A DNA stretch of 64,000 nt from Streptomyces sp. NBC_01304 (GTDB taxonomy: Bacteria > Actinomycetota > Actinomycetes > Streptomycetales > Streptomycetaceae), in contig NZ_CP109055.1 of NCBI RefSeq assembly GCF_035975855.1, forward strand, positions 4,836,001-4,900,000. The letters are read 5' to 3'. The translations under genes and the position numbers were made by a program. The notes beneath the pieces are model-generated. The model ran no database searches, was not told the origin of the DNA, and saw nothing but the letters and a program-made list of their open reading frames with translations. The stretch's first letter is position 1. Each line of letters opens with the position of its first letter. Positions 1 to 64,000 of this stretch are shown here, in pieces.

Positions 1-2
1 CG

Positions 3-1073
3 GCTCGGCTTGCCGCGATCCATCCGGCCTCGGGCGGCACGTACGTCTATGGGCGGGAGCGGCTCGGGGAGTTCTGGGGGTATCTGGCCGGCTGGGCGTT
101 CGTCGTCGGGAAGACGGCCTCGTGTGCGGCGATGGCGCTCACCGTGGGGGCGTACGCGTGGCCGGGGCAGGCGCATGCGGTGGCGGTCGGGGCCGTGGTG
201 GCGCTCACCGCCGTGAACCTTGCCGGGGTGCAGAAGGCGGCCTGGCTGACGCGGGCGATCGTCGTGGTGGTGCTCGCGGTGCTGGCCGCGGTGGTAGTCG
301 CCTGTGTGGGGGCGCAGGGCGCGGACTTCGGGCGGTTGGGGCTCGGGGAACAGGCGGGGGGATCGGGGGGCGTGAGCGGGGTGCTCGGTGCCGCCGGGCT
401 GCTGTTCTTCGCCTTCGCGGGGTACGCCCGGATCGCGACGCTCGGCGAGGAGGTACGGGATCCGGCGCGGACCATTCCGCGGGCGATTCCGGTGGCGCTC
501 GGGATCGCGTTGGTGGTGTACGCGGGCGTGACCGTGGCCGTCCTTGCGGTACTTGGGGCCGATGGGCTCGCGAATGCCGCGGCTCCACTGGCGGACGCGG
601 TACGGGCCGCGGGGGTGCCGGCGCTGGTGCCGGTGGTGCGGGTGGGGGCCGCGGTGGCGGCGCTCGGGTCGCTGCTCGCGCTGATTCTCGGGGTGTCTCG
701 GACGACGTTGGCCATGGCGCGGGACCGGCATCTGCCGGGGGCGCTGGCGGCCGTGCATCCTCGTTCCCGGGTGCCGCACCGGGCCGAGCTCGTGGTGGGT
801 GCGGTGGTGGCGGTGCTCGCCCTGACGGTCGATGTGCGCGGGGCCATCGGGTTCTCGTCCTTCGGCGTCCTCGCGTACTACTCGATCGCCAACGCCTCGG
901 CGTGGACGCTGGGTTCGGGGGTGCGACGGGTGGTGCCGGTGGTCGGGTTCGTGGGGTGCCTGGTCCTTGCCTGCGCGCTGCCGGTCGGGTCGGTCGTCGC
1001 CGGGGCAGGAGTGCTGGTGGTGGGCGCGGGGGTCTACTGGGGGCGGCGGTGGGCCGGAGGCCATAAGGGATAG
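3..1073 (+). CDS. APC-family amino-acid permease, 5'-truncated by window edge
   Basis: Integral membrane transporter of the amino acid-polyamine-organocation superfamily, probably a proton-coupled amino-acid importer. The reading frame is open from the first bases of the window, so the N-terminus (about the first two helices) is missing. The visible 356 residues begin with PASGGTYVYGRERLGEFWGY, the conserved segment at the end of TM2/start of TM3 of this family. Further hydrophobic helices follow (FFAFAGYARIATLGEEV is the TM6 region). The protein ends in a short basic tail, RRWAGGHKG. Substrate cannot be assigned. A GNAT gene follows 61 bp downstream on the same strand. Confidence 0.85.
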   Translation, partial: ARLAAIHPASGGTYVYGRERLGEFWGYLAGWAFVVGKTASCAAMALTVGAYAWPGQAHAVAVGAVVALTAVNLAGVQKAAWLTRAIVVVVLAVLAAVVVACVGAQGADFGRLGLGEQAGGSGGVSGVLGAAGLLFFAFAGYARIATLGEEVRDPARTIPRAIPVALGIALVVYAGVTVAVLAVLGADGLANAAAPLADAVRAAGVPALVPVVRVGAAVAALGSLLALILGVSRTTLAMARDRHLPGALAAVHPRSRVPHRAELVVGAVVAVLALTVDVRGAIGFSSFGVLAYYSIANASAWTLGSGVRRVVPVVGFVGCLVLACALPVGSVVAGAGVLVVGAGVYWGRRWAGGHKG

Positions 1074-1123
1074 GCGGTGCTCAAGCGTCGTGCGAGGATC
1101 CTGGGACCGCGTACGGCCGCTGT

Positions 1124-1128
1124 GGAGG
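1124..1128 (+). promoter_or_regulatory. Shine-Dalgarno GGAGG that decides the GNAT start
   Basis: GGAGG abuts an ATG at 1129 with no spacer but lies 6 nt before the in-frame ATG at 1135. The second ATG is therefore the better start for the acetyltransferase. Confidence 0.6.
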
Positions 1129-1134
1129 ATGAGA

Positions 1135-1698
1135 ATGTTCGCGATATCCCTGGGTGACGGAGCCGAGCTGCGGCCGCTGGAGCCCTGGCAGGCCGAGGAG
1201 TTCCTCGCCCACATGGACCGCGGTCGCGAGTTCATCGGCCAGTACGTCGGGCTCCCGGACGTCACCGCCGACCTGGACTCCGCGCGGAAGTGGCTTCAGG
1301 TGTACGCCGACAAGACCGCCGCCGACGCCGGTCGGCTGTACGGCATCTGGCTCGACGGAACCCTGGTCGGCGGCGTCCTCTTCCGGGTCTTCGACGCGGC
1401 CGCGGGCACCTGCGAGGCCGGCTGCTGGCTGGAGCCGGCGGCTGCCGGACGCGGCCTCGTCACGCGCGCGGTGCGCGTCATCATCGACTGGGCGATCCGC
1501 GAGCGGGGGATGCACCGCGTGGAGTGGCATGTGGCGTCCGAGAACACGCCGAGCATCAAGGTGGCCAAGCGGCTCGGCATGAGCTGCGACGGTGTGCTGC
1601 GCGAGAACGACCTCTACCGGGGCGTACGGCAGGACACGGAGATCTGGTCCGTGCTCGCGCCCGACTGGGGTGCCGACCCTGCCGGTTCCAGGGACTAA
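1135..1698 (+). CDS. GNAT-family N-acetyltransferase (RimJ/RimL type)
   Basis: A 187-residue acetyl-CoA-dependent N-acetyltransferase of the RimL-like branch, which modifies ribosomal-protein N-termini or small amines. The N-terminal part (LRPLEPWQAEEFLAHM) is typical of RimJ/L proteins. The acetyl-CoA motif A is at about residues 100-125, with GRGLVTRA at 105-112, and motif B (ENTPSIKVAKRLG) follows. Length is normal for the family. The start was chosen from GGAGG spacing. The TAA stop overlaps the stop of the convergent yccF gene by 4 bp. The precise substrate is unknown. Confidence 0.88.
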   Translation: MFAISLGDGAELRPLEPWQAEEFLAHMDRGREFIGQYVGLPDVTADLDSARKWLQVYADKTAADAGRLYGIWLDGTLVGGVLFRVFDAAAGTCEAGCWLEPAAAGRGLVTRAVRVIIDWAIRERGMHRVEWHVASENTPSIKVAKRLGMSCDGVLRENDLYRGVRQDTEIWSVLAPDWGADPAGSRD

Positions 1699-2087
1699 CG
1701 AGCGGCGAACGGCTGGTCCGTACGCACGATTTCGCGGCCCAGCGGCATCAACGACACCGGGATCAGCTTGAAGTTGGCGATGCCCAGCGGGATGCCGATG
1801 ATCGTGACGCACTGCAGGACACCCGTGACGATGTGGGCGAGCGCGAGCCACCAGCCCGCGAGGATCAGCCACAGGACGTTGCCGACGCAGGAGGGTGCGC
1901 CGGCGTCCCTGCGCTCAACTGTCGTATAGCCGAAGGGCCACAGGGCGTACACGCCGATGCGGAACGCCGCTATCCCGAAGGGGATGCCGATGATCGTGAT
2001 GCAGAGGATCACGCCCGCGAGCAGGTAGCCCAGGAACAGCCAGAAGCCGCTCAGGACGAGCCATATGACGTTGAGAATTGTCTTCAC
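1695..2087 (-). CDS. yccF: YccF-domain inner membrane protein
   Basis: A small 130-residue membrane protein made of two tandem YccF (DUF307) repeats. Residues 1-53 and about 68-118 share the pattern NVxWLxLxGxW followed by CxTIIGIPxGIAxF. Each half holds two hydrophobic helices, so about four TM segments are expected. No biochemical function is established for the family. It overlaps the upstream htpX by 4 bp (ATGA), so the two are translationally coupled. It also overlaps the stop of the convergent GNAT gene. Confidence 0.85.
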
Positions 2088-2944
2088 TGCTGGCGACCTG
2101 CCATCTGCTCGAGTCGGGCGATCCGGTCCGCCATCGGCGGATGCGTCGAGAACATCTTGGACATGCCCTGCCCCGGGCGGAAGGGGTTCGCGATCATCAT
2201 GTGGCTGGCCGCCTCGATCTTCGGCTCCGGCGGCAGCGGCAACTGCTTGGTGCCCGCGTCGAGCTTGCGCAGCGCGCTGGCGAGGGCGAGCGGGTCGCCG
2301 GTGAGCTGGGCGCCGGACGCGTCGGCCTCGTACTCCCTGGAGCGGCTGATCGCGAGGCGGATCACGGAGGCCGCCATCGGGCCCAGGATCATGATCAGCA
2401 GCATGCCGAAGATGCCGGGGCCTTCACGGTTGTTGTTGCCGCTCGGGATGAGCCAGGCGAAGTTGACCAGGAACATGATCACTGAGGCGAGGGCGCCGGC
2501 GACCGAGGAGATCAGGATGTCCCGGTTGTAGACATGGCTGAGCTCGTGGCCGATGACGCCGCGCAGTTCGCGCTCGTCCAGGATGCGCAGGATGCCTTCC
2601 GTGCAGCAGACCGCGGCGTTGCGCGGATTGCGGCCCGTGGCGAAGGCGTTCGGCGCCTCGGTGGGCGAGATGTAGAGGCGGGGCATGGGCTGGCGGGCCT
2701 GGGTGGAGAGTTCGCGGACCATGCGGTAGAGCTCGGGAGCCTCGAATTCGCTCACCGGGCGGGCGCGCATGGCCTTCAGGGCGAGCTTGTCGCTGTTCCA
2801 GTACGCATACGCGTTGGTGGCGAGGGCCACGAGCAGCGCGATGATCAGGCCGCCACGCCCGAAGAAGCTGCCGATGACAAGGATGAGCGCGGACAGTCCC
2901 CCGAGGAGCAGGGCGGTCTTCAACCCGTTGTTTCGGCCGTGCAC
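2084..2944 (-). CDS. htpX: M48-family zinc metalloprotease HtpX
   Basis: Membrane-bound zinc endopeptidase of the HtpX family, which degrades misfolded membrane proteins in heat/envelope stress. At 286 residues it has the usual length. TM helices lie at about residues 9-28 and 32-49, and a further hydrophobic pair at about 150-195. The zinc motif HELSH is at 133-137 (His133, Glu134, His137), and the third ligand is Glu206 in EYEADASG. The start is GTG, preceded by AGGAGGG at 6-7 nt. It heads an htpX-yccF pair downstream of nuoN2. The 265-bp gap to nuoN2 holds only a weak CCACT/AGTGG inverted repeat (3003-3016) and GC-rich sequence. Confidence 0.93.
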
Positions 2945-3209
2945 GGTACGCCCTCCTGGTGGTGCGGCGGGGAAGCCCCTATGAGCAGCTGCCTCCTGGT
3001 TTCCACTCTCCAGTGGACCCTCCCTACCTGGTCAACGCGAGGCGAGGAGAGCTAGTTCCCTTGTGCGCGCTCGGGCCGGGCTCGGCCGTGCGGGTGAGCG
3101 GGTTCAGGGCCAGGCGGGCGGGGCGTACGCGCGCGTGGCCGTCGGAACAGGGTGAGCGGGGTGCCGGTGGAGGGCGGGCGGGGCCGACCGAGGAGAGCGG
3201 GCGGGGCCG

Positions 3210-4778
3210 TCAGAAGAGGGCGGTGGCGGAGAAGCGCAGCACCAGTTGCGGGGCGCCGGACAGGGCGATGGCGAGCACGGCGGTCAGGGCGATGGCCGCG
3301 GTGAGGGGGCGGGGCACGGGCGCGGCGTGCTGGGGCTGTGCGCCTTCGGGGGCGGCCTCGTGGGTGTCCTCGGCGCCGCGGAAGAGCAGCGCGGTCCACC
3401 GCAGGTAGTAATAGAGCGCGATCACGACGTTGAGGGCCATGACGACCGCGAGCCAGCCGAGGCCCGCGTCGACAGCCGCCGAGAAGACCGTGACCTTCGC
3501 GAAGAGGCCGATGATGCCCGGCGGCAGGCCGGCCAGGCAGAGCAGGAAGAAGGCCAGGGCGAGGGCCCCGAAGGGGCTGGTGGCGTACAGGCCGCGGTAG
3601 TCGCTGAGGCGGTTCTGCGGGCGGCTGCGGGCGACCAGGGCGGCCACGGCGAAGGCGCCGAGGTTCACCGCCGCGTACATCAGGGCGTACGCGACCGTGG
3701 AGCCGATGGCCTTCTCGGCGTCGGCACCGCTGTCGGCGTACGCGGCCGAGGCGATCGGCACCAGGAGGTAGCCGGCCTGGCCGACTGAGGACCAGGCGAG
3801 CAGGCGGACCGCGCTGTACGCGCGCGTGGCGCTCTGTCGCAGGGCGGCGACATTGCCGGCGGTCATGGTGAGGGCGGCGAGTACGGCGAGCGCGGGGCCC
3901 CAGACATCTGCGTACGACGGGAAGGCGACAACGGTCACCAGGATGAGGCCGGTGAAACCGACCGCCTTGCCGACGACGGAGAGGTAGGCGGCGACCGGCA
4001 GGGGCGCGCCGATGTAGGTGTCCGGCACCCAGAAGTGGAAGGGGACGGCGGCCGTCTTGAAGGCGAAGCCGACGAGGGTGAGGGCGACTCCGGCGTGCAT
4101 GAGAGTCGTGAGTTCGCCGTCCACGGGCGCGTGGGCGATCTCGGTGAGGTGCAGGCTGCCGGTCGACGCGTAGACGAAGCTGACGCCCAGGAGGGTCACG
4201 GCGGTCGCGGTGACCGAGGACAGGAAGAACTTCAGGGCCGCTTCGGAGGAGCGCCGGTCGCCGCGCTTGAGGCCGACGAGTGCGAAGGCCGGCAGGGAGG
4301 CGACCTCCAGGGCGACGACGAGGGTGGCCAGGTCGCGGGAGGCCGGGAGCAGGGCGGCGCCCGCGGCGGAGGACAGCAGCAGGAACCAGAACTCCCCTTC
4401 GGGGAGTTGGGTGTTGTCCCGGCCGCTCCTGCTGTCCTTCAAGGGGCTGATCGACAGCAGGGCGGTGAGCAGCGCTCCCGCGAGGACCAGGAACTGGATG
4501 ACCAGGGTGAAGCGGTCGGCGGTGTAGCTGCAGACGCCCTTGTCACCGGTCAGGCAGAAGGTGGCGCGGTCGCCGTCGAGGAGCGGCAGGAGTGCGAGCG
4601 AGGCAGCGGCGAGGCCCGCCACCGAAATCCAGGCGAGCAGCGTCTTGTTGGCCTCGCGGACGAACAGGTCGGCCACCAGGACGATCAGCGCGACGACCGC
4701 GGCGATGGTGGGCGGCGCGATCGCGAGCCAGTCGACGGACTGGACGAGACTTCCGAGGCTTTCGGCGGCGGTGGTCAT
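3210..4778 (-). CDS. nuoN2: NADH-quinone oxidoreductase subunit N, second cluster
   Basis: Antiporter-like proton-channel subunit of the complex I membrane arm, 522 residues and very hydrophobic (about 14 TM helices). The conserved antiporter-module elements are visible: ALEVASLPAFALVGL (TM5 glutamate) and FAFKTAAVPFHFWVPDTY with the TM7 lysine. The 3' part encodes FFLLCLAGLPPGIIGLFAK, typical of NuoN. It is the last gene of the reduced operon. Its ATG overlaps the nuoM2 stop by 4 bp and follows an AGGAGG. No strong terminator is evident before htpX. Confidence 0.93.
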   Translation of the reverse strand: MTTAAESLGSLVQSVDWLAIAPPTIAAVVALIVLVADLFVREANKTLLAWISVAGLAAASLALLPLLDGDRATFCLTGDKGVCSYTADRFTLVIQFLVLAGALLTALLSISPLKDSRSGRDNTQLPEGEFWFLLLSSAAGAALLPASRDLATLVVALEVASLPAFALVGLKRGDRRSSEAALKFFLSSVTATAVTLLGVSFVYASTGSLHLTEIAHAPVDGELTTLMHAGVALTLVGFAFKTAAVPFHFWVPDTYIGAPLPVAAYLSVVGKAVGFTGLILVTVVAFPSYADVWGPALAVLAALTMTAGNVAALRQSATRAYSAVRLLAWSSVGQAGYLLVPIASAAYADSGADAEKAIGSTVAYALMYAAVNLGAFAVAALVARSRPQNRLSDYRGLYATSPFGALALAFFLLCLAGLPPGIIGLFAKVTVFSAAVDAGLGWLAVVMALNVVIALYYYLRWTALLFRGAEDTHEAAPEGAQPQHAAPVPRPLTAAIALTAVLAIALSGAPQLVLRFSATALF

Positions 4779-6361
4779 GCCTTGCCTCCTGCGAGGAGCT
4801 GCTGCACGGCCGGGTCGGTGAGGCCGAGCAGCAGCGCGGGCCAGAGTCCGGCGAGGACGGTGAGGGCGACGAGGGGGGTCCAGGCGGCGAACTCGTAGCT
4901 CTGGACGTCGAGCTGCTGTGGTTGCGGCCCTGTGTCCTCGGGGGGATTCCCGCCCATGCAGACACGGCGTACGACGATGAGCATGTACGCGGCCGTGAGC
5001 AGCGTGCCGAAGGCCGCAATCGCCATGAAGGTCAGGAAGGCGGGGCGGCTCAGGCCCTCTGCGGGCTTGAACGCGCCGAACAGGGCGAGCATCTCGCCCC
5101 AGAATCCGGCGAGTCCGGGCAGTCCGAGCGAGGCGACGGCGCCGAAGGCGAGCAGGCCGCCGAAGCGGGGGGCCTTGCCGTACAGGGCGTGGCCGGTCCG
5201 GCCGGCGAGGGCGTCCAGGTCGGTGGAGCCCGTACGGTCCTTGAGGGCGCCGACCAGGAAGAAGAGCAGGCCGGTGATGAGGCCGTGGGCGATGTTGGCG
5301 AACAGCGCGCCGTTCACGCCGGTGGGGGTCATCGTGGCGATGCCGAGGAGCACGAAGCCCATGTGGCCGACCGAGGAGTACGCGATGAGGCGCTTGAGGT
5401 CGCCCTTCGCGCCCTGACGGGCCAGGGACAGGCAGGCGAGCGATCCGTAGATGATGCCGACCACGGCGAAGGCAGCGAGGTAGGGCGCGAACTCCCGCAT
5501 TCCGTCAGGGGTGATCGGGAGCAGGATGCGGACGAACCCGTACGTGCCCATCTTGAGCATGACACCGGCGAGCAGGACCGAGCCGACGGTGGGCGCGGCG
5601 GTGTGGGCGTCCGGGAGCCAGCTGTGCAGCGGCCACATCGGGGTCTTGACCGCGAGGCCGATCCCGATCGCCAGAACGGCGATGACCTGCACGGATGTGG
5701 TCAGCCCACGGCCGTTGTCAGTGGCGAGTGCCAGCATGTCGAATGTGCCGGACTTCACGCCGATGAGGAGGAGGCCCAGCAGCATCACGACGGAGCCGAG
5801 CAGGGTGAAGAGGATGAACTTCCAGGCGGCTTGAGTGCGTTGGGCACCGCCCCACCGCACGATGAGGAAGTACATCGGGATGAGCACCATCTCGAACGCC
5901 AGGAAGAACAGCAGCAGATCGAGGACGGCGAAGGTCGCGAGGGTGCCGGACTCGAGGACGAGCACCAGCGCCACAAATGCCTTGGGAGACGGGCCCGCAG
6001 GCATTTTGAAGTAGCTGTAGAGCGCGCAGAGGAACGTCAGGAGCGCGGTCAGTACGAGGAGGGGGAGCGAGATGCCGTCGATGCCGAGGTGGATGCGCAC
6101 GTCGAGCGCCGGGATCCAGCTGATGTCGGTCGTGGCCTGCATACGCGCCGGCTCGTCGTGATCGAAGCCGGCCGCGAGGGCGAGCGCGGCCAGGAGCACG
6201 GCGCCTGTGACGGTGACGCCGTGCCGCAGGACCGCCTGGTCCGGTGACTTGCCCCTGAGTCCGGGCGGGGCCGGGAGCAGGGCGGCGGCCGCGCCGAGGA
6301 GCGGGGCTGCCACGACGAAGGCGAGGAGGAACTGCATGACGGTGTCGTTGATATCGATCAC
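4775..6361 (-). CDS. nuoM2: NADH-quinone oxidoreductase subunit M, second cluster
   Basis: Antiporter-like membrane subunit, 528 residues, about 14 TM helices. FEMVLIPMYFLIVRWGG carries the TM5 glutamate of the proton channel. KTPMWPLHSWLPDAHTAAPT has the key TM7 lysine and broken helix. The start is GTG, 3 nt after the nuoL2 stop, and the stop overlaps nuoN2. The core residues needed for proton translocation appear intact, so the reduced cluster should still encode a working pump arm. Confidence 0.93.
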   Translation of the reverse strand: MIDINDTVMQFLLAFVVAAPLLGAAAALLPAPPGLRGKSPDQAVLRHGVTVTGAVLLAALALAAGFDHDEPARMQATTDISWIPALDVRIHLGIDGISLPLLVLTALLTFLCALYSYFKMPAGPSPKAFVALVLVLESGTLATFAVLDLLLFFLAFEMVLIPMYFLIVRWGGAQRTQAAWKFILFTLLGSVVMLLGLLLIGVKSGTFDMLALATDNGRGLTTSVQVIAVLAIGIGLAVKTPMWPLHSWLPDAHTAAPTVGSVLLAGVMLKMGTYGFVRILLPITPDGMREFAPYLAAFAVVGIIYGSLACLSLARQGAKGDLKRLIAYSSVGHMGFVLLGIATMTPTGVNGALFANIAHGLITGLLFFLVGALKDRTGSTDLDALAGRTGHALYGKAPRFGGLLAFGAVASLGLPGLAGFWGEMLALFGAFKPAEGLSRPAFLTFMAIAAFGTLLTAAYMLIVVRRVCMGGNPPEDTGPQPQQLDVQSYEFAAWTPLVALTVLAGLWPALLLGLTDPAVQQLLAGGKA

Positions 6362-6364
6362 GGC

Positions 6365-8290
6365 TCAGGCTCCCGCTGCGACGAGGACGGCGGCGACGGC
6401 CAGGACTACGGAGCCGGCGAGCAGCGCGCCCAGATAGGTCTGCACATTGCCGGTCTGGGCACGGCGCACGGCTGCGCCCAGCCAGCGGGGAGCGGTACCC
6501 GCGCCGCGTACATACGTTTCGACAACTTCGCGATCGAGGAAACGAATCAGGGTGGCCATGGACTCTATAGGTCGTACGAACAACGCGGCGTAGACCGCGT
6601 CGAGATGGAATCCGGTGGCCGCGTGCCGGTGCAGCGGGCCGAGGAGGAGGCGGCCGGGGTCGGCGGAATCCGGGGCGGGGGCGGCTGCCGGTGAGGGGGC
6701 GGCGGCCAGGGCGGTGGAGTGCCGCCAGGCCGCGTAGGTGACGAGACCGCCCACCAGGGCGAGACCGGTACCGAGGACGGAAGTGGTGAGGGTCGGGGTG
6801 AGCGAGTGGCCGTCGAACCAGTCGGGCAGCCGGCCGACGGCCAGACCGAAGACGAGGGAGGGGACGGCCAGTACCCACAGCACCGCGTTCATGGCGACGG
6901 GCTGCTTGCCGTGGTCGGGGGCTTCGGCGCCACTCCCCCGGAACGCGAGCAGCCAGAGACGGGTGGCGTAGGCCGCGGTGAGCAGGGCCGTGACCAGGCC
7001 GGCGACGAGGACGATCCAGCCCGCCGCTCCGGGCACGGACTCGGCGTGGCCGGTGGCCACGTGCTCGGCTGCGCCCAGGACGGCTTCCTTGGAGAAGAAG
7101 CCGCTGAAGGGCGGGATCGCGGCGAGCGCGAGGAGCGCCACGGTCATCGTCCAGTAGGCGTCGGGGATGCGGCTGCGCAGGTCCTTCATCCGGGACATCG
7201 CAGCAAGGGAGTTGGTGCCCGCCGCGTGGATGATCACGCCGGCGGCGAGGAAGAGGAGCGCCTTGAAGGCGCCGTGCGACAGGAGGTGGAAGACGGCGGC
7301 CCCGCGGTCGCCGACGGCCAGTGCGCCGGTCATGTAGCCGAGTTGGCCGATGGTCGAGTACGCGAGGACCCGCTTGATGTCGTCCTGGGCGAGGGCGGCG
7401 AGGGCGGAGCCCGCCATCGTGACGGCTGCCATCACGGCAAGGACGACGAGCGCCGCGGCGGAGGCGGCGAAGACCGGAAGGAGCCGGGCCACGAAGTAGA
7501 CACCGGCCGCGACCATCGTCGCGGCGTGGATCAGCGCGGAGACGGGGGTGGGACCCGCCATCGCGTCGGGCAGCCAGGTGTGCAGCGGGAACTGCGCCGA
7601 CTTGCCCGCCACGCCCGCGAGGAGCAGCAGCGCGATCAGGGTCGGATGGTCGAGGCCGCCTGCCGCGACCGTGTCGAGGACCTTGGTGATGCGGAAGGAC
7701 CCGGCATCCGCGGCGAGCGCGAACAGGCCGATCAGGAAGGGGACATCGCCGAGCTTGGTGACCAGGAAGGCCTTCAGCGAGGCGGCGCGGGCCTCTGGCG
7801 TCTCCCAGTAGTGGCCGACCAGGAAGTACGAGCAGATGCCCATGATTTCCCAGCCGACGAGCAGCACCATCAGGTCGCCGGAGTAGACGACGAGCAGCAT
7901 CGCGGAGGTGAACAGCGAGACCAGGGCCGCATACGAGGGATAGCGCGGGTCGTCGCGCAGATAGCCCGTCGAGTAGATCTGCACACACGACGCGACCAGA
8001 CCGACCAGGACGGCGACCAGGACCGCGAAGCCGTCGAGGTGCAGGGCGAGTTCGATGGGGACCGAGCCGGTCGGGGTGAGCTCGGTGGCCGCGTCGAGGG
8101 GCTTCGTGCCGTTGCCGGCGCCGCCGCCCTGGCGGACGGCGATCAGCACGGCGAGCACCGTCGATGTCAGGACGGGCAGTACGGCGAGAGGACGGACGAA
8201 GCCGGGCGCCTTGCGGCCGAGGAGCAGTCCGGCGGCCGCGCCCAGGAACGGAAGGAGGGGGACGAGGACGGCGAGGGTCGTGGTGGTCAC
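6365..8290 (-). CDS. nuoL2: NADH-quinone oxidoreductase subunit L, second cluster
   Basis: Largest antiporter-like subunit, 641 residues, expected to have 16 TM helices and the long lateral helix [18 protein letters not shown] carries the TM5 glutamate. [15 protein letters not shown] followed by [15 protein letters not shown] is the TM7/TM8 signature. The C-terminal amphipathic region and final helix (about residues 600-641, [19 protein letters not shown]) are present, so it is not a truncated Mrp-type antiporter. The GTG start overlaps the nuoK2 stop by 4 bp. Confidence 0.93.
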
Positions 8291-8703
8291 GCGGTGGCCT
8301 CGGCCTTCTGCGCCGCGCCGGCAGCGTCGGGGGCGTCTTGCGGTCCGTCGTCGGAACCGTCATCAGAGCCGTCATCGGGACCGTCGTCGGGGCCGGAGGG
8401 CTCGGCGGTGTCGCGGAGGCGGTCGATGTCGGAGGTGCCGCGGTTGCGGTACACCATCAGCACGATCGCGAGGCCGATGCCGATCTCGGCGGCGGCGATG
8501 GCGATGGTGAAGAGGGTGAGGGCCTGGCCCGAGTGGAGCTTGTCGCGGAGCCACACGTCGAAGGCGACCAGGTTGAGGTTGACGGCGTTGAGCATCAGCT
8601 CGACGGACATCAGGACCAGGATCGCGTTGCGGCGGGCCAGGACGCCGTAGAGGCCGGTGCAGAAGAGCAGGGCGGCCAGCACGGCGGGGTAGGCGAGGTG
8701 CAT
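8287..8703 (-). CDS. nuoK2: NADH-quinone oxidoreductase subunit K with acidic tail, second cluster
   Basis: Small three-helix membrane-arm subunit related to MnhC/MrpC. Residues 1-100 match the normal size, with the two conserved membrane glutamates in [11 protein letters not shown] and [13 protein letters not shown]. Residues about 101-138 form an extra tail with [17 protein letters not shown], so the protein is 138 residues against about 100 in most bacteria and 99 for the other copy here. The ATG start (8701-8703) overlaps the nuoJ2 stop by 1 nt. The tail is encoded by about 12-bp repeats at 8340-8400. Confidence 0.92.
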
Positions 8704-9410
8704 CAGCGCTGCTCCTTGTCGCCGGGGGCGGCCGGGTGGGCGCCGAGCGTGTCCGAGGCGGCGCCGGGGCCGCCCGGGCGGGTGCCGTTCCCGGCCTGGC
8801 GGGTGCCGTTCCCGGTGGCGTCGGTGGCCTTGCCCTTGCGGGAGAGGACGATCGCGCCGACGAGGGCGGCGAGGAGGAGGACGGAGAGGGCCTCGAAGGG
8901 CAGCACCCAGTGCTGGAACAGGATCGAGCCGGTGACCTCGGTGGTGCCCTGAGGCGTGTCCAGCTCGATCCACTGGGTGCGGAAAGCGTCGACGACCACC
9001 CACACCAGGGCGGCGGCCGAGGCGATCGCCACCGCGAGCGCGGCCCAGCGGTTGCCCGAATCGGCGTCCGGGGAGCGGCCGATGGGGGCCTTGGTGAGCA
9101 TCAGCCCGAACAGCAGGAGGACGACCACGGAACCGACGTAGATCAGGACTTGGACCCAGGCGATGAACTCGGCCGTGAGCAGGAGGTATTCGACGGCGAT
9201 GCCGCCGAGGGCGACGACCAGCCAGAGGGCGGCGTGCACCAGCTGCTTGGTCGTGACGCTGACGACGGCCGCGCCGAACGTGGCGATGCCGACGAGCAGG
9301 AAGGCGATCTCGACGCCGGTCGGCGAGAGGAAGCCCTGCGGTGCGGTGGCCGCGAGCCCGTGCGGGGCGGCGGCTGCGAGGCCCTGCGGGGCGGCTGCGA
9401 GGAGGGTCAT
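8703..9410 (-). CDS. nuoJ2: NADH-quinone oxidoreductase subunit J, second cluster
   Basis: Five-helix membrane-arm subunit, 235 residues. The core runs from about residue 30 ([22 protein letters not shown]) to about 190. [20 protein letters not shown] is the TM3 pi-bulge region typical of NuoJ. The first 27 residues contain three near-identical blocks of the form A-P-(Q/H)-G-L-A-A. The last 45 are a Gly/Pro/Arg-rich tail with two NGTR(Q/P)(A/G) units. The ATG overlaps the nuoI2 stop by 4 bp. The N-terminal repeat could be an artefact if a later start is used, but no other start has better coupling. Confidence 0.9.
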
Positions 9411-9973
9411 GCCTCACCCTCCTGCTGCGGCTCGGCCTGCTGGGCGGCCTGTTCGGCGGCGAGCTTCTCCGCGGCCTTGCGGGCGGCGGAGATCTCCTTG
9501 GGCTCCTCGGCGCCGGGGTCCAGGGCGGGTGGGGCCGGGACGGTCCACATCCACTCGCGGAGCTTGTCGCGTTCGTGGGTGAGTTCGTGGATGTCCGTCT
9601 CCGCGTACTCGAATTCCGGTGACCAGAACAGCGCGTCGAAAGGACAGACCTCGATGCAGATACCGCAGTACATGCAGAGCGAGAAGTCGATGGCGAAGCG
9701 GTCGAGGACGTTGCGGCTGCGCTCGCGGCCGCCGGGGGCTGCCGCCGGGACCGTCTCCTTGTGGGAGTCGATGTAGATGCACCAGTCGGGGCACTCGCGG
9801 GCGCACAGCATGCAGACCGTGCAGTTCTCCTCGAACAGGCCGATGACGCCTCGGGAGCGGGGCGGGAGTTCGGGCTGAACGTCGGGGTACTGCGCGGTGA
9901 CGGTCTTCTTCGTCATCGTGCGGAGGGTGACGGCAAGGCCCTTGGCCAGGCCGGAGCCGGGGAACGGAGCCAT
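9407..9973 (-). CDS. nuoI2: NADH-quinone oxidoreductase subunit I (2x[4Fe-4S]), second cluster
   Basis: Ferredoxin-like peripheral-arm subunit that carries clusters N6a and N6b. Both eight-cysteine motifs are complete: [12 protein letters not shown] at about residues 51-62 and [12 protein letters not shown] at about 98-109. The protein is 188 residues, with an Ala/Glu/Gln-rich C-terminal extension (about 155-188). Start ATG at 9971-9973 overlaps the nuoH2 TAA by 1 nt. The open frame continues far upstream through nuoH2 and nuoC2 in another phase, but only this start gives a NuoI-like N-terminus ([17 protein letters not shown]). Confidence 0.93.
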
Positions 9974-10941
9974 TAGTTGATCGCCACCTTCACGATTCCG
10001 GTGAGCGCGATCTGCGCGAGGGCGAGCGGGACGAGGGTGGTCCAGGCGAGCTTCTGGAGCTGGTCCTCGCGCAGGCGGGGGTAGCTCACGCGCAGCCAGA
10101 TGACGACGAAGGCGAGGACCGCGGTCTTCAGCAGGGTCCAGACCCAGCCGAGACCGTCCGCACCCCACGGGCCGTGCCAGCCGCCGAGGAAGAGGACGGT
10201 GGTCAGACCGCACAGGACGACGATCCCGGCGTACTCGGCGAGGAGGAAGAGGGCGAAGCGGAGGCCGGTGTACTCCGTGTACGCGCCGAAGATGATCTCG
10301 GAGTCGGCGACGGGCATGTCGAAGGGAGGACGCTGGAGTTCGGCGAGGCCGGCCACGAAGAAGACGAGGGCGCCCACGATCTGCCAGGGCAGCCACCACC
10401 ACTCGAAGGCGTTGACGATGCCGGGCAGCGAGACCGTGCCGGCCGCCATCGCCACGGAGGCGGCGGCGAGCAGCATCGGGAGTTCGTAGGCGAGGAGTTG
10501 CGCGGCGGTGCGCAGGCCGCCGAGGAGGGAGAACTTGTTGGCCGAGGCCCAGCCCGCCATGAGCGAGCCGAGTACGCCGACGCCCATGACGGCGAGGACG
10601 AAGAAGATGCCCGCGTCCAAGACCTGGCCGACCGCGCCCTCTTCCGGGCCGATCGGGATGGCGACCAGGACCAGGAGGTAGGGCAGGAGGGCGACGGCGG
10701 GCGCGAGTTGGAAGATCTTCCGGTCCGCGTTGGTGGGGACGATGTCTTCCTTCTGGGCGAACTTGACGCCGTCGGCGACGAGTTGGGCCCAGCCGTGGAA
10801 GCCGCCCGCGTACATCGGGCCGAGGCGGCCCTGCATGTGGGCCATCACCTTGTGCTCGGTCTGGCCGATGACCAGCGGGAGGGTCAGGAAGACGACGAAG
10901 ACGACGAGCAGTCGCAGGGCGACGTCCAGTACGTCGGTCAT
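9973..10941 (-). CDS. nuoH2: NADH-quinone oxidoreductase subunit H, second cluster
   Basis: Membrane-anchor subunit that forms part of the quinone chamber, 322 residues and 8 predicted helices. Family landmarks are [15 protein letters not shown] near residue 35, [19 protein letters not shown] around 200, and [15 protein letters not shown]. The acidic loop normally read as P-E-(A/S)-E-x-(E/D)-L-V is here A-D-S-E-I-I-F. It is therefore less acidic than in the full-operon copy at 52814-54181. No long C-terminal extension is present. Start ATG overlaps the nuoC2 stop by 4 bp. Confidence 0.93.
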
Positions 10942-12410
10942 GCGCGGTCGCCTCCGGCGGGGGTGTCGGGGCCGGCCTGGGTCGGGCCGTCTTGATCGGG
11001 GCCGACTTGGGTTGGGCCGTCCTGATCGGGGCCGGCTTGGTCGGGGTGGCTTTCCTGCTTGTGCTCGGGTGCGGGCTCGGCTGCCGGATCGGGTTGGGCC
11101 TTGGGCTCGGCCTTGGGCTCGGCCTTGGGCTCGGATTCCGGCTGGGCCTGGGCTGCCGAGTCGGGCTCTGGCTTGGCTTCCGGTCCCGGCTCGGCCTCCG
11201 GCCCCGGCTCGGCCTCGGGCTTGGGCTTGGCCTCCGGATCCGGCTTGGCCTCGCTCTCCGGCTGAGCCTTGGCATCCGGCGCTTGCTCCGGCTCCGCCTT
11301 GGAGTCCGGCGCTTGCTCCCCCTTGACCCCGTCCTCGCCGAAGGCCGGGCGGGGGTTGTGCCAGGGTGCGTCCGTGCTGCGGGCCGGGGCGGCGCCGGGA
11401 GCGGCCCCCTCGGCCGGCGGCGTCGAGGGCGCGGCCTGGGATGCCGACCCCTGCGCCGCGCTGCGGGAGCGCCGGGCGGGCGGCGCGGTCTCCGCCGGGA
11501 CAGCGCCGTCGCTCGCGTCTCCGGAGCTCGGCTCAGCGGACGCAGCTGCCTCCGCCTGACTCGCCGAGCCTTCACTCGCGGACCGGGACCGACGCACAGG
11601 AGCAGCCGCTCCCTCAGCCGCACCAGCCTGGCTCGCCGAACCCTCACTCACCGACCGGGACCGACGCACCGGAGCAGACGCAGGTGGTGCCTCGCCCTGG
11701 CCGGCCGGGCTGGACGGAGGCGTGCCCTCCGCCTGGCTCGCCGAACCCTCGCCCACCGAGCGGGTCCTGCGGGCGGGGCGCTCTCCGGCGGCTCCGGCTC
11801 CGGCGGCGCGGGCTCCGCGGGCGGGGCGGGTCGGGGCCGGTGGGAGTTGGCCCTTCATGGGGCCCCAGTCGTTCGGGTCCGGGACGCCCGGGGGCAGCAT
11901 CTGGCGGCGCTTGGGGCCGCCGTGGTCGGACTCGCCCGGCTCCTTGGCGCCGGGCCAGGCCTTGGCGACGCGGGCCGCGAGGACGAAGTCCTTGCGCAGG
12001 GGGTGGCCCTCGAAGCCCTCCGGGAGGAGGAGCGGGTCGAGGCCGGGGTGGTCCGTGAAGTCGACGCCGAACATTTCGTGCGTCTCGCGCTCGTGCCAGG
12101 CGGCACCGGCGTAGACGAGCACGGCAGAAGCCAGTACGGGTTCCGCGTGCGGGACGGTCGTGCGGACCAGGAGGCGACGTACGGGAGAAAGGGCGACCAC
12201 ATGCGCGGCGACGCGGAAGCCCGTGCCCGGCTCGTCGACCGCGCTCAGCCAGTCGAAATAGGTGCAGCCCAACGCGTCGCGAGCGGTCGTCAGCGAAGTC
12301 GTCCACGCAGCAGGCGGGACGTCGACCGTGAGGACGTCGTAGGACTCCTCGGCCGTTGCCTCCGCGCCGAAGAGGGCGGTCACGTCCTCGGGGAGCCAGC
12401 CCACGGTCAC
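10938..12410 (-). CDS. nuoC2: NADH-quinone oxidoreductase subunit C with ~300-residue disordered tail, second cluster
   Basis: The 30-kDa-subunit domain (Complex1_30kDa) occupies residues about 10-150, with the signature [19 protein letters not shown] at 106-124 and HPLRKDF at 136-142. Residues 190-490 are low complexity. They contain four copies of RR(S/T)RSxxxGSASQA (214-227, 249-262, 273-286, 313-326), a Lys/Pro/Glu/Ala-rich stretch (370-452) and PDQDGPTQ repeats (460-482). Total length 490 residues, against about 170-250 for a free NuoC. GTG start at 12408-12410 overlaps the nuoB2 stop. The tail stays in frame to the nuoH2 ATGA overlap, so it is part of the gene. No NuoD-like sequence occurs in it. 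Confidence 0.9.
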
Positions 12411-13015
12411 TGGTCGGCCCCCTTCGGGACCGGCGGGGCGACCAGGTCGCTCTGCAGGGCGGCGGCCGAGGGGCGTCCGGACACTCCGTACCGCTCCCCC
12501 AGCGACTCCCGAGCGATCTTCTCCTGGAGCTTGAGGATGCCCTGGAGCAGCGCCTCGGGGCGGGGCGGGCAGCCGGGGACGTAGACGTCGACCGGGATGA
12601 TCTGGTCGACGCCCTTGGTGACGGAGTACGAATCCCAGTAGGGGCCGCCGCAGTTGGAGCAGGCGCCGAAGGAGATGACGTACTTCGGCTCGGGCATCTG
12701 CTCGTACAGGCGCTTCACGGCCGGGGCCATCTTGTCCGTGACCGTGCCGGAGACCACCATCAGGTCCGCCTGGCGCGGGCCCGGCGCGAAGGGGATGACG
12801 CCGAGCCGGATGAAGTCGTGGCGGGCCATGGACGCGGCGATGAACTCGATGGCGCAGCAGGCCAGTCCGAAGTTGAAGACCCAGAGCGAGTAGCGGCGGC
12901 CCCAGTTGAGGACCACCTTCATCGGTTCGGGGGCCAGGCGCGCCAGCGGGCCGAGGCGCTTCGGCTCCGGGAGGTCCACCGGGGTGGAGTCCACGGGGGC
13001 AGGGGTCACGTCCAT
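12407..13015 (-). CDS. nuoB2: NADH-quinone oxidoreductase subunit B (N2 cluster), second cluster
   Basis: Peripheral-arm subunit that binds the terminal cluster N2 next to the quinone site, 202 residues. The tandem cysteines ([11 protein letters not shown]), the third ligand region ([13 protein letters not shown]) and [11 protein letters not shown] are all present, so N2 should assemble. The [12 protein letters not shown] version differs from [11 protein letters not shown] of the full-operon copy. Residues 1-45 and about 180-202 are variable extensions. ATG at 13013-13015 lies 10 nt inside the end of nuoA2. Confidence 0.93.
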
Positions 13016-13386
13016 GTGAGGACGCCCTTCTTGTATGCGTACAGCAGGCCGATCGCGAGGAAGCCGAGGAAGATGAACATCTCGACGAGCGTCGCGGCGC
13101 CGAATTGCGCGTTGGCGAAGACCGTGGCCCACGGGAAAAGGAAGATGGAGTCGACGGCGAAGATGACGTACAGGAACGCGTAGACGTAGTAGCGGACCTG
13201 GGTATGGGCCCAGCCCTCGCCGACGGGGTCGACTCCGCACTCGTAGGTGAGCATTTTCTCGGGAGTCGGGACCACCGGGCGCAACAGCCGGTTCGCGCCG
13301 AATGCCACGGCGACGAAGAGCACGCCGACAACGGCGAGTACCCCGACGACCGAGTAGCTCTGGAAATAGCTCGCCGAGACCGGCAC
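13006..13386 (-). CDS. nuoA2: NADH-quinone oxidoreductase subunit A, second cluster
   Basis: Three-helix membrane subunit, 126 residues, first gene of the reduced operon. The loop motif [13 protein letters not shown] (47-59) is conserved. The second-helix motif normally reading F-D-x-E is here F-A-V-D (76-79), followed by SIFLFPW. The conserved aspartate is therefore missing. The start is assigned to GTG (13384-13386, PVSASYFQS after it) because a GAGCGAGGGG stretch precedes it. The longer in-frame ATG at 13458 would add an unlikely Arg-rich leader. The 196-bp gap to the divergent kinase must hold its promoter, but I see no clear -10/-35. Confidence 0.92.
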
Positions 13387-13550
13387 TTCGCCCCTCGCTC
13401 CCTGATCTCGCCCTGATCGTGTTCGCCGCGGTCGCCCTGTTCGACGATCTGTACGCACGGGAGTCTAGGGCCTGCTAAAGCGGGGGTAAGCAGCCCGTCA
13501 TGGAGAGGGTGGGGTTTTCCCCAGTTCATCCTGGCGGCGCACCTCATGGC

Positions 13551-13570
13551 GCCGGGCCGCGCGGCCCGGC
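13551..13570. promoter_or_regulatory. Perfect 20-bp palindrome in nuoA2/histidine-kinase divergent region
   Basis: GCCGGGCCGC is followed directly by its reverse complement GCGGCCCGGC. It ends 12 nt before the ATG of the first histidine kinase and lies in the intergenic region shared with nuoA2. It could be an operator for a dimeric regulator, for instance the response regulator encoded downstream, or an RNA hairpin masking the start. GC-rich palindromes arise by chance more easily in this genome. Confidence 0.35.
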
Positions 13571-13582
13571 AGGCTGTGCAGC

Positions 13583-14764
13583 ATGAACACAGGGATCACC
13601 GCCGACAGCGGCACCGACCGGCCGCCACCCGTGCGTTTCGCATTGGGGAAACACACGTGGAAGGAGATCGCCCATCTCCTGCTGAATCTGCCGGTCGCCG
13701 TGCTCGGATTCATTTACGCGGTGACCGTGGTGTGCACCGGCGGGGCGCTGTCCGTGACGGTGATCGGCCTGCCGCTGCTCGCCCTCGGGCTGCTCGGCGC
13801 GCGCCGGCTCGGCCGGATGGAGCGGGCCAGGGCGCGGGCGCTGCTCGGCATACGGATCGATGAGCCCAGCCCGCTGCCGCGGGGCAAGGACGAGGGCTTC
13901 TTCGGCCGGCTGTGGTCGAGCCTGAAGGACCCGGTGGGCTGGCGCGGTCTGCTGTACGACTTCATCCGGCTGCCCTGGGGCATCGTGACGTTCACGGTCA
14001 CGCTGGCCTCGCTGTTCGTGCTGTGGCCGGTACTGCCGTACATCGCGCGGGGGTTGACCAACGTGGATCGCGCGATGGTACGTGGCCTCCTTTCGCCCTC
14101 CGACGAGTTGGAGCGGCGCATCGCCGAGCTGGAGTCGGACCGTGGCGTCGTCGTCGACACCGCGGCGGCCGACCTGCGCCGCATCGAGCGCGATCTGCAC
14201 GACGGGGCCCAGGCCCGCCTGGTGAACCTCGCGATGGGGCTCGGTCTGGCCAAGGAGAAGCTCCTGGAGGGCCAGTCCGACGACATGGTCGCCGCGATGG
14301 TCGACGAGGCGCACGGCGAGGTGAAGCTGGCGCTGCAGGAGCTGCGTGACCTGGCCCGCGGCATCCACCCCGCGGTGCTGACCGACCGCGGCCTGGACGC
14401 CGCGCTGTCGTCGGTGGCCTCGCGCTGCACGGTGCCGGTCAAGGTGACCGTGGAGATGCCGGCCCGCCCTGCGGCGGCCATCGAGGGCATCGCCTACTTC
14501 ACGGTCTCCGAGCTGCTGCAGAACATCAGCAAGCACAGCGGGGCGCGCAACGCCACGGTCGATGTGTGGCGCTCGGGCGACCGGCTGCTCATCCAGGTCG
14601 GCGACGACGGGCAGGGCGGTGCCAGCCTGTCCGGCGGCACGGGGATGGCGGGGCTCGCGGAGCGGCTCGACGCGGTGGACGGGATCTTCGGCGTGGATTC
14701 GCCGGTGGGCGGGCCCACGGTGGTCACGGCGGAGCTGCCTTGGCGGGACCGTACGGAGGGCTGA
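13583..14764 (+). CDS. Sensor histidine kinase (membrane Sensor domain, HisKA_3, HATPase)
   Basis: NarL/DesK-type sensor kinase, 393 residues. Residues about 25-170 form a four-helix membrane Sensor domain (hydrophobic stretches near 30-52, 56-75, 122-150 and 155-165). The dimerisation/phosphoacceptor HisKA_3 domain has ERDLHDGAQARLVNLAMG with phosphorylated His206. The ATPase domain shows N-box SELLQNISKHSGA, G1 VGDDGQGGA and G2 GTGMAGLAERLDAVDG. It is followed by a close paralogue and then by a NarL-type regulator on the same strand. No strong Shine-Dalgarno precedes the ATG. The signal sensed is unknown. Confidence 0.9.
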   Translation: MNTGITADSGTDRPPPVRFALGKHTWKEIAHLLLNLPVAVLGFIYAVTVVCTGGALSVTVIGLPLLALGLLGARRLGRMERARARALLGIRIDEPSPLPRGKDEGFFGRLWSSLKDPVGWRGLLYDFIRLPWGIVTFTVTLASLFVLWPVLPYIARGLTNVDRAMVRGLLSPSDELERRIAELESDRGVVVDTAAADLRRIERDLHDGAQARLVNLAMGLGLAKEKLLEGQSDDMVAAMVDEAHGEVKLALQELRDLARGIHPAVLTDRGLDAALSSVASRCTVPVKVTVEMPARPAAAIEGIAYFTVSELLQNISKHSGARNATVDVWRSGDRLLIQVGDDGQGGASLSGGTGMAGLAERLDAVDGIFGVDSPVGGPTVVTAELPWRDRTEG

Positions 14765-14782
14765 GCCCTCGGACGAAGCAGG

Positions 14783-14814
14783 AGGCCGGGCCCGCTGCCG
14801 AGCGGGGCCGGCCT
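14783..14814 (+). terminator. Hairpin terminator after first histidine kinase
   Basis: 14-bp arms (13 of 14 paired) with a GCCG tetraloop, starting 18 nt after the kinase stop. There is no U-run, as is usual in Streptomyces. It suggests the two kinases are not a simple cotranscribed pair. Confidence 0.6.
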
Positions 14815-15012
14815 CATCGGCGTACGGCCGGGACCGAAGCCGGGAACGTACCGGCGAAGCGGCTCCCAAGGACCTGGCCGCACCCGAAGGGTAGGGAAAA
14901 CCCCCGGTCGAAGACGGAGACGGGCCGCATGGTGGTGGGCGGCGCGAGCGAGCAGGGTGGAGGCATCACCAGGAACAGCCAGGAACCCGCTGAGCAGAAA
15001 CGGACGACACCG

Positions 15013-16365
15013 ATGGCCACGGAGTACGGATCCCAGACCCGGCCGGAATTCCGCGGGTACGACCCCGACGAGCGGCCCGAGCGGCGTCACTTCCTGCCGC
15101 CCGTGCTGCGCGCGCCGTTCGAAGGACGCACCTGGCGGGAGTTCGGGTATCTGCTGCTCAGCCTGCCGTTGAGCATCTTCCTGTTCACGTACGCGATCAC
15201 CATGGTCTCCCTCGGGGCCGGGCTGCTCATCACGTTCCTCGGCATTCCGGTGCTCGCCGCGGGCCTCGCCGGATGCCGTGGGTTCGCGGCGATGGAGCGG
15301 TCGCGGGCGCGCGGGCTCCTCGGGCTCGACGTCGCCAGCCCGTCGCCGCTGCGGGCCAAGAAGCCGGGCGCCTTCGCGTGGATGGGGGCCGTGCTCAAGA
15401 GCGGGACGTCCTGGCGGAATCTGCTGTACGCGTTCCTGCATTTCCCGTGGGCGATCTTCGCGTTCGTGGTGGCGGTGAACTTCTGGGTGGTCGGCTGGGG
15501 GCTGCTGACGTATCCGCTGTGGCAGTGGGTGTTCCCGACGTACACGGGGCAGGACGGGATCCAGCTGTACGGGGACGCCTCGCACAACTTCCAGCTGGAC
15601 GCGCCCTTCGAGATCCTGCTGACCGCCCTGGTGGGGCTGCTCGTCACGCTGGTCACCCCGTGGATCATCCGGGCGCTGACCACCGTGGACCGGGCGCTCG
15701 TCACCGGGCTCCTCGGGGCCTCGCAGCTGGATACGCGGGTGGTCGAGCTCGAGTCGGACCGCGGGGTCGTCGTGGACACGGCGGCGGCCGACCTGCGGCG
15801 CATCGAGCGCGATCTGCACGACGGGGCCCAGGCCCGCCTGGTCGCCCTCGCGATGGATCTGGGGCTCGCCAAGGAGAAGCTGCAGGAGGACCCGCAGGCG
15901 GCTGCCCGCATGGTGGACGAGGCGCACGGCGAGGTGAAGGTCGCGCTGCAGGAGCTGCGGGATCTGGCGCGGGGCATTCATCCGGCGGTGCTCACGGACC
16001 GTGGGCTTGATGCGGCCTTGTCGGCGCTGGCCGCCCGGTGCACCGTGCCGGTGCAGGTCGAGGTGGATCTGCCGGCGCGGCCGGCGCCCGCGATCGAGGG
16101 GATCGCGTACTTCACGGTGTCCGAGCTGCTGCAGAACGTGAGCAAGCATGCGCAGGCCTCGCGGGCGACGGTGGATGTGTGGCGGGCCGGGGAGCGGCTG
16201 ATGCTGCAGGTCGGGGACGACGGGGGTGGCGGGGCGGATGTCTCGTCGGGGTCGGGGTTGGCGGGGCTTGCGGAGCGGCTCGATGCGGTTGATGGGATTT
16301 TGGTGGTCAACTCGCCTGTCGGCGGGCCCACTTCGGTCTCCGCGGAGTTGCCCTGGCGCGGGTGA
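15013..16365 (+). CDS. Second sensor histidine kinase, paralogue of the preceding gene
   Basis: Same architecture as the neighbour at 13583: membrane Sensor domain (residues about 45-235 with four hydrophobic segments), HisKA_3 with ERDLHDGAQARLVALAMDLG (His269), and HATPase with SELLQNVSKHAQAS and GSGLAGLAERLDAVDG. From VVELESDRGVVVDTAAADL onwards the two proteins are nearly identical, also at DNA level, which points to tandem duplication. The loop between TM3 and TM4 is longer here. The start is uncertain. ATG 15013 was chosen by homology of MATEYG. ATG 14929 is in frame and has GGAGA 8 nt upstream, and would add 28 residues. Confidence 0.88.
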   Translation: MATEYGSQTRPEFRGYDPDERPERRHFLPPVLRAPFEGRTWREFGYLLLSLPLSIFLFTYAITMVSLGAGLLITFLGIPVLAAGLAGCRGFAAMERSRARGLLGLDVASPSPLRAKKPGAFAWMGAVLKSGTSWRNLLYAFLHFPWAIFAFVVAVNFWVVGWGLLTYPLWQWVFPTYTGQDGIQLYGDASHNFQLDAPFEILLTALVGLLVTLVTPWIIRALTTVDRALVTGLLGASQLDTRVVELESDRGVVVDTAAADLRRIERDLHDGAQARLVALAMDLGLAKEKLQEDPQAAARMVDEAHGEVKVALQELRDLARGIHPAVLTDRGLDAALSALAARCTVPVQVEVDLPARPAPAIEGIAYFTVSELLQNVSKHAQASRATVDVWRAGERLMLQVGDDGGGGADVSSGSGLAGLAERLDAVDGILVVNSPVGGPTSVSAELPWRG

Positions 16366-16393
16366 GCCTGCCGCTCGGGTGCCGGTTCGGTTG

Positions 16394-16419
16394 CCCCTCA
16401 CCCTCTGCCGGGTGGGGGG
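16394..16419 (+). terminator. Hairpin terminator after second histidine kinase
   Basis: CCCCTCACCC pairs with GGGTGGGGGG (one G-T wobble) around a 6-nt loop, 29 nt after the stop. GGCTTTTTGG follows, giving a rare T-run for this genome. Confidence 0.65.
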
Positions 16420-16472
16420 TGCCGGCTTTTTGGTTTCCCCTACCCGCCCCTTCCCGTAAGTCTTCGACGACT

Positions 16473-16536
16473 GGGGCTTCGCCCCTGGCCCCCCGGATCG
16501 GCCTTCGGCCTCTGTCCTCAAACGCCGGACGGGCTG
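16473..16536 (+). repeat. Dispersed Streptomyces-type intergenic repeat, copy 1
   Basis: A GGGGC-TTC-GCCCC hairpin, a CGGCCTTCGGCC segment and the core TCAAACGCCGGACGGGCTG (ending at 16536). The core recurs at 22186-22207 with one mismatch. Elements of this kind are common between Streptomyces genes, from memory. No function is established. Confidence 0.6.
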
Positions 16537-16640
16537 GGTGAAGAGCCGGACGAGCTGGATGAAGAGCTGGACAGGTGGATGAAGTGCCGGACGGGCTGGA
16601 TGAAGAGCCGGAGGTGCTGAAGAGGAGAGCCGTACCGGCT
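16524..16640 (+). repeat. Degenerate ~21-bp tandem repeat
   Basis: About five units of the form GCCGGACGGGCTGGRTGAAGA run on from the end of the dispersed repeat. They begin near 16524, 16545, 16566, 16586 and 16607 with substitutions and small indels. It looks like local expansion of the repeat core. Confidence 0.55.
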
Positions 16641-16760
16641 GAAGAGTTGCCCAAGAGGCGCTGTCCGGGCCGAAAGGTGCCCGCACTATTGCCCGGATGC
16701 TGGGATGCTGGGTGATGTCGTTTGGGGCGGGGACAGGCTGTGGGGGTCGGACAAGATCGT

Positions 16761-16765
16761 GGAGG
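16761..16765 (+). promoter_or_regulatory. Shine-Dalgarno GGAGG fixing the response-regulator start
   Basis: GGAGG lies 5 nt before GTG 16771. Upstream in-frame starts at 16705 and 16759 lack a comparable site. Confidence 0.6.
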
Positions 16766-16770
16766 ACAGG

Positions 16771-17430
16771 GTGCGAGTGGTCATCGCCGAGGATTCAGTG
16801 CTGCTCAGGGAGGGCCTGACCCGGTTGTTGACCGACCGTGGGCATGACGTCGTCGCGGGCGTCGGGGACGCGGTCGCGCTGATCGAGAAGATCGGCGAGC
16901 TGGACGCGCAGGGCGCGCTGCCGGACGTGGTGGTGGCGGACGTACGGATGCCGCCGACGCACACGGACGAAGGCGTGCGGGCGGCCGTGCATCTGCGCAA
17001 GCAGCATCCGGATCTCGGGGTACTGGTGCTCTCGCAGTACGTCGAGGAGCAGTACGCCACCGAGCTGCTCGCAGGATCCAGCCGAGGTGTCGGCTATCTG
17101 CTCAAGGACCGGGTCGCCGAGGTGCGTGAGTTCGTCGACGCGGTGGTCCGGGTGGCCGAGGGCGGGACCGCGCTCGACCCCGAGGTGGTGGCCCAGTTGC
17201 TCGGGCGCAGCCGCAAGCAGGACGTGCTCGCGGGGCTCACCCCGCGCGAGCGTGAAGTCCTAGGACTGATGGCCGAGGGGCGGACGAACTCCGCGGTCGC
17301 CCGGCAGCTCGTGGTGAGCGACGGAGCCGTCGAGAAGCACGTCAGCAATATCTTCCTGAAATTGGGGCTCTCGCAGAGTGATGGGGATCACCGGCGGGTT
17401 CTGGCGGTCTTGACCTACCTGAACTCCTGA
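16771..17430 (+). CDS. NarL/FixJ-family two-component response regulator
   Basis: A 219-residue regulator. The receiver domain (1-120) has [16 protein letters not shown] at the N-terminus, phosphoacceptor Asp57 in [10 protein letters not shown], and the switch/lysine region VGYLLKDRV. The LuxR-type helix-turn-helix begins at [15 protein letters not shown] and runs to [10 protein letters not shown] (about 150-205). Placed directly after two HisKA_3 kinases, it is probably their shared partner. Targets are unknown, but the divergent nuo2 operon and the downstream korAB are the nearest candidates. A hairpin follows the stop immediately. Confidence 0.92.
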
Positions 17431-17431
17431 A

Positions 17432-17452
17432 GAACTGACACCCTGTCAGTTC
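17432..17452 (+). terminator. Short hairpin after response regulator
   Basis: 9-bp perfect arms (GAACTGACA/TGTCAGTTC) around CCC, starting 2 nt after the stop codon. It could also be an operator for korA, since it is a clean inverted repeat upstream of that gene. Confidence 0.5.
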
Positions 17453-17594
17453 CTCTAGTGGGGCGATAGGTCGAGTAGAGCCCAGAACCAAAGACTGAGC
17501 GGGCGACGTCTTCCTGACTGAGCCCGGGGGATGGGTAAATCATGACAAAGCGGTACGAAAGACCGTCTCATATTCCGGTCCACGATACGGGCAC

Positions 17595-17635
17595 CCCAGG
17601 GAAGGGGACCCTTACCGACGTAGGGTGGCCCTGGG
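17595..17635 (+). promoter_or_regulatory. Two-tier hairpin in the korA leader
   Basis: The outer stem CCCAGGG/CCCTGGG (7 bp) encloses an inner stem ACCCT/AGGGT across an internal loop. It ends 55 nt before the korA GTG and does not resemble a riboswitch family I know. It could be a leader structure or a terminator for read-through from upstream. Confidence 0.3.
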
Positions 17636-17690
17636 AGGACCGGTCGGACGGCCCATCCCCGTGCCGCCGCCTCGAGGGAGGTCCAGTTCA

Positions 17691-20694
<3,004 letters not shown>

Positions 20695-20715
20695 CCGCTT
20701 CCACGTCTCGTACGC

Positions 20716-20746
20716 AGCCCGGTTCTGAAGCTTTCAGGACCGGGCT
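20716..20746 (+). terminator. korAB terminator hairpin
   Basis: 14-bp arms (one G-T wobble) beginning AGCCCGGTTCTGAA around a GCT loop, followed by TCGTCGT. Confidence 0.75.
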
Positions 20747-20756
20747 TCGTCGTGCT

Positions 20757-20784
20757 CAGACCTCAGACCTCAGATCTCAGACCT
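20757..20784. repeat. Heptanucleotide tandem repeat (CAGACCT)x4
   Basis: Four consecutive 7-bp units (the third reads CAGATCT), ending exactly on the first base of the HxlR stop triplet. Confidence 0.7.
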
Positions 20785-21170
20785 CAGGCCCGGGCCTCGT
20801 CGTGCTTCTCGCGGTTCTTGAGCACCGCCTCGGTGCGCTTCTCGGTCCAGCGGGCCAGGGCCAGGACCTGGTCGGCCGCCTCCTCCCCCAGTTCCGTCAG
20901 CGAGTAGTCCACCCGCGGCGGGATCACCGGCTGGGCCTCGCGGTGCACGATTCCGTCGCGCTCCAGGGTCTGCAGCGTCTGGGCCAGCATCTTCTCGCTC
21001 ACCCCGCCGACGTGCCGGCGCAGTTCGCTGAAGCGGTACGAGCGCTCCCTGAGCGCGATCAGGATCAGCACGCCCCAGCGGCTCGTGACGTGCTCCAGGA
21101 CACCGCGCGAGGGGCACATCGGGGCGTTGACGTCCATCTTCATGCCCGACTTCCAGGTGCTAACTTCCAT
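20784..21170 (-). CDS. HxlR-family winged-helix transcriptional regulator
   Basis: A 128-residue MarR-like regulator of the HxlR group. The winged helix spans about residues 25-110 (RWGVLILIALRERSYRFSELRRHVGGVSEKMLAQTLQ in the recognition region). It carries a single N-terminal cysteine in MCPSRG (Cys19, or Cys10 from the later start), placed as in quinone/thiol-sensing YodB-type members. Divergent from an NmrA-type quinone-reductase-like gene, which repeats the E. coli qorB/ytfH arrangement. Start is ATG 21170 or ATG 21143. The latter has GGAAG upstream. Probably represses both genes through the palindrome at 21174-21198. Confidence 0.88.
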   Translation of the reverse strand: MEVSTWKSGMKMDVNAPMCPSRGVLEHVTSRWGVLILIALRERSYRFSELRRHVGGVSEKMLAQTLQTLERDGIVHREAQPVIPPRVDYSLTELGEEAADQVLALARWTEKRTEAVLKNREKHDEARA

Positions 21171-21173
21171 GCC

Positions 21174-21198
21174 AGTACCTTACTTCAAAGTGGGTACT
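21174..21198. promoter_or_regulatory. Candidate HxlR operator
   Basis: AGTACC and GGTACT frame a 13-nt spacer whose centre TTCAA is itself symmetric, making an imperfect 25-bp palindrome centred on 21186. It begins 4 nt upstream of the HxlR start codon and lies in the only intergenic space (113 bp) shared by the two divergent genes. Autoregulation and repression of the partner gene are inferred. Confidence 0.55.
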
Positions 21199-21283
21199 TC
21201 CGATTGGTTAGTGCCCAGCTTACGGTGGGGTCATCCCCGAGGACAAGAGCCTCAGCCCGCACCTCAATGAGCAGGAGCACCCC

Positions 21284-22138
21284 ATGATCGTCGTCACCGG
21301 AGCCACCGGACAGCTCGGCCGTCTCGTCATCGACGGACTGCTCGCCCAGGTCCCCGCCGACCAGGTCGCGGCCGTCGTACGCAACAAGGAGAAGGCGGCC
21401 GACCTGGCCGCGCGCGGTGTCGAGCTGCGGATCGCCGACTACTCCGCGCCCGAGACCCTGGCCGGTGCCTTCGCAGCCGGTGACCGGGTACTGCTGATCT
21501 CCGGCAGCGAGGTGGGCCGCCGGGTGCCGCAGCACCAGGCAGTGATCGACGCGGCGAAGGCGGCGGGGGTCGCGCAGCTCGCGTACACCGGGATCCTGGG
21601 CGGCCCCGAGGCCGACTTCAAGCTCGCCGCCGAGCACAAGGTGACCGAGCAGGCGATCCTCGACTCCGGCCTGCCGTACACCTTCCTGCGCAACGGCTGG
21701 TACCACGAGAACTACACCGCGAACCTGGCCCCGGTCCTGGCGCACGGCGCCGTGGTGTCCAACGCGGGCGAGGGGCGCATCGGTTCCGCCTCGCGCGCCG
21801 ACTACGCCGCCGCCGCGGTCGCCGTGCTGACCGGCGAGGGCCACGAGAACAAGGCGTACGAGCTGAGCGGCGACGTCGCGTGGAGCCTCGCGGAGTACGC
21901 CGCCGAGATCGCCGCGCAGTCCGGCAAGGAGATCTCCTACGCGAACGTCCCGGCCGAGCAGCACCTGGCCGTGCTGACCGGGGCCGGGGTGCCGGCGGGG
22001 TTCGCGGAGATTCTGGTGGACGTGGACGCGGGCATCGCGCGCGGGCTCCTGGCCGGAGGCAGCGGGGATCTTGCCCGGCTCATCGGGCGGCCGACGACTC
22101 CGCTTGCCTCTGCGGTGGCTGTCGCGCTGAAGAGCTGA
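21284..22138 (+). CDS. NmrA/SDR-type NAD(P)-binding oxidoreductase (QorB-like)
   Basis: Atypical short-chain dehydrogenase of the NmrA/QorB group, 284 residues. The Rossmann motif TGATGQLG (5-12) is at the N-terminus. The NADP-type loop follows, and LRNGWYHENYTANL matches the conserved active-site region of NAD(P)H:quinone oxidoreductase 2-like proteins. A good AGGAG lies 6 nt before the ATG. The divergent HxlR gene suggests induction by quinones or electrophiles. Quinone reduction itself is inferred from the family, not shown. Confidence 0.88.
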   Translation: MIVVTGATGQLGRLVIDGLLAQVPADQVAAVVRNKEKAADLAARGVELRIADYSAPETLAGAFAAGDRVLLISGSEVGRRVPQHQAVIDAAKAAGVAQLAYTGILGGPEADFKLAAEHKVTEQAILDSGLPYTFLRNGWYHENYTANLAPVLAHGAVVSNAGEGRIGSASRADYAAAAVAVLTGEGHENKAYELSGDVAWSLAEYAAEIAAQSGKEISYANVPAEQHLAVLTGAGVPAGFAEILVDVDAGIARGLLAGGSGDLARLIGRPTTPLASAVAVALKS

Positions 22139-22160
22139 GGTCGAGTCTGGTCGAGGTCGC

Positions 22161-22175
22161 GGGGGCGCTGCCCCC
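22161..22175 (+). terminator. Hairpin after NmrA-type gene
   Basis: GGGGGC-GCT-GCCCCC, 22 nt after the stop. It forms the 5' part of the second dispersed intergenic repeat. Confidence 0.5.
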
Positions 22176-22207
22176 GGGCCCCCGCTCCTCAAACGCCGGA
22201 GGGGCTG
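22161..22207 (+). repeat. Dispersed Streptomyces-type intergenic repeat, copy 2
   Basis: Hairpin plus core TCAAACGCCGGAGGGGCTG. The 22-bp core (22186-22207) differs from that at 16515-16536 at one base. Here it has not expanded into a tandem array. Confidence 0.6.
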
Positions 22208-22328
22208 ATTCTGGTCTACCTGCGCGGCCCGCCTGTCATGACCGTACTGCGATACGGGTATGACAGACGGGCCCCTTCGGCGCTACCTTCAAGAAGTTGA
22301 CTGTGCTTGAGGATCGCTGGAGGAAGCC

Positions 22329-23351
22329 TTGAAGTCGTCGGGTGAGGGGCGCACCGGGCTCATATGCGGTTTCGCCGCCTATGGGATGTGGGGCCTCGTC
22401 CCGCTGTTCTGGCCGCTGCTCAAGCCGGCCGGGCCGGTCGAGATCCTCGCTCACCGGATGGCCTGGTCGCTCGCCGTCGTGGGGATCGTGCTCCTGGTGG
22501 TGCGGCGCTGGGCATGGGTGCGCGAGTTGCTCGCCCAGCCGAAGAAGCTGGGGCTGCTCGCCGTCGCCGCGACGGTCATCACCCTCAACTGGGGCTTCTA
22601 CATCTGGGCCGTGAACTCCGGCCAGGTCGTGGAGGCCTCGCTCGGCTACTTCATCAATCCCCTGGTGACCATCGCGATGGGCGTGCTCCTCCTCAAGGAG
22701 CGGCTTCGTCCCGCGCAGTGGGCGGCGGTCGGGATCGGCCTCGCGGCCGTCCTGGTCCTTGCCATCGGGTACGGCCGTCCGCCGTGGATCTCGCTGATCC
22801 TCGCCTTCTCCTTCGCGACGTACGGCCTGATCAAGAAGAAGGTCAACATGGGCGGCCTGGAGTCGCTCGCCGCCGAGACCGCGATCCTCTTCGTGCCCGC
22901 GCTCGGCTATCTGCTGCTGCTCGGGGCGCGCGGCCAGTCCGACTTCGGGGCGCACGGCGTCGGCCATGCGGCGCTGCTCGCGGCGACCGGAGTGGTCACC
23001 GCGGTGCCGCTGATCTGCTTCGGGGCCGCGGCGATCCGGGTGCCGCTCTCCACGCTCGGGCTGCTGCAGTATCTGGCGCCGGTGTTCCAGTTCGGGCTCG
23101 GCGTCGTCTACTTCCATGAGGCGATGCCGCCCGAGCGGTGGGCCGGGTTCGGGCTGGTGTGGCTGGCGCTCGCGCTGCTGACCTGGGACGCGCTGCGCTC
23201 CGCGCGCCGCAATCGCTTGGCGGCCGTGCGCTTGGCCGAGACCGGAGCCGGGCCCGGCGTCGAGGCCGTGGCTGTGGCCCCGGCCGTCGCCGAAGAGGCG
23301 TCCGGTTCCGTTCAGGTGGCCGAAGGGGCAACCGGCTCCGGATCCCGCTGA
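22329..23351 (+). CDS. rarD: RarD/EamA-family transporter
   Basis: A 340-residue drug/metabolite transporter of the RarD branch with about ten TM helices. CGFAAYGMWGLVPLFWPLL is the typical first helix. ILAHRMAWSLAV, NSGQVVEASLGYFINPLV and PLSTLGLLQYLAPVFQFGLGV are RarD landmarks. The start is TTG (22329-22331), with GGAGGAAG 4 nt upstream. The final 45 residues are an Ala/Val/Glu-rich cytoplasmic tail. The 3' end overlaps the convergent membrane-protein gene by 40 bp. Substrate unknown. The E. coli name refers to chloramphenicol sensitivity. Confidence 0.9.
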   Translation: MKSSGEGRTGLICGFAAYGMWGLVPLFWPLLKPAGPVEILAHRMAWSLAVVGIVLLVVRRWAWVRELLAQPKKLGLLAVAATVITLNWGFYIWAVNSGQVVEASLGYFINPLVTIAMGVLLLKERLRPAQWAAVGIGLAAVLVLAIGYGRPPWISLILAFSFATYGLIKKKVNMGGLESLAAETAILFVPALGYLLLLGARGQSDFGAHGVGHAALLAATGVVTAVPLICFGAAAIRVPLSTLGLLQYLAPVFQFGLGVVYFHEAMPPERWAGFGLVWLALALLTWDALRSARRNRLAAVRLAETGAGPGVEAVAVAPAVAEEASGSVQVAEGATGSGSR

Positions 23352-24340
23352 GCCAGCGCCGCCGAGATCACCCAGAGCAGGACGAGGTCGAAGGCCAGCT
23401 CGGTCACGGCCGCGAACTGGTTGACGGTGAACTTGAAGATCTGGCCGAACAGCACGTCCACCAGTAGTGCCCTACGCAGCAGTCGCAGCCCCGCCACCTT
23501 GTCCCGGCGCAGCCGGGCCAGGCCCCGCAGGCCGAAGACGGCGGAGGCCGTGGCGCTGATCATCACGCCGATGACCGCGCCCCACTGCGGATCGCGGGCC
23601 AGCTCGCCGTCGGTGACGTCGATGGTCAACGCGAGGGCGTACACGAAGACTTCGAGCATCAGCCAGAGGACGGCGAGCGCGAGCACGAACCGGTTCACCG
23701 CCAGCCGCCGCAGCGAGCCCAGGGCGCGCGAGAGAAGACGTCGTAGCGCGGACGGCTCGGGCTCCGCCCGCTCGGGCACGGCCCTGAGCAGCCGTACGAG
23801 TGCGGCGTCCAGGTCCCGGTCCGAGCCGTCGACCAGACGCAGTACGGTGGCGCGCTGGCCGGGAGTGAGGCCGTCGGTGACGCCGCTCAACAGCAGGTCG
23901 GCGGCCTGCGCGGTGCGCTGTTCGGGAGCCAGGACGTGGGGCGCGCGGCGCGTGCGGTGGGCCAGGACGAGCAGCAGGGCGAAGGCCAGGTAGATGATTC
24001 CGGCCGCGGGTTGGTAGAAGTAGCCCGGCTCGTCGGTGACCTGCTTGCCCACCTCGTCGATGAAGAGCCCGAAGCCGACCCCGCCGACGACGGCACCCCC
24101 GAGCCGCACGGTCCGGCCGAGCAGCGCGAGCAGCAGGACGAGCCCCGCCATCATCAGCAGGCCGCCCCACAGCATGTGCGCGATGTGCAGACGGCCGCTG
24201 CCGCCACCGCCGAGCTTGGGGTAGCCGGCCTGGGCGAGGAAGAAGCGGGTGGCCAGGACCGTGGCGATCCCCGACAGCGCGAAGATCCACAGGTACGAGG
24301 CCGCGCCCGCCCCTCGCACCAGTCCCCAGCGCCGCATCAC
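23312..24340 (-). CDS. Unrecognised seven-helix membrane protein
   Basis: I do not recognise a named family for this 342-residue protein. Hydrophobic segments lie at about 15-35, 52-73, 78-92 and 108-128. A cytoplasmic stretch (about 130-205) is rich in Arg, Leu and Asp. Two further helices near 215-265 and a long C-terminal hydrophobic region (295-335) follow. A motif GFGLFIDEVGKQVTD with GYFYQPAAGIIYLAF sits around helices 3-4. This looks like the conserved core, since charged residues in a helix are unusual. Start GTG 24340 or ATG 24337. It may stand alone: its 3' end overlaps rarD convergently. Confidence 0.75.
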   Translation of the reverse strand: MMRRWGLVRGAGAASYLWIFALSGIATVLATRFFLAQAGYPKLGGGGSGRLHIAHMLWGGLLMMAGLVLLLALLGRTVRLGGAVVGGVGFGLFIDEVGKQVTDEPGYFYQPAAGIIYLAFALLLVLAHRTRRAPHVLAPEQRTAQAADLLLSGVTDGLTPGQRATVLRLVDGSDRDLDAALVRLLRAVPERAEPEPSALRRLLSRALGSLRRLAVNRFVLALAVLWLMLEVFVYALALTIDVTDGELARDPQWGAVIGVMISATASAVFGLRGLARLRRDKVAGLRLLRRALLVDVLFGQIFKFTVNQFAAVTELAFDLVLLWVISAALAQRDPEPVAPSAT

Positions 24341-24440
24341 GCACCCCTTCCGGACGAGGCCCGATCCCCTGCCGGGCCCTTCCAGGGTGGAGGGTGCGGG
24401 GCGCGGGCTGATCCGGAACTCCCCTGAGGAATCCCCTGAG

Positions 24441-24516
24441 TCGGCCCCTAGGGCGTGCTCTCGGTTTCGGCCTCGGGACGTGTCCTCGGCTTCAGCCCTA
24501 GGGCGTGTCCTCGGAC
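24441..24516. repeat. Three degenerate ~25-bp tandem repeats at a gene 3' end
   Basis: Units at 24441-24466, 24467-24491 and 24492-24516, each of the form TCGGCCCTAGGGCGTGTCCTCGG. The third unit contains the CGNR gene stop codon (24498-24500). The first repeats the same CTAGGGCGTG block. Confidence 0.55.
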
Positions 24517-25118
24517 TCCGCGTGCCGGGCCCGGTGGGCCTTCGCCTTCTGGCGGTTGCCGCAGCGTTCCATCGAGCACCAGCGGCGGCGGCCCGGGCGC
24601 GAGGTGTCGACGAAGACCAGGGCGCAGTTGTGTGCCTCGCATTCGCGGATGCGGTGGGCGAAGGGGCCGGTGAACAGGTCCACGGCGTCGCGGGCGACGG
24701 TCGACAGGAGCTGGGTGCCGGTCGCTCCCGGCCCCCAGGTGCGGGTGCCGTCCGCCGCGATACGGGCCGCGAGCGGGGGTTCGGCGGCGGTCGCGTTGAC
24801 CACGTCCAGGTCCGCGGGGCTCGGCGCGCGGCCGTGGGCGCGGTCCACGGCGAGCGGCCAGAGGGCGGCGCGCAGCGCGTGTGCGGCCGCCAACTCGCGC
24901 TGGTCGACGGCTGGTTCGAGGCCGGGGGCGAGTCTGCTTCCGGCCGCCCAGCGCACCAGGTCGGCGGGCTCGCTCAGCACCTCGAAGTCCGGGTAGCGCT
25001 CCGAACCGCCCGTCGGAAGCAGCTCCAGACACAGGGCGCCCGGGTCGAAGTGGAAGGTGCGGCCCTCACGGGCGGTGAGGACGAGACCCACCGGCTCGTC
25101 TCTTGCAGGCGTCAGCAC
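24498..25118 (-). CDS. CGNR zinc-finger (ABATE-domain) protein
   Basis: Putative stress-related transcriptional regulator, 206 residues. An N-terminal ABATE (stress-induced) domain covers about 1-150. The C-terminal CGNR zinc finger has CEAHNCALVFVDTSRPGRRRWCSMERCGNR, with four cysteines and a basic KAKAHRARH tail. Start assigned to GTG 25116-25118, because a TATAGT -10 element lies 6 nt upstream of it on this strand, implying a leaderless mRNA. ATG 25142 would add 8 residues but run through the promoter. Divergent from the glyoxalase-like gene, which it may control. Confidence 0.82.
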   Translation of the reverse strand: MLTPARDEPVGLVLTAREGRTFHFDPGALCLELLPTGGSERYPDFEVLSEPADLVRWAAGSRLAPGLEPAVDQRELAAAHALRAALWPLAVDRAHGRAPSPADLDVVNATAAEPPLAARIAADGTRTWGPGATGTQLLSTVARDAVDLFTGPFAHRIRECEAHNCALVFVDTSRPGRRRWCSMERCGNRQKAKAHRARHAESEDTP

Positions 25119-25119
25119 G

Positions 25120-25138
25120 TAACCACTATAACTGGTTA
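25120..25138. promoter_or_regulatory. Palindromic bidirectional promoter/operator
   Basis: TAACCA (25120-25125) and TGGTTA (25133-25138) enclose CTATAAC. The plus-strand -10 TATAAC (25127-25132) ends 8 nt before ATG 25141. The minus-strand -10 TATAGT (25130-25125) ends 6 nt before GTG 25118. Both genes would start at or within a base or two of their start codons. No Shine-Dalgarno is available to either. Confidence 0.6.
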
Positions 25139-25140
25139 GC

Positions 25141-25641
25141 ATGACCCAGCATCCCGCGCAGCCCGCAGACGCAGATCCCGTACCGCCCGTGGATCCCGTG
25201 CAGTGGAAGATCGTCGTGGACGCCACCGATCCGCACACCCAGGCCGACTTCTGGGCCGGCGCCCTCGGCTACGCGGTCGAGGACAACAGCGCCCTGGTCG
25301 AGCAGCTCCTGGGCAACGGCGTCATCCCGCCCGAGATCACCGTCGAGCACCACGGCCGCCGCGCCTTCCGGGACCTGATCGCGGTGCGGCACCCGGCGGA
25401 TCCGTACGAGGAGAACAGCGGGACCGGGCTCGGGCGGCGGGTGCTGTTCCAGCGCGTACCGGAGAAGAAGTCGGGCAAGAACCGGCTCCACCTGGATCTG
25501 CACTTCGGGCCCGAACGGCGGGACGCCGAGGTGAGCCGGCTCGAAGGGCTCGGCGCGACCGTGCTGTACCGGGTGAACGAGCCGTCGGGGCAGTGGGTGA
25601 CGATGGCCGACCCCGAGGGGAACGAGTTCTGCGTGCAGTAG
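25141..25641 (+). CDS. VOC-superfamily glyoxalase/bleomycin-resistance-like protein
   Basis: A 166-residue vicinal-oxygen-chelate fold protein. The N-terminal beta-alpha-beta unit holds KIVVDATDPHTQADFWAGALGY (about 24-45). The second carries NRLHLDLHFGPERRDAEVSRLEGLGA and ends in MADPEGNEFCVQ, the usual Glu-containing last strand. In this subfamily (glyoxalase_6) the metal and substrate are mostly unknown. No Shine-Dalgarno precedes the ATG, consistent with leaderless expression. Paired head-to-head with the CGNR regulator. Confidence 0.87.
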   Translation: MTQHPAQPADADPVPPVDPVQWKIVVDATDPHTQADFWAGALGYAVEDNSALVEQLLGNGVIPPEITVEHHGRRAFRDLIAVRHPADPYEENSGTGLGRRVLFQRVPEKKSGKNRLHLDLHFGPERRDAEVSRLEGLGATVLYRVNEPSGQWVTMADPEGNEFCVQ

Positions 25642-25808
25642 GCGCGACCCCCAACCGCCGCGGGCGCGACCCCAACTCCTCTATTTTCGGCGGACCTTGG
25701 ACCGGACTCCGCTATACGAACACTCCTGTCCGATTCCTGCTCTTGACGGGTAGTCAAACTCCGCACCACCATGCGGGCACGCATCAGGCACAGCAAGCAC
25801 AGCTCCAG

Positions 25809-27224
<1,416 letters not shown>

Positions 27225-27261
27225 CAACATTCCAGGGAAGAGAAGCAGTTCGGCGACTGTT

Positions 27262-27298
27262 GTCAGCGTGCGTCCGCATGGTGCGGGCGCACGCTGAC
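27262..27298 (+). terminator. Aminopeptidase terminator hairpin
   Basis: 16-bp arms (one G-T wobble) starting GTCAGCGTGCGTCCGC around ATGGT, 38 nt after the stop. Confidence 0.8.
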
Positions 27299-27327
27299 GT
27301 ACGTATGCCGTAGACCTGGGGGGTCCG

Positions 27328-27879
27328 ATGTCCCGCAAGTTCCTGTTCGTGCTCGGCAGCAGTCGCCGCGGCGGCAACACCGAGCTGCTCGCCCGCAGGG
27401 CCGCCGAGCAGCTGCCCGCCGACGTCCACCAGACCTGGCTCGACCTCGAAGAGCTCGCCCTGCCCGACTTCCAGGACCGGCGGCACGACCCCGGCGCCGT
27501 GCACGCGCCGCCGACCGGGGACGCCGCCACGCTCCTCGACGCGACGCTCGACGCGACGGACGTGGTGCTGGTCTCGCCGCTGTACTGGTACTCCGTGTCG
27601 GCCTCCACCAAGCGCTATCTGGACCACTGGTCGGGCTGGCTGCGGGTACGCGAGGCCGACTTCAAGCAGCGGATGGGCGGCCGGCGGCTGTGGGGCGTGA
27701 CGGTGCTCGCGGAGGAGGACGTGACGGTGGCGGATCCGCTGGTCGGTACGTTGCGGAACACGGCCGCGTACATGGGGATGGAGTTCGGCGGGGTGCTGTT
27801 CGGGAACGGGAGCAGGCCGGATGGTGTACTGCTGGACACGGAGGCGCTGAGCCGGGCGAAGGAGTTCTTCGTACGGTGA
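27328..27879 (+). CDS. NADPH-dependent FMN reductase-like flavodoxin-fold protein
   Basis: A 183-residue flavodoxin-fold flavoprotein of the FMN_red/NAD(P)H:quinone reductase group. FVLGSSRRGGNTELLARRAAEQL (7-29) is the FMN phosphate loop and first helix. VVLVSPLYWYSVSASTKRYLDHW (about 88-110) is the second flavin-binding loop with the aromatic/Ser-Ala-Ser pattern. No iron-sulfur motif is present. Likely reduces a quinone, azo compound or metal with NAD(P)H, but the substrate is unknown. The lipoprotein gene follows at 23 nt. Confidence 0.88.
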   Translation: MSRKFLFVLGSSRRGGNTELLARRAAEQLPADVHQTWLDLEELALPDFQDRRHDPGAVHAPPTGDAATLLDATLDATDVVLVSPLYWYSVSASTKRYLDHWSGWLRVREADFKQRMGGRRLWGVTVLAEEDVTVADPLVGTLRNTAAYMGMEFGGVLFGNGSRPDGVLLDTEALSRAKEFFVR

Positions 27880-27902
27880 GGGTCCGGCAACGGGGGTCGC
27901 AC

Positions 27903-28433
27903 ATGAACAGAGCCATGACCACGGCAGTTTCGGCACTCTTCGCCGTGGGAGCCCTTGCGGGGGCCGGCGGTTGCACGGACTCGGGCGGTGCCGGGCAGGC
28001 GGCGGAGCCGAGTTCGGGCACGTCTGCGACGCCGAAGCCGAAGCCCAAGCCGTCCGAGAGCGGCCTGCCGCCTCGGATGAAGAAGCTGATCGAGGCCGCG
28101 CAGGCCACACTCAGCGACGAAGACGACGACAGCAACGGCGACTTCGTCGCCGCGGGCGCGGGTCCGGCCGACGTGCCGCACCGCGACACGATGACCGACC
28201 AGACCGTGCGCGGCGACCGCCTGCTCATCGAGGTCACCTGCGCGGGCAAGGGCACGGTGACCGCCAAGGTCACGTCCGGCAAGTCGAAGGCCTCCGAGCG
28301 TTTGGACTGTGCCGAGGGCCCCAGGCAGCACTTCCTGGAAGTAACGGTCGACTCCCCCGAACTCTCCGTCTCCTTCACCCCCGCCGAGGGCACGGATGCG
28401 GCCACCGCCTATCGCGTGGGCAAGCGGAACTGA
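27903..28433 (+). CDS. Putative secreted lipoprotein
   Basis: A 176-residue exported protein of no recognised family. The N-terminal signal MNRAMTTAVSALFAVGALAGAGG is followed by Cys24, an acceptable lipobox (A-G-G-C). A Pro/Lys linker (PKPKPKPSESG) comes next, then a small domain (about 50-176). Two cysteines (in VTCAGKG and LDCAEG) are likely to form a disulfide. The start was taken at ATG 27903 because upstream in-frame sequence is not signal-like. It may share a transcript with the FMN reductase gene. Convergent with the ABC permease 10 nt away. Confidence 0.75.
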   Translation: MNRAMTTAVSALFAVGALAGAGGCTDSGGAGQAAEPSSGTSATPKPKPKPSESGLPPRMKKLIEAAQATLSDEDDDSNGDFVAAGAGPADVPHRDTMTDQTVRGDRLLIEVTCAGKGTVTAKVTSGKSKASERLDCAEGPRQHFLEVTVDSPELSVSFTPAEGTDAATAYRVGKRN

Positions 28434-28443
28434 CCGGCCAGGT

Positions 28444-29319
28444 CTACGCGTTGATGTCCTTCGCCCCGAACCGAGCCCACGCCCCCGCCCCGAACAGCGC
28501 CGCGTACCACCCCTGCACCTGCAGGTTCTTCAGCAGGTCGTCCCAGTAGACCGGGTCCCGCATCAGGTCCGCGAAGGACAGCCAGTGGTGCGAGAAGAGG
28601 TACGGGTGGAGCGCGTCGAGCTGCGGGATCGAGTCCAGGATCTGCACGGTGATCAGCAGGCCCACGGTCGTCGCCATGGCCGCGATCCCGCTGTTCGTCA
28701 GCGTCGAGACGAAGAGGCCGAGCGCCGCGACCCCGATCAGTGAGGCGGCGACGACCAGGGCGATCAGCAGGGCCCGCCACAGCCCGTCCGCGAGGCTGAT
28801 CCGGGTCCCGGAGATCGTGGTGAGCTCGCCGAGCGGAAAGAGCAGGGCCCCGACCGCGAGCGCCGAGGCCGCGACGGTGAGGGTCGCGACCAGGCAGAAG
28901 GCCAGCGTGGTCGCGTACTTGGCGAGAAGCAGCCGGGTGCGGCCGGCGGGCGCGACGAGGAGATAGCGCAGGGTGCCCGCGCTCGCCTCGCCCGCGATGC
29001 CGTCGCCCGCGATCACCCCGATGGCCATCGGCAGGAAGAAGGGCAGGGTCGCGGCGAGGGCCGTGAAGACCAGGAAGAGGCCGTTGTTGGTGATCTGCGC
29101 GATGAACGCCGGGCCGCCCTCGCCGCCGCCCGCCCCGACGCTGCCCCCGTCGCTCGTCTCGATCTTCACCGCGATGCCGATGAGGACCGGCACGGCCGCG
29201 AGCACCCCGAGCAGCGCGAGGGTGCGCCAGCGCCGGAAGGTCGTCGTCAGCTCGGAACGGAAGAGGCCGAGGGCCCAGATCCGCGGGGGCGAGACCTCCA
29301 GTGCCTCAGCCCGCGACAT
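28444..29319 (-). CDS. ABC-2 type transporter permease
   Basis: Six-helix membrane component of an ABC exporter, 291 residues. The N-terminus (FRSELTTTFRRWRTLALLGV) has the basic cytoplasmic helix before TM1. An extracytoplasmic Gly-rich loop (about 55-75) follows. EASAGTLRYLLVAPAGRTRLLLAKY (about 130-155) is the conserved ABC2_membrane motif. The start overlaps the ATPase gene by 14 bp, so the two form one unit. Cargo unknown: the family includes drug and natamycin-type exporters. Confidence 0.9.
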   Translation of the reverse strand: MSRAEALEVSPPRIWALGLFRSELTTTFRRWRTLALLGVLAAVPVLIGIAVKIETSDGGSVGAGGGEGGPAFIAQITNNGLFLVFTALAATLPFFLPMAIGVIAGDGIAGEASAGTLRYLLVAPAGRTRLLLAKYATTLAFCLVATLTVAASALAVGALLFPLGELTTISGTRISLADGLWRALLIALVVAASLIGVAALGLFVSTLTNSGIAAMATTVGLLITVQILDSIPQLDALHPYLFSHHWLSFADLMRDPVYWDDLLKNLQVQGWYAALFGAGAWARFGAKDINA

Positions 29320-30244
29320 CGAAGCCCTCCCCGGTCAGCTCCACGAAGGCGTCCTCAAGCGAGGCCCGTTCCAGGCCGAAGCCACGGACGCGGATGTCGG
29401 CGCGGACCAACGCCGTGTTGATGTCGGCGAGTTCGGCGGCGGCCGGGGGCTCGCCCGTCACCCGGTCGTCCGTGACCGTCAGGTCCGTCACGCCGTGTTC
29501 CTTCAGTACGCGGGCCGCGTCGGCCGGATCGGGTGTGGTGACGGCGAGCCGGCCACGGGCGGTCGACGCGAGGTCCGCGACCGGGCCCTGGGTGATCAGC
29601 CGGCCACGGGCCATGACGGCGGCGTGCGTGCAGACCTGCTCGATCTCGTCGAGGAGGTGCGAGGAGAGGAAGACCGTGGTGCCGTCGCCCGCCAACTCCC
29701 GGATCAGGGTGCGGATTTCCCGCATGCCCTGCGGGTCGAGGCCGTTGGTCGGCTCGTCGAGGACCAGCAGACGGCGGGGCTGGAGCAGCGCCGCGGCGAG
29801 ACCGAGGCGCTGCTTCATGCCCAGTGAGTACGCCTTCGCCTTCTTGCCAGCCGCGGCGGTCAGGCCGACCCGGTCGAGCGCCTCGGCGACGCGGGCCTTA
29901 CGGGTGCGGGGGTCGGCCGCCGGGTCCGCGGAGTCGAAGCGAAGAAGGTTGTCCCGGCCGTTCAGGAAGCCGTACAGCGCGGGCCCCTCGATCAGCGCGC
30001 CCACCTGCGGCAGCACCGTACGGGCGGCGCGCGGCATGCGCTCCCCCAGGAGGCGGGCCGCGCCGGAAGTCGGCTCGATCAGGCCCATCAGCATCCGGAT
30101 GGTGGTCGTCTTGCCGGAGCCGTTGGGGCCCAGGAAGCCGAAGACGCTGCCGCCGGGGACGGTGAGGTCGAGGTGGTCCACGGCGAGCTGACCGCCGCGG
30201 AAGCGCTTGGTCAGGCGCTGCGTTTCGATCACTGGGCCATCCAT
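29306..30244 (-). CDS. ABC transporter ATP-binding protein
   Basis: Nucleotide-binding subunit, 312 residues, of the DrrA/CcmA-like exporter class. Walker A GPNGSGKT is at 39-46, the signature is YSLGMKQRLGLA, Walker B is LLVLDEPTNGLDP, and the switch histidine lies in VFLSSHLLDEIEQV. The C-terminal about 90 residues form the regulatory DUF4162-like domain seen in drug-resistance ATPases. It is cotranscribed with the permease. A strong terminator (30269-30304) separates it from the upstream LolA-like gene, so the ABC genes probably have their own promoter in the 112-bp gap. Confidence 0.93.
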   Translation of the reverse strand: MDGPVIETQRLTKRFRGGQLAVDHLDLTVPGGSVFGFLGPNGSGKTTTIRMLMGLIEPTSGAARLLGERMPRAARTVLPQVGALIEGPALYGFLNGRDNLLRFDSADPAADPRTRKARVAEALDRVGLTAAAGKKAKAYSLGMKQRLGLAAALLQPRRLLVLDEPTNGLDPQGMREIRTLIRELAGDGTTVFLSSHLLDEIEQVCTHAAVMARGRLITQGPVADLASTARGRLAVTTPDPADAARVLKEHGVTDLTVTDDRVTGEPPAAAELADINTALVRADIRVRGFGLERASLEDAFVELTGEGFDVAG

Positions 30245-30268
30245 ACGGTCCCCCGTCGTCGTACGGCG

Positions 30269-30304
30269 GCTCCGCCCCGCCGGCTCGGGCCGGCGGGGCG
30301 GAGC
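30269..30304 (-). terminator. Terminator between LolA-like gene and ABC operon
   Basis: Perfect 16-bp stem (GCTCCGCCCCGCCGGC arm) with a TCGG loop, 53 nt after the LolA-like stop. Confidence 0.8.
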
Positions 30305-30356
30305 TTGTCGAACTCGTCATGCTGGTCGAACTGGTCCAGCTGGTCCAACTACTGGC

Positions 30357-31718
30357 TCACTTGGCCGAGTTGGCCGCGTCCACCAGCGCTTCCTTCGTGA
30401 CCGCGCCGACGTACACCTTGCCGTCGTCCGTGATCAGCGCGTTGATCAGCTTGGTCGAGAAGACCCGGCCCGAGCCGAACTTGCCGTTCACCTTGCCCCC
30501 GAACGAGTCGAGCAACTTGCCTGCCTCCGGCGGCAGTTCACCGGAGTCGGCGGAGGGCAGGCCCTCGCCCGTGTCGAAGGTGGCGATGGAGCCCCAGCCC
30601 TCGCCGATCACGTTCAGACCGTCGAGGCCGTCGGCGCCCTTGCCGAGGTCACCCTTGCCGAAGTCCTTGTCGAAGTCCTTGAAGTCCTTGCCGAGGTCCT
30701 TCGGCAGATCCTTCGGGAGTTCCTTCTGGAGGTCCTTGGGCAGGTCCTTCGGGAAGTCCTTCGGCAGGTCGGCGCCGCCCGGCCCCTGCTTCGCCAGCTC
30801 GTCCGCCTCCGTGACCTCCATGCCCTTGGCGGGCTTGAAGTCGAAGGTCGACGCGGCCGGCTTGCCGAAGTCGACCTTCGTGAACCCGGCGTCGATCACG
30901 GCCTTGCCGCCGCTGCTCGCGTTGAGCTGGAACTTCAGCGGTACGCCGTTGTCCGCGTCCGCCGAGATACGGATGGACCCGATCGTCGACTTGGCCGCGT
31001 CGGCGCCCTTGGGCTTGATCAGCAGCTGATAGGCGTCCCGGCCCGCGATCCGCGCCGTGCCGTCGACCGTCACCGAGGTGGAGTCGCCGACCGCCTTGAG
31101 CGCCTCGTCGGCCAGCTCCTTGGGCGTGGCCGGGGCCTTGCCCGCACCCTCGTGGTCGCCCTTGTCCTTGCCCTTGCCCGCCTGGTCGTCCTTCGCGTGG
31201 AACGCCGTGTTGGAGGCGCTGTCGTACGCCCACACATCCGCGCCGTTGTGAATGACGCTGTACTCCGACGCCTTGTCCAGGATGGACAGCTTCTGCTTGT
31301 CGGGGCCATCTACCGCGATCCGCAGGTTGTGGTCGCCGGACGCGAGCTCCAGGAGCTTGGACTGCGGATCGGCCGCGCCGCCGCCCTTGCCCTTGCCCTC
31401 GTCGCCGCCCGGCGCGAAGGACGAGCCGCCGCCGAGCCCGCCGAGCGAGGGCAGGCCCAGATCCGTGCTGATCTTGAAGTTGCCGGACAGCTGCTGTGCG
31501 TCCGACGCGGCGATCTTCTCGATGAGCTGCTGTGCGGTGATGTCCGGCAGATCGGGGTCGCCGCTGCTGGCGAGCGCCGGGACGAGCCCGATGGTCGCCG
31601 CCGCCACACCTGCCACCGCGACCGGGACGAGGTAGCGGGCGGCCTTGCGGCGGCCGGGCTGGTCGTCGCTCAGGTCGTCGGTCTCTTCGATCGGTGCGTC
31701 AGGTCCGTACGGTGCCAT
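30357..31718 (-). CDS. LolA-like (DUF2092) exported protein with Lys-Asp repeats
   Basis: A 453-residue protein anchored or exported by one N-terminal hydrophobic segment (about 25-50). A lipoprotein-carrier-like fold follows: GNFKISTDLGLPSL, SVIHNGADVWAYDSASNTAFHAKD and IAGRDAYQLLIKPKG are typical of the family. An unusual insertion at about residues 313-360 is built from PKDL/PKDF/GKDF units (over ten Lys-Asp pairs). A short C-terminal domain ends in ITDDGKVYVGAVTKEAL. ATG 31716-31718 follows GGAGG at 10 nt. Actinobacterial members often sit beside ABC exporters, as here. Ligand unknown. Confidence 0.8.
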   Translation of the reverse strand: MAPYGPDAPIEETDDLSDDQPGRRKAARYLVPVAVAGVAAATIGLVPALASSGDPDLPDITAQQLIEKIAASDAQQLSGNFKISTDLGLPSLGGLGGGSSFAPGGDEGKGKGGGAADPQSKLLELASGDHNLRIAVDGPDKQKLSILDKASEYSVIHNGADVWAYDSASNTAFHAKDDQAGKGKDKGDHEGAGKAPATPKELADEALKAVGDSTSVTVDGTARIAGRDAYQLLIKPKGADAAKSTIGSIRISADADNGVPLKFQLNASSGGKAVIDAGFTKVDFGKPAASTFDFKPAKGMEVTEADELAKQGPGGADLPKDFPKDLPKDLQKELPKDLPKDLGKDFKDFDKDFGKGDLGKGADGLDGLNVIGEGWGSIATFDTGEGLPSADSGELPPEAGKLLDSFGGKVNGKFGSGRVFSTKLINALITDDGKVYVGAVTKEALVDAANSAK

Positions 31719-31897
31719 GTGTGCCCTACCTCCGTGGTCGGCGGCGGCTGTCTCCATGCGTCCACCCCGCGCCGCCATTCTCACCCGAATAGGTCAGGAG
31801 TGGTGTTGTCTGCTTGCCTCTATCCGACCAAATCGGCCACGCAGAAGCGTCAGACCCCGGGCTCAACTCCACGTACTCCCGCGGGATGACATGAGAA

Positions 31898-31935
31898 GGC
31901 GGCGCCTCCCCCGTCGGGTAGGGGGAGGCGCCGCC
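31898..31935 (-). terminator. CHRD-gene terminator hairpin
   Basis: Perfect 15-bp stem (GGCGGCGCCTCCCCC arm) with an 8-nt loop. It lies 98 nt beyond the CHRD stop and may work in both directions. Confidence 0.75.
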
Positions 31936-31978
31936 GGAACTCAGGGGTGCTCGGCGCCGGAACTCAGGGGTGCTCAGC
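31933..31978. repeat. 23-bp tandem direct repeat
   Basis: Two adjacent copies beginning GCCGGAACTCAGGGG, at 31933-31955 and 31956-31978, with one mismatch. It overlaps the right arm of the terminator by 3 bp. Confidence 0.75.
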
Positions 31979-32033
31979 ACCGGATGAAGCCGGAGAGCCG
32001 CATGAAGCCCGACGAACCGGGCCCCGCAGACGC

Positions 32034-33062
32034 TCAGCGCTGAATGAAGACGTAGTCAGCCTGGTAGGGCACGCCCACGATCGCGCCGGGCGAGCAGCTG
32101 CCGACCGGGGCCACGCCGCCCACCGTGTTCAGCCGCAGGATCTCGGCCGTGCCCGCGAGCAGCCCGTGCTTCTTGCCCGACTGCGTTGCCGCCAGGTCGA
32201 GTTCGGCGATGTTGGCATCGCCGTTCGCGGTCTTGGAGATCAGCTTGCCGGTGACGGCGCTGCGGTCCGGCACGATCCACTGCGGCGTACCGGAGTTGGG
32301 CGCGACGAAGGAGTGGGCGATGTCGCCGGCCAGCACGGCCCGCACATCGCGCTGCTGGAACGAGAACTTCCCGTCGTCGCCCTTCTTGCACTCGTAGATC
32401 TGCTTGCCCTTGACCACCGAGGCCTGGAAGTTCTGCAACGCCCGCCGGAAGTCGAAGGGATCGCTGACCTTGTGCAGCTGGCCGCGGACCGCGCCGCCCG
32501 GGAACTCGGCCGTGTGGAGGTTGGCGTAGAAGCTGTTCGGGTTGTCCTTGAGCTGCTGCAGCAGCGCGGCGTCGGAGACGGTGACCGTGCCGGTGGCGCG
32601 GTGTCCCTTGGCGCCCGCGAGCAGCTTGGTGAAGTCGACCTTGATGCCGCCGTTGGCGCCCTTGAGGCCCTGGTGGATGTGGAGCGCGGTGGGCTTGGCG
32701 ACGCCCCGCCACTTCACCGCGAAGGACACCTTGTCGCCGCTGACCTTGATGAACTGCAGTGCGGCGCCGTCCTTGTCGCCGACGGCCGGACCGCCCTGCA
32801 CCGGCACCTCGTTGGCGCCGTTGAGACTGGCCGCGAAGATCGCACCCTTGCCGCCCGTGAGCGTGCCCTGCCCGCTCTGTACGCCGATGCCGTCCCCGGC
32901 GCCATGGCCCGCGTGGCCGCTGGTCCCCTTGCTCGCGGCGCCGGGGTTGCCGTCGGCGCCGGCCGGGACGACCGCCACGGCGATGCCCGCTGCCGCGGCG
33001 ACCGCGACGGTACCGATGAGGACGGAACGACGACGGTTGATGCGGTTGATAAATGCACTCAT
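32034..33062 (-). CDS. Secreted CHRD-domain protein with C-terminal DUF3455
   Basis: A 342-residue exported protein. The N-terminus (RRRSVLIGTVAVAAAAGIA to PAGADG) is a signal peptide of about 37 residues, and a Gly/His-rich linker follows. A CHRD domain (about 72-195) contains NGANEVPVQGGPAVGDKDG, LHIHQGLKGANGGI and FYANLHTAEFPGGAVRGQL with its conserved histidines. Residues about 200-342 match DUF3455 (YECKKGDDGKFSFQQRDV, GTPQWIVPDRSAVTGK, YQADYVFIQR). Function unknown, but CHRD histidines suggest metal binding. A perfect Crp-type site lies about 100 nt upstream of the ATG. Confidence 0.85.
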   Translation of the reverse strand: MSAFINRINRRRSVLIGTVAVAAAAGIAVAVVPAGADGNPGAASKGTSGHAGHGAGDGIGVQSGQGTLTGGKGAIFAASLNGANEVPVQGGPAVGDKDGAALQFIKVSGDKVSFAVKWRGVAKPTALHIHQGLKGANGGIKVDFTKLLAGAKGHRATGTVTVSDAALLQQLKDNPNSFYANLHTAEFPGGAVRGQLHKVSDPFDFRRALQNFQASVVKGKQIYECKKGDDGKFSFQQRDVRAVLAGDIAHSFVAPNSGTPQWIVPDRSAVTGKLISKTANGDANIAELDLAATQSGKKHGLLAGTAEILRLNTVGGVAPVGSCSPGAIVGVPYQADYVFIQR

Positions 33063-33155
33063 GACCGGATGGCTCCCCGTATCCCAGCCAACGCCCCCTG
33101 CGTCAGCTTCTGGGCATGAGTACGGACCCGGTCCTTGCCTGGACTCAATCCAAAT

Positions 33156-33173
33156 GTGTGACCTGGGTCACAC
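33156..33173 (-). promoter_or_regulatory. Perfect Crp-family operator (TGTGA-N6-TCACA)
   Basis: GTGTGACC-TG-GGTCACAC. The core TGTGA (33157-33161) and TCACA (33168-33172) are spaced by 6, exactly the CRP consensus, and also fit GTG-N6-GNCAC reported for Streptomyces Crp. It is 94-111 nt upstream of the CHRD start codon and downstream of the polyprenyl synthase stop, so the CHRD gene is the likely target. Confidence 0.6.
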
Positions 33174-33207
33174 CCCCGGCCTCTCTCGGCCGAGGGTCCG
33201 GAGGGGC

Positions 33208-34218
33208 TCAGCCCGCCCGATGCACCACCGCGTCGCACAGCTCCACCAGGGACACCTTCGCGTCGCACTCCGGCAGCGGCGCGAGCACGGCCCGTGCCTC
33301 CTCCGCGTACCGCACGGTGTCCCGTCGGGCCTGCTCGAGGGCCGGGTGGACGCGGAGCCGGGCCAGCGCCTCCGCGTGCCGGGCGTCGTCCGTGAGGTCG
33401 CTCGCGAGCAGGTCGCACAGGGCCAGGTCGTCCGGGCGCCCGTACTGCGCGGCCTGCGCCCGCAGATGCAGCACCGGCAGCGTGGGGATGCCCTCGCGCA
33501 GGTCGGTGCCCGGGGTCTTGCCGGACTCATGGGAGTCGGAGGCGATGTCCAGGACGTCGTCCGCCAGCTGGAAGGCGGTGCCGAGCCGCTCGCCGTACTG
33601 CGTGAGCACGTCCACGACGGTCTCGTCGGCGCCCGACATCATCGCGCCGAACCGCCCCGAGACGGCGATCAGCGAGCCGGTCTTGCCGGCGATCACGTCG
33701 AGGTAGTGCTCGACCGGGTCGCGCCCGTCGCGCGGGCCCGCGGTCTCCAGGATCTGCCCGGTGACCAGGCGCTCGAAGGACTCGGCCTGGATGCGGACGG
33801 CCTCCGGGCCGAGGTCGGCCAGGATGTGCGAGGCGCGGGCGAAGAGGAAGTCGCCGGTCAGGACGGCCACCGAGTTGCCCCAGCGGGTGTTGGCGCTCGG
33901 CACTCCGCGGCGTACGTCCGCCTCGTCCATCACGTCGTCGTGGTACAGCGTCGCGAGGTGGGTCAGCTCGACCACCACGGCCGAGGGCACCACACCCGGC
34001 GCATGGGGGTCACCGAATTGCGCGGCGAGCATGACAAGCAACGGCCTGAACCGCTTCCCGCCCGCCCGCACCAGGTGCTGCGCGGCTTCGGTGATGAAGG
34101 GGACCTCGCTCTTGGTGGCATCGAGGAGACCCTCCTCGACAGCAGCCAACCCGGCCTGGACATCGGCTTCGAGGGCCTGGTCCCGCACGCTCAGCCCGAA
34201 CGGCCCGACGACGGTCAC
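33208..34218 (-). CDS. Polyprenyl diphosphate synthase (trans-isoprenyl chain elongation)
   Basis: All-E prenyl chain synthase, 336 residues. The conserved RAGGKRFRP region is at 51-59, the first aspartate-rich motif DDVMD at 94-98 and the second DDVLD at 220-224. There is no bulky aromatic just before the first motif (VELTHLATLYHDD), consistent with long products such as the menaquinone side chain. GTG 34216-34218 was chosen over an upstream start because GGAG lies 8 nt before it and TVVGPFGLS matches typical N-termini. Location between two nuo clusters fits a respiratory-quinone role, but chain length cannot be read from sequence. Confidence 0.88.
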   Translation of the reverse strand: MTVVGPFGLSVRDQALEADVQAGLAAVEEGLLDATKSEVPFITEAAQHLVRAGGKRFRPLLVMLAAQFGDPHAPGVVPSAVVVELTHLATLYHDDVMDEADVRRGVPSANTRWGNSVAVLTGDFLFARASHILADLGPEAVRIQAESFERLVTGQILETAGPRDGRDPVEHYLDVIAGKTGSLIAVSGRFGAMMSGADETVVDVLTQYGERLGTAFQLADDVLDIASDSHESGKTPGTDLREGIPTLPVLHLRAQAAQYGRPDDLALCDLLASDLTDDARHAEALARLRVHPALEQARRDTVRYAEEARAVLAPLPECDAKVSLVELCDAVVHRAG

Positions 34219-34428
34219 GAGGAGTTCTCCTGTCTGCTGACGAACACAAGTCCGGTCACGCACATCGCTAGCTCGATGACGCGGTTTGTCGATGTGTCGC
34301 TGCCATCACTCAAGTCAGCGTATCCGGTCGTGTTTCGATCACGTCCAGCACCTGCCGCACCAGGCCGGGCGGCCTCCGATCAGCGCCGGTATGTTCGTGA
34401 TCAGGCATAAGTACGGATACGTCCACTG

Positions 34429-35946
34429 ATGACCGGAGCCAGACCTTTGTCCCGAACCACGCCCCAGGCGACACCCACCGGGCCCCCGCCCGGCGACGAC
34501 CGGGCCTTCTTCGGGCAGCCCCGCGGCCTGGTCACGCTCTCCGGGCTCGAGGTCTGGGAGCGCTTCTCGTTCCTCGGCATGCAGGCGATCCTGGTCCTCT
34601 ACTTCGCCGACAAGGTCGCCAATGGCGGCATGGGCATGGACGCCGGCACCGCGGCCTCGGTCTCGGCGGCGTACGGCACCCTCGTCTATCTCGTCTCGGT
34701 GGCCGGCGGCTGGCTGGCGGACCGGATCCTCGGCTCGTACCGCGCGGTCCTGTGGGGCGGCATCCTCATCGCCTGCGGCCACTACGCGATGGCGATCCCC
34801 ACCAACGCCATGACCTGGGTCGGCCTCGGCCTGATCAGCGCCGGCACCGGCCTGCTCAAGCCCAACGTCGCCAACATGGTCGGCAAGCTCTACCGCACCG
34901 AGGACGAGCGCCGCGACGCCGGATTCGCGCTCTACTACATGGGCATCAACATCGGCGCCTTCCTCGGCCCGCTGATCACCGGCTGGCTGGGCGACCACAA
35001 GGGCTGGCACTGGGGCTTCTCGGCGGCCGCGATCGGCATGACCTTCGGTCTCATCCAGTACGTCGCCGGGCGCCGCCACCTCGCCGGGCGCAAGGCCGCA
35101 GCCGAGTTCGCGCTGCCGCCGGAGTCGATGCGCCGGGCCGTCCTGTACCTGGTGGCCGGGGTGCTCGCCTTCGCGCTGGTGGCCGGGATCCTGGCGGCCG
35201 CGGGCTGGCTGACCATGGACCGCTTCGTGGACCTGCTCACCCTCATCTCGGTGATCGCGCCCGTCGTCTACTTCGCGGTGATGTTCAGAAGTCCCCGCGT
35301 GACGGCCGAGGAACGCGGACGGCTGCGTCCGTACGTCGTCCTCTTCCTGGCCTCCGTGGCCTTCAACTTCATCCTCTTCCAGGCGTATTCGACGATGATG
35401 CTGCTCGCGTCGACCAACGCCCGCACGGAGATCCTCGGCTTCACCTTCCCGGCCAGCTGGTACGCCTCCGCCCTCGGCGCCTTCGAGGTCGCCCTGGCCC
35501 CCGTGGTCGCCACGGTCTGGGCGCGGATGGGCCCGCGCCAGCCGCACGCCTCCAACAAGATCGCGTTCGGGGTGATCCTGGGCGGCCTCTCCTTCATCCT
35601 CATGGCCCTGCCGACCTCGGGGCACGGCTCGGACACGTACAAGATGGCGGCCTGGTGGATCGTCGGCTCCTACTTCCTCCTGGGCCTCGGCGACATCCTC
35701 CTGGAGACCTCCGGAATGTCGGCCACCACCAAGCTCGCGCCGAAGGCCTTCGCCAGCCAGACCATGGCCCTCTGGTTCCTCTCCCTGGCCCTCGCCAACG
35801 GCATCCAGGCCCAGGTCGTGAAGCTCTACGGCAAGGTCTCCAACCCCGCCTACTTCGGCGTCAACGGCGCCATCGCGGTCGCCGTCGGCATCGCCGTGAT
35901 CGCGGCGGCGCCCTGGCTGCGCCGCACCATGCACCCCGTTCACTGA
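34429..35946 (+). CDS. POT/PTR-family proton-coupled oligopeptide transporter
   Basis: Major-facilitator peptide/proton symporter of the DtpT type, 505 residues, 14 helices expected. The proton-coupling ExxER motif is EVWERF at 41-46. The PTR2 signature appears as FALYYMGINIGAFLGPLITGWLG (about 165-187), and LISAGTGLLKPNVANMVG precedes it. No Shine-Dalgarno is evident before ATG 34429, so the mRNA may have a very short leader. The CocE/NonD hydrolase follows after 24 nt, which suggests uptake of peptides and intracellular cleavage in one operon. Confidence 0.93.
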   Translation: MTGARPLSRTTPQATPTGPPPGDDRAFFGQPRGLVTLSGLEVWERFSFLGMQAILVLYFADKVANGGMGMDAGTAASVSAAYGTLVYLVSVAGGWLADRILGSYRAVLWGGILIACGHYAMAIPTNAMTWVGLGLISAGTGLLKPNVANMVGKLYRTEDERRDAGFALYYMGINIGAFLGPLITGWLGDHKGWHWGFSAAAIGMTFGLIQYVAGRRHLAGRKAAAEFALPPESMRRAVLYLVAGVLAFALVAGILAAAGWLTMDRFVDLLTLISVIAPVVYFAVMFRSPRVTAEERGRLRPYVVLFLASVAFNFILFQAYSTMMLLASTNARTEILGFTFPASWYASALGAFEVALAPVVATVWARMGPRQPHASNKIAFGVILGGLSFILMALPTSGHGSDTYKMAAWWIVGSYFLLGLGDILLETSGMSATTKLAPKAFASQTMALWFLSLALANGIQAQVVKLYGKVSNPAYFGVNGAIAVAVGIAVIAAAPWLRRTMHPVH

Positions 35947-35970
35947 GCCCCTCAGCAAGGCTGGTCCCCC

Positions 35971-37968
35971 ATGCCCCTGCGCATCCGCACCGACTTCCCG
36001 TACGAGACGACGCATGACGACGTCCGCGTTCCGCTCCCCGACGGGACACAGCTGTACGCGCGCATCTGGCGCCCGCTGACCGACGAGCCGGTCCCCGCCC
36101 TGCTCGAATACCTCCCGTACCGGCTCTCCGACTGGACGGCGCCGCGCGACTGGCAGCGCCATCCCTGGTACGCGGGGCACGGCTACGCCTCGGTGCGGGT
36201 GGACGTGCGCGGGCACGGCAACTCCGAGGGGATGCCCGGCGACGAGTACTCCGAGGTGGAACTCGCGGACGGGGTCGCGGTCGTCAACTGGCTCGCGGAG
36301 CAGCCCTGGTGCAGCGGCAAGGTCGGCATGTTCGGCATCTCCTGGGGCGGCTTCAACTCCCTCCAGATCGCGGCGCTCGCGCCCGAGCCGCTGAAGGCCG
36401 TGGTGACGGTCTGCTCGACGGACGACCGCTACGACAACGACGTGCACTACATGGGCGGTTCGGTGCTCGCCGTGGACATGCACGCCTGGGCGGCGACGAT
36501 GCTGGCCTTCGTGTCCCGGCCGCCGGACCCGTTCTTCGCGGGGACCGACTGGCGGGACATGTGGGTGAAGCGCCTTCAGGCCGTGGACCCCTTCATCCAC
36601 ACCTGGCTGGAGCACCAGACCCGGGACGCGTACTGGCGGCACGGCAGCGTCTGCGAGGACTACTCCGCGATCTCCGCCGCCGTGCTCGCGGTGGGCGGCT
36701 GGCACGATCCGTACCGGGACACCGTGCTGCGGCTCGTCGAGCATCTGCCGGGTCCGGTACGGGGGTTGATCGGGCCCTGGTCGCACCAGTACCCGGACCG
36801 CGGCCTGCCGCCGGGGCCCGCGATCGGCTTCCTGCAGGAGACGCTGCGCTGGTGGGACCACTGGCTGAAGGACGAGCCGACCGGGGTCATGGACGACCCC
36901 AAGCTGCGCTCCTGGATCAGCGAGTCGCACCCGCCGGCCACGGTCTACCCCTCCCTCGAAGGCCGCTGGGTGGGCGATGCCAAGTGGCCCTCACCGCAGG
37001 TCACTCCGGTGACGTACGCCTTCCAGGGACCCGCACGACTCGTCCGCTCGCCGCAGCACACCGGGCTCGACGCGGGCCGCTTCTTCCCCTTCGGCAACGA
37101 CGGCGATCTGCCGCCGGACCAGCGGGACGAGGACGCGAAGTCGGTGTGCTTCGAGTTCGAGGTGCCGGATCGGGTGGAGATCCTGGGGCGGCCTCGGGTG
37201 ACGCTGCGGCTCACGATGGACGTGCCGTACGGCCAGGCCGTCGCGCGGCTCTGCGACGTGGCGCCCGACGGGTCGTCGACGCTGGTCACGCGGGGCGTGC
37301 TCAATCTGTCGGCACGGAACGGGCGGGACCGGGCCGAGGCGTGGCCGGCCGGGGCCACCGAGGACGTGACCTTCGAGCTCAACGGGATCGGGCACGCCTT
37401 TCCGGCCGGGCATCGGATCCGACTCGCGGTGTCGTCGGCGTACTGGCCGTGGATCTGGCCCCGGGCCGGGTCTCAGGCGGGCTTCTCCCTTGATCCGGCG
37501 GGGAGTTCGGTGGAGCTGCCGGTGCGGGCCGCCGGGGATGAGCCGGAGATCTCGTTCGAGGAGCCCGAGCAGTCCGAGGGGCTGGGGGTCGTCTTCCCTG
37601 CGACGCTCGACGAACCTCGCCCCGAGCGTCTCGTCGTACGCGATGTGGCGAAGGGCGAGTGGCGGCTCGAGGTCGACCCCCGTTACGGCGGGACCCGCGT
37701 CTACCCCGACGGCCTGGAGTTCACCGAGGACGCCCTGGAGACGTACACGATCAACGAGGCCGATCCACTGAGCGCCCGCACCCGCTCCGACTGGTCGATC
37801 CGGCTGCACCGGCCGGAGCTGGGCTGGGACGCGAGGGTCGAGACGCACTCGGAAATCACCTGCGGGGCCACCGAGTTCGTCACCTCGAACGAAGTGATCT
37901 GCCGCGACGGCGACGAGGTGGTCTTCCACCGGACCTGGGAGCGGCGCATCCCACGCACGGCGGGGTGA
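35971..37968 (+). CDS. CocE/NonD-family serine hydrolase (X-Pro dipeptidyl-peptidase-like)
   Basis: A 665-residue alpha/beta hydrolase. The nucleophile is in GMFGISWGGF (Ser124). The likely acid is Asp246 in GGWHDPYRD and the base His272 in GPWSHQYPD. The C-terminal jelly-roll domain typical of CocE/PepX begins near residue 360 (ICFEFEV-type strand; FELNGIGHAFPAGHRIRLAVSS). No signal peptide, so it acts in the cytoplasm. Cocaine esterase, glutaryl acylase and X-prolyl dipeptidyl peptidase share this fold. Coupling to a peptide transporter favours a peptidase role. Confidence 0.9.
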   Translation: MPLRIRTDFPYETTHDDVRVPLPDGTQLYARIWRPLTDEPVPALLEYLPYRLSDWTAPRDWQRHPWYAGHGYASVRVDVRGHGNSEGMPGDEYSEVELADGVAVVNWLAEQPWCSGKVGMFGISWGGFNSLQIAALAPEPLKAVVTVCSTDDRYDNDVHYMGGSVLAVDMHAWAATMLAFVSRPPDPFFAGTDWRDMWVKRLQAVDPFIHTWLEHQTRDAYWRHGSVCEDYSAISAAVLAVGGWHDPYRDTVLRLVEHLPGPVRGLIGPWSHQYPDRGLPPGPAIGFLQETLRWWDHWLKDEPTGVMDDPKLRSWISESHPPATVYPSLEGRWVGDAKWPSPQVTPVTYAFQGPARLVRSPQHTGLDAGRFFPFGNDGDLPPDQRDEDAKSVCFEFEVPDRVEILGRPRVTLRLTMDVPYGQAVARLCDVAPDGSSTLVTRGVLNLSARNGRDRAEAWPAGATEDVTFELNGIGHAFPAGHRIRLAVSSAYWPWIWPRAGSQAGFSLDPAGSSVELPVRAAGDEPEISFEEPEQSEGLGVVFPATLDEPRPERLVVRDVAKGEWRLEVDPRYGGTRVYPDGLEFTEDALETYTINEADPLSARTRSDWSIRLHRPELGWDARVETHSEITCGATEFVTSNEVICRDGDEVVFHRTWERRIPRTAG

Positions 37969-37993
37969 ACCCGCCGCCGCTCGCTCGCCTTCG

Positions 37994-38806
37994 TCAGGCC
38001 TCGGGGAAGAGGCGCTCCAGGACCGCCGCCACGCCGTCCTCGTCGTTCGACGTGGTGATCTCGTCCGCGATGGCCTTCAGCTCGTGGTGGGCGTTGGCCA
38101 TCGCCACTCCGTAGGCCGCCCACCGGAACATCGGGACGTCGTTCGGCATGTCGCCGAAGGTGATCGTCTCGGCGGCCGTGAGGCCCAGGCTCTCGGCGGC
38201 CAGGGCGAGGCCGCTCGCCTTGCTGATGCCGAGGGGCTGCAGCTCGACCGTGCCGGGGCCCGCCATCGTGACCGTGACCAGGCCGTCGGCGGCGCCTCGG
38301 GCGGCGGCCGCCAGTTCGTCGTCGGTGAGGCTGGCGTGCCGCATCAGGACCTTGTTGATCGGCTCGGACCAGAGCGCCTCACGGCTGCCCACGCGGACCG
38401 CGGGGAGCGTGGGGTGCGGCATCTCGTAGCCCGGCTCGATGAGCATCAGGCCGTCTATCCCGTCCTGGTTGACCGCCGCGAACACCTCGCCGACCTCGGC
38501 CTCGATCTTGCCGAGCGCGACGTCCGCGATCTCCCGGTCCATGGTGAGCGAACTCACCATCTCGTTGGCCCCCGCGTCGTAGACCTGCGCGCCCTGACCG
38601 CAGACCGCGAGGCCCCGGTAGTCGAGCTCGAGGAGCAGGTGCCGGGCCTGGGGCACCGGGCGGCCGGTGACCACGATGTGCTGCGCGCCCGCCGCTGTCG
38701 CCCTGGCGAGGGCTGCTCGGGAGCGTACGGAGACGGTGTCGCCGTGCCTCAGGAGGGTGCCGTCCAGATCGGTGGCGACGAGAGAGTACGCAGGTGGGGT
38801 GGCCAT
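37994..38806 (-). CDS. HAD-superfamily Cof-type phosphatase
   Basis: HAD subfamily IIB phosphatase, 270 residues. Motif I DLDGTLL has Asp13 and Asp15. Motif II is VVTGRP. The cap domain covers about 85-185. Motifs III/IV are ISKASGL and FGDMPNDVPMF. Likely dephosphorylates sugar phosphates or a cofactor such as pyridoxal phosphate or FMN. The frame stays open upstream, but ATG 38804-38806 gives the canonical short N-terminus (MATPPAYSLVATDLDG). Convergent with the CocE/NonD gene, 25 nt away. Confidence 0.92.
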   Translation of the reverse strand: MATPPAYSLVATDLDGTLLRHGDTVSVRSRAALARATAAGAQHIVVTGRPVPQARHLLLELDYRGLAVCGQGAQVYDAGANEMVSSLTMDREIADVALGKIEAEVGEVFAAVNQDGIDGLMLIEPGYEMPHPTLPAVRVGSREALWSEPINKVLMRHASLTDDELAAAARGAADGLVTVTMAGPGTVELQPLGISKASGLALAAESLGLTAAETITFGDMPNDVPMFRWAAYGVAMANAHHELKAIADEITTSNDEDGVAAVLERLFPEA

Positions 38807-38970
38807 GGGTCCAGGATACGGAGACCCCAACAAAGTGCATAAAAAAGGACTTTGGTCCATCCGTGGCGCAGGGGTTTCTCGGACTTCCCCGGCTTCGGCG
38901 GGCCTCCGTCGTCGTCGGGGCGGGAGCGGGCGCCCGGGACGAGCCGGACCGGGGCGTCGCCACCCCGCCC

Positions 38971-39015
38971 CGCTCAGCCGTGCGCCGCTCAGCCCTGCGC
39001 CGCTCAGCCGTGCGC
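38971..39015. repeat. 15-bp tandem triplication containing a stop codon
   Basis: Three units of CGCTCAGCCGTGCGC (38971-38985, 38986-39000 with one mismatch, 39001-39015). On the minus strand each encodes A-A-(H/Q)-G-stop in the same frame. The rightmost is the real end of the flavin oxidoreductase gene. Confidence 0.75.
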
Positions 39016-40200
39016 CGCCGCCAAGTGCTTCACCAAGCGCGGCGAGGCATACTCGGTGCCGCACACGAAGCGCATCAGCGGGCCGTACGAGGACGCCGCC
39101 GGCAGACCCGTGAAGTAGAGCCCCGGCACCGACGAGACATAGCCCGCCCCGAGCCTGGGCGTGCCCCGGCTCACCGCGAGCTCGGTGCGCAGCTCGTCCC
39201 CGAGGAAACCGAGGGCCCCGATGTCGACCTTGTAGCCCGTGGCGGCGATCACGTGGTCGGCGGTCAGCTCCTCCGTGCGGCCGCCCCGCGTCCGCACGGT
39301 GAGCGCGGGGCGCCCACCGTCCACCGCGGCCCCCGATATCCGCTCGACCCGGCTGACCTCGACCTTGCCCTCGAACCGCTCGCGCAGCCACCAGGCGCCG
39401 AGCGGGCCCAGGATGTTCTTCGCCAGGTAGTGCCTGGCCGGTGCGGGCAGGCCCCGGTACAGGTTCGCGTAATAGCTGATCGCATACAGCGACCAGGCCC
39501 GCCCGAACGGCGACTCGGGCCGCAGCCTCGGCTGGTCCCACGGCGGCCCGCCGAAGCCGGGCGCGCTCCGGGCCACCACCCGCACCCGCGCCCCGGCCTC
39601 CCCCGCGAGCACCGCGCTCTCCAGGGCCGACTGTCCGGCGCCGACGACGATCAGCTCGCGGCCCGCGAAGCGCGACAGGTCGGGGTGGTGCGAGCTGTGC
39701 GACACTGGCCCGGTGGGGGCGGGTCCGTCGGGCACGGCCGCGGCCAGCTCGGCGGGCAGATGCGCGAACCCGGTCAGACCGCTGGCCACGACCACCGCAC
39801 GGGCCGTGAACTGCTCCCCCGAGTCGAGCTTCAGCTCGAAGCCCCGGCCCGCGCGCCCGTCGACGGACACGACCCGCATCCGCTCCAGGTCGGGCACGAG
39901 CCGCTCCTTGAACCACTCCCCGTACGCGACGAACGTCTCGACCGGAACGATGTCCTCGTCCGTCACCAGCCGCTTGATGCCCGCCGCGTCGCAGTAGTCG
40001 ACGAGGTCGTGGCCGCGCTGCGGTGCGTCGATGTTCGAGGCGACCGGAGTCGACTTGAGGAGCATGCCGCCGGGCATGCGCTCCCGCCAGCTCACCATCA
40101 GCTCGCCGAAGATCCGCACGGGGATCCCTCTGGCCCGCAGATGGGCCGCGGTGGACAGGCCGAACGGGCCGGCCCCGATCACTGCTACCGGTTGCCTCAC
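39004..40200 (-). CDS. FAD-dependent NAD(P)-binding oxidoreductase (flavin monooxygenase-like)
   Basis: A 398-residue two-dinucleotide-fold flavoprotein. The FAD motif GAGPFG is at 9-14, the NAD(P)H motif VVGAGQSALESA at 185-196, and the second FAD-binding ATG motif in IAATGYKVD near residue 325. It resembles N-hydroxylating or lysine-type flavin monooxygenases and small thioredoxin-reductase-like enzymes. SWRERMPGGMLLKS (37-50) is the flavin-contact region. GTG start preceded by GGGGAGGGG. It lies 63 nt downstream of the ATP-grasp gene on the same strand. Substrate unknown. Confidence 0.87.
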   Translation of the reverse strand: MRQPVAVIGAGPFGLSTAAHLRARGIPVRIFGELMVSWRERMPGGMLLKSTPVASNIDAPQRGHDLVDYCDAAGIKRLVTDEDIVPVETFVAYGEWFKERLVPDLERMRVVSVDGRAGRGFELKLDSGEQFTARAVVVASGLTGFAHLPAELAAAVPDGPAPTGPVSHSSHHPDLSRFAGRELIVVGAGQSALESAVLAGEAGARVRVVARSAPGFGGPPWDQPRLRPESPFGRAWSLYAISYYANLYRGLPAPARHYLAKNILGPLGAWWLRERFEGKVEVSRVERISGAAVDGGRPALTVRTRGGRTEELTADHVIAATGYKVDIGALGFLGDELRTELAVSRGTPRLGAGYVSSVPGLYFTGLPAASSYGPLMRFVCGTEYASPRLVKHLAAAHG

Positions 40201-40263
40201 TAAGTCCCCTCCCCAGGGCGTGACTTGTCCCTGCTTCGCTGTGGGTCCTCTTCCCCACCCGGG

Positions 40264-41523
40264 TCACACACGTCTGTGCTCCCGCCACATCTGGTACAGA
40301 TGCTTGACCCCTGGCCGTACGAAGCGGGCCAGCATCGTGAAGAACGGCTTGAGGTCGTCCGCCGCCAGCCACGCCAGCTCCGTGCCGCTCGCGCGGGCGG
40401 GCGCGTGCGGCGTGGTGTAGCCGCTGTGGCGGTAGGCGAGCAGCGCGGGCAGGTCGATGTTCTCCACGACATAGCGGTGCCCGGCCCGCTGCTCCGCCTC
40501 CGGGACCTTGCGGCCGGTCAGATGCAGATGCTGGGCCCGGACCACATCGACCCCGGCCTCGTTCTCGAACAGCCGGAACTGCGCGCCCATGCGCGGATTG
40601 AAGTCGAGCAGCTTGTACTGCCCGTCGCGCCGGTCGAAGCGCAGATCGAGGTCGATGATCCCGCTGAAGCCGATCCGCTTGATGAACTGGGCGGCGAGCA
40701 GCGCGAGATCAGGGTTGTCGACCACATACGCATGGGCCGTCATGCCCGCGTGCGGCGGCCAGGAGCGCACTTTTACACCGGTGAACATGGTCAGGGGCGT
40801 CGAGTCCTGGTCGAAGTAGGCGTGCACGATCCAGTCCTCGGCCTGCTCGCGCGGCAGATACTCCTGCAGGATCACCCCCGGCCGCTCCCCCCAGCCCCGG
40901 GCCAGACCGAGCAGGTGGTCCGGGGTCCTGATGCATGTGGTGCCGTGCACCGCCGGCCGTTTCCGGCGCACGAACGCCTCACGGTTCTTCGCCACGACGG
41001 GGAAGCGCGCCTCGGCGGCGAAGGCCTCGACGTCCTCGTACGACTGCGGGAACGCGGCCGCGGGAGACGGCACCCCGTGCTCGACACACAGCTCGTGCAG
41101 CCCCTGCTTGCTGGCGAGCCGGCGCGGTAACTCCGGGTCGGTCCGGGGGAAAAGGAAGTGGCCCTCGAGCTCCTCCTGGTGTTCGGCGATCAGTACGGCC
41201 GCTTCTTCGTCGGTCGGGATGAGCACGGCGGGCCGGCCGATGCTCCGCCCTATCCGCCGCAGACCGTCGAGCAGCACCGCCGGCTCTTCGGTCCCGGTGG
41301 TCGGCCAGGAGAAGGCGCGGTGGAGGTAGCGGGAGAGCGCCGCGGGCGTGTAGCGGTCCTCGGTGATCGCGTACATGGGCACGCCGAGCCGCCCCAGGCT
41401 ACGGATCGCGCCGACTCCGCCGTGGTGCAGCGGATAGTCCCCGATCTTCACTATCAGGCCGGGCACCGTCCGGTCCGCCGCGAGTGGCGCGCGGCTGCTC
41501 GCTGAGCGTTTCAAGGTGAACAA
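40264..41523 (-). CDS. ATP-grasp ligase
   Basis: A 419-residue ATP-grasp carboxylate-amine/thiol ligase of unassigned specificity. PAVLIPTDEEAAVLIAEH marks the preATP-grasp domain. FPVVAKNREAF begins the ATP-binding lysine strand. PGVILQEYLPREQAEDW gives the hinge. The Mg2+ site is DLDLRFDRRDGQYKLLDFNPRMG, with the D-x-N-P-R motif. The start is read as TTG 41521-41523 (MFTLKRS) behind a G-rich stretch. It is the first gene of a two-gene unit with the flavin oxidoreductase, suggesting a small tailoring or peptide-forming pathway. Confidence 0.87.
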   Translation of the reverse strand: MFTLKRSASSRAPLAADRTVPGLIVKIGDYPLHHGGVGAIRSLGRLGVPMYAITEDRYTPAALSRYLHRAFSWPTTGTEEPAVLLDGLRRIGRSIGRPAVLIPTDEEAAVLIAEHQEELEGHFLFPRTDPELPRRLASKQGLHELCVEHGVPSPAAAFPQSYEDVEAFAAEARFPVVAKNREAFVRRKRPAVHGTTCIRTPDHLLGLARGWGERPGVILQEYLPREQAEDWIVHAYFDQDSTPLTMFTGVKVRSWPPHAGMTAHAYVVDNPDLALLAAQFIKRIGFSGIIDLDLRFDRRDGQYKLLDFNPRMGAQFRLFENEAGVDVVRAQHLHLTGRKVPEAEQRAGHRYVVENIDLPALLAYRHSGYTTPHAPARASGTELAWLAADDLKPFFTMLARFVRPGVKHLYQMWREHRRV

Positions 41524-41730
41524 GCCCCCCTACGGCCCCCTGTGGACACATCCCGCCCCGCAGCATCCACCAAAATGACGCTAAGCCGGAATTCCCAACT
41601 CCAGCAAGGCTTTTCCGGACAATGCGCACTCTCTTGGGCACTCCATTGCTAACTCTTTAGGCACTGCCGAAGGCGCGATCTCCGACGTAACGTGTGGGCA
41701 ACCACAGATCGGAAAGTGAGGCAGCGTCCC

Positions 41731-42954
41731 ATGCCCGAGCCCACCCCGCTCGACCTTCCCGAAGGCGACCCCTTCGGCCCGCACAACCTCCCTTATGGCG
41801 TGTTCTCCCTTCCCGGCACCGGCCGGCGCACGGTCGGCGTCCGCCTCGGCTCGCACGTCCTGGACGCGGGGGCGGCCGCGCACGCCCTGGGCTCTCCGTA
41901 CGCCTCCCTCCTCGCGCAGCCCACGCTGAACCCGCTGCTCGCCGCGGGCCGGCAGGCCTGGAGCGATGTGCGCCGGGCGCTGACGGCGTGGGTGACCGTG
42001 CCGGCCCACCGGGACACGGTGGCCCGGTTCTTCCACCCGCTGTCGGACGTGACACTGCACCTGCCCTTCGAGGTCGCCGACTACGTGGACTTCTACGCCT
42101 CCGAGAACCACGCCAGGAACTGCGGCGAGATCTTCCGCCCGCACATGGACGCCCTGACCCCCAACTGGAAGCACCTGCCGATCGGTTACCACGGCCGCTC
42201 CGGCACGGTCGTGGTCTCCGGCACCGAGGTGATCCGCCCGGCGGGCCAGCGCAAGGCCCCCACCGACGAGGTCCCGTCCTACGGCCCCTCGGTGCGCCTG
42301 GACATCGAGGCCGAGGTCGGCTTCGTCGTCGGCGCGCCCTCCGAACTGGGCCGCCCGGTGGGCCTGTCCGGCTTCCGCGACCACGTCTTCGGCCTGACGC
42401 TGCTCAACGACTGGTCCGCCCGCGATCTGCAGGCCTGGGAGATGGTGCCCCTCGGCCCGTTCCTGGGGAAGTCCTTCGCCACCTCCGTGTCCGCGTGGAT
42501 CACCCCGCTGGAGGCCCTGGACGCGGCCCGCGTCGCTCCCCCGGCCCGCGACGTTCCCCTCCTGCCCTACCTGGACGACGCCGACCAGGACGAGCCGGCC
42601 GGCTACGACCTGCACATCTCGGTGGCCATCAACGGCCACGTGGTCTCCGAGCCCCCCTTCTCCACCATGTACTGGACGGCCGCCCAGCAGCTCGCCCATA
42701 TGACGGTCAACGGCGCCTCCCTGCGCACCGGCGATCTCTTCGGCTCGGGCACGGTCTCCGGCCCGGAGTACGCCCAGCGCGGCTCGCTGCTCGAACTCAC
42801 CTGGGGCGGGCGCGACGTCCTTGAACTCCCGGACGGCAAGCGGACGTTCCTGGAGGACGGGGACGAGGTGACGCTCACCGCCTGGGCGCCCGGCCCGGAT
42901 GGTGTCCGGGTGGGACTCGGCGAGGTCACCGGCCGGATCGCACCCGGCGCCTAG
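41731..42954 (+). CDS. fahA: Fumarylacetoacetase
   Basis: Last enzyme of tyrosine/homogentisate catabolism, hydrolysing 4-fumarylacetoacetate to fumarate and acetoacetate. It is 407 residues, the usual size. The N-terminal FAA domain covers about 15-110. Metal ligands correspond to Asp120 (DFYAS), Glu193 and Glu195 (DIEAEVGF) and Asp227 (NDWSARD), with catalytic His127. GYHGRSGTVVVSGTEVIRP is diagnostic. ATG 41731 follows GTGAGG. The rest of the pathway is not in this window, so it is either an isolated gene or the pathway is scattered. Confidence 0.95.
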   Translation: MPEPTPLDLPEGDPFGPHNLPYGVFSLPGTGRRTVGVRLGSHVLDAGAAAHALGSPYASLLAQPTLNPLLAAGRQAWSDVRRALTAWVTVPAHRDTVARFFHPLSDVTLHLPFEVADYVDFYASENHARNCGEIFRPHMDALTPNWKHLPIGYHGRSGTVVVSGTEVIRPAGQRKAPTDEVPSYGPSVRLDIEAEVGFVVGAPSELGRPVGLSGFRDHVFGLTLLNDWSARDLQAWEMVPLGPFLGKSFATSVSAWITPLEALDAARVAPPARDVPLLPYLDDADQDEPAGYDLHISVAINGHVVSEPPFSTMYWTAAQQLAHMTVNGASLRTGDLFGSGTVSGPEYAQRGSLLELTWGGRDVLELPDGKRTFLEDGDEVTLTAWAPGPDGVRVGLGEVTGRIAPGA

Positions 42955-43081
42955 CCTCGCCTGATGGGCCCCGCGCATATGTCAACGGCACGCCATTCGT
43001 TCACACGTGCGTGGGGCGCCTCCCCCGTTCCCGCCCGATACGCTGGACGGACCGGCGAGACTCCAGCCCATGGGAGTACTG

Positions 43082-43699
43082 ATGAGCGGCGTACCCGAGA
43101 CCCCCGAGGCAACCGGCCCGCACTGGCCGGTCCCGCCTCTGGGCGGCTGGACGGCCGACGACCTGGACCGGCTTCCGAATCTGCCTCCGCACACGGAGCT
43201 GATCGACGGGAGCCTCGTCTTCGTGAGTCCGCAGACCCTCTTTCATTCGCGCGCGGTGGACTTCTTCAAGTGGCAGCTGGAGTCGGTCGCCCCAGCGGAC
43301 CTGGAAGTCGTCCGTGAGTTCACCATCGACATCGACCGGCAGAACCGCCCCGAGCCGGACGTCGTCGTGGTGCACGGCGAGGTGGTCGAACGAGCCGACC
43401 AGACCCGCTTCCCCGCCGAGTCCGTGGTGCTGGCCATCGAGGTCGTCTCGCCCGACTCCAAGGCCCGAGACCGCGAGACCAAGCCCCTCAAATACGCCCG
43501 CGCCGGGATCCGGCACTACTGGCGCGTGGAGACCGACGAGGGACGGGCCGTGGTGTACGTCTTCGAGCTGGAACCCGCCACCGGGACCTACACGCCGACC
43601 GGTATCTTCCACGACCGCCTGAAGGTGTCCGTCCCCTTCACCCTCGACCTCGACCTCGCCGGGATCACTCCACGGCGACGGACACCGGAGTCCGAGTAG
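43082..43699 (+). CDS. Uma2-family restriction-endonuclease-fold protein
   Basis: A 205-residue PD-(D/E)XK nuclease-fold protein of the Uma2 (DUF820) family, abundant in cyanobacteria and streptomycetes. The motif elements are HTELIDGSLVFVSP, EPDVVVVHGEVV (catalytic Asp), LAIEVVSPDSKARDRETKPLKYARAGI (Glu and Lys) and HYWRVE. Start ATG 43082 has GGGAG 5 nt upstream, and the alternative ATG 43070 lacks one. Convergent with recQ, 25 nt away. Biological role unknown, and the family often occurs as orphan genes. Confidence 0.87.
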   Translation: MSGVPETPEATGPHWPVPPLGGWTADDLDRLPNLPPHTELIDGSLVFVSPQTLFHSRAVDFFKWQLESVAPADLEVVREFTIDIDRQNRPEPDVVVVHGEVVERADQTRFPAESVVLAIEVVSPDSKARDRETKPLKYARAGIRHYWRVETDEGRAVVYVFELEPATGTYTPTGIFHDRLKVSVPFTLDLDLAGITPRRRTPESE

Positions 43700-43724
43700 C
43701 ACCCGGCCCAGCCCTCGGCCACGC

Positions 43725-45623
<1,899 letters not shown>

Positions 45624-45762
45624 CGCCCTGCCCCCGTCGGTCGTCGATTGACCACGGAGACCACCCTAGGGCTCAGCGCCGACAGCCCTCGAAAGTTATC
45701 CACAGCCTGTGGGTTCCGGTACGACTAATGCCGCTGCCCGATCACCTGTGCCGTGAAATGCC

Positions 45763-45798
45763 GCCGCCCGGCGCTCCATGAACGGGGCGCCGGGCGGC
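45763..45798 (-). terminator. nuoA-N operon terminator
   Basis: 12-bp perfect stem GCCGCCCGGCGC/GCGCCGGGCGGC, extended by three further pairs (one wobble) to a 6-nt loop, about 28 nt after the nuoN stop. Confidence 0.8.
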
Positions 45799-45826
45799 AA
45801 CGTACAAACCAAGCAAATCACGCGAC

Positions 45827-47476
45827 TCAGCGCACGAACACACCAGCCTGATTCGCCAGATCCAGGAAGTACTGCGGCGCCACACCCAGCACGAGCGTGA
45901 CCGCCACACCCACCCCGATCGCCGTCATGGTCAGCGGCGACGGCACGGCGACCGTCGGGCCGTCCGCCTTCGGCTCGCTGAAGAACATGAGGACGATGAC
46001 GCGGATGTAGAAGAACGCCGCGATCGCCGAAGAGATCACACCGACCACGACCAGCGCGCCCGCGCCGCCCTCGGCCGCCGCCTTGAACACCGCGAACTTC
46101 CCCGCGAACCCGGAGGTGAGCGGAATGCCGGCGAAGGCGAGCAGGAAGACCGCGAAGACGGCCGCCACCAGCGGTGAACGACGGCCCAGACCGGCCCACT
46201 TGGACAGGTGCGTGGCCTCGCCGCCCGCGTCCCGCACCAGCGTGACCACGGCGAACGCACCGATCGTCACGAAGGAGTAGGCGCCCAGGTAGAAGAGGAC
46301 CGAGGAGATGCCGTCCGGGGTCGTGGCGATGACACCGGCCAGGATGAAGCCGGCGTGCGCGATCGACGAGTACGCGAGGAGCCGCTTGATGTCGGTCTGC
46401 GTGATGGCGACGATCGCACCGAGCAGCATGGTGACGATCGCGACGCCCCACATCACCGGCCGCCAGTCCCAGCGCAGGCCCGGCAGCACGACGTAAAGGA
46501 GCCGGAGCAGCGCACCGAACGCCGCGACCTTGGTGGCCGCCGCCATGAAGCCGGTGACCGGGGTCGGGGCGCCCTGGTAGACGTCCGGGGTCCACATGTG
46601 GAACGGGACCGCTCCGACCTTGAAGAGCAGCCCCATCAGGATCATCGCGGCGCCGATGAGCAGCAGCGCGTCGTTCCCCATGGTGCCGGCGAGCGCCGGG
46701 TCGATGTTCTGGACGGTGCCGTCGACGACATCGGCGATGCCGGCGTACGAGACCGTGCCCGCGTACCCGTAGAGGAGCGCCACTCCGAAGAGCAGGAACG
46801 CCGAGGAGAAGGCGCCGAGCAGGAAGTACTTGACCGCCGCCTCCTGCGACATGAGCCGCTTGCGGCGGGCCAGGGCGCAGAGCAGGTACAGCGGCAGCGA
46901 GAAGACTTCCAGCGCGATGAAGAGCGTCAGGAGGTCGTTGGCCGCAGGGAAGACCAGCATGCCGCCGATCGCGAAGAGCGCGAGCGGGAACACCTCGGTG
47001 GTGGCGAACCCGGCCTTCACCGCGGCCTGTTCGCTCTCGCTGCCCGGCACCGACGCGGCCTGCGCCGCGAAGGAGTCGACGCGGTTGCCGTGCGTCGCCG
47101 GGTCGAGCCTGCGCTCGGCGAAGGTGAACACCGAGACCAGGCCGGCCAGCAGGATCGTGCCCTGCAGGAACAGCGCGGGCCCGTCCACGGCGATCGCGCC
47201 CATGGCGGCGATGCCCGCCTTGGTGGTGCCGTACCCGCCGGCCGCGAGCCCGACCACCGCCGCGAAGGCGGCGATCAGGGCGACGACGGCGGTGAACACC
47301 TGGGCGTAGTACCGCGCTTTGCGCGGCACGAATGCCTCGATGAGGATGCCGACCACTGCCGCGCCGATCACGATCAGCGTGGGCGAGAGGAGGCTGTACT
47401 CGATGTGCGGCGCGGGGATCTTGTCGACCTCTCCGGCCGCCGTTGTCCACAGGCTGTGGACGGCTGTTGCGCTCAC
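45827..47476 (-). CDS. nuoN: NADH-quinone oxidoreductase subunit N
   Basis: Antiporter-like proton-channel subunit, 549 residues, about 14 helices. ALEVFSLPLYLLCALAR carries the TM5 glutamate, and LFKVGAVPFHMWTPDVYQGAPTPVTGFMA has the TM7 lysine and proline break. Last gene of the complete operon: GTG start overlaps the nuoM stop by 4 bp, and a strong terminator follows. It is 27 residues longer than the other NuoN here, mainly through an extra loop near residues 125-150 (RRLDPATHGNRVDSFAA). Confidence 0.96.
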   Translation of the reverse strand: MSATAVHSLWTTAAGEVDKIPAPHIEYSLLSPTLIVIGAAVVGILIEAFVPRKARYYAQVFTAVVALIAAFAAVVGLAAGGYGTTKAGIAAMGAIAVDGPALFLQGTILLAGLVSVFTFAERRLDPATHGNRVDSFAAQAASVPGSESEQAAVKAGFATTEVFPLALFAIGGMLVFPAANDLLTLFIALEVFSLPLYLLCALARRKRLMSQEAAVKYFLLGAFSSAFLLFGVALLYGYAGTVSYAGIADVVDGTVQNIDPALAGTMGNDALLLIGAAMILMGLLFKVGAVPFHMWTPDVYQGAPTPVTGFMAAATKVAAFGALLRLLYVVLPGLRWDWRPVMWGVAIVTMLLGAIVAITQTDIKRLLAYSSIAHAGFILAGVIATTPDGISSVLFYLGAYSFVTIGAFAVVTLVRDAGGEATHLSKWAGLGRRSPLVAAVFAVFLLAFAGIPLTSGFAGKFAVFKAAAEGGAGALVVVGVISSAIAAFFYIRVIVLMFFSEPKADGPTVAVPSPLTMTAIGVGVAVTLVLGVAPQYFLDLANQAGVFVR

Positions 47477-49068
47477 TTGGCCGCCTCCGCCTCGGGCTTG
47501 GGGTCTTTCTTCTGTACGTCGGACATGGTGTGCCCGACCGCCGGGTTCACCAGGTCGGTGACCGGCTTCGGGTAGACACCCAGGAACAGCAGCAGCGCGA
47601 TCAGCGGGGCGACGACCGCCAGCTCCCGCACCTTGAGGTCCGGCATGGCCGAGACCTCCTGCTTGACCGGGCCCGTCATCGTGCGCTGGTAGAGCACGAG
47701 GCTGTAGAGCGCGCCGAGCACGATGCCGATGGTGGCGATGATGCCGACCACCGGATAGCGCGCGAACGTGCCGACCAGGACCAGGAATTCACTCACGAAG
47801 GGCGCGAGGCCCGGCAGCGAGAGGGTGGCCAGGGAGCCCACCAGGAAGGTCCCGGCGAGCACCGGCGCCACCTTCTGCACCCCGCCGTAGTCAGCGATGA
47901 GCCGCGAGCCGCGCCGCGAGATCAGGAAGCCCGCGACCAGCATCAGGGCCGCGGTCGAGATCCCGTGGTTGACCATGTAGAGCGTCGCGCCGGACTGGCC
48001 CTGCGAGGTCATCGCGAAGATGCCGAGGATGATGAACCCGAAGTGCGAGATCGACGCGTACGCCACCAGGCGCTTGATGTCGCGCTGGCCGACGGCGAGC
48101 AGTGCGCCGTACACGATGCTGATCAGTGCGAGCACCAGGATCACCGGTGTCGCCCACTTCGAGGCCTCGGGGAAAAGACCGAGGCAGAAGCGCAGCATCG
48201 CGAAGGTGCCGACCTTGTCGACAACTGCCGTGATCAGCACGGCGACCGGGGCCGTGGCCTCGCCCATCGCGTTCGGCAGCCAGGTGTGCAGCGGCCACAG
48301 CGGGGCCTTCACCGCGAAGGCGAAGAAGAAGCCGAGGAAGAGCAGCCGCTCGGTGTTGGTGGCCATGTTCAGGTCACCGCTGGCCCGGGCCTCGGCGATC
48401 TCGACCAGCGAGAAGTTCCCGGCGACCACGTAGAGGCCGATGACCGCGGCCAGCATGATCAGGCCGCCGACCAGGTTGTAGAGCAGGAACTTCACGGCCG
48501 CGTACGAGCGTTGGGCCGCGGCGTTCTCGTCGCTTCCCGCGTGTGCCCGGTCCCCGAAGCCGCCGATGAGGAAGTACATCGGGATGAGCATGGCTTCGAA
48601 GAGGATGTAGAAGAGGAAGACGTCGGTGGCCTCGAAGGAGAGGATCACCATCGCCTCGACCATGAGGATCAGGGCGAAGAAGCCCTGGGTCGGGCGCCAG
48701 CGGCCCGCAGCAACGCTGCTGTCGGATGCGGTCCCGGTCTCCTGCGGGTCGGCGTCGTTCCAGCCGGCCGCGATGATGAACGGGATCAGCAGCGCGGTGA
48801 GCGCGATGAGCGCCACCCCGATGCCGTCCACACCGAGCTCGTACCGCACCCCGAAGTCCTTGATCCAGGAGTGCGATTCGGTGAGCTGGTAGCGCTCGCC
48901 CTTGGGCTCGAAGCGCACCAGGACGATCACCGCGAGGGCGAGCGTGGCCACCGAGACGAGCAGGGCCAGCCACTTGGCGACGGTGCGCCGGGCCGCCGGG
49001 ACGGCCGCCGTGGCGATCGCCCCGAGGGCCGGCACCGCGGCCGTCGCTGTCAGCAGAGGAAAGGACAT
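47473..49068 (-). CDS. nuoM: NADH-quinone oxidoreductase subunit M
   Basis: Antiporter-like membrane subunit, 531 residues. ILFEAMLIPMYFLIGGFG has the TM5 glutamate. FAFAVKAPLWPLHTWLPNAM carries the TM7 lysine. A charged tail KKDPKPEAEAAK ends the protein. The frame is open far upstream, but ATG 49066-49068 (MSFPLLTATAAV), 5 nt after the nuoL stop and behind GAGGGCGG, is the natural start. Confidence 0.96.
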   Translation of the reverse strand: MSFPLLTATAAVPALGAIATAAVPAARRTVAKWLALLVSVATLALAVIVLVRFEPKGERYQLTESHSWIKDFGVRYELGVDGIGVALIALTALLIPFIIAAGWNDADPQETGTASDSSVAAGRWRPTQGFFALILMVEAMVILSFEATDVFLFYILFEAMLIPMYFLIGGFGDRAHAGSDENAAAQRSYAAVKFLLYNLVGGLIMLAAVIGLYVVAGNFSLVEIAEARASGDLNMATNTERLLFLGFFFAFAVKAPLWPLHTWLPNAMGEATAPVAVLITAVVDKVGTFAMLRFCLGLFPEASKWATPVILVLALISIVYGALLAVGQRDIKRLVAYASISHFGFIILGIFAMTSQGQSGATLYMVNHGISTAALMLVAGFLISRRGSRLIADYGGVQKVAPVLAGTFLVGSLATLSLPGLAPFVSEFLVLVGTFARYPVVGIIATIGIVLGALYSLVLYQRTMTGPVKQEVSAMPDLKVRELAVVAPLIALLLFLGVYPKPVTDLVNPAVGHTMSDVQKKDPKPEAEAAK

Positions 49069-49073
49069 ATCGA

Positions 49074-50969
49074 TCAGACCGCCCTCATCAGCAGGGTCGC
49101 GGCAATGAGGATCGCCGTACCGCCGAACATCGATAGCGCATACGAGCGGGCGAAGCCGTTCTGCATCTTGCGCAGTCGGCCCGAAAGCCCGCCGAAGCCG
49201 GCCGCCGTGCCGTTGACGACCCCGTCGACCAGCGAGTGGTCGACGTACACCAGGGACCGCGTGAGGTGTTCGCCGCCGCGGACCAGGACCACGTGGTTGA
49301 AGTCGTCCTGGAGGAGGTCGCGGCGGGCGGCCCGGGTGAGCAGCGAACCGCGCGGGGCGGTGACCGGGACCGGACGGCGCCCGTACTGCAGGTAGGCGAT
49401 GGCCACACCGATGACCAGGACCACCATGGTGGCCGCGGTGACCGTCATCGCGCTGACCGGCGCGTGCCCGTGGCTGTGACCGGTGACCGGCTCCAGCCAG
49501 TTCAGGAAGCGGTCGCCGATACTGAACAGACCACCCGCGAAGACCGACCCGAAGGCGAGCACGATCATCGGGATCGTCATCGACTTGGGCGACTCGTGCG
49601 GGTGCGGCTCGTTGCCCTCCGCATCCGGCTGCCAGCGCTTCTCGCCGAAGAAGGTCAGGAGCATCACGCGCGTCATGTAGTACGCGGTGATCGCCGCGCC
49701 CAGAAGCGTGACCGAGCCGAGGATCCAGCCCTCCGTACCGCCCTTGGCGAAGGCCGCCTCGATGATCTTGTCCTTGGAGAAGAAGCCGGACAGACCCGGG
49801 AAGCCGATGATCGCGAGGTAGCCGAGACCGAAGGTCACGAAGGTGACCGGCATGTACTTCCTGAGGCCGCCGTACTTCCGCATGTCGACCTCGTCGTTCA
49901 TGCCGTGCATGACCGACCCGGCCCCGAGGAACAGCCCGGCCTTGAAGAAGCCGTGCGTCACCAGGTGCATGATCGCGAAGACATAGCCGATCGGGCCGAG
50001 CCCGGCCGCCAGGATCATGTAGCCGATCTGCGACATCGTCGACCCGGCGAGGGCCTTCTTGATGTCGTCCTTCGCGCAACCGACGATCGCACCGAAGAGC
50101 AGCGTGACCGCACCCACGATGGTGACGAGCAGCTGGGCGTCCGGCGCCGCGTTGAAGATCGCGCCCGAGCGGACGATCAAGTAGACGCCGGCGGTGACCA
50201 TGGTCGCGGCGTGGATGAGGGCCGAGACCGGGGTCGGGCCCTCCATCGCGTCCCCGAGCCACGACTGCAGCGGCACCTGCGCGGACTTGCCGCACGCGGC
50301 GAGCAGCAGCATCAGGCCGATCGCCGTGAGCTTGCCCTCGCCGGTGTCGCCCACCGAGTCGTTCACCGCTTCGAAGGTGAAGGCCCCGAAGGTGGTGAAC
50401 ATCAGCATGATCGCGATCGACAGGCCCATGTCGCCGACCCGGTTGACCAGGAACGCCTTCTTGGCGGCGGTGGCCGCACTGGGCTTGTGCTGCCAGAAGC
50501 CGATCAGGAGGTACGAGGCGAGGCCGACGCCCTCCCAGCCGACGTACAGAAGGAGGTAGTTGTCGGCGATGACGAGAATCAGCATCGCCGCGAGGAACAG
50601 GTTCAGATAGCCGAAGAAGCGGCGTCGGCGCTCGTCGTGCTCCATGTACCCCATCGAGTACATGTGGATCAGCGAGCCCACCCCGGTGATGAGGAGCACG
50701 AACGTCATCGACAACTGGTCGAGCTGGAAGGCCACATCGGCCTTGAAGCCGCCGACCGGGATCCAGCTGAACAGATGCTGGTGCATGGCCCGGTCCTCGC
50801 CGGTCCGGCCCAGCATGTCGAGGAACAGCGATACCGCCACACCGAACGACGCGAACGCCAGGACCGTGCCGATCACATGGCCGGCCTTGTCGAGCCGGCG
50901 CCCGCCGCACAGCAGTACGGCCGCTCCGAGCAGAGGCGCCGCGACAAGCAGCGCAATCAAGTTCTCCAC
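49074..50969 (-). CDS. nuoL: NADH-quinone oxidoreductase subunit L
   Basis: Distal antiporter-like subunit, 631 residues, with 16 helices plus the lateral helix expected. [18 protein letters not shown] has the TM5 glutamate. [33 protein letters not shown] is the TM7-TM8 motif. The C-terminal lateral-helix region covers about 530-610. GTG start 15 nt after the nuoK stop. Confidence 0.96.
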
Positions 50970-50984
50970 GATTCTTCCGACCCC

Positions 50985-51284
50985 TTACAGCTTCATCAGG
51001 CTGGCGTCGTCGACCGAGGCCGAGTGGCGGGAACGGAACAGCGACACGATGATCGCGAGCCCGACCACGACCTCCGCGGCGGCGACGACCATCGTGAAGA
51101 ACGCGATGATCTGGCCGTCGAGATTGCCGTGCATCCGGGAGAAGGTGACGAGCGCGAGGTTGCAGGCGTTGAGCATCAGCTCGACGCACATGAACACCAC
51201 GATGGCGTTCCGCCTGATCAGCACGCCGCTGGCGCCGATCGCGAACAACAGCGCTGCCAGATAGAGGTAGTTGACGGGGTTCAC
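50985..51284 (-). CDS. nuoK: NADH-quinone oxidoreductase subunit K
   Basis: Three-helix subunit of canonical length (99 residues), with both membrane glutamates in [13 protein letters not shown] and [13 protein letters not shown]. No acidic tail, in contrast to the second-cluster copy. GTG start overlaps nuoJ by 4 bp. Confidence 0.96.
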
Positions 51285-52129
51285 TTCGCGGCCTCCTCTT
51301 CCCGGTCACCGTCACGCTGCGAGATGAAAGGCTCCGCCTCGTGGCGGCCGAGCCGCTCCTCGGAGCGCTGCTCGAGCGCCTTCAGGTCGTTCAGCGCCTC
51401 GGCCGACACGTCCCGGATCTGACCGCGGTCCCGCAGGGTCTTCATGACCGTGAGCTCGGACGGGGTGCCGTCCGGGAGCAGGCCCGCGATGTCCACCGCG
51501 TTGTGCCGGGCGTAGACGCCCGGGGCCGGGAGCGGCGGAAGGTGGGTCCCGCGCACACGCTCCTCGGACATCTCCCGCTGGGTCTTGGCCCGCTCGGTGC
51601 GCTCCCGGTGGGTGAGCACCATGGCGCCGACGGTGGCCGTGATGAGCAGGGCGCCGGTGATCTCGAAGGCGAAGACGTACTTGGTGAAGATGAGGGAGGC
51701 CAATCCCTCCACGTTGCCCCCGGAGTTGACCTTCGCCAGGCCGTTGAACTCCTTCAGGGAAGCGTTGCCGATCCCGGCGATCATCAGGATGCCGAAGCCG
51801 AGTCCGCACCCGACGGCCAGCCAGCGCTGGCCCTTGATGGTCTCCTTCAGGGAGTCCGCGGCCGTGACACCGACCAGCATGACCACGAAGAGGAAGAGCA
51901 TCATGATCGCGCCGGTGTAGACGACGATCTGCACGACACCCAGGAAGTACGCGCCGTTGGCCAGGTAGAAGACCGCGAGAATGATCATGGTCCCGGCGAG
52001 GCAGAGCGCGCTGTGCACGGCCTTCTTCATGAAGACGGTGCACAGGGCGCCGATCACCGCGACGATGCCGAGGACCCAGAACTGGACGGCCTCACCGGAG
52101 GAGGTGCTGTACGCGGCGAGCGCGCTCAT
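51281..52129 (-). CDS. nuoJ: NADH-quinone oxidoreductase subunit J
   Basis: Five-helix membrane-arm subunit, 282 residues. [21 protein letters not shown] is the conserved TM3 with the pi-bulge. Residues about 185-282 form a charged cytoplasmic extension ([30 protein letters not shown]) longer than in proteobacteria but usual in actinobacteria. ATG overlaps the nuoI stop. Confidence 0.95.
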
Positions 52130-52821
52130 GCCCCCACCTCCTCAGTCTCCGAAGCGGCCGCGGGCTCCTCGGCGGGCTTCTCGCCCTTGGAGACGGCGAC
52201 CTGGGGCACGGTGCCGGGCGCCGCCTCGGTCACCAGGCCCCGGTAGTAGTCGCCCTCGTCCATCCCCGGGAAGATCGAGTGCGGGCTCTCGACCATGCCC
52301 TCTTCGAGCCCGGCGAGCAGCTGCTCCTTGGTGTAGATGAGGTTCGCGCGACTGGAGTCGGCCAGCTCGAACTCATTGGTCATCGTCAGCGCGCGCGTGG
52401 GGCACGCCTCGATGCACAGGCCGCACAGGATGCAGCGGGCGTAGTTGATCTGGTAGACGCGGCCGTACCGCTCACCGGGCGAGTAGCGCTCTTCCTCGGT
52501 GTTGTCCGCGCCTTCGACATAGATGGCGTCGGCGGGACAGGCCCAGGCGCACAACTCGCAGCCCACGCACTTCTCGAGGCCGTCGGGGTGGCGGTTGAGC
52601 TGGTGACGGCCGTGGAAGCGGGGCGCCGTGGTCTTCGGCTGCTCCGGGTACTGCTCGGTCAGCCGCTTCTTGAACATGGCCTTGAAGGTCACGCCGAAGC
52701 CGGCCACAGGGTTCTGGAAGCCCTGCGCCGTGTCCTTGGCATCGGCGGACGCGGATCCGCCGGACCCGCGCGGCTCGATGGACTTGCCGGACTTGTCAGG
52801 CTTCTTGGGGAGATCAGACAC
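52126..52821 (-). CDS. nuoI: NADH-quinone oxidoreductase subunit I (2x[4Fe-4S])
   Basis: Peripheral-arm ferredoxin-like subunit, 231 residues. The N6a/N6b motifs [12 protein letters not shown] and [12 protein letters not shown] are complete. The N-terminal about 35 residues ([17 protein letters not shown]) and a Glu/Ala-rich C-terminus are extensions. GTG 52819-52821 was chosen over an upstream ATG because AAGGAGG lies exactly 6 nt before it. It overlaps nuoH by 8 bp. Confidence 0.95.
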
Positions 52822-54181
52822 CGTCGGCCTCCTTTCCGTCACTCGCAGTATCTGGGGCACCACTGACAATCAACTCCCGCTCCTGGCGCGAGCGTCGTCG
52901 CGGCACGGGCGGCAGGCTCTGTCCCGGCAGCGGCGGTACGGGGAATCCGCCGGCCATCGGGTCGAAGGCGGGCACGTCCTGGGCCTCGGCCTCCGCCGAC
53001 TTCTGTTCGCCCTTGCCGCGGAACATGTCGACGACGAAGGACAGGATCAGCAGGGCCAGTACGCCCCCGCCGACGTACATCACGATGTCCGCGAAGTCGT
53101 AGTTCTCGTTCCGCAGCGTGCGTACGGTCGCCACCAGCATCAGCCAGACGACCGAGACCGGGATGAGCACCTTCCAGCCGAGCTTCATCAGCTGGTCGTA
53201 GCGCACACGCGGCAGCGTGCCGCGCAGCCAGATGAAGAAGAACAGCAACAGCTGGACCTTGAGGATGAACCAGAGCATCGGCCACCAGCCGACGTTGGCT
53301 CCCTCCCAGAAGGTGCTGATCGGGTACGGGGCCCGCCAGCCGCCCAGGAACAGGGTCGTCGCGACCGCCGAGACCGTCACCATGTTCACGTACTCGGCGA
53401 GCATGAAGAGCGCGAACTTGATCGACGAGTACTCGGTGTTGAAGCCACCGACCAGGTCGCCCTCGGACTCCGGCATGTCGAACGGCGCACGGTTGGTCTC
53501 GCCGACCATCGTCACCACGTAGATGATGAAGGAGACCGGCAGCAGCATGATGTACCAGCGGTCGGACTGCGCCTCCACGATCGCCGAGGTCGACATCGAC
53601 CCGGAGTAGAGGAAGACGGAGGCGAACGCGGCGCCCATCGCGATCTCGTACGAGATCATCTGCGCGCAGGAGCGGAGACCGCCGAGCAGCGGGTACGTCG
53701 ATCCGGAGGACCAGCCGGCGAGGACGATGCCGTAGATGCCGACGGAGGCGACCGCGAGGATGTAGAGCATCGCGATCGGCAGGTCGGTGAGCTGCATCGT
53801 GGTGCGGTGTCCGAAGATCGACACCTGGTTGTCGGCCGGCCCGAAGGGGATCACCGCGATCGCCATGAAGGCCGGGATCGCCGCGATGATCGGCGCGAGG
53901 ACGTAGACCACCTTGTCCGCGCGCTTGACAATCACGTCTTCCTTGAGCATCAGCTTCACGCCGTCCGCGAGGGACTGCAACATCCCCCAGGGGCCATGGC
54001 GGTTGGGGCCGATGCGCAGCTGCATCCAGGCGACGACCTTGCGCTCCCAGACGATGGAGAACAGCACGGTCAGCATGAGGAAGGCGAAGCAGAAGACCGC
54101 CTTGATGCCGACGAGCCACCAGGGGTCGGTGCCGAAGAGCGAGAGGTCTTCCGCAGCCAGCTGCATCTGAGCGGGGCTCAT
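52814..54181 (-). CDS. nuoH: NADH-quinone oxidoreductase subunit H
   Basis: Quinone-chamber membrane subunit, 455 residues. [14 protein letters not shown] (about 60-73), [21 protein letters not shown] (about 245-265) and [15 protein letters not shown] are typical. Eight helices are followed by a Pro/Arg-rich cytoplasmic tail from about residue 380 ([19 protein letters not shown]), absent from the second-cluster copy. ATG overlaps the nuoG stop by 4 bp. Confidence 0.96.
52828..52834 (-). promoter_or_regulatory. Shine-Dalgarno AAGGAGG deciding the nuoI start
   Basis: The complement of CCTCCTT reads AAGGAGG, 6 nt from GTG 52821, inside the 3' end of nuoH. Confidence 0.7.
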
Positions 54182-56676
54182 GCTTCGACCTCCACTGCTT
54201 CCGAAGTGAGGGCGGCAGGCCCGATCTTGACCAGCTCACCGGGGCGGGCCCCGGTGTCGGAGGCGACGCCCCCGCCCGTCGAGTTCAGCGGGAGCCAGAC
54301 CACCCGGTCCGGCATCTCGGTGACCTGGAGCGGGAGTTGTACGGCTCCGCGCGACCCGGCGACGGAGAGCATGTCGCCGTCCTTGACGCCGGCCTCCGCG
54401 GCGGTGGCCGCCGAGACCCGGGCGACCGCGGCGTGCCGGGTGCCGGCCAGCGCGTCGTCGCCCTCCTGGAGTCGGCCCTGGTCGAGCAGCAGCCGGTGCC
54501 CCGCGAGGACCGCCTCACCGGAGGCCGGACGCGGCAACTGCGCACCCGTCTCCAGGGGTTCGGTCGCCCTCGGGCCGTCCCAGCCGCCGAGCCGGTCCAG
54601 CTCGCGCTGGATGCTGCGCTGGTCCGGCAGCGCGAGGTGCACATCCATGGCGTCGGCCAGCATGTGCAGCACGCGCGCGTCGGTGGGCGCGAGCGTCCGG
54701 GTCATCTGCTCCGGCTTGAGCGCGGCCTCGAAGGGCCTCGCCCGGCCTTCCCAGTTGAGGAAGGTGCCCGACTTCTCGGCGACGGCGGCGACAGGGAGGA
54801 CGACATCCGCGACGGCGGTGACCTCTCCGGGCCGCAGCTCCAGCGAGACCACGAAGGCCTCACGAAGCGCTTCACGCGCGCGCAGCGGGTCGGGCAGGTC
54901 CGCGACCTCGACGCCCGCGACCACCAGGGCCCCGAGCTCGCCGGTGGCCGCGGCCTCGACGATCTGACCGGTGTCGCGGCCGTAGCGGTGCGGGAGTTCG
55001 GCGACGCCCCAGGCGGCGGCGACCTCCTCGCGGGCCCGCGGGTCGGTCGCCGGACGGCCGCCCGGGAGCAGCGAGGGCAGCGCGCCGACCTCGACGGCGC
55101 CACGCTCTCCGGCCCTGCGCGGCACCCACACCAGCTGGGCGCCGGTCGCGGAGGCGGCACGTACTGCGGCCGTCAGACCGCCCGCGACCGCCGCGAGCCG
55201 CTCGCCCACCACGATCACGGCGCCTTCGCCGCGCAGCGCCTCGGCCGCCTTCGCCCCGTCCTCGCCGAGCCCGACCCCGGACGCCAGCGCGTCCAGCCAT
55301 TCGGTCTCGGTGCCGGGCGCCGCGGGCAGCAGCGTGCCGCCCGCCTTCTCCAGGCCGCGGGTGGCGAACGGGGCGAGTGCGAAGGTCCGCTGCTTATGCG
55401 TGCGCCAGGCCTTGCGCAGCTTGAGGAAGACGCCGGGCGCCTCCTCCTCGGACTCGAACCCGGCGAGCAGTACGGCCGGCGCCTTCTCAAGCGACGTATA
55501 AGTGACGCCACTTCCGTCGAGATCGCGGCCCCGCCCGCCGATGCGCGAGGCCAGGAAGTCGGCCTCCTCGCTGCTGTGCACGCGCGCGCGGAAGTCGACG
55601 TCGTTGGTGTCGAGGGCCACGCGCGCGAACTTGCTGTACGCGTACGAGTCCTCGACGGTGAGCCGGCCGCCGACGAGCACCCCGGCCCGCCCGCGGGCGC
55701 CGTTCAGCCCGGCGGCCGCGGCCTCCAGGGCCTCGGGCCACGAGGCGGGCTCCAGCTCGCCTTCAGCGTTGCGTACGAGCGGAGTGGTGAGCCGGTCCGG
55801 CTTCTGTGCGTAGCGGAAGCCGAAGCGTCCCTTGTCGCACATCCACTCCTCGTTGACCTCGGGGTCGTCGGCGGCGAGCCGCCGCATGACCTTGCCGCGC
55901 CGGTGGTCGGTGCGGGTCGCGCAGCCGCTGGAGCAGTGCTCGCACACGCTCGGCGACGACACAAGGTCGAAAGGCCGCGACCGGAACCGGTACGCGGCCG
56001 AGGTGAGCGCCCCGACGGGGCAGATCTGGATGGTGTTCCCAGAGAAGTACGACTCGAACGGGTCGCCCTCCCCGGTGCCCACCTGCTGGAGCGCGCCCCG
56101 CTCGATCAGCTCGATCATCGGGTCGCCCGCGACCTGGTTGGAGAACCGGGTACAGCGGGCGCAGAGCACGCACCGCTCGCGGTCGAGCAGCACCTGCGTG
56201 GAGATCGGGACCGGCTTCTCGTACGTCCGCTTCTTGCCCTCGAAGCGGGAGTCCGACTGGCCGTGCGACATCGCCTGGTTCTGCAGCGGGCACTCGCCGC
56301 CCTTGTCGCAGACCGGACAGTCCAGCGGGTGGTTGATGAGCAGGAGCTCCATCACACCCTTCTGGGCCTTCTCGGCGACCTGCGACGTGAGGTGCGTCTT
56401 GACGACCATGCCGTCGGTGCAGGTGATGGTGCAGGAGGCCATCGGCTTGCGCTGGCCCTCCACCTCGACGATGCACTGGCGGCAGGCGCCGGCCGGGTCG
56501 AGCAGGGGGTGGTCGCAGAACCGCGGGATCTCGATGCCGAGCTGTTCGGCGGCGCGGATGACGAGGGTGCCCTTCGGCACGCTCATCTCGATGCCGTCGA
56601 TCGTCAGCGACACGAGGTCTTCCGGCGGAATCGCCGCCTCCCCGCCCCCGGAGGGAGCGCTAGTAGTGACCGTCAT
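54178..56676 (-). CDS. nuoG: NADH-quinone oxidoreductase subunit G
   Basis: Largest peripheral subunit, 832 residues, carrying four iron-sulfur clusters. [2Fe-2S] N1b: Cys54, 65, 68, 82. N5: His116, Cys120, 123, 129. N4: Cys169, 172, 175, 219. The off-pathway N7: Cys245, 248, 252, 280, present as in E. coli and Thermus. A molybdopterin-oxidoreductase-like domain follows (about 290-832), degenerate at the active site as in all NuoG. ATG 56674-56676 has GGAGG 7 nt upstream and overlaps nuoF by 4 bp. Confidence 0.96.
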
Positions 56677-58022
56677 GCGTTCACCTCCGTGTGCTTGTCC
56701 GCCCAGAGAGTCGACTTGGCGGGGTCGAACGGGCAGCCCTTGCCGGTGATGTGCTGCTCGTACTCCTCGCGGAAGTACTTGAGCGAGGAGAAGATCGGCG
56801 AGGCGGCGCCGTCGCCGAGGGCGCAGAAGGACTTGCCGTTGATGTTGTCGGCGATGTCGTTGAGCTTGTCGAGGTCGGACATCTGTCCCTTGCCGGCCTC
56901 GATGTCGCGGAGCAACTGCACCAGCCAGTACGTCCCTTCGCGGCAGGGCGTGCACTTGCCGCAGGACTCGTGGGCGTAGAACTCGGTCCACCGGGTGACC
57001 GCGCGGACGACACAGGTCGTCTCGTCGAAGCACTGCAGGGCCTTGGTGCCGAGCATGGAACCGGCGGCTCCGACACCCTCGTAATCCAACGGCACATCAA
57101 GGTGCTCGTCGGTGAACATCGGCGTCGAAGACCCGCCCGGCGTCCAGAACTTGAGCCGGTGACCGGCCCGCATCCCGCCGCTCATGTCGAGCAGCTGGCG
57201 CAGCGTGATGCCGAGCGGGGCCTCGTACTGCCCGGGGTTGGTGACGTGCCCGCTGAGCGAATACAGCGTGAAGCCCGGGGACTTCTCGCTGCCCATCGAC
57301 TTGAACCAGTCCTTGCCGCGATTGAGGATCGCGGGAACGGAAGCGATGGACTCGACGTTATTGACGACAGTGGGGCACGCGTAGAGACCCGCGACCGCCG
57401 GGAAAGGGGGACGCAGTCGGGGCTGACCGCGCCGTCCCTCCAGTGAGTCGAGCAGTGCGGTCTCTTCCCCGCAGATGTACGCGCCCGCGCCCGCGTGCAC
57501 CGTCAGTTCGAGGTCGAGCCCGCTGCCCAGGACGTTCTTGCCGAGGTAGCCCGCCTCGTACGCCTCGCGTACGGCCTCGTGCAACCTCCGTAGTACGGGG
57601 ACGACTTCACCCCGCAGATAGATGAAGGCGTGCGAGGAACGGATCGCGTAGCACGCGATCACGATGCCCTCGATGAGGCTGTGCGGGTTCGCGAAGAGGA
57701 GCGGGATGTCCTTGCAGGTCCCGGGCTCCGACTCGTCGGCGTTGACCACCAGATAGTGCGGCTTGCCGTCCCCTTGAGGAATGAACTGCCACTTCATCCC
57801 GGTGGGGAAGCCGGCGCCGCCACGTCCGCGCAGACCGGAGTCCTTCACGTACGCGATGAGGTCGTCGGGCGTCATGGCGAGGGCCTTGCGCAGGCCCTCG
57901 TAGCCCTCGTGCCGCTTGTACGTCTCCAGCGTCCAGGGCTTGTCCTCGTCCCAGAACGCCGACAGGACCGGTGCCAGCAACTTCTCGGGGCTCTCGTTGT
58001 TGATCTCGGGTGCCAACGTCAT
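56673..58022 (-). CDS. nuoF: NADH-quinone oxidoreductase subunit F
   Basis: NADH- and FMN-binding subunit, 449 residues, the entry point for electrons. The NADH motif [10 protein letters not shown] is at 66-75. The FMN region [19 protein letters not shown] lies around 180. The N3 [4Fe-4S] ligands are in [12 protein letters not shown] (about 354-360) and the last in FCALGD near 400. ATG 58020-58022 overlaps the nuoE stop by 1 nt. Longer in-frame starts would run into nuoE. Confidence 0.96.
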
Positions 58023-58870
58023 CACTCCCCCTCCTCGGCAGTCGGTCCGGCGGGGTGGGCCGGGTCGGAGGCCGAGGTCTGCTGCGGTGCGTCGTGCGAG
58101 CTGAGGTGCTCGGCGCCGGGTTCGGGCTGCCCGTCCCGGGCGGACTCCCCGCGCGGGTGCACCACACGGGGCACGGCCGCCTCGCCCTTGGCCAGCTTCA
58201 GGCCGATCAGGGAGGCGGGGCCCGCGCCGCCGGAGGCCTCGACGGCGCCCGCGCGCTCGTCCGGGAAGCCGGCCAGGATGCGGGCGGTCTCCTTGTAGGT
58301 GCAGATCGGCGCCCCGCGCGTGGGCTCGACGGGCCGCCCGGCGATCAGGTCGTCGACGAGCTGCTTCGCGGAGTCGGGCGTCTGGTTGTCGAAGAACTCC
58401 CAGTTCACCATCACCACGGGCGCGAAGTCGCAGGCCGCGTTGCACTCGATGTGCTCGAGGGTGACCTTGCCGTCCCCGGTGGTCTCGTTGTTGCCGACCC
58501 CGAGGTGCGACTTCAGCTCGTCGAAGATGGCGTCGCCGCCCATGACGGCGCACAACGTGTTGGTGCAGACGCCGACTTGGTAGTCCCCGGAGGGCTTCCT
58601 TCGGTACATCGTGTAGAAGGTGGCGACCGCGTTGACCTCGGCGGTGGTCAGACCGAGCACGTCCGCGCAGAACTGCTGGCCGGTGCGGGTGACATGGCCC
58701 TCCTCGGACTGCACCAGGTGCAGCAGCGGCAGCAGCGCCGAGCGGGAGTCCGGGTAGCGGGCGATCACCTCCTTCGCATCCGCTTCGAGCCTGGCGCGTA
58801 CGTCGGCCGGGTAGTCGGGCGCGGGCAGCTGGGGCATCCCCAGGCTGACGCCCTCTTGTGAAGTGGTCAC
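58022..58870 (-). CDS. nuoE: NADH-quinone oxidoreductase subunit E
   Basis: Thioredoxin-fold [2Fe-2S] (N1a) subunit, 282 residues. Ligands are in [12 protein letters not shown] and [12 protein letters not shown]. The core ends near residue 190. The C-terminal about 90 residues ([20 protein letters not shown]) are disordered, usual in streptomycetes. GTG 58868-58870 forms a GTGA overlap with nuoD. VSLGMPQL further in is an alternative start. Confidence 0.95.
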
Positions 58871-60219
58871 CGGTCGACGCCTCCCATCACGGGGTCGATG
58901 GACGCGACGGCGACGATGACGTCGGCGACCTGGCCGCCCTCGCACATCGCCGCCATGGCCTGCAGATTGGTGAAGGACGGGTCACGGAAGTGGACCCGGT
59001 AGGGGCGGGTGCCCCCGTCGGACACGACGTGCACGCCGAGCTCGCCCTTGGGCGACTCGACGGCCGTGTACGCCTGACCCGGCGGGACCCGGAAGCCCTC
59101 GGTCACCAGCTTGAAGTGGTGGATCAGGGCCTCCATCGAGGTGCCCATGATGTTCTTGATGTGGTCGAGCGAGTTGCCCAACCCGTCCGGGCCGAGCGCG
59201 AGTTGCGCGGGCCAGGCGATCTTCTTGTCGGCGACCATGACCGGGTCGTGCTCGGAGGAGCCGCCGACGGGCTTGAGGCGGTCCAGGCACTGCTCGATGA
59301 TCCGCAGCGACTGGCGCATCTCCTCGAGACGGATGAGGAAGCGGCCGTACGAGTCGCAGGTGTCGGCGGTCGGGATGTCGAAGTCGTACGTCTCGTAGCC
59401 GCAGTACGGGTCGGTCTTGCGCAGGTCGTGCGGCAGGCCGGCCGAGCGCAGGATCGGGCCGGTGGCTCCGAGGGCCATGCAGCCGGTCAGGTCGAGGTAA
59501 CCGACGTCCTGCATGCGGGCCTTGAAGATGGGGTTCCCGGTGGCGAGCTTGTCGTACTCGGGAAGGTTCTTCTTCATGGTCTTCACGAACTCGCGCAGCT
59601 GGTCCAGCGCTCCGGGCGGCAGGTCCTGGGCGAGTCCGCCGGGCCGGATGTACGCGTGGTTCATGCGCAGGCCGGTGATCAACTCGTAGATGTCGAGAAT
59701 GAGTTCACGATCACGGAAGCCGTAGATCATGATCGTCGTCGCGCCGAGCTCCATGCCCCCGGTGGCGATGCAGACCAGGTGCGAGGAGATCCGGTTCAGC
59801 TCCATCAGCAGGACGCGGATGACGCTGGCCCGGTCCGGGATCTGGTCCTCGATGCCGAGCAGCTTCTCGACGCCCAGGCAGTACGCCGTCTCGTTGAAGA
59901 ACGGCGTCAGGTAGTCCATGCGCGTGACGAAGGTCGTGCCCTGCGTCCAGGTCCGGTACTCGGTGTTCTTCTCGATGCCGGTGTGCAGATAGCCGATGCC
60001 GCAGCGGGCCTCGGTCACCGTCTCGCCGTCGATCTCGAGGATCAGCCGGAGCACGCCGTGCGTGGACGGGTGCTGCGGCCCCATGTTGACGATGATGCGC
60101 TCGTCGTCGGACTTGGCCGCGGACTGGACGACCTCGTCCCAGTCGCCGCCGGTGACCGTATATACGGTGCCCTCTGTAGTGGCGCGCGGCGTTGCATGGG
60201 GTGCGTGGGGAGTGGTCAC
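58867..60219 (-). CDS. nuoD: NADH-quinone oxidoreductase subunit D
   Basis: 49-kDa subunit that lines the quinone-reduction site, 450 residues. [22 protein letters not shown] near residue 40 contains the quinone-contact histidine loop. [11 protein letters not shown] carries the catalytic-site tyrosine region. [29 protein letters not shown] and [11 protein letters not shown] complete the hydrogenase-like fold. This is the only nuoD in the window, which matters because the second cluster has none. GTG start overlaps the nuoC stop. Confidence 0.96.
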
Positions 60220-60962
60220 GAGTACGACCTCCGCTGGTCCGGAGCCGGGATCTGGGCGCCCTTGTACTCGACGGCGATGCCGCCGAGCGGGTAGTCCTTG
60301 CGCTGCGGGAAGCCCTGCCAGTCGTCCGGCATCATGATCCGGGTGAGGGCGGGATGGCCGTCGAAGATCAGGCCGAAGAAGTCGTACGTCTCGCGCTCGT
60401 GCCAGTCGTTGGTCGGATAGACCGCGACCAGGGACGGCACGTGCGGGTCGCTGTCCGGCGCGCTGACCTCCAGGCGGAGCAGCCGGCCGTGGGTGAGCGA
60501 GCGCAGGTGGTACACCGCGTGCAGCTCGCGGCCCTTGTCCTCCAGGTAGTGGACACCGGAGACGCCGGTACACAGCTCGAAGCGCAGGGCCGGGTCGTCG
60601 CGCAGGGTCTTCGCGACCCGCACCAGGTGCTCGCGCGCGATGTGGAAGGTGAGCTCGTCGCGGTCGACGACCGTCTTCTCGATGGCGTTCTCGGGGACCA
60701 GGCCCTGTTCCTCCAGGGCGCCCTCGAGCTCGTCCGCCACCTCGTCGAACCAGCCGCCGTACGGGCGGGACGAGGCGCCGGGCAGCCGTACGGAACGTAC
60801 GAGACCGCCGTAACCCGAGGTGTCGCCGCCGTTGTTGGCGCCGAACATGCCGCGCTGGACGCGGATCTCCTCGCCGTGCTCACCGCGCTGGCCGGGCAGA
60901 TTGGCCGCGCCGAGGTCCTTCTCGGGGTTCACCCCGTTGGAACCGCCAGTGGACTCACTCAC
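60216..60962 (-). CDS. nuoC: NADH-quinone oxidoreductase subunit C
   Basis: 30-kDa subunit, 248 residues. Residues 1-80 are an actinobacterial N-terminal extension ([19 protein letters not shown]). The conserved domain runs from about 90 to 235, with [25 protein letters not shown] and [12 protein letters not shown]. No repetitive C-terminal tail, unlike the second-cluster NuoC. GTG start overlaps the nuoB stop by 4 bp. Confidence 0.95.
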
Positions 60963-61513
60963 CGAAGCAGCCCCTTCATCTCGATCAGAGGCAGCGACTT
61001 GCGGGCCGCCTCCTCCGCCTCACGGGCCGCCTCCTCGGCGTTCACGCCGAGCTTGGAGGTCTGGATCTTCTGGTGGAGCTTGAGAATCGCGTCCATCAGC
61101 ATCTCGGGCCGGGGCGGGCAACCGGGCAAATAGATATCAACCGGGACGATGTGGTCAACGCCCTGGACAATTGCGTAGTTATTGAACATTCCGCCGGAAG
61201 ACGCACAAACACCCATGGAAATGACCCACTTGGGGTTCGGCATCTGGTCATAGACCTGCCGCAGAACGGGCGCCATCTTCTGGCTGACCCGGCCGGCCAC
61301 GATCATCAAGTCGGCCTGGCGCGGCGATCCGCGGAAGACCTCCATGCCGAATCGGGCCAGGTCGTAGCGCCCGGCGCCGGTCGTCATCATCTCGATGGCG
61401 CAGCAGGCGAGGCCGAAGGTGGCAGGGAAGACGGATGCCTTGCGCACCCAGCCCGCGGCCTGTTCGACGGTGGTCAGCAGAAAGCCGCTAGGCAGCTTCT
61501 CTTCGAGTCCCAT
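60959..61513 (-). CDS. nuoB: NADH-quinone oxidoreductase subunit B
   Basis: N2-cluster subunit, 184 residues. [11 protein letters not shown] (tandem Cys), [16 protein letters not shown] and [11 protein letters not shown] supply the four ligands. The C-terminus is short and charged. Separated from nuoA by 17 nt. Confidence 0.96.
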
Positions 61514-61530
61514 TGGTGCCCCTCAGCCCC

Positions 61531-61890
61531 TCAGTCCCATTCCAGACCGCCGCGCCGCCACACATACGCGTAGGCCACGAAGACGGTGAGCACGAAGAGC
61601 AACATCTCCACGAGCCCGAAAACCCCCAGGGCGTCGAAGGTGACGGCCCAGGGGTAGAGGAAGACGATCTCGATGTCGAAGACGATGAAGAGCATCGCCG
61701 TCAGGTAGTACTTGATGGGGAATCGCCCACCACCGGCCGGAGTCGGCGTGGGCTCGATACCGCACTCATAGGCCTCGAGCTTGGCGCGGTTGTACCGCTT
61801 TGGGCCGACGACCGAGGCTGTGATCACAGAAAAGATCGCAAAGCCGGCCGCCAGGGCCCCCAGTACGAGGATGGGCGCATACGCGTTCAC
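61531..61890 (-). CDS. nuoA: NADH-quinone oxidoreductase subunit A
   Basis: First gene of the complete operon, 119 residues, three helices. YECGIEPTPTPAGGG in the loop and LFIVFDIEIVFLYPWAV in TM2 retain the conserved Asp and Glu (F-D-I-E) that are changed in the second-cluster NuoA. GTG start with AGGAGCG directly upstream. A Rex-type operator lies about 95 nt upstream. Confidence 0.95.
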   Translation of the reverse strand: MNAYAPILVLGALAAGFAIFSVITASVVGPKRYNRAKLEAYECGIEPTPTPAGGGRFPIKYYLTAMLFIVFDIEIVFLYPWAVTFDALGVFGLVEMLLFVLTVFVAYAYVWRRGGLEWD

Positions 61891-61985
61891 CGCTCCTCGC
61901 TCCTCTCAGTCGACAGTGACTGCTTCGGCGGACAGGCCACCAAGGACCTGCGGGCGTATTCCCCGCCCCACGAAGATCGTGTTTA

Positions 61986-62001
61986 TGTGAGGCAGTTCAC
62001 A
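61986..62001 (-). promoter_or_regulatory. Rex-type operator upstream of nuoA
   Basis: TGTGAG-GCAG-TTCACA matches the Rex half-sites TGTGAA-N4-TTCACA with one mismatch, centred about 103 nt upstream of the nuoA start codon. Rex is the NADH/NAD+-sensing repressor of respiratory genes in Streptomyces. A weak -35 TTGGGC and -10 TAAACA around the site would place it in the promoter spacer. Confidence 0.6.
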
Positions 62002-62142
62002 AGCCCAACTGCCCCGCATCTTATGCCTGCCGGTCTGTGATCTGCGACACGGGGTACGACAACGCCTTTGTGATCTCCACCACCTGACGAACGATCATGA
62101 AGTCGGATGAGCGGTGATCTTCATACGCGAAGCTCCGAGGTG

Positions 62143-62157
62143 GTCACCAAAGGTGAC
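62143..62157. promoter_or_regulatory. GTCACC-AAA-GGTGAC inverted repeat
   Basis: Perfect 6-bp arms. It contains TCAC-N5-GTGA, which fits the short BldD-type consensus, but such a short motif occurs often by chance. Confidence 0.3.
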
Positions 62158-62624
62158 ATCTTTGCCAGTTACCCCTGGTAGAAGGCGTGCGGCACTATCA
62201 AGGAGTGGCAGCTGCAAGCAAATTGGCGCCGCTCGGCGGGTGCTGCTAGAGGGCCTCGCGGGCGACGACTTTCGTACGTCGGGACGAGGGGGGTCGGGCA
62301 CTCGCGGACCGGAGCGGGCGGTGGCCGAAGAGGGGTCGGCGGCGGCAGATGTGCGCACGCGTTCACGAGCGGATGACCTTGTGGAGCACTTCGGCTGCCC
62401 CGGCCGCCACGCTCCTTCCACGCCGACCGCCGCACTCCTTCCGCACCGACCGCCGCATTTCGGTTGCCTCGGTCTCCATTCCGTGACCTGTACGTGACCT
62501 GCGCCACTCCATTCGGGCGCCTCATTCGACGGGCTTGGCCACCGACCTCAACCGGTGGTAGGTCACCGGCAAATCGGACGTATCCCAGAAAACCCGTGAT
62601 CATGGCGCTGATGGCTGCTGTCCG

Positions 62625-62647
62625 TATTGACCGTTACGGCGTCAATA
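62625..62647. promoter_or_regulatory. TATTGAC-N9-GTCAATA inverted repeat
   Basis: Perfect 7-bp arms, AT-rich for this genome, about 100 nt upstream of the NlpC/P60 start. Candidate operator or promoter region. Confidence 0.35.
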
Positions 62648-62713
62648 AGGGCCGACGCGCCCGGGATTCACACAGGATCTCGACAACTGTGGCGCAGCAC
62701 ACGTTTCTTGAAG

Positions 62714-62739
62714 GGAACCCGCATGCCCTGCTAGCAGTT
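62714..62739 (+). promoter_or_regulatory. Possible ECF-sigma promoter for NlpC/P60 gene
   Basis: GGAAC (62714-62718), 18-nt spacer, GTT (62737-62739), like promoters of envelope/oxidative-stress ECF sigma factors. The start codon follows at 62746 without a Shine-Dalgarno, so the message would be leaderless or nearly so. Confidence 0.35.
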
Positions 62740-62745
62740 GTTCCC

Positions 62746-63546
62746 ATGTCCCACACCGCTCACATACCCAGCCACCGGAAGCCCCGCCCGCAGCGCACCA
62801 CGAAGCTGCGCGCCGGAGTTGCCGGTGGCGTCCTCAGCACCCTCGCGGTGGCCGGCACCACCGGAGCTGCCCACGCGGCCGAGCCGGTGACCGAGACCAT
62901 CGAAATGCCCACGCTCACCACGGAGCTGGCGACGAAGGTCGCCGCCACGGCGGACGCCACCCAGCAGGCCGCCGACACCTACCAGCTGCAGGCCGAGCAG
63001 GACGCCGCAGCCGCGCAGGCCGCCAAGGACGCCAAGAAGGCCAAGGCGAAGGCCGAGGCCAAGGAGAAGGCCGAGAAGGCCGCCAAGAAGCGCGCCGCCG
63101 AGGAGCGGGCCGCCCGCTCCGCCGAGCGCACGACGCTCAGCGCCTCCGGCTCCTCCGCCTCCGCCTCCGCACAGTCGGTCGCCCCGGCCAGCGGCAGCGT
63201 CGGCACGGTCATCAGCTTCCTCAAGGCGCAGCTCGGCGACGCCTACGTGATGGGCGCCTCCGGCCCCAACGCGTGGGACTGCTCCAGCCTGGTGCAGGCC
63301 GCGTTCAAGCAGGCGGGCGTGGACCTTCCGCGCGTCTCGCAGGACCAGTCGGTCGCCGGCACCCCGGTCTCGCTGTCCAACGTCCAGGTCGGCGACATCC
63401 TTTACTGGGGTGGCGCGGGCTCCGCGTACCACGTCGGTGTCTACGTCGGCAACGGCCAGTACCTGGACGCCGCGAACCCCTCCAAGGGCGTCGTGATCCA
63501 GGACCTGTCGGGCTACCCCGCCTCCGGCGCCGTGCGCGTTCTCTGA
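62746..63546 (+). CDS. Secreted NlpC/P60 peptidoglycan hydrolase
   Basis: Cell-wall endopeptidase, 266 residues. The signal peptide covers about 1-43 (TTKLRAGVAGGVLSTLAVA, cleavage after AAHA). A coiled-coil/Ala-Lys-rich linker covers about 60-125 (AKDAKKAKAKAEAKEKAEKA) and is followed by a Ser-rich spacer. The NlpC/P60 catalytic domain runs from about 147 to the end, with Cys179 in NAWDCSSLVQ and His229 in AYHVGVYVG. Likely cleaves stem peptides during growth or spore germination. Start chosen at ATG 62746 because upstream in-frame sequence is not signal-like. Confidence 0.92.
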   Translation: MSHTAHIPSHRKPRPQRTTKLRAGVAGGVLSTLAVAGTTGAAHAAEPVTETIEMPTLTTELATKVAATADATQQAADTYQLQAEQDAAAAQAAKDAKKAKAKAEAKEKAEKAAKKRAAEERAARSAERTTLSASGSSASASAQSVAPASGSVGTVISFLKAQLGDAYVMGASGPNAWDCSSLVQAAFKQAGVDLPRVSQDQSVAGTPVSLSNVQVGDILYWGGAGSAYHVGVYVGNGQYLDAANPSKGVVIQDLSGYPASGAVRVL

Positions 63547-63565
63547 CGCACCGCCGCCAACGGCT

Positions 63566-63603
63566 CATGGGCCGCTGCTCCCTCGGGGGAGCAGCGGCCC
63601 ATG
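63566..63603. terminator. Bidirectional terminator between NlpC/P60 and cupin genes
   Basis: Perfect 17-bp stem beginning CATGGGCCGCTGCTCCC with a TCGG loop, 20 nt after the NlpC stop and 9 nt beyond the convergent cupin stop. Confidence 0.85.
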
Positions 63604-63611
63604 CCGTTTCC

Positions 63612-63974
63612 TCAGGCCCCGCTCACGGCCGCCCGGGTCAGCGGGCCGCCCGCGTCGCCGGTGTTGAGGGTCCCGGCAGGCTCCAGGAGCAGGATCGAGG
63701 TCTCCTCCTCGGCGAGGGGACAGTGCTCGACGCCCTTCGGGACGACGTACAGCTCACCGGGGCCCAGCTCCACGTCCCCGTCGCGGAGCTGGATGGTGAG
63801 GCGGCCCGCGACGACGAGGAAGAGCTCGTCGGTGTCCTCGTGGCGGTGCCAGACGAACTCGCCCTCGAGCTTGGCGACTTTGACCTCGTAGTCGTTCACG
63901 GTGGCGATCGTGCGCTGGGCGAAGTGCTCGGTGACCTGGGCCAGCTGCTCTGCGACATTCACGGCGTTGTTCAT
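63612..63974 (-). CDS. Cupin-domain protein
   Basis: Single-domain beta-barrel cupin, 120 residues from ATG 63972-63974 (MNNAVNVAEQL). Motif 1 is FVWHRHEDTDELFLVVAG (His, His, Glu ligands) and motif 2 LGPGELYVVPKGVEHCPLA (His). It may bind a metal and act as a small isomerase or sugar-binding protein. Function unknown. An in-frame ATG at 63998, on the window edge, would add 8 residues. Neither start shows a ribosome site within the window, so the true start could lie outside. Confidence 0.8.
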   Translation of the reverse strand: MNNAVNVAEQLAQVTEHFAQRTIATVNDYEVKVAKLEGEFVWHRHEDTDELFLVVAGRLTIQLRDGDVELGPGELYVVPKGVEHCPLAEEETSILLLEPAGTLNTGDAGGPLTRAAVSGA

Positions 63975-64000
63975 GAAGTGAGCGTGCCGCGCGGGCATGG

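Follow-up and report, generated by a model that had tools for sequence, protein, structure and literature searches.

A Second Complex I-Like Gene Cluster in Streptomyces and Its Distant, Dedicated NuoD

Gene content of the nuo2 cluster

The stretch of DNA analyzed here (the window, 64,000 nucleotides of Streptomyces sp. NBC_01304) carries, besides a standard complex I operon, a second cluster, nuo2. Reading of the open reading frames gave a compact A-B-C-H-I-J-K-L-M-N array on the minus strand, at window positions 3210 to 13386 (Table 1). Pfam and NCBIfam profiles assign the genes, nuoA2 being assigned by Pfam alone. Coordinates and profiles thus bear out the gene order given in an earlier note on this DNA. 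Every gene overlaps the next or sits no more than 3 nt from it, which leaves no space for an overlooked gene, as that note had also argued. D, E, F, and G are all absent between positions 3210 and 13386, and nuo2 therefore lies outside the 14-subunit type of complex I, in which E, F, and G stand beside the other subunits. The stretch between B and H, considered as a hidden or degenerate NuoD, is NuoC with its low-complexity tail. A [NiFe] large subunit in place of D was likewise ruled out, since PF00374 has no match in the genome; NuoD2 (see below) has no CxxC, and nuo2 is thus not a group 4 [NiFe] hydrogenase. The genome-wide searches covered NuoD (PF00346), PF00374, NuoB2, NuoI2, NuoM2, and the methyltransferase described below.

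The intact appearance of B, I, and the pump subunits, noted earlier, stood up in alignments. All four N2 cysteines of NuoB2 and both 4Fe-4S motifs of NuoI2 are kept. Alignment with solved chains shows that the membrane Lys/Glu positions of NuoL2, NuoM2, and NuoN2 and the acidic loop of NuoH2, which we take to be the functionally important ones, are also kept. In the available sections of a Streptomyces study, nuo2 is expressed, apparently as one operon, and an antisense RNA runs from nuoM2 to nuoL2 (PMC3765725).

Table 1. Genes of the nuo2 cluster and the two nuoD genes (window positions unless stated otherwise)
Gene	Position	Strand	Description
nuoA2	13006-13386	-	126 aa; PF00507
nuoB2	12407-13015	-	202 aa; PF01058; N2 ligands present; Trp in GGPYWDSY loop (alignment)
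nuoC2	10938-12410	-	490 aa; PF00329 at residues 29-147, followed by long low-complexity P/E/A/K tail
nuoH2	9973-10941	-	322 aa; PF00146; aligned with solved NuoH
nuoI2	9407-9973	-	188 aa; Fer4 families; two 4Fe-4S motifs (alignment)
nuoJ2	8703-9410	-	235 aa; PF00499
nuoK2	8287-8703	-	138 aa; PF00420
nuoL2	6365-8290	-	641 aa; PF00361 and PF00662; aligned with cyanobacterial NdhF
nuoM2	4775-6361	-	528 aa; PF00361; TIGR01972 above its cut-off; aligned with solved NuoM
nuoN2	3210-4778	-	522 aa; PF00361; aligned with cyanobacterial NdhB
nuoD2	G000:C1:5073232-5074416 (L004:9733-10917), outside the window	-	PF00346
nuoD1	58867-60219	-	PF00346; standard operon, not part of nuo2; 39% identical to NuoD2

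A distant nuoD2 and its methyltransferase neighbor

A search of the genome with PF00346 found a second NuoD gene, nuoD2, 224 kb from nuo2, which with the ten clustered genes completes a set of 11 subunits. The cluster only seems to be NuoD-free: its dedicated NuoD is encoded elsewhere in the genome, and the earlier description of a complex I without NuoD was wrong. An unlinked nuoD2 has already been published for Streptomyces, as the consulted parts of three papers state (PMC3765725, PMC8388888, PMC9739823). Among the NCBIfam models for NuoD, NuoD2 scores below the curated cut-offs of TIGR01962 and NF008974 and above that of NF004739.

Arg69, Trp92, and His174 are present in 182/182 NuoD2-type loci, a set in which some genomes recur (at least nine: G083, G089, G092, G101, G106, G126, G137, G153, and G299) and which includes the NuoD2 of L107, absent from the ORF-based alignment and read from its search match. 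A scan of named genomes kept 80 loci, mostly Streptomyces, from 594 stretches. NuoD1 has Thr in place of Arg69 and Tyr in place of Trp92 (21/21). NuoD2 thus carries Trp at the quinone-site Tyr, with His43 present, and on these residues the nuo2 enzyme would be a variant for which we do not claim canonical quinone chemistry. This fixed change bears on which acceptor the NuoB2/NuoD2 cavity serves.

Arg69 is equivalent to the methylation target of NDUFAF7. According to the available text of the sources, NDUFAF7/MidA methylates Arg85 of NDUFS2 (PMC3829151, PMC3750175, PMC12455994, PMC9006661). The gene adjoining nuoD2 encodes a methyltransferase of the MidA/NDUFAF7 type that matches PF02636 (E value of 1.9e-19; 70.6 bits, cut-off of 23.3). 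Its match to NDUFAF7 is weak (E value of 5.6e-4 against PDB, and 1.9e-6 against bacterial DUF185), so that we infer a shared substrate rather than observe one. Among 246 genomes of the class, methyltransferase and NuoD2 occur together in 86, NuoD2 alone in 11, the methyltransferase alone in 5 (including G127, 94% complete), and neither in 144; in 35 of 41 NuoD2 loci, the two lie on the same fetched stretch. The pairing makes arginine methylation of a bacterial NuoD directly testable in Streptomyces.

Co-occurrence and phylogeny

In the genus (61 genomes), NuoD2, called at an identity of at least 85%, was found in 60 genomes, NuoB2 in 59, and both in 58; the three gaps are all fragmented assemblies. 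In 13/13 single-contig genomes, the distance between the two genes is 183 kb to 3.7 Mb. Across the class, NuoD2 (E≤1e-75) and NuoI2 (E≤1e-26) were each found in 97 of the 246 genomes and together in 90; these counts and those for the methyltransferase are raw and ignore kinship. Seven genomes, including G064, G195, and G215 (93 to 98% complete), have NuoI2 without NuoD2 at these cut-offs, and seven have NuoD2 without NuoI2.

In other classes of the phylum, a D of the NuoD2 type, bearing the same Arg/Trp signature, lies inside the operon, directly before H in a C-D-H-I order (13 of 19 fetched loci). Flanks are short in these 13 loci; B is visible in 10 and A in 6. D is inside the cluster in none of the 40 nuo2 or B-C-I loci fetched. 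The NuoD2 tree and the B-C-I tree agree, with a Mantel r of 0.86 over 39 rows that none of 2,000 permutations reached. The earlier note had said that a nuoD paralogue elsewhere in the genome with a matching phylogeny would overturn its reading; the genome search, the Mantel test, and the D-containing operons together reveal exactly such a gene.

Lineages that retain only B-C-I

In 24 genomes from 12 families, including Motilibacter deserti (G137; L167, G529), only B-C-I is left at the nuo2 locus, and NuoD2 is encoded elsewhere. NuoM2 gave no match at a strict cut-off in 42 of the class genomes that have NuoD2. Loci were read in 29 of these 42: 24 are the reduced ones, three are full (G106, G186, and G236), one, in the complete genome G089, is decaying, and one is cut by its contig (G076). 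The three full loci show that the strict cut-off misses real NuoM2. A genome-wide search found a single NuoH, the standard one, in 23 of the 24 reduced genomes and a second NuoH in none. This search and the single contigs of G089 and G269 rule out that the reduced form arises from assembly gaps.

NuoD1 is retained in 23 of the 24 reduced genomes, and its identity to the window's copy is 68 to 77% in these 23 and 70 to 75% in nine full genomes, whereas NuoD2 identity is 41 to 69% in the 24 and 71 to 79% in ten full genomes. Reduced sequences have longer branches in the trees. The iron-sulfur cluster ligands of their B and I are kept wherever sequence covers them. The NuoI2 match starts at query residue 19 to 42 in 23 of the 24 (G105 being below the cut-off); for the window and the ten full genomes of the class that were read, it starts at residue 1 to 8. 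A partner enzyme beside B-C-I was rejected, the recurrent neighbors that were identified being YajQ, L33, dehydratases, MurB, an aminotransferase, a SecE-like protein (assigned by eye), NusG, and HtpX. Judged by sequence, reduced B-C-I with NuoD2 looks like a Q-module that has outlived its membrane pump. These four-protein lineages, the genome in mid-decay, and relatives with the whole enzyme are natural experiments on a lone electron-carrying half.

Proposed function and alternatives

We consider it highly probable that nuo2 encodes ten of the 11 subunits of a complex I-like proton pump without E, F, and G and that the unlinked NuoD2 is the eleventh. nuoD2 would have departed from the operon early in actinobacterial history, to lie now beside the methyltransferase gene. 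The two NuoI2 clusters may draw electrons not from NADH but from a different soluble donor, such as ferredoxin or some other reduced carrier. Electrons would then pass to N2 in NuoB2 and exit in the cavity between NuoB2 and NuoD2, whose quinone-binding Tyr is here a Trp, while A, H, and J to N would convert the flow into ion pumping. By analogy with NDUFAF7, the methyltransferase probably modifies Arg69 for assembly of NuoD2 with NuoB2.

Of the three alternatives raised earlier, a distant NuoD was the one that held. Borrowing of NuoD1 from the standard operon is suggested by the presence of both operons, with NuoD1 intact, in one genome, and the 47% identity of NuoB2 to NuoB1 leaves mixed complexes possible by sequence. 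Such borrowing is nevertheless very improbable, because a dedicated NuoD2 co-occurs with nuo2 and because, in the lineages that lost the membrane arm, the divergent copy is NuoD2 and not NuoD1. Furthermore, G186 has a full nuo2 and NuoD2, while no NuoD1, second NuoB, or second NuoH was found there, so that borrowing is unnecessary in this genome. A new kind of pump without any NuoD, for which the absence of D from all 40 fetched clusters could speak, can practically be dismissed given NuoD2 in the genome and in the operons of other classes. In the consulted sections of a Streptomyces paper, NuoL2 and NuoM2 are proposed as alternative parts swapped into the standard complex I, and the antisense RNA and a cyanobacterial precedent favor this (PMC3765725). 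That nuo2 supplies such parts and no separate enzyme is improbable, however, in view of the full set of 11 with its own Q-module and of G186, which retains nuo2 while its standard NuoB, NuoD, and NuoH were not found.

For the reduced actinobacteria, we tentatively propose, at somewhat less than even odds, a free-standing NuoB2-C2-I2-D2 Q-module that is fully wired with iron-sulfur clusters, has an arginine methyltransferase partner and no membrane arm, and would pass electrons to a nonquinone acceptor in the Trp-for-Tyr cavity; in the lineage to which the window belongs, this module would still power a proton pump. It is rather unlikely, but a serious alternative, that the four proteins are not soluble and dock on the standard membrane arm as an alternative Q-module. 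The single standard NuoH and the NuoD1 kept in 23 of 24 genomes each, as well as the conserved Q-module ligands, would fit docking, and the search for J to N in these genomes covered NuoM2 alone, at the strict cut-off. Docking is harder to reconcile with the longer branches and with the missing N-terminal part of NuoI2, the membrane-arm contact in known structures. A precedent for it is found in some Chloroflexi, which, in the available part of the source, encode nuoBCDI apart from the membrane arm served (PMC7117926). There, the complex is whole, its membrane arm, which has an extra NuoM, being specified by genes at another site, whereas no second NuoH was found in the reduced actinobacteria.

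Comparison with known systems

The cluster and the unlinked nuoD2 are the same as SCO4599-SCO4608 and nuoD2 of Streptomyces, which lie divergent from the AbrC regulators; relative to the available sections of these accounts (PMC3765725, PMC8388888, PMC9739823), we add NuoC2, the methyltransferase, Arg69/Trp92, and the reduced form. The methyltransferase/Arg pairing, the fixed Trp, and the reduced B-C-I form appear to be new: in our literature search, neither a pairing of NuoD and NDUFAF7 genes in bacteria nor a free-standing complex I Q-module turned up in any report, and a narrow query found no open-access paper on a change of the quinone Tyr of NuoD. As in the NDUFAF7/MidA system, in the text available (PMC3829151, PMC3750175, PMC12455994, PMC9006661), a PF02636 methyltransferase goes with a NuoD bearing the target arginine; the enzyme beside nuoD2 differs in being a distant homologue, a gene neighbor of its NuoD, and of predicted activity. 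The 11-subunit complex I of Desulfitobacterium likewise has A, B, C, D, and H to N and no E, F, or G; unlike what the consulted part of that source describes (PMC11238625), nuo2 has a nuoD that has moved out of the operon to a place next to that of a methyltransferase, a Trp in the position of the quinone Tyr, and relatives without a membrane arm. Cyanobacterial NDH-1 and archaeal Fpo share with nuo2 the lack of an NADH module, but three bacterial NuoD models score NuoD2 higher than the FpoD or NdhH models do.

The nuo2 cluster and its unlinked NuoD

As the earlier note described, the nuo2 cluster consists of ten genes (A-B-C-H-I-J-K-L-M-N), with no D, E, F, or G among them. They lie on the minus strand, most overlap their neighbors, and each is matched by Pfam or NCBIfam. 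A genome-wide PF00346 search found two NuoD genes, NuoD1 of the standard complex I operon and NuoD2 (39% identical), the latter 224 kb from the cluster. A complex I without NuoD, or a D-less pump, is therefore rejected in favor of the note's alternative of a distant NuoD. Unlinked nuoD2 is already known: according to PMC3765725, Streptomyces species own nuoA2, B2, D2, and H2-N2, which apart from nuoD2 are contiguous and seem to be expressed as a single operon, and PMC8388888 gives a similar account.

Features at and around the nuo2 cluster
Feature	Position	Strand	Remark
HtpX	window 2084-2944		window's genome
YajQ	immediately before window start (L289)		window's genome
NuoC2 tail	window 10938-11800		low-complexity, Pro/Glu/Ala/Lys-rich
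Sensor histidine kinase frame	window 13490-14764	+	PF13796, HisKA_3; divergent from nuoA2
NuoD1	window 58867-60219		standard operon
NuoD2	G000:C1:5073232-5074416		second NuoD

NuoC2 is 490 aa long because of its tail; lengths are 468-627 aa in four other loci of the genus (L162-L165) and at most 289 aa in the remaining 36. AbrC regulators lie divergent from the nuo2 cluster of S. coelicolor (PMC9739823). One genome of the genus, G055, has three NuoD matches (G055:C3:575862 and 7403205).

Co-occurrence and history of NuoD2

NuoD2 belongs to nuo2. Both NuoD2 and NuoB2 occur in 58 of 61 genomes of the genus; the three others (NuoB2 only in one, NuoD2 only in two) are fragmented assemblies. Among 246 genomes of the class, NuoD2 (E<=1e-75) is present in 55 of the 57 with NuoM2 (E<=1e-110), the other two being 72% and 80% complete, and in 90 of the 97 with NuoI2-type genes (E<=1e-26). 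Three of the remaining seven are 93-98% complete, and NuoD2 may fall below the cut-off there. The NuoD2 tree agrees with the B-C-I tree. In G186 (100% complete, 60 contigs), with the nuo2 cluster at L158 and NuoD2 at L121, there is a single NuoB and a single NuoH, and a search for NuoD1 found none.

Of 19 loci fetched from other classes of the phylum, 13 place a NuoD2-type gene immediately ahead of H, C preceding it and I following; the short flanks also take in B in 10 of these and A in 6. In four of the 19 the NuoD2-type gene adjoins the methyltransferase gene, and two show neither neighbor within 1.5 kb. This distribution is most simply explained by an ancestral 11-gene operon that nuoD later left. 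Elsewhere, the nuo2 genes of L159 (G153) show gaps of about 5 kb (B2/C2 and H2/I2), and NuoL/NuoM-like antiporter genes directly adjoin nuoD2 at L116 (G087).

Reduced clusters and loss of the membrane arm

None of the 40 loci fetched around NuoB2-type genes has D inside the cluster. Only B2-C2-I2 are present in 24 (12 families); of the other 16, 14 have at least H2, I2, and J2-M2, one is decaying (L153), and one is cut by its contig (L160). HtpX and/or YajQ adjoin all 24 reduced clusters and HtpX adjoins 13 of the 14 full ones, therefore indicating a common chromosomal place. A genome-wide membrane-arm search, covering NuoH and, among J-N, only NuoM2 at a strict cut-off, found one NuoH in 23 of the 24 reduced genomes (38-45% identity, the standard copy) and none in G118 (78% complete).

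In the extracted sequences that reach these positions, B2 always keeps its four cysteines and I2 both motifs (the L128 extract of B2 lacks the N-terminal part); the N-terminal part of reduced NuoI2 is gone. dN/dS of 0.11-0.50 over 15 gene comparisons in four within-genus pairs, a sixteenth being saturated, points to purifying selection. The cluster of reduced lineages looks like a surviving Q-module.

A 39-row tree with its root on the operonic relatives groups the 20 reduced rows in a single clade nested within the full ones (SH-aLRT 99; NuoD2 alone, 99; B-C-I alone, 90). This single origin is not secure, because several reduced rows are long-branched and long-branch joins are flagged. Both states occur within each of families f14 and f28. 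In the single-contig genome G089, B2, C2, and I2 are intact and A2 and H2 are shortened internally; HtpX lies next to them, and J-N have no match. This genome stands among full rows, apart from the reduced clade. Therefore, if the tree is right, the membrane arm was lost at least twice.

Quinone site and methyltransferase

Of 182 NuoD2-type loci of the phylum, 181 retain the His38 of Thermus Nqo4, and Tyr87, which holds the quinone head group, is Trp in all 182, versus Tyr in 21/21 NuoD1 sequences and four solved homologues. At the aligned site, NuoB2 has GGPYWDSY and NuoB1 GGMFNNY. These residues suggest an altered acceptor site in NuoD2/NuoB2.

A PF02636 gene (MidA/NDUFAF7 family) is convergent with nuoD2 in the window's genome, overlapping its 3' end, and lies on the same fetched stretch at 35 of 41 NuoD2 loci. 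Three of the other six are on short contigs (L088, L091, L094); G122 has the gene, but outside the stretch, and L105 and L123 have none on theirs. Across the 246 genomes, 86 have both genes, 11 NuoD2 alone, 5 PF02636 alone, and 144 neither (Fisher p 4e-47, uncorrected for shared ancestry); outside the genus the counts are 64, 11, 5, and 144. Four PF02636-alone genomes are 72-80% complete and G127 is 94%, and three NuoD2-alone genomes (G079, G186, G248) have a homologue by tblastn. NDUFAF7 methylates Arg85 of NDUFS2 (PMC3829151), and in Paracoccus, unlike E. coli, the corresponding arginine carries a dimethyl mark (PMC3750175). This arginine (HRGAEK) occurs in 182/182 NuoD2 loci, the position being Thr in 21/21 NuoD1, and judging from sequence it may be the methyltransferase substrate. 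We found no report of the NuoD2-methyltransferase pairing, the fixed Trp, or the surviving Q-module in the open papers searched.

Genes for bPH_2 (bacterial PH domain) proteins, for which we know of no link to complex I, lie near nuoD2 in 18/41 loci (e.g., L004:10950-11504). The nuoD2-methyltransferase neighborhood recurs in L087-L126, with genes that by eye resemble folate, pantothenate, and FtsH genes.
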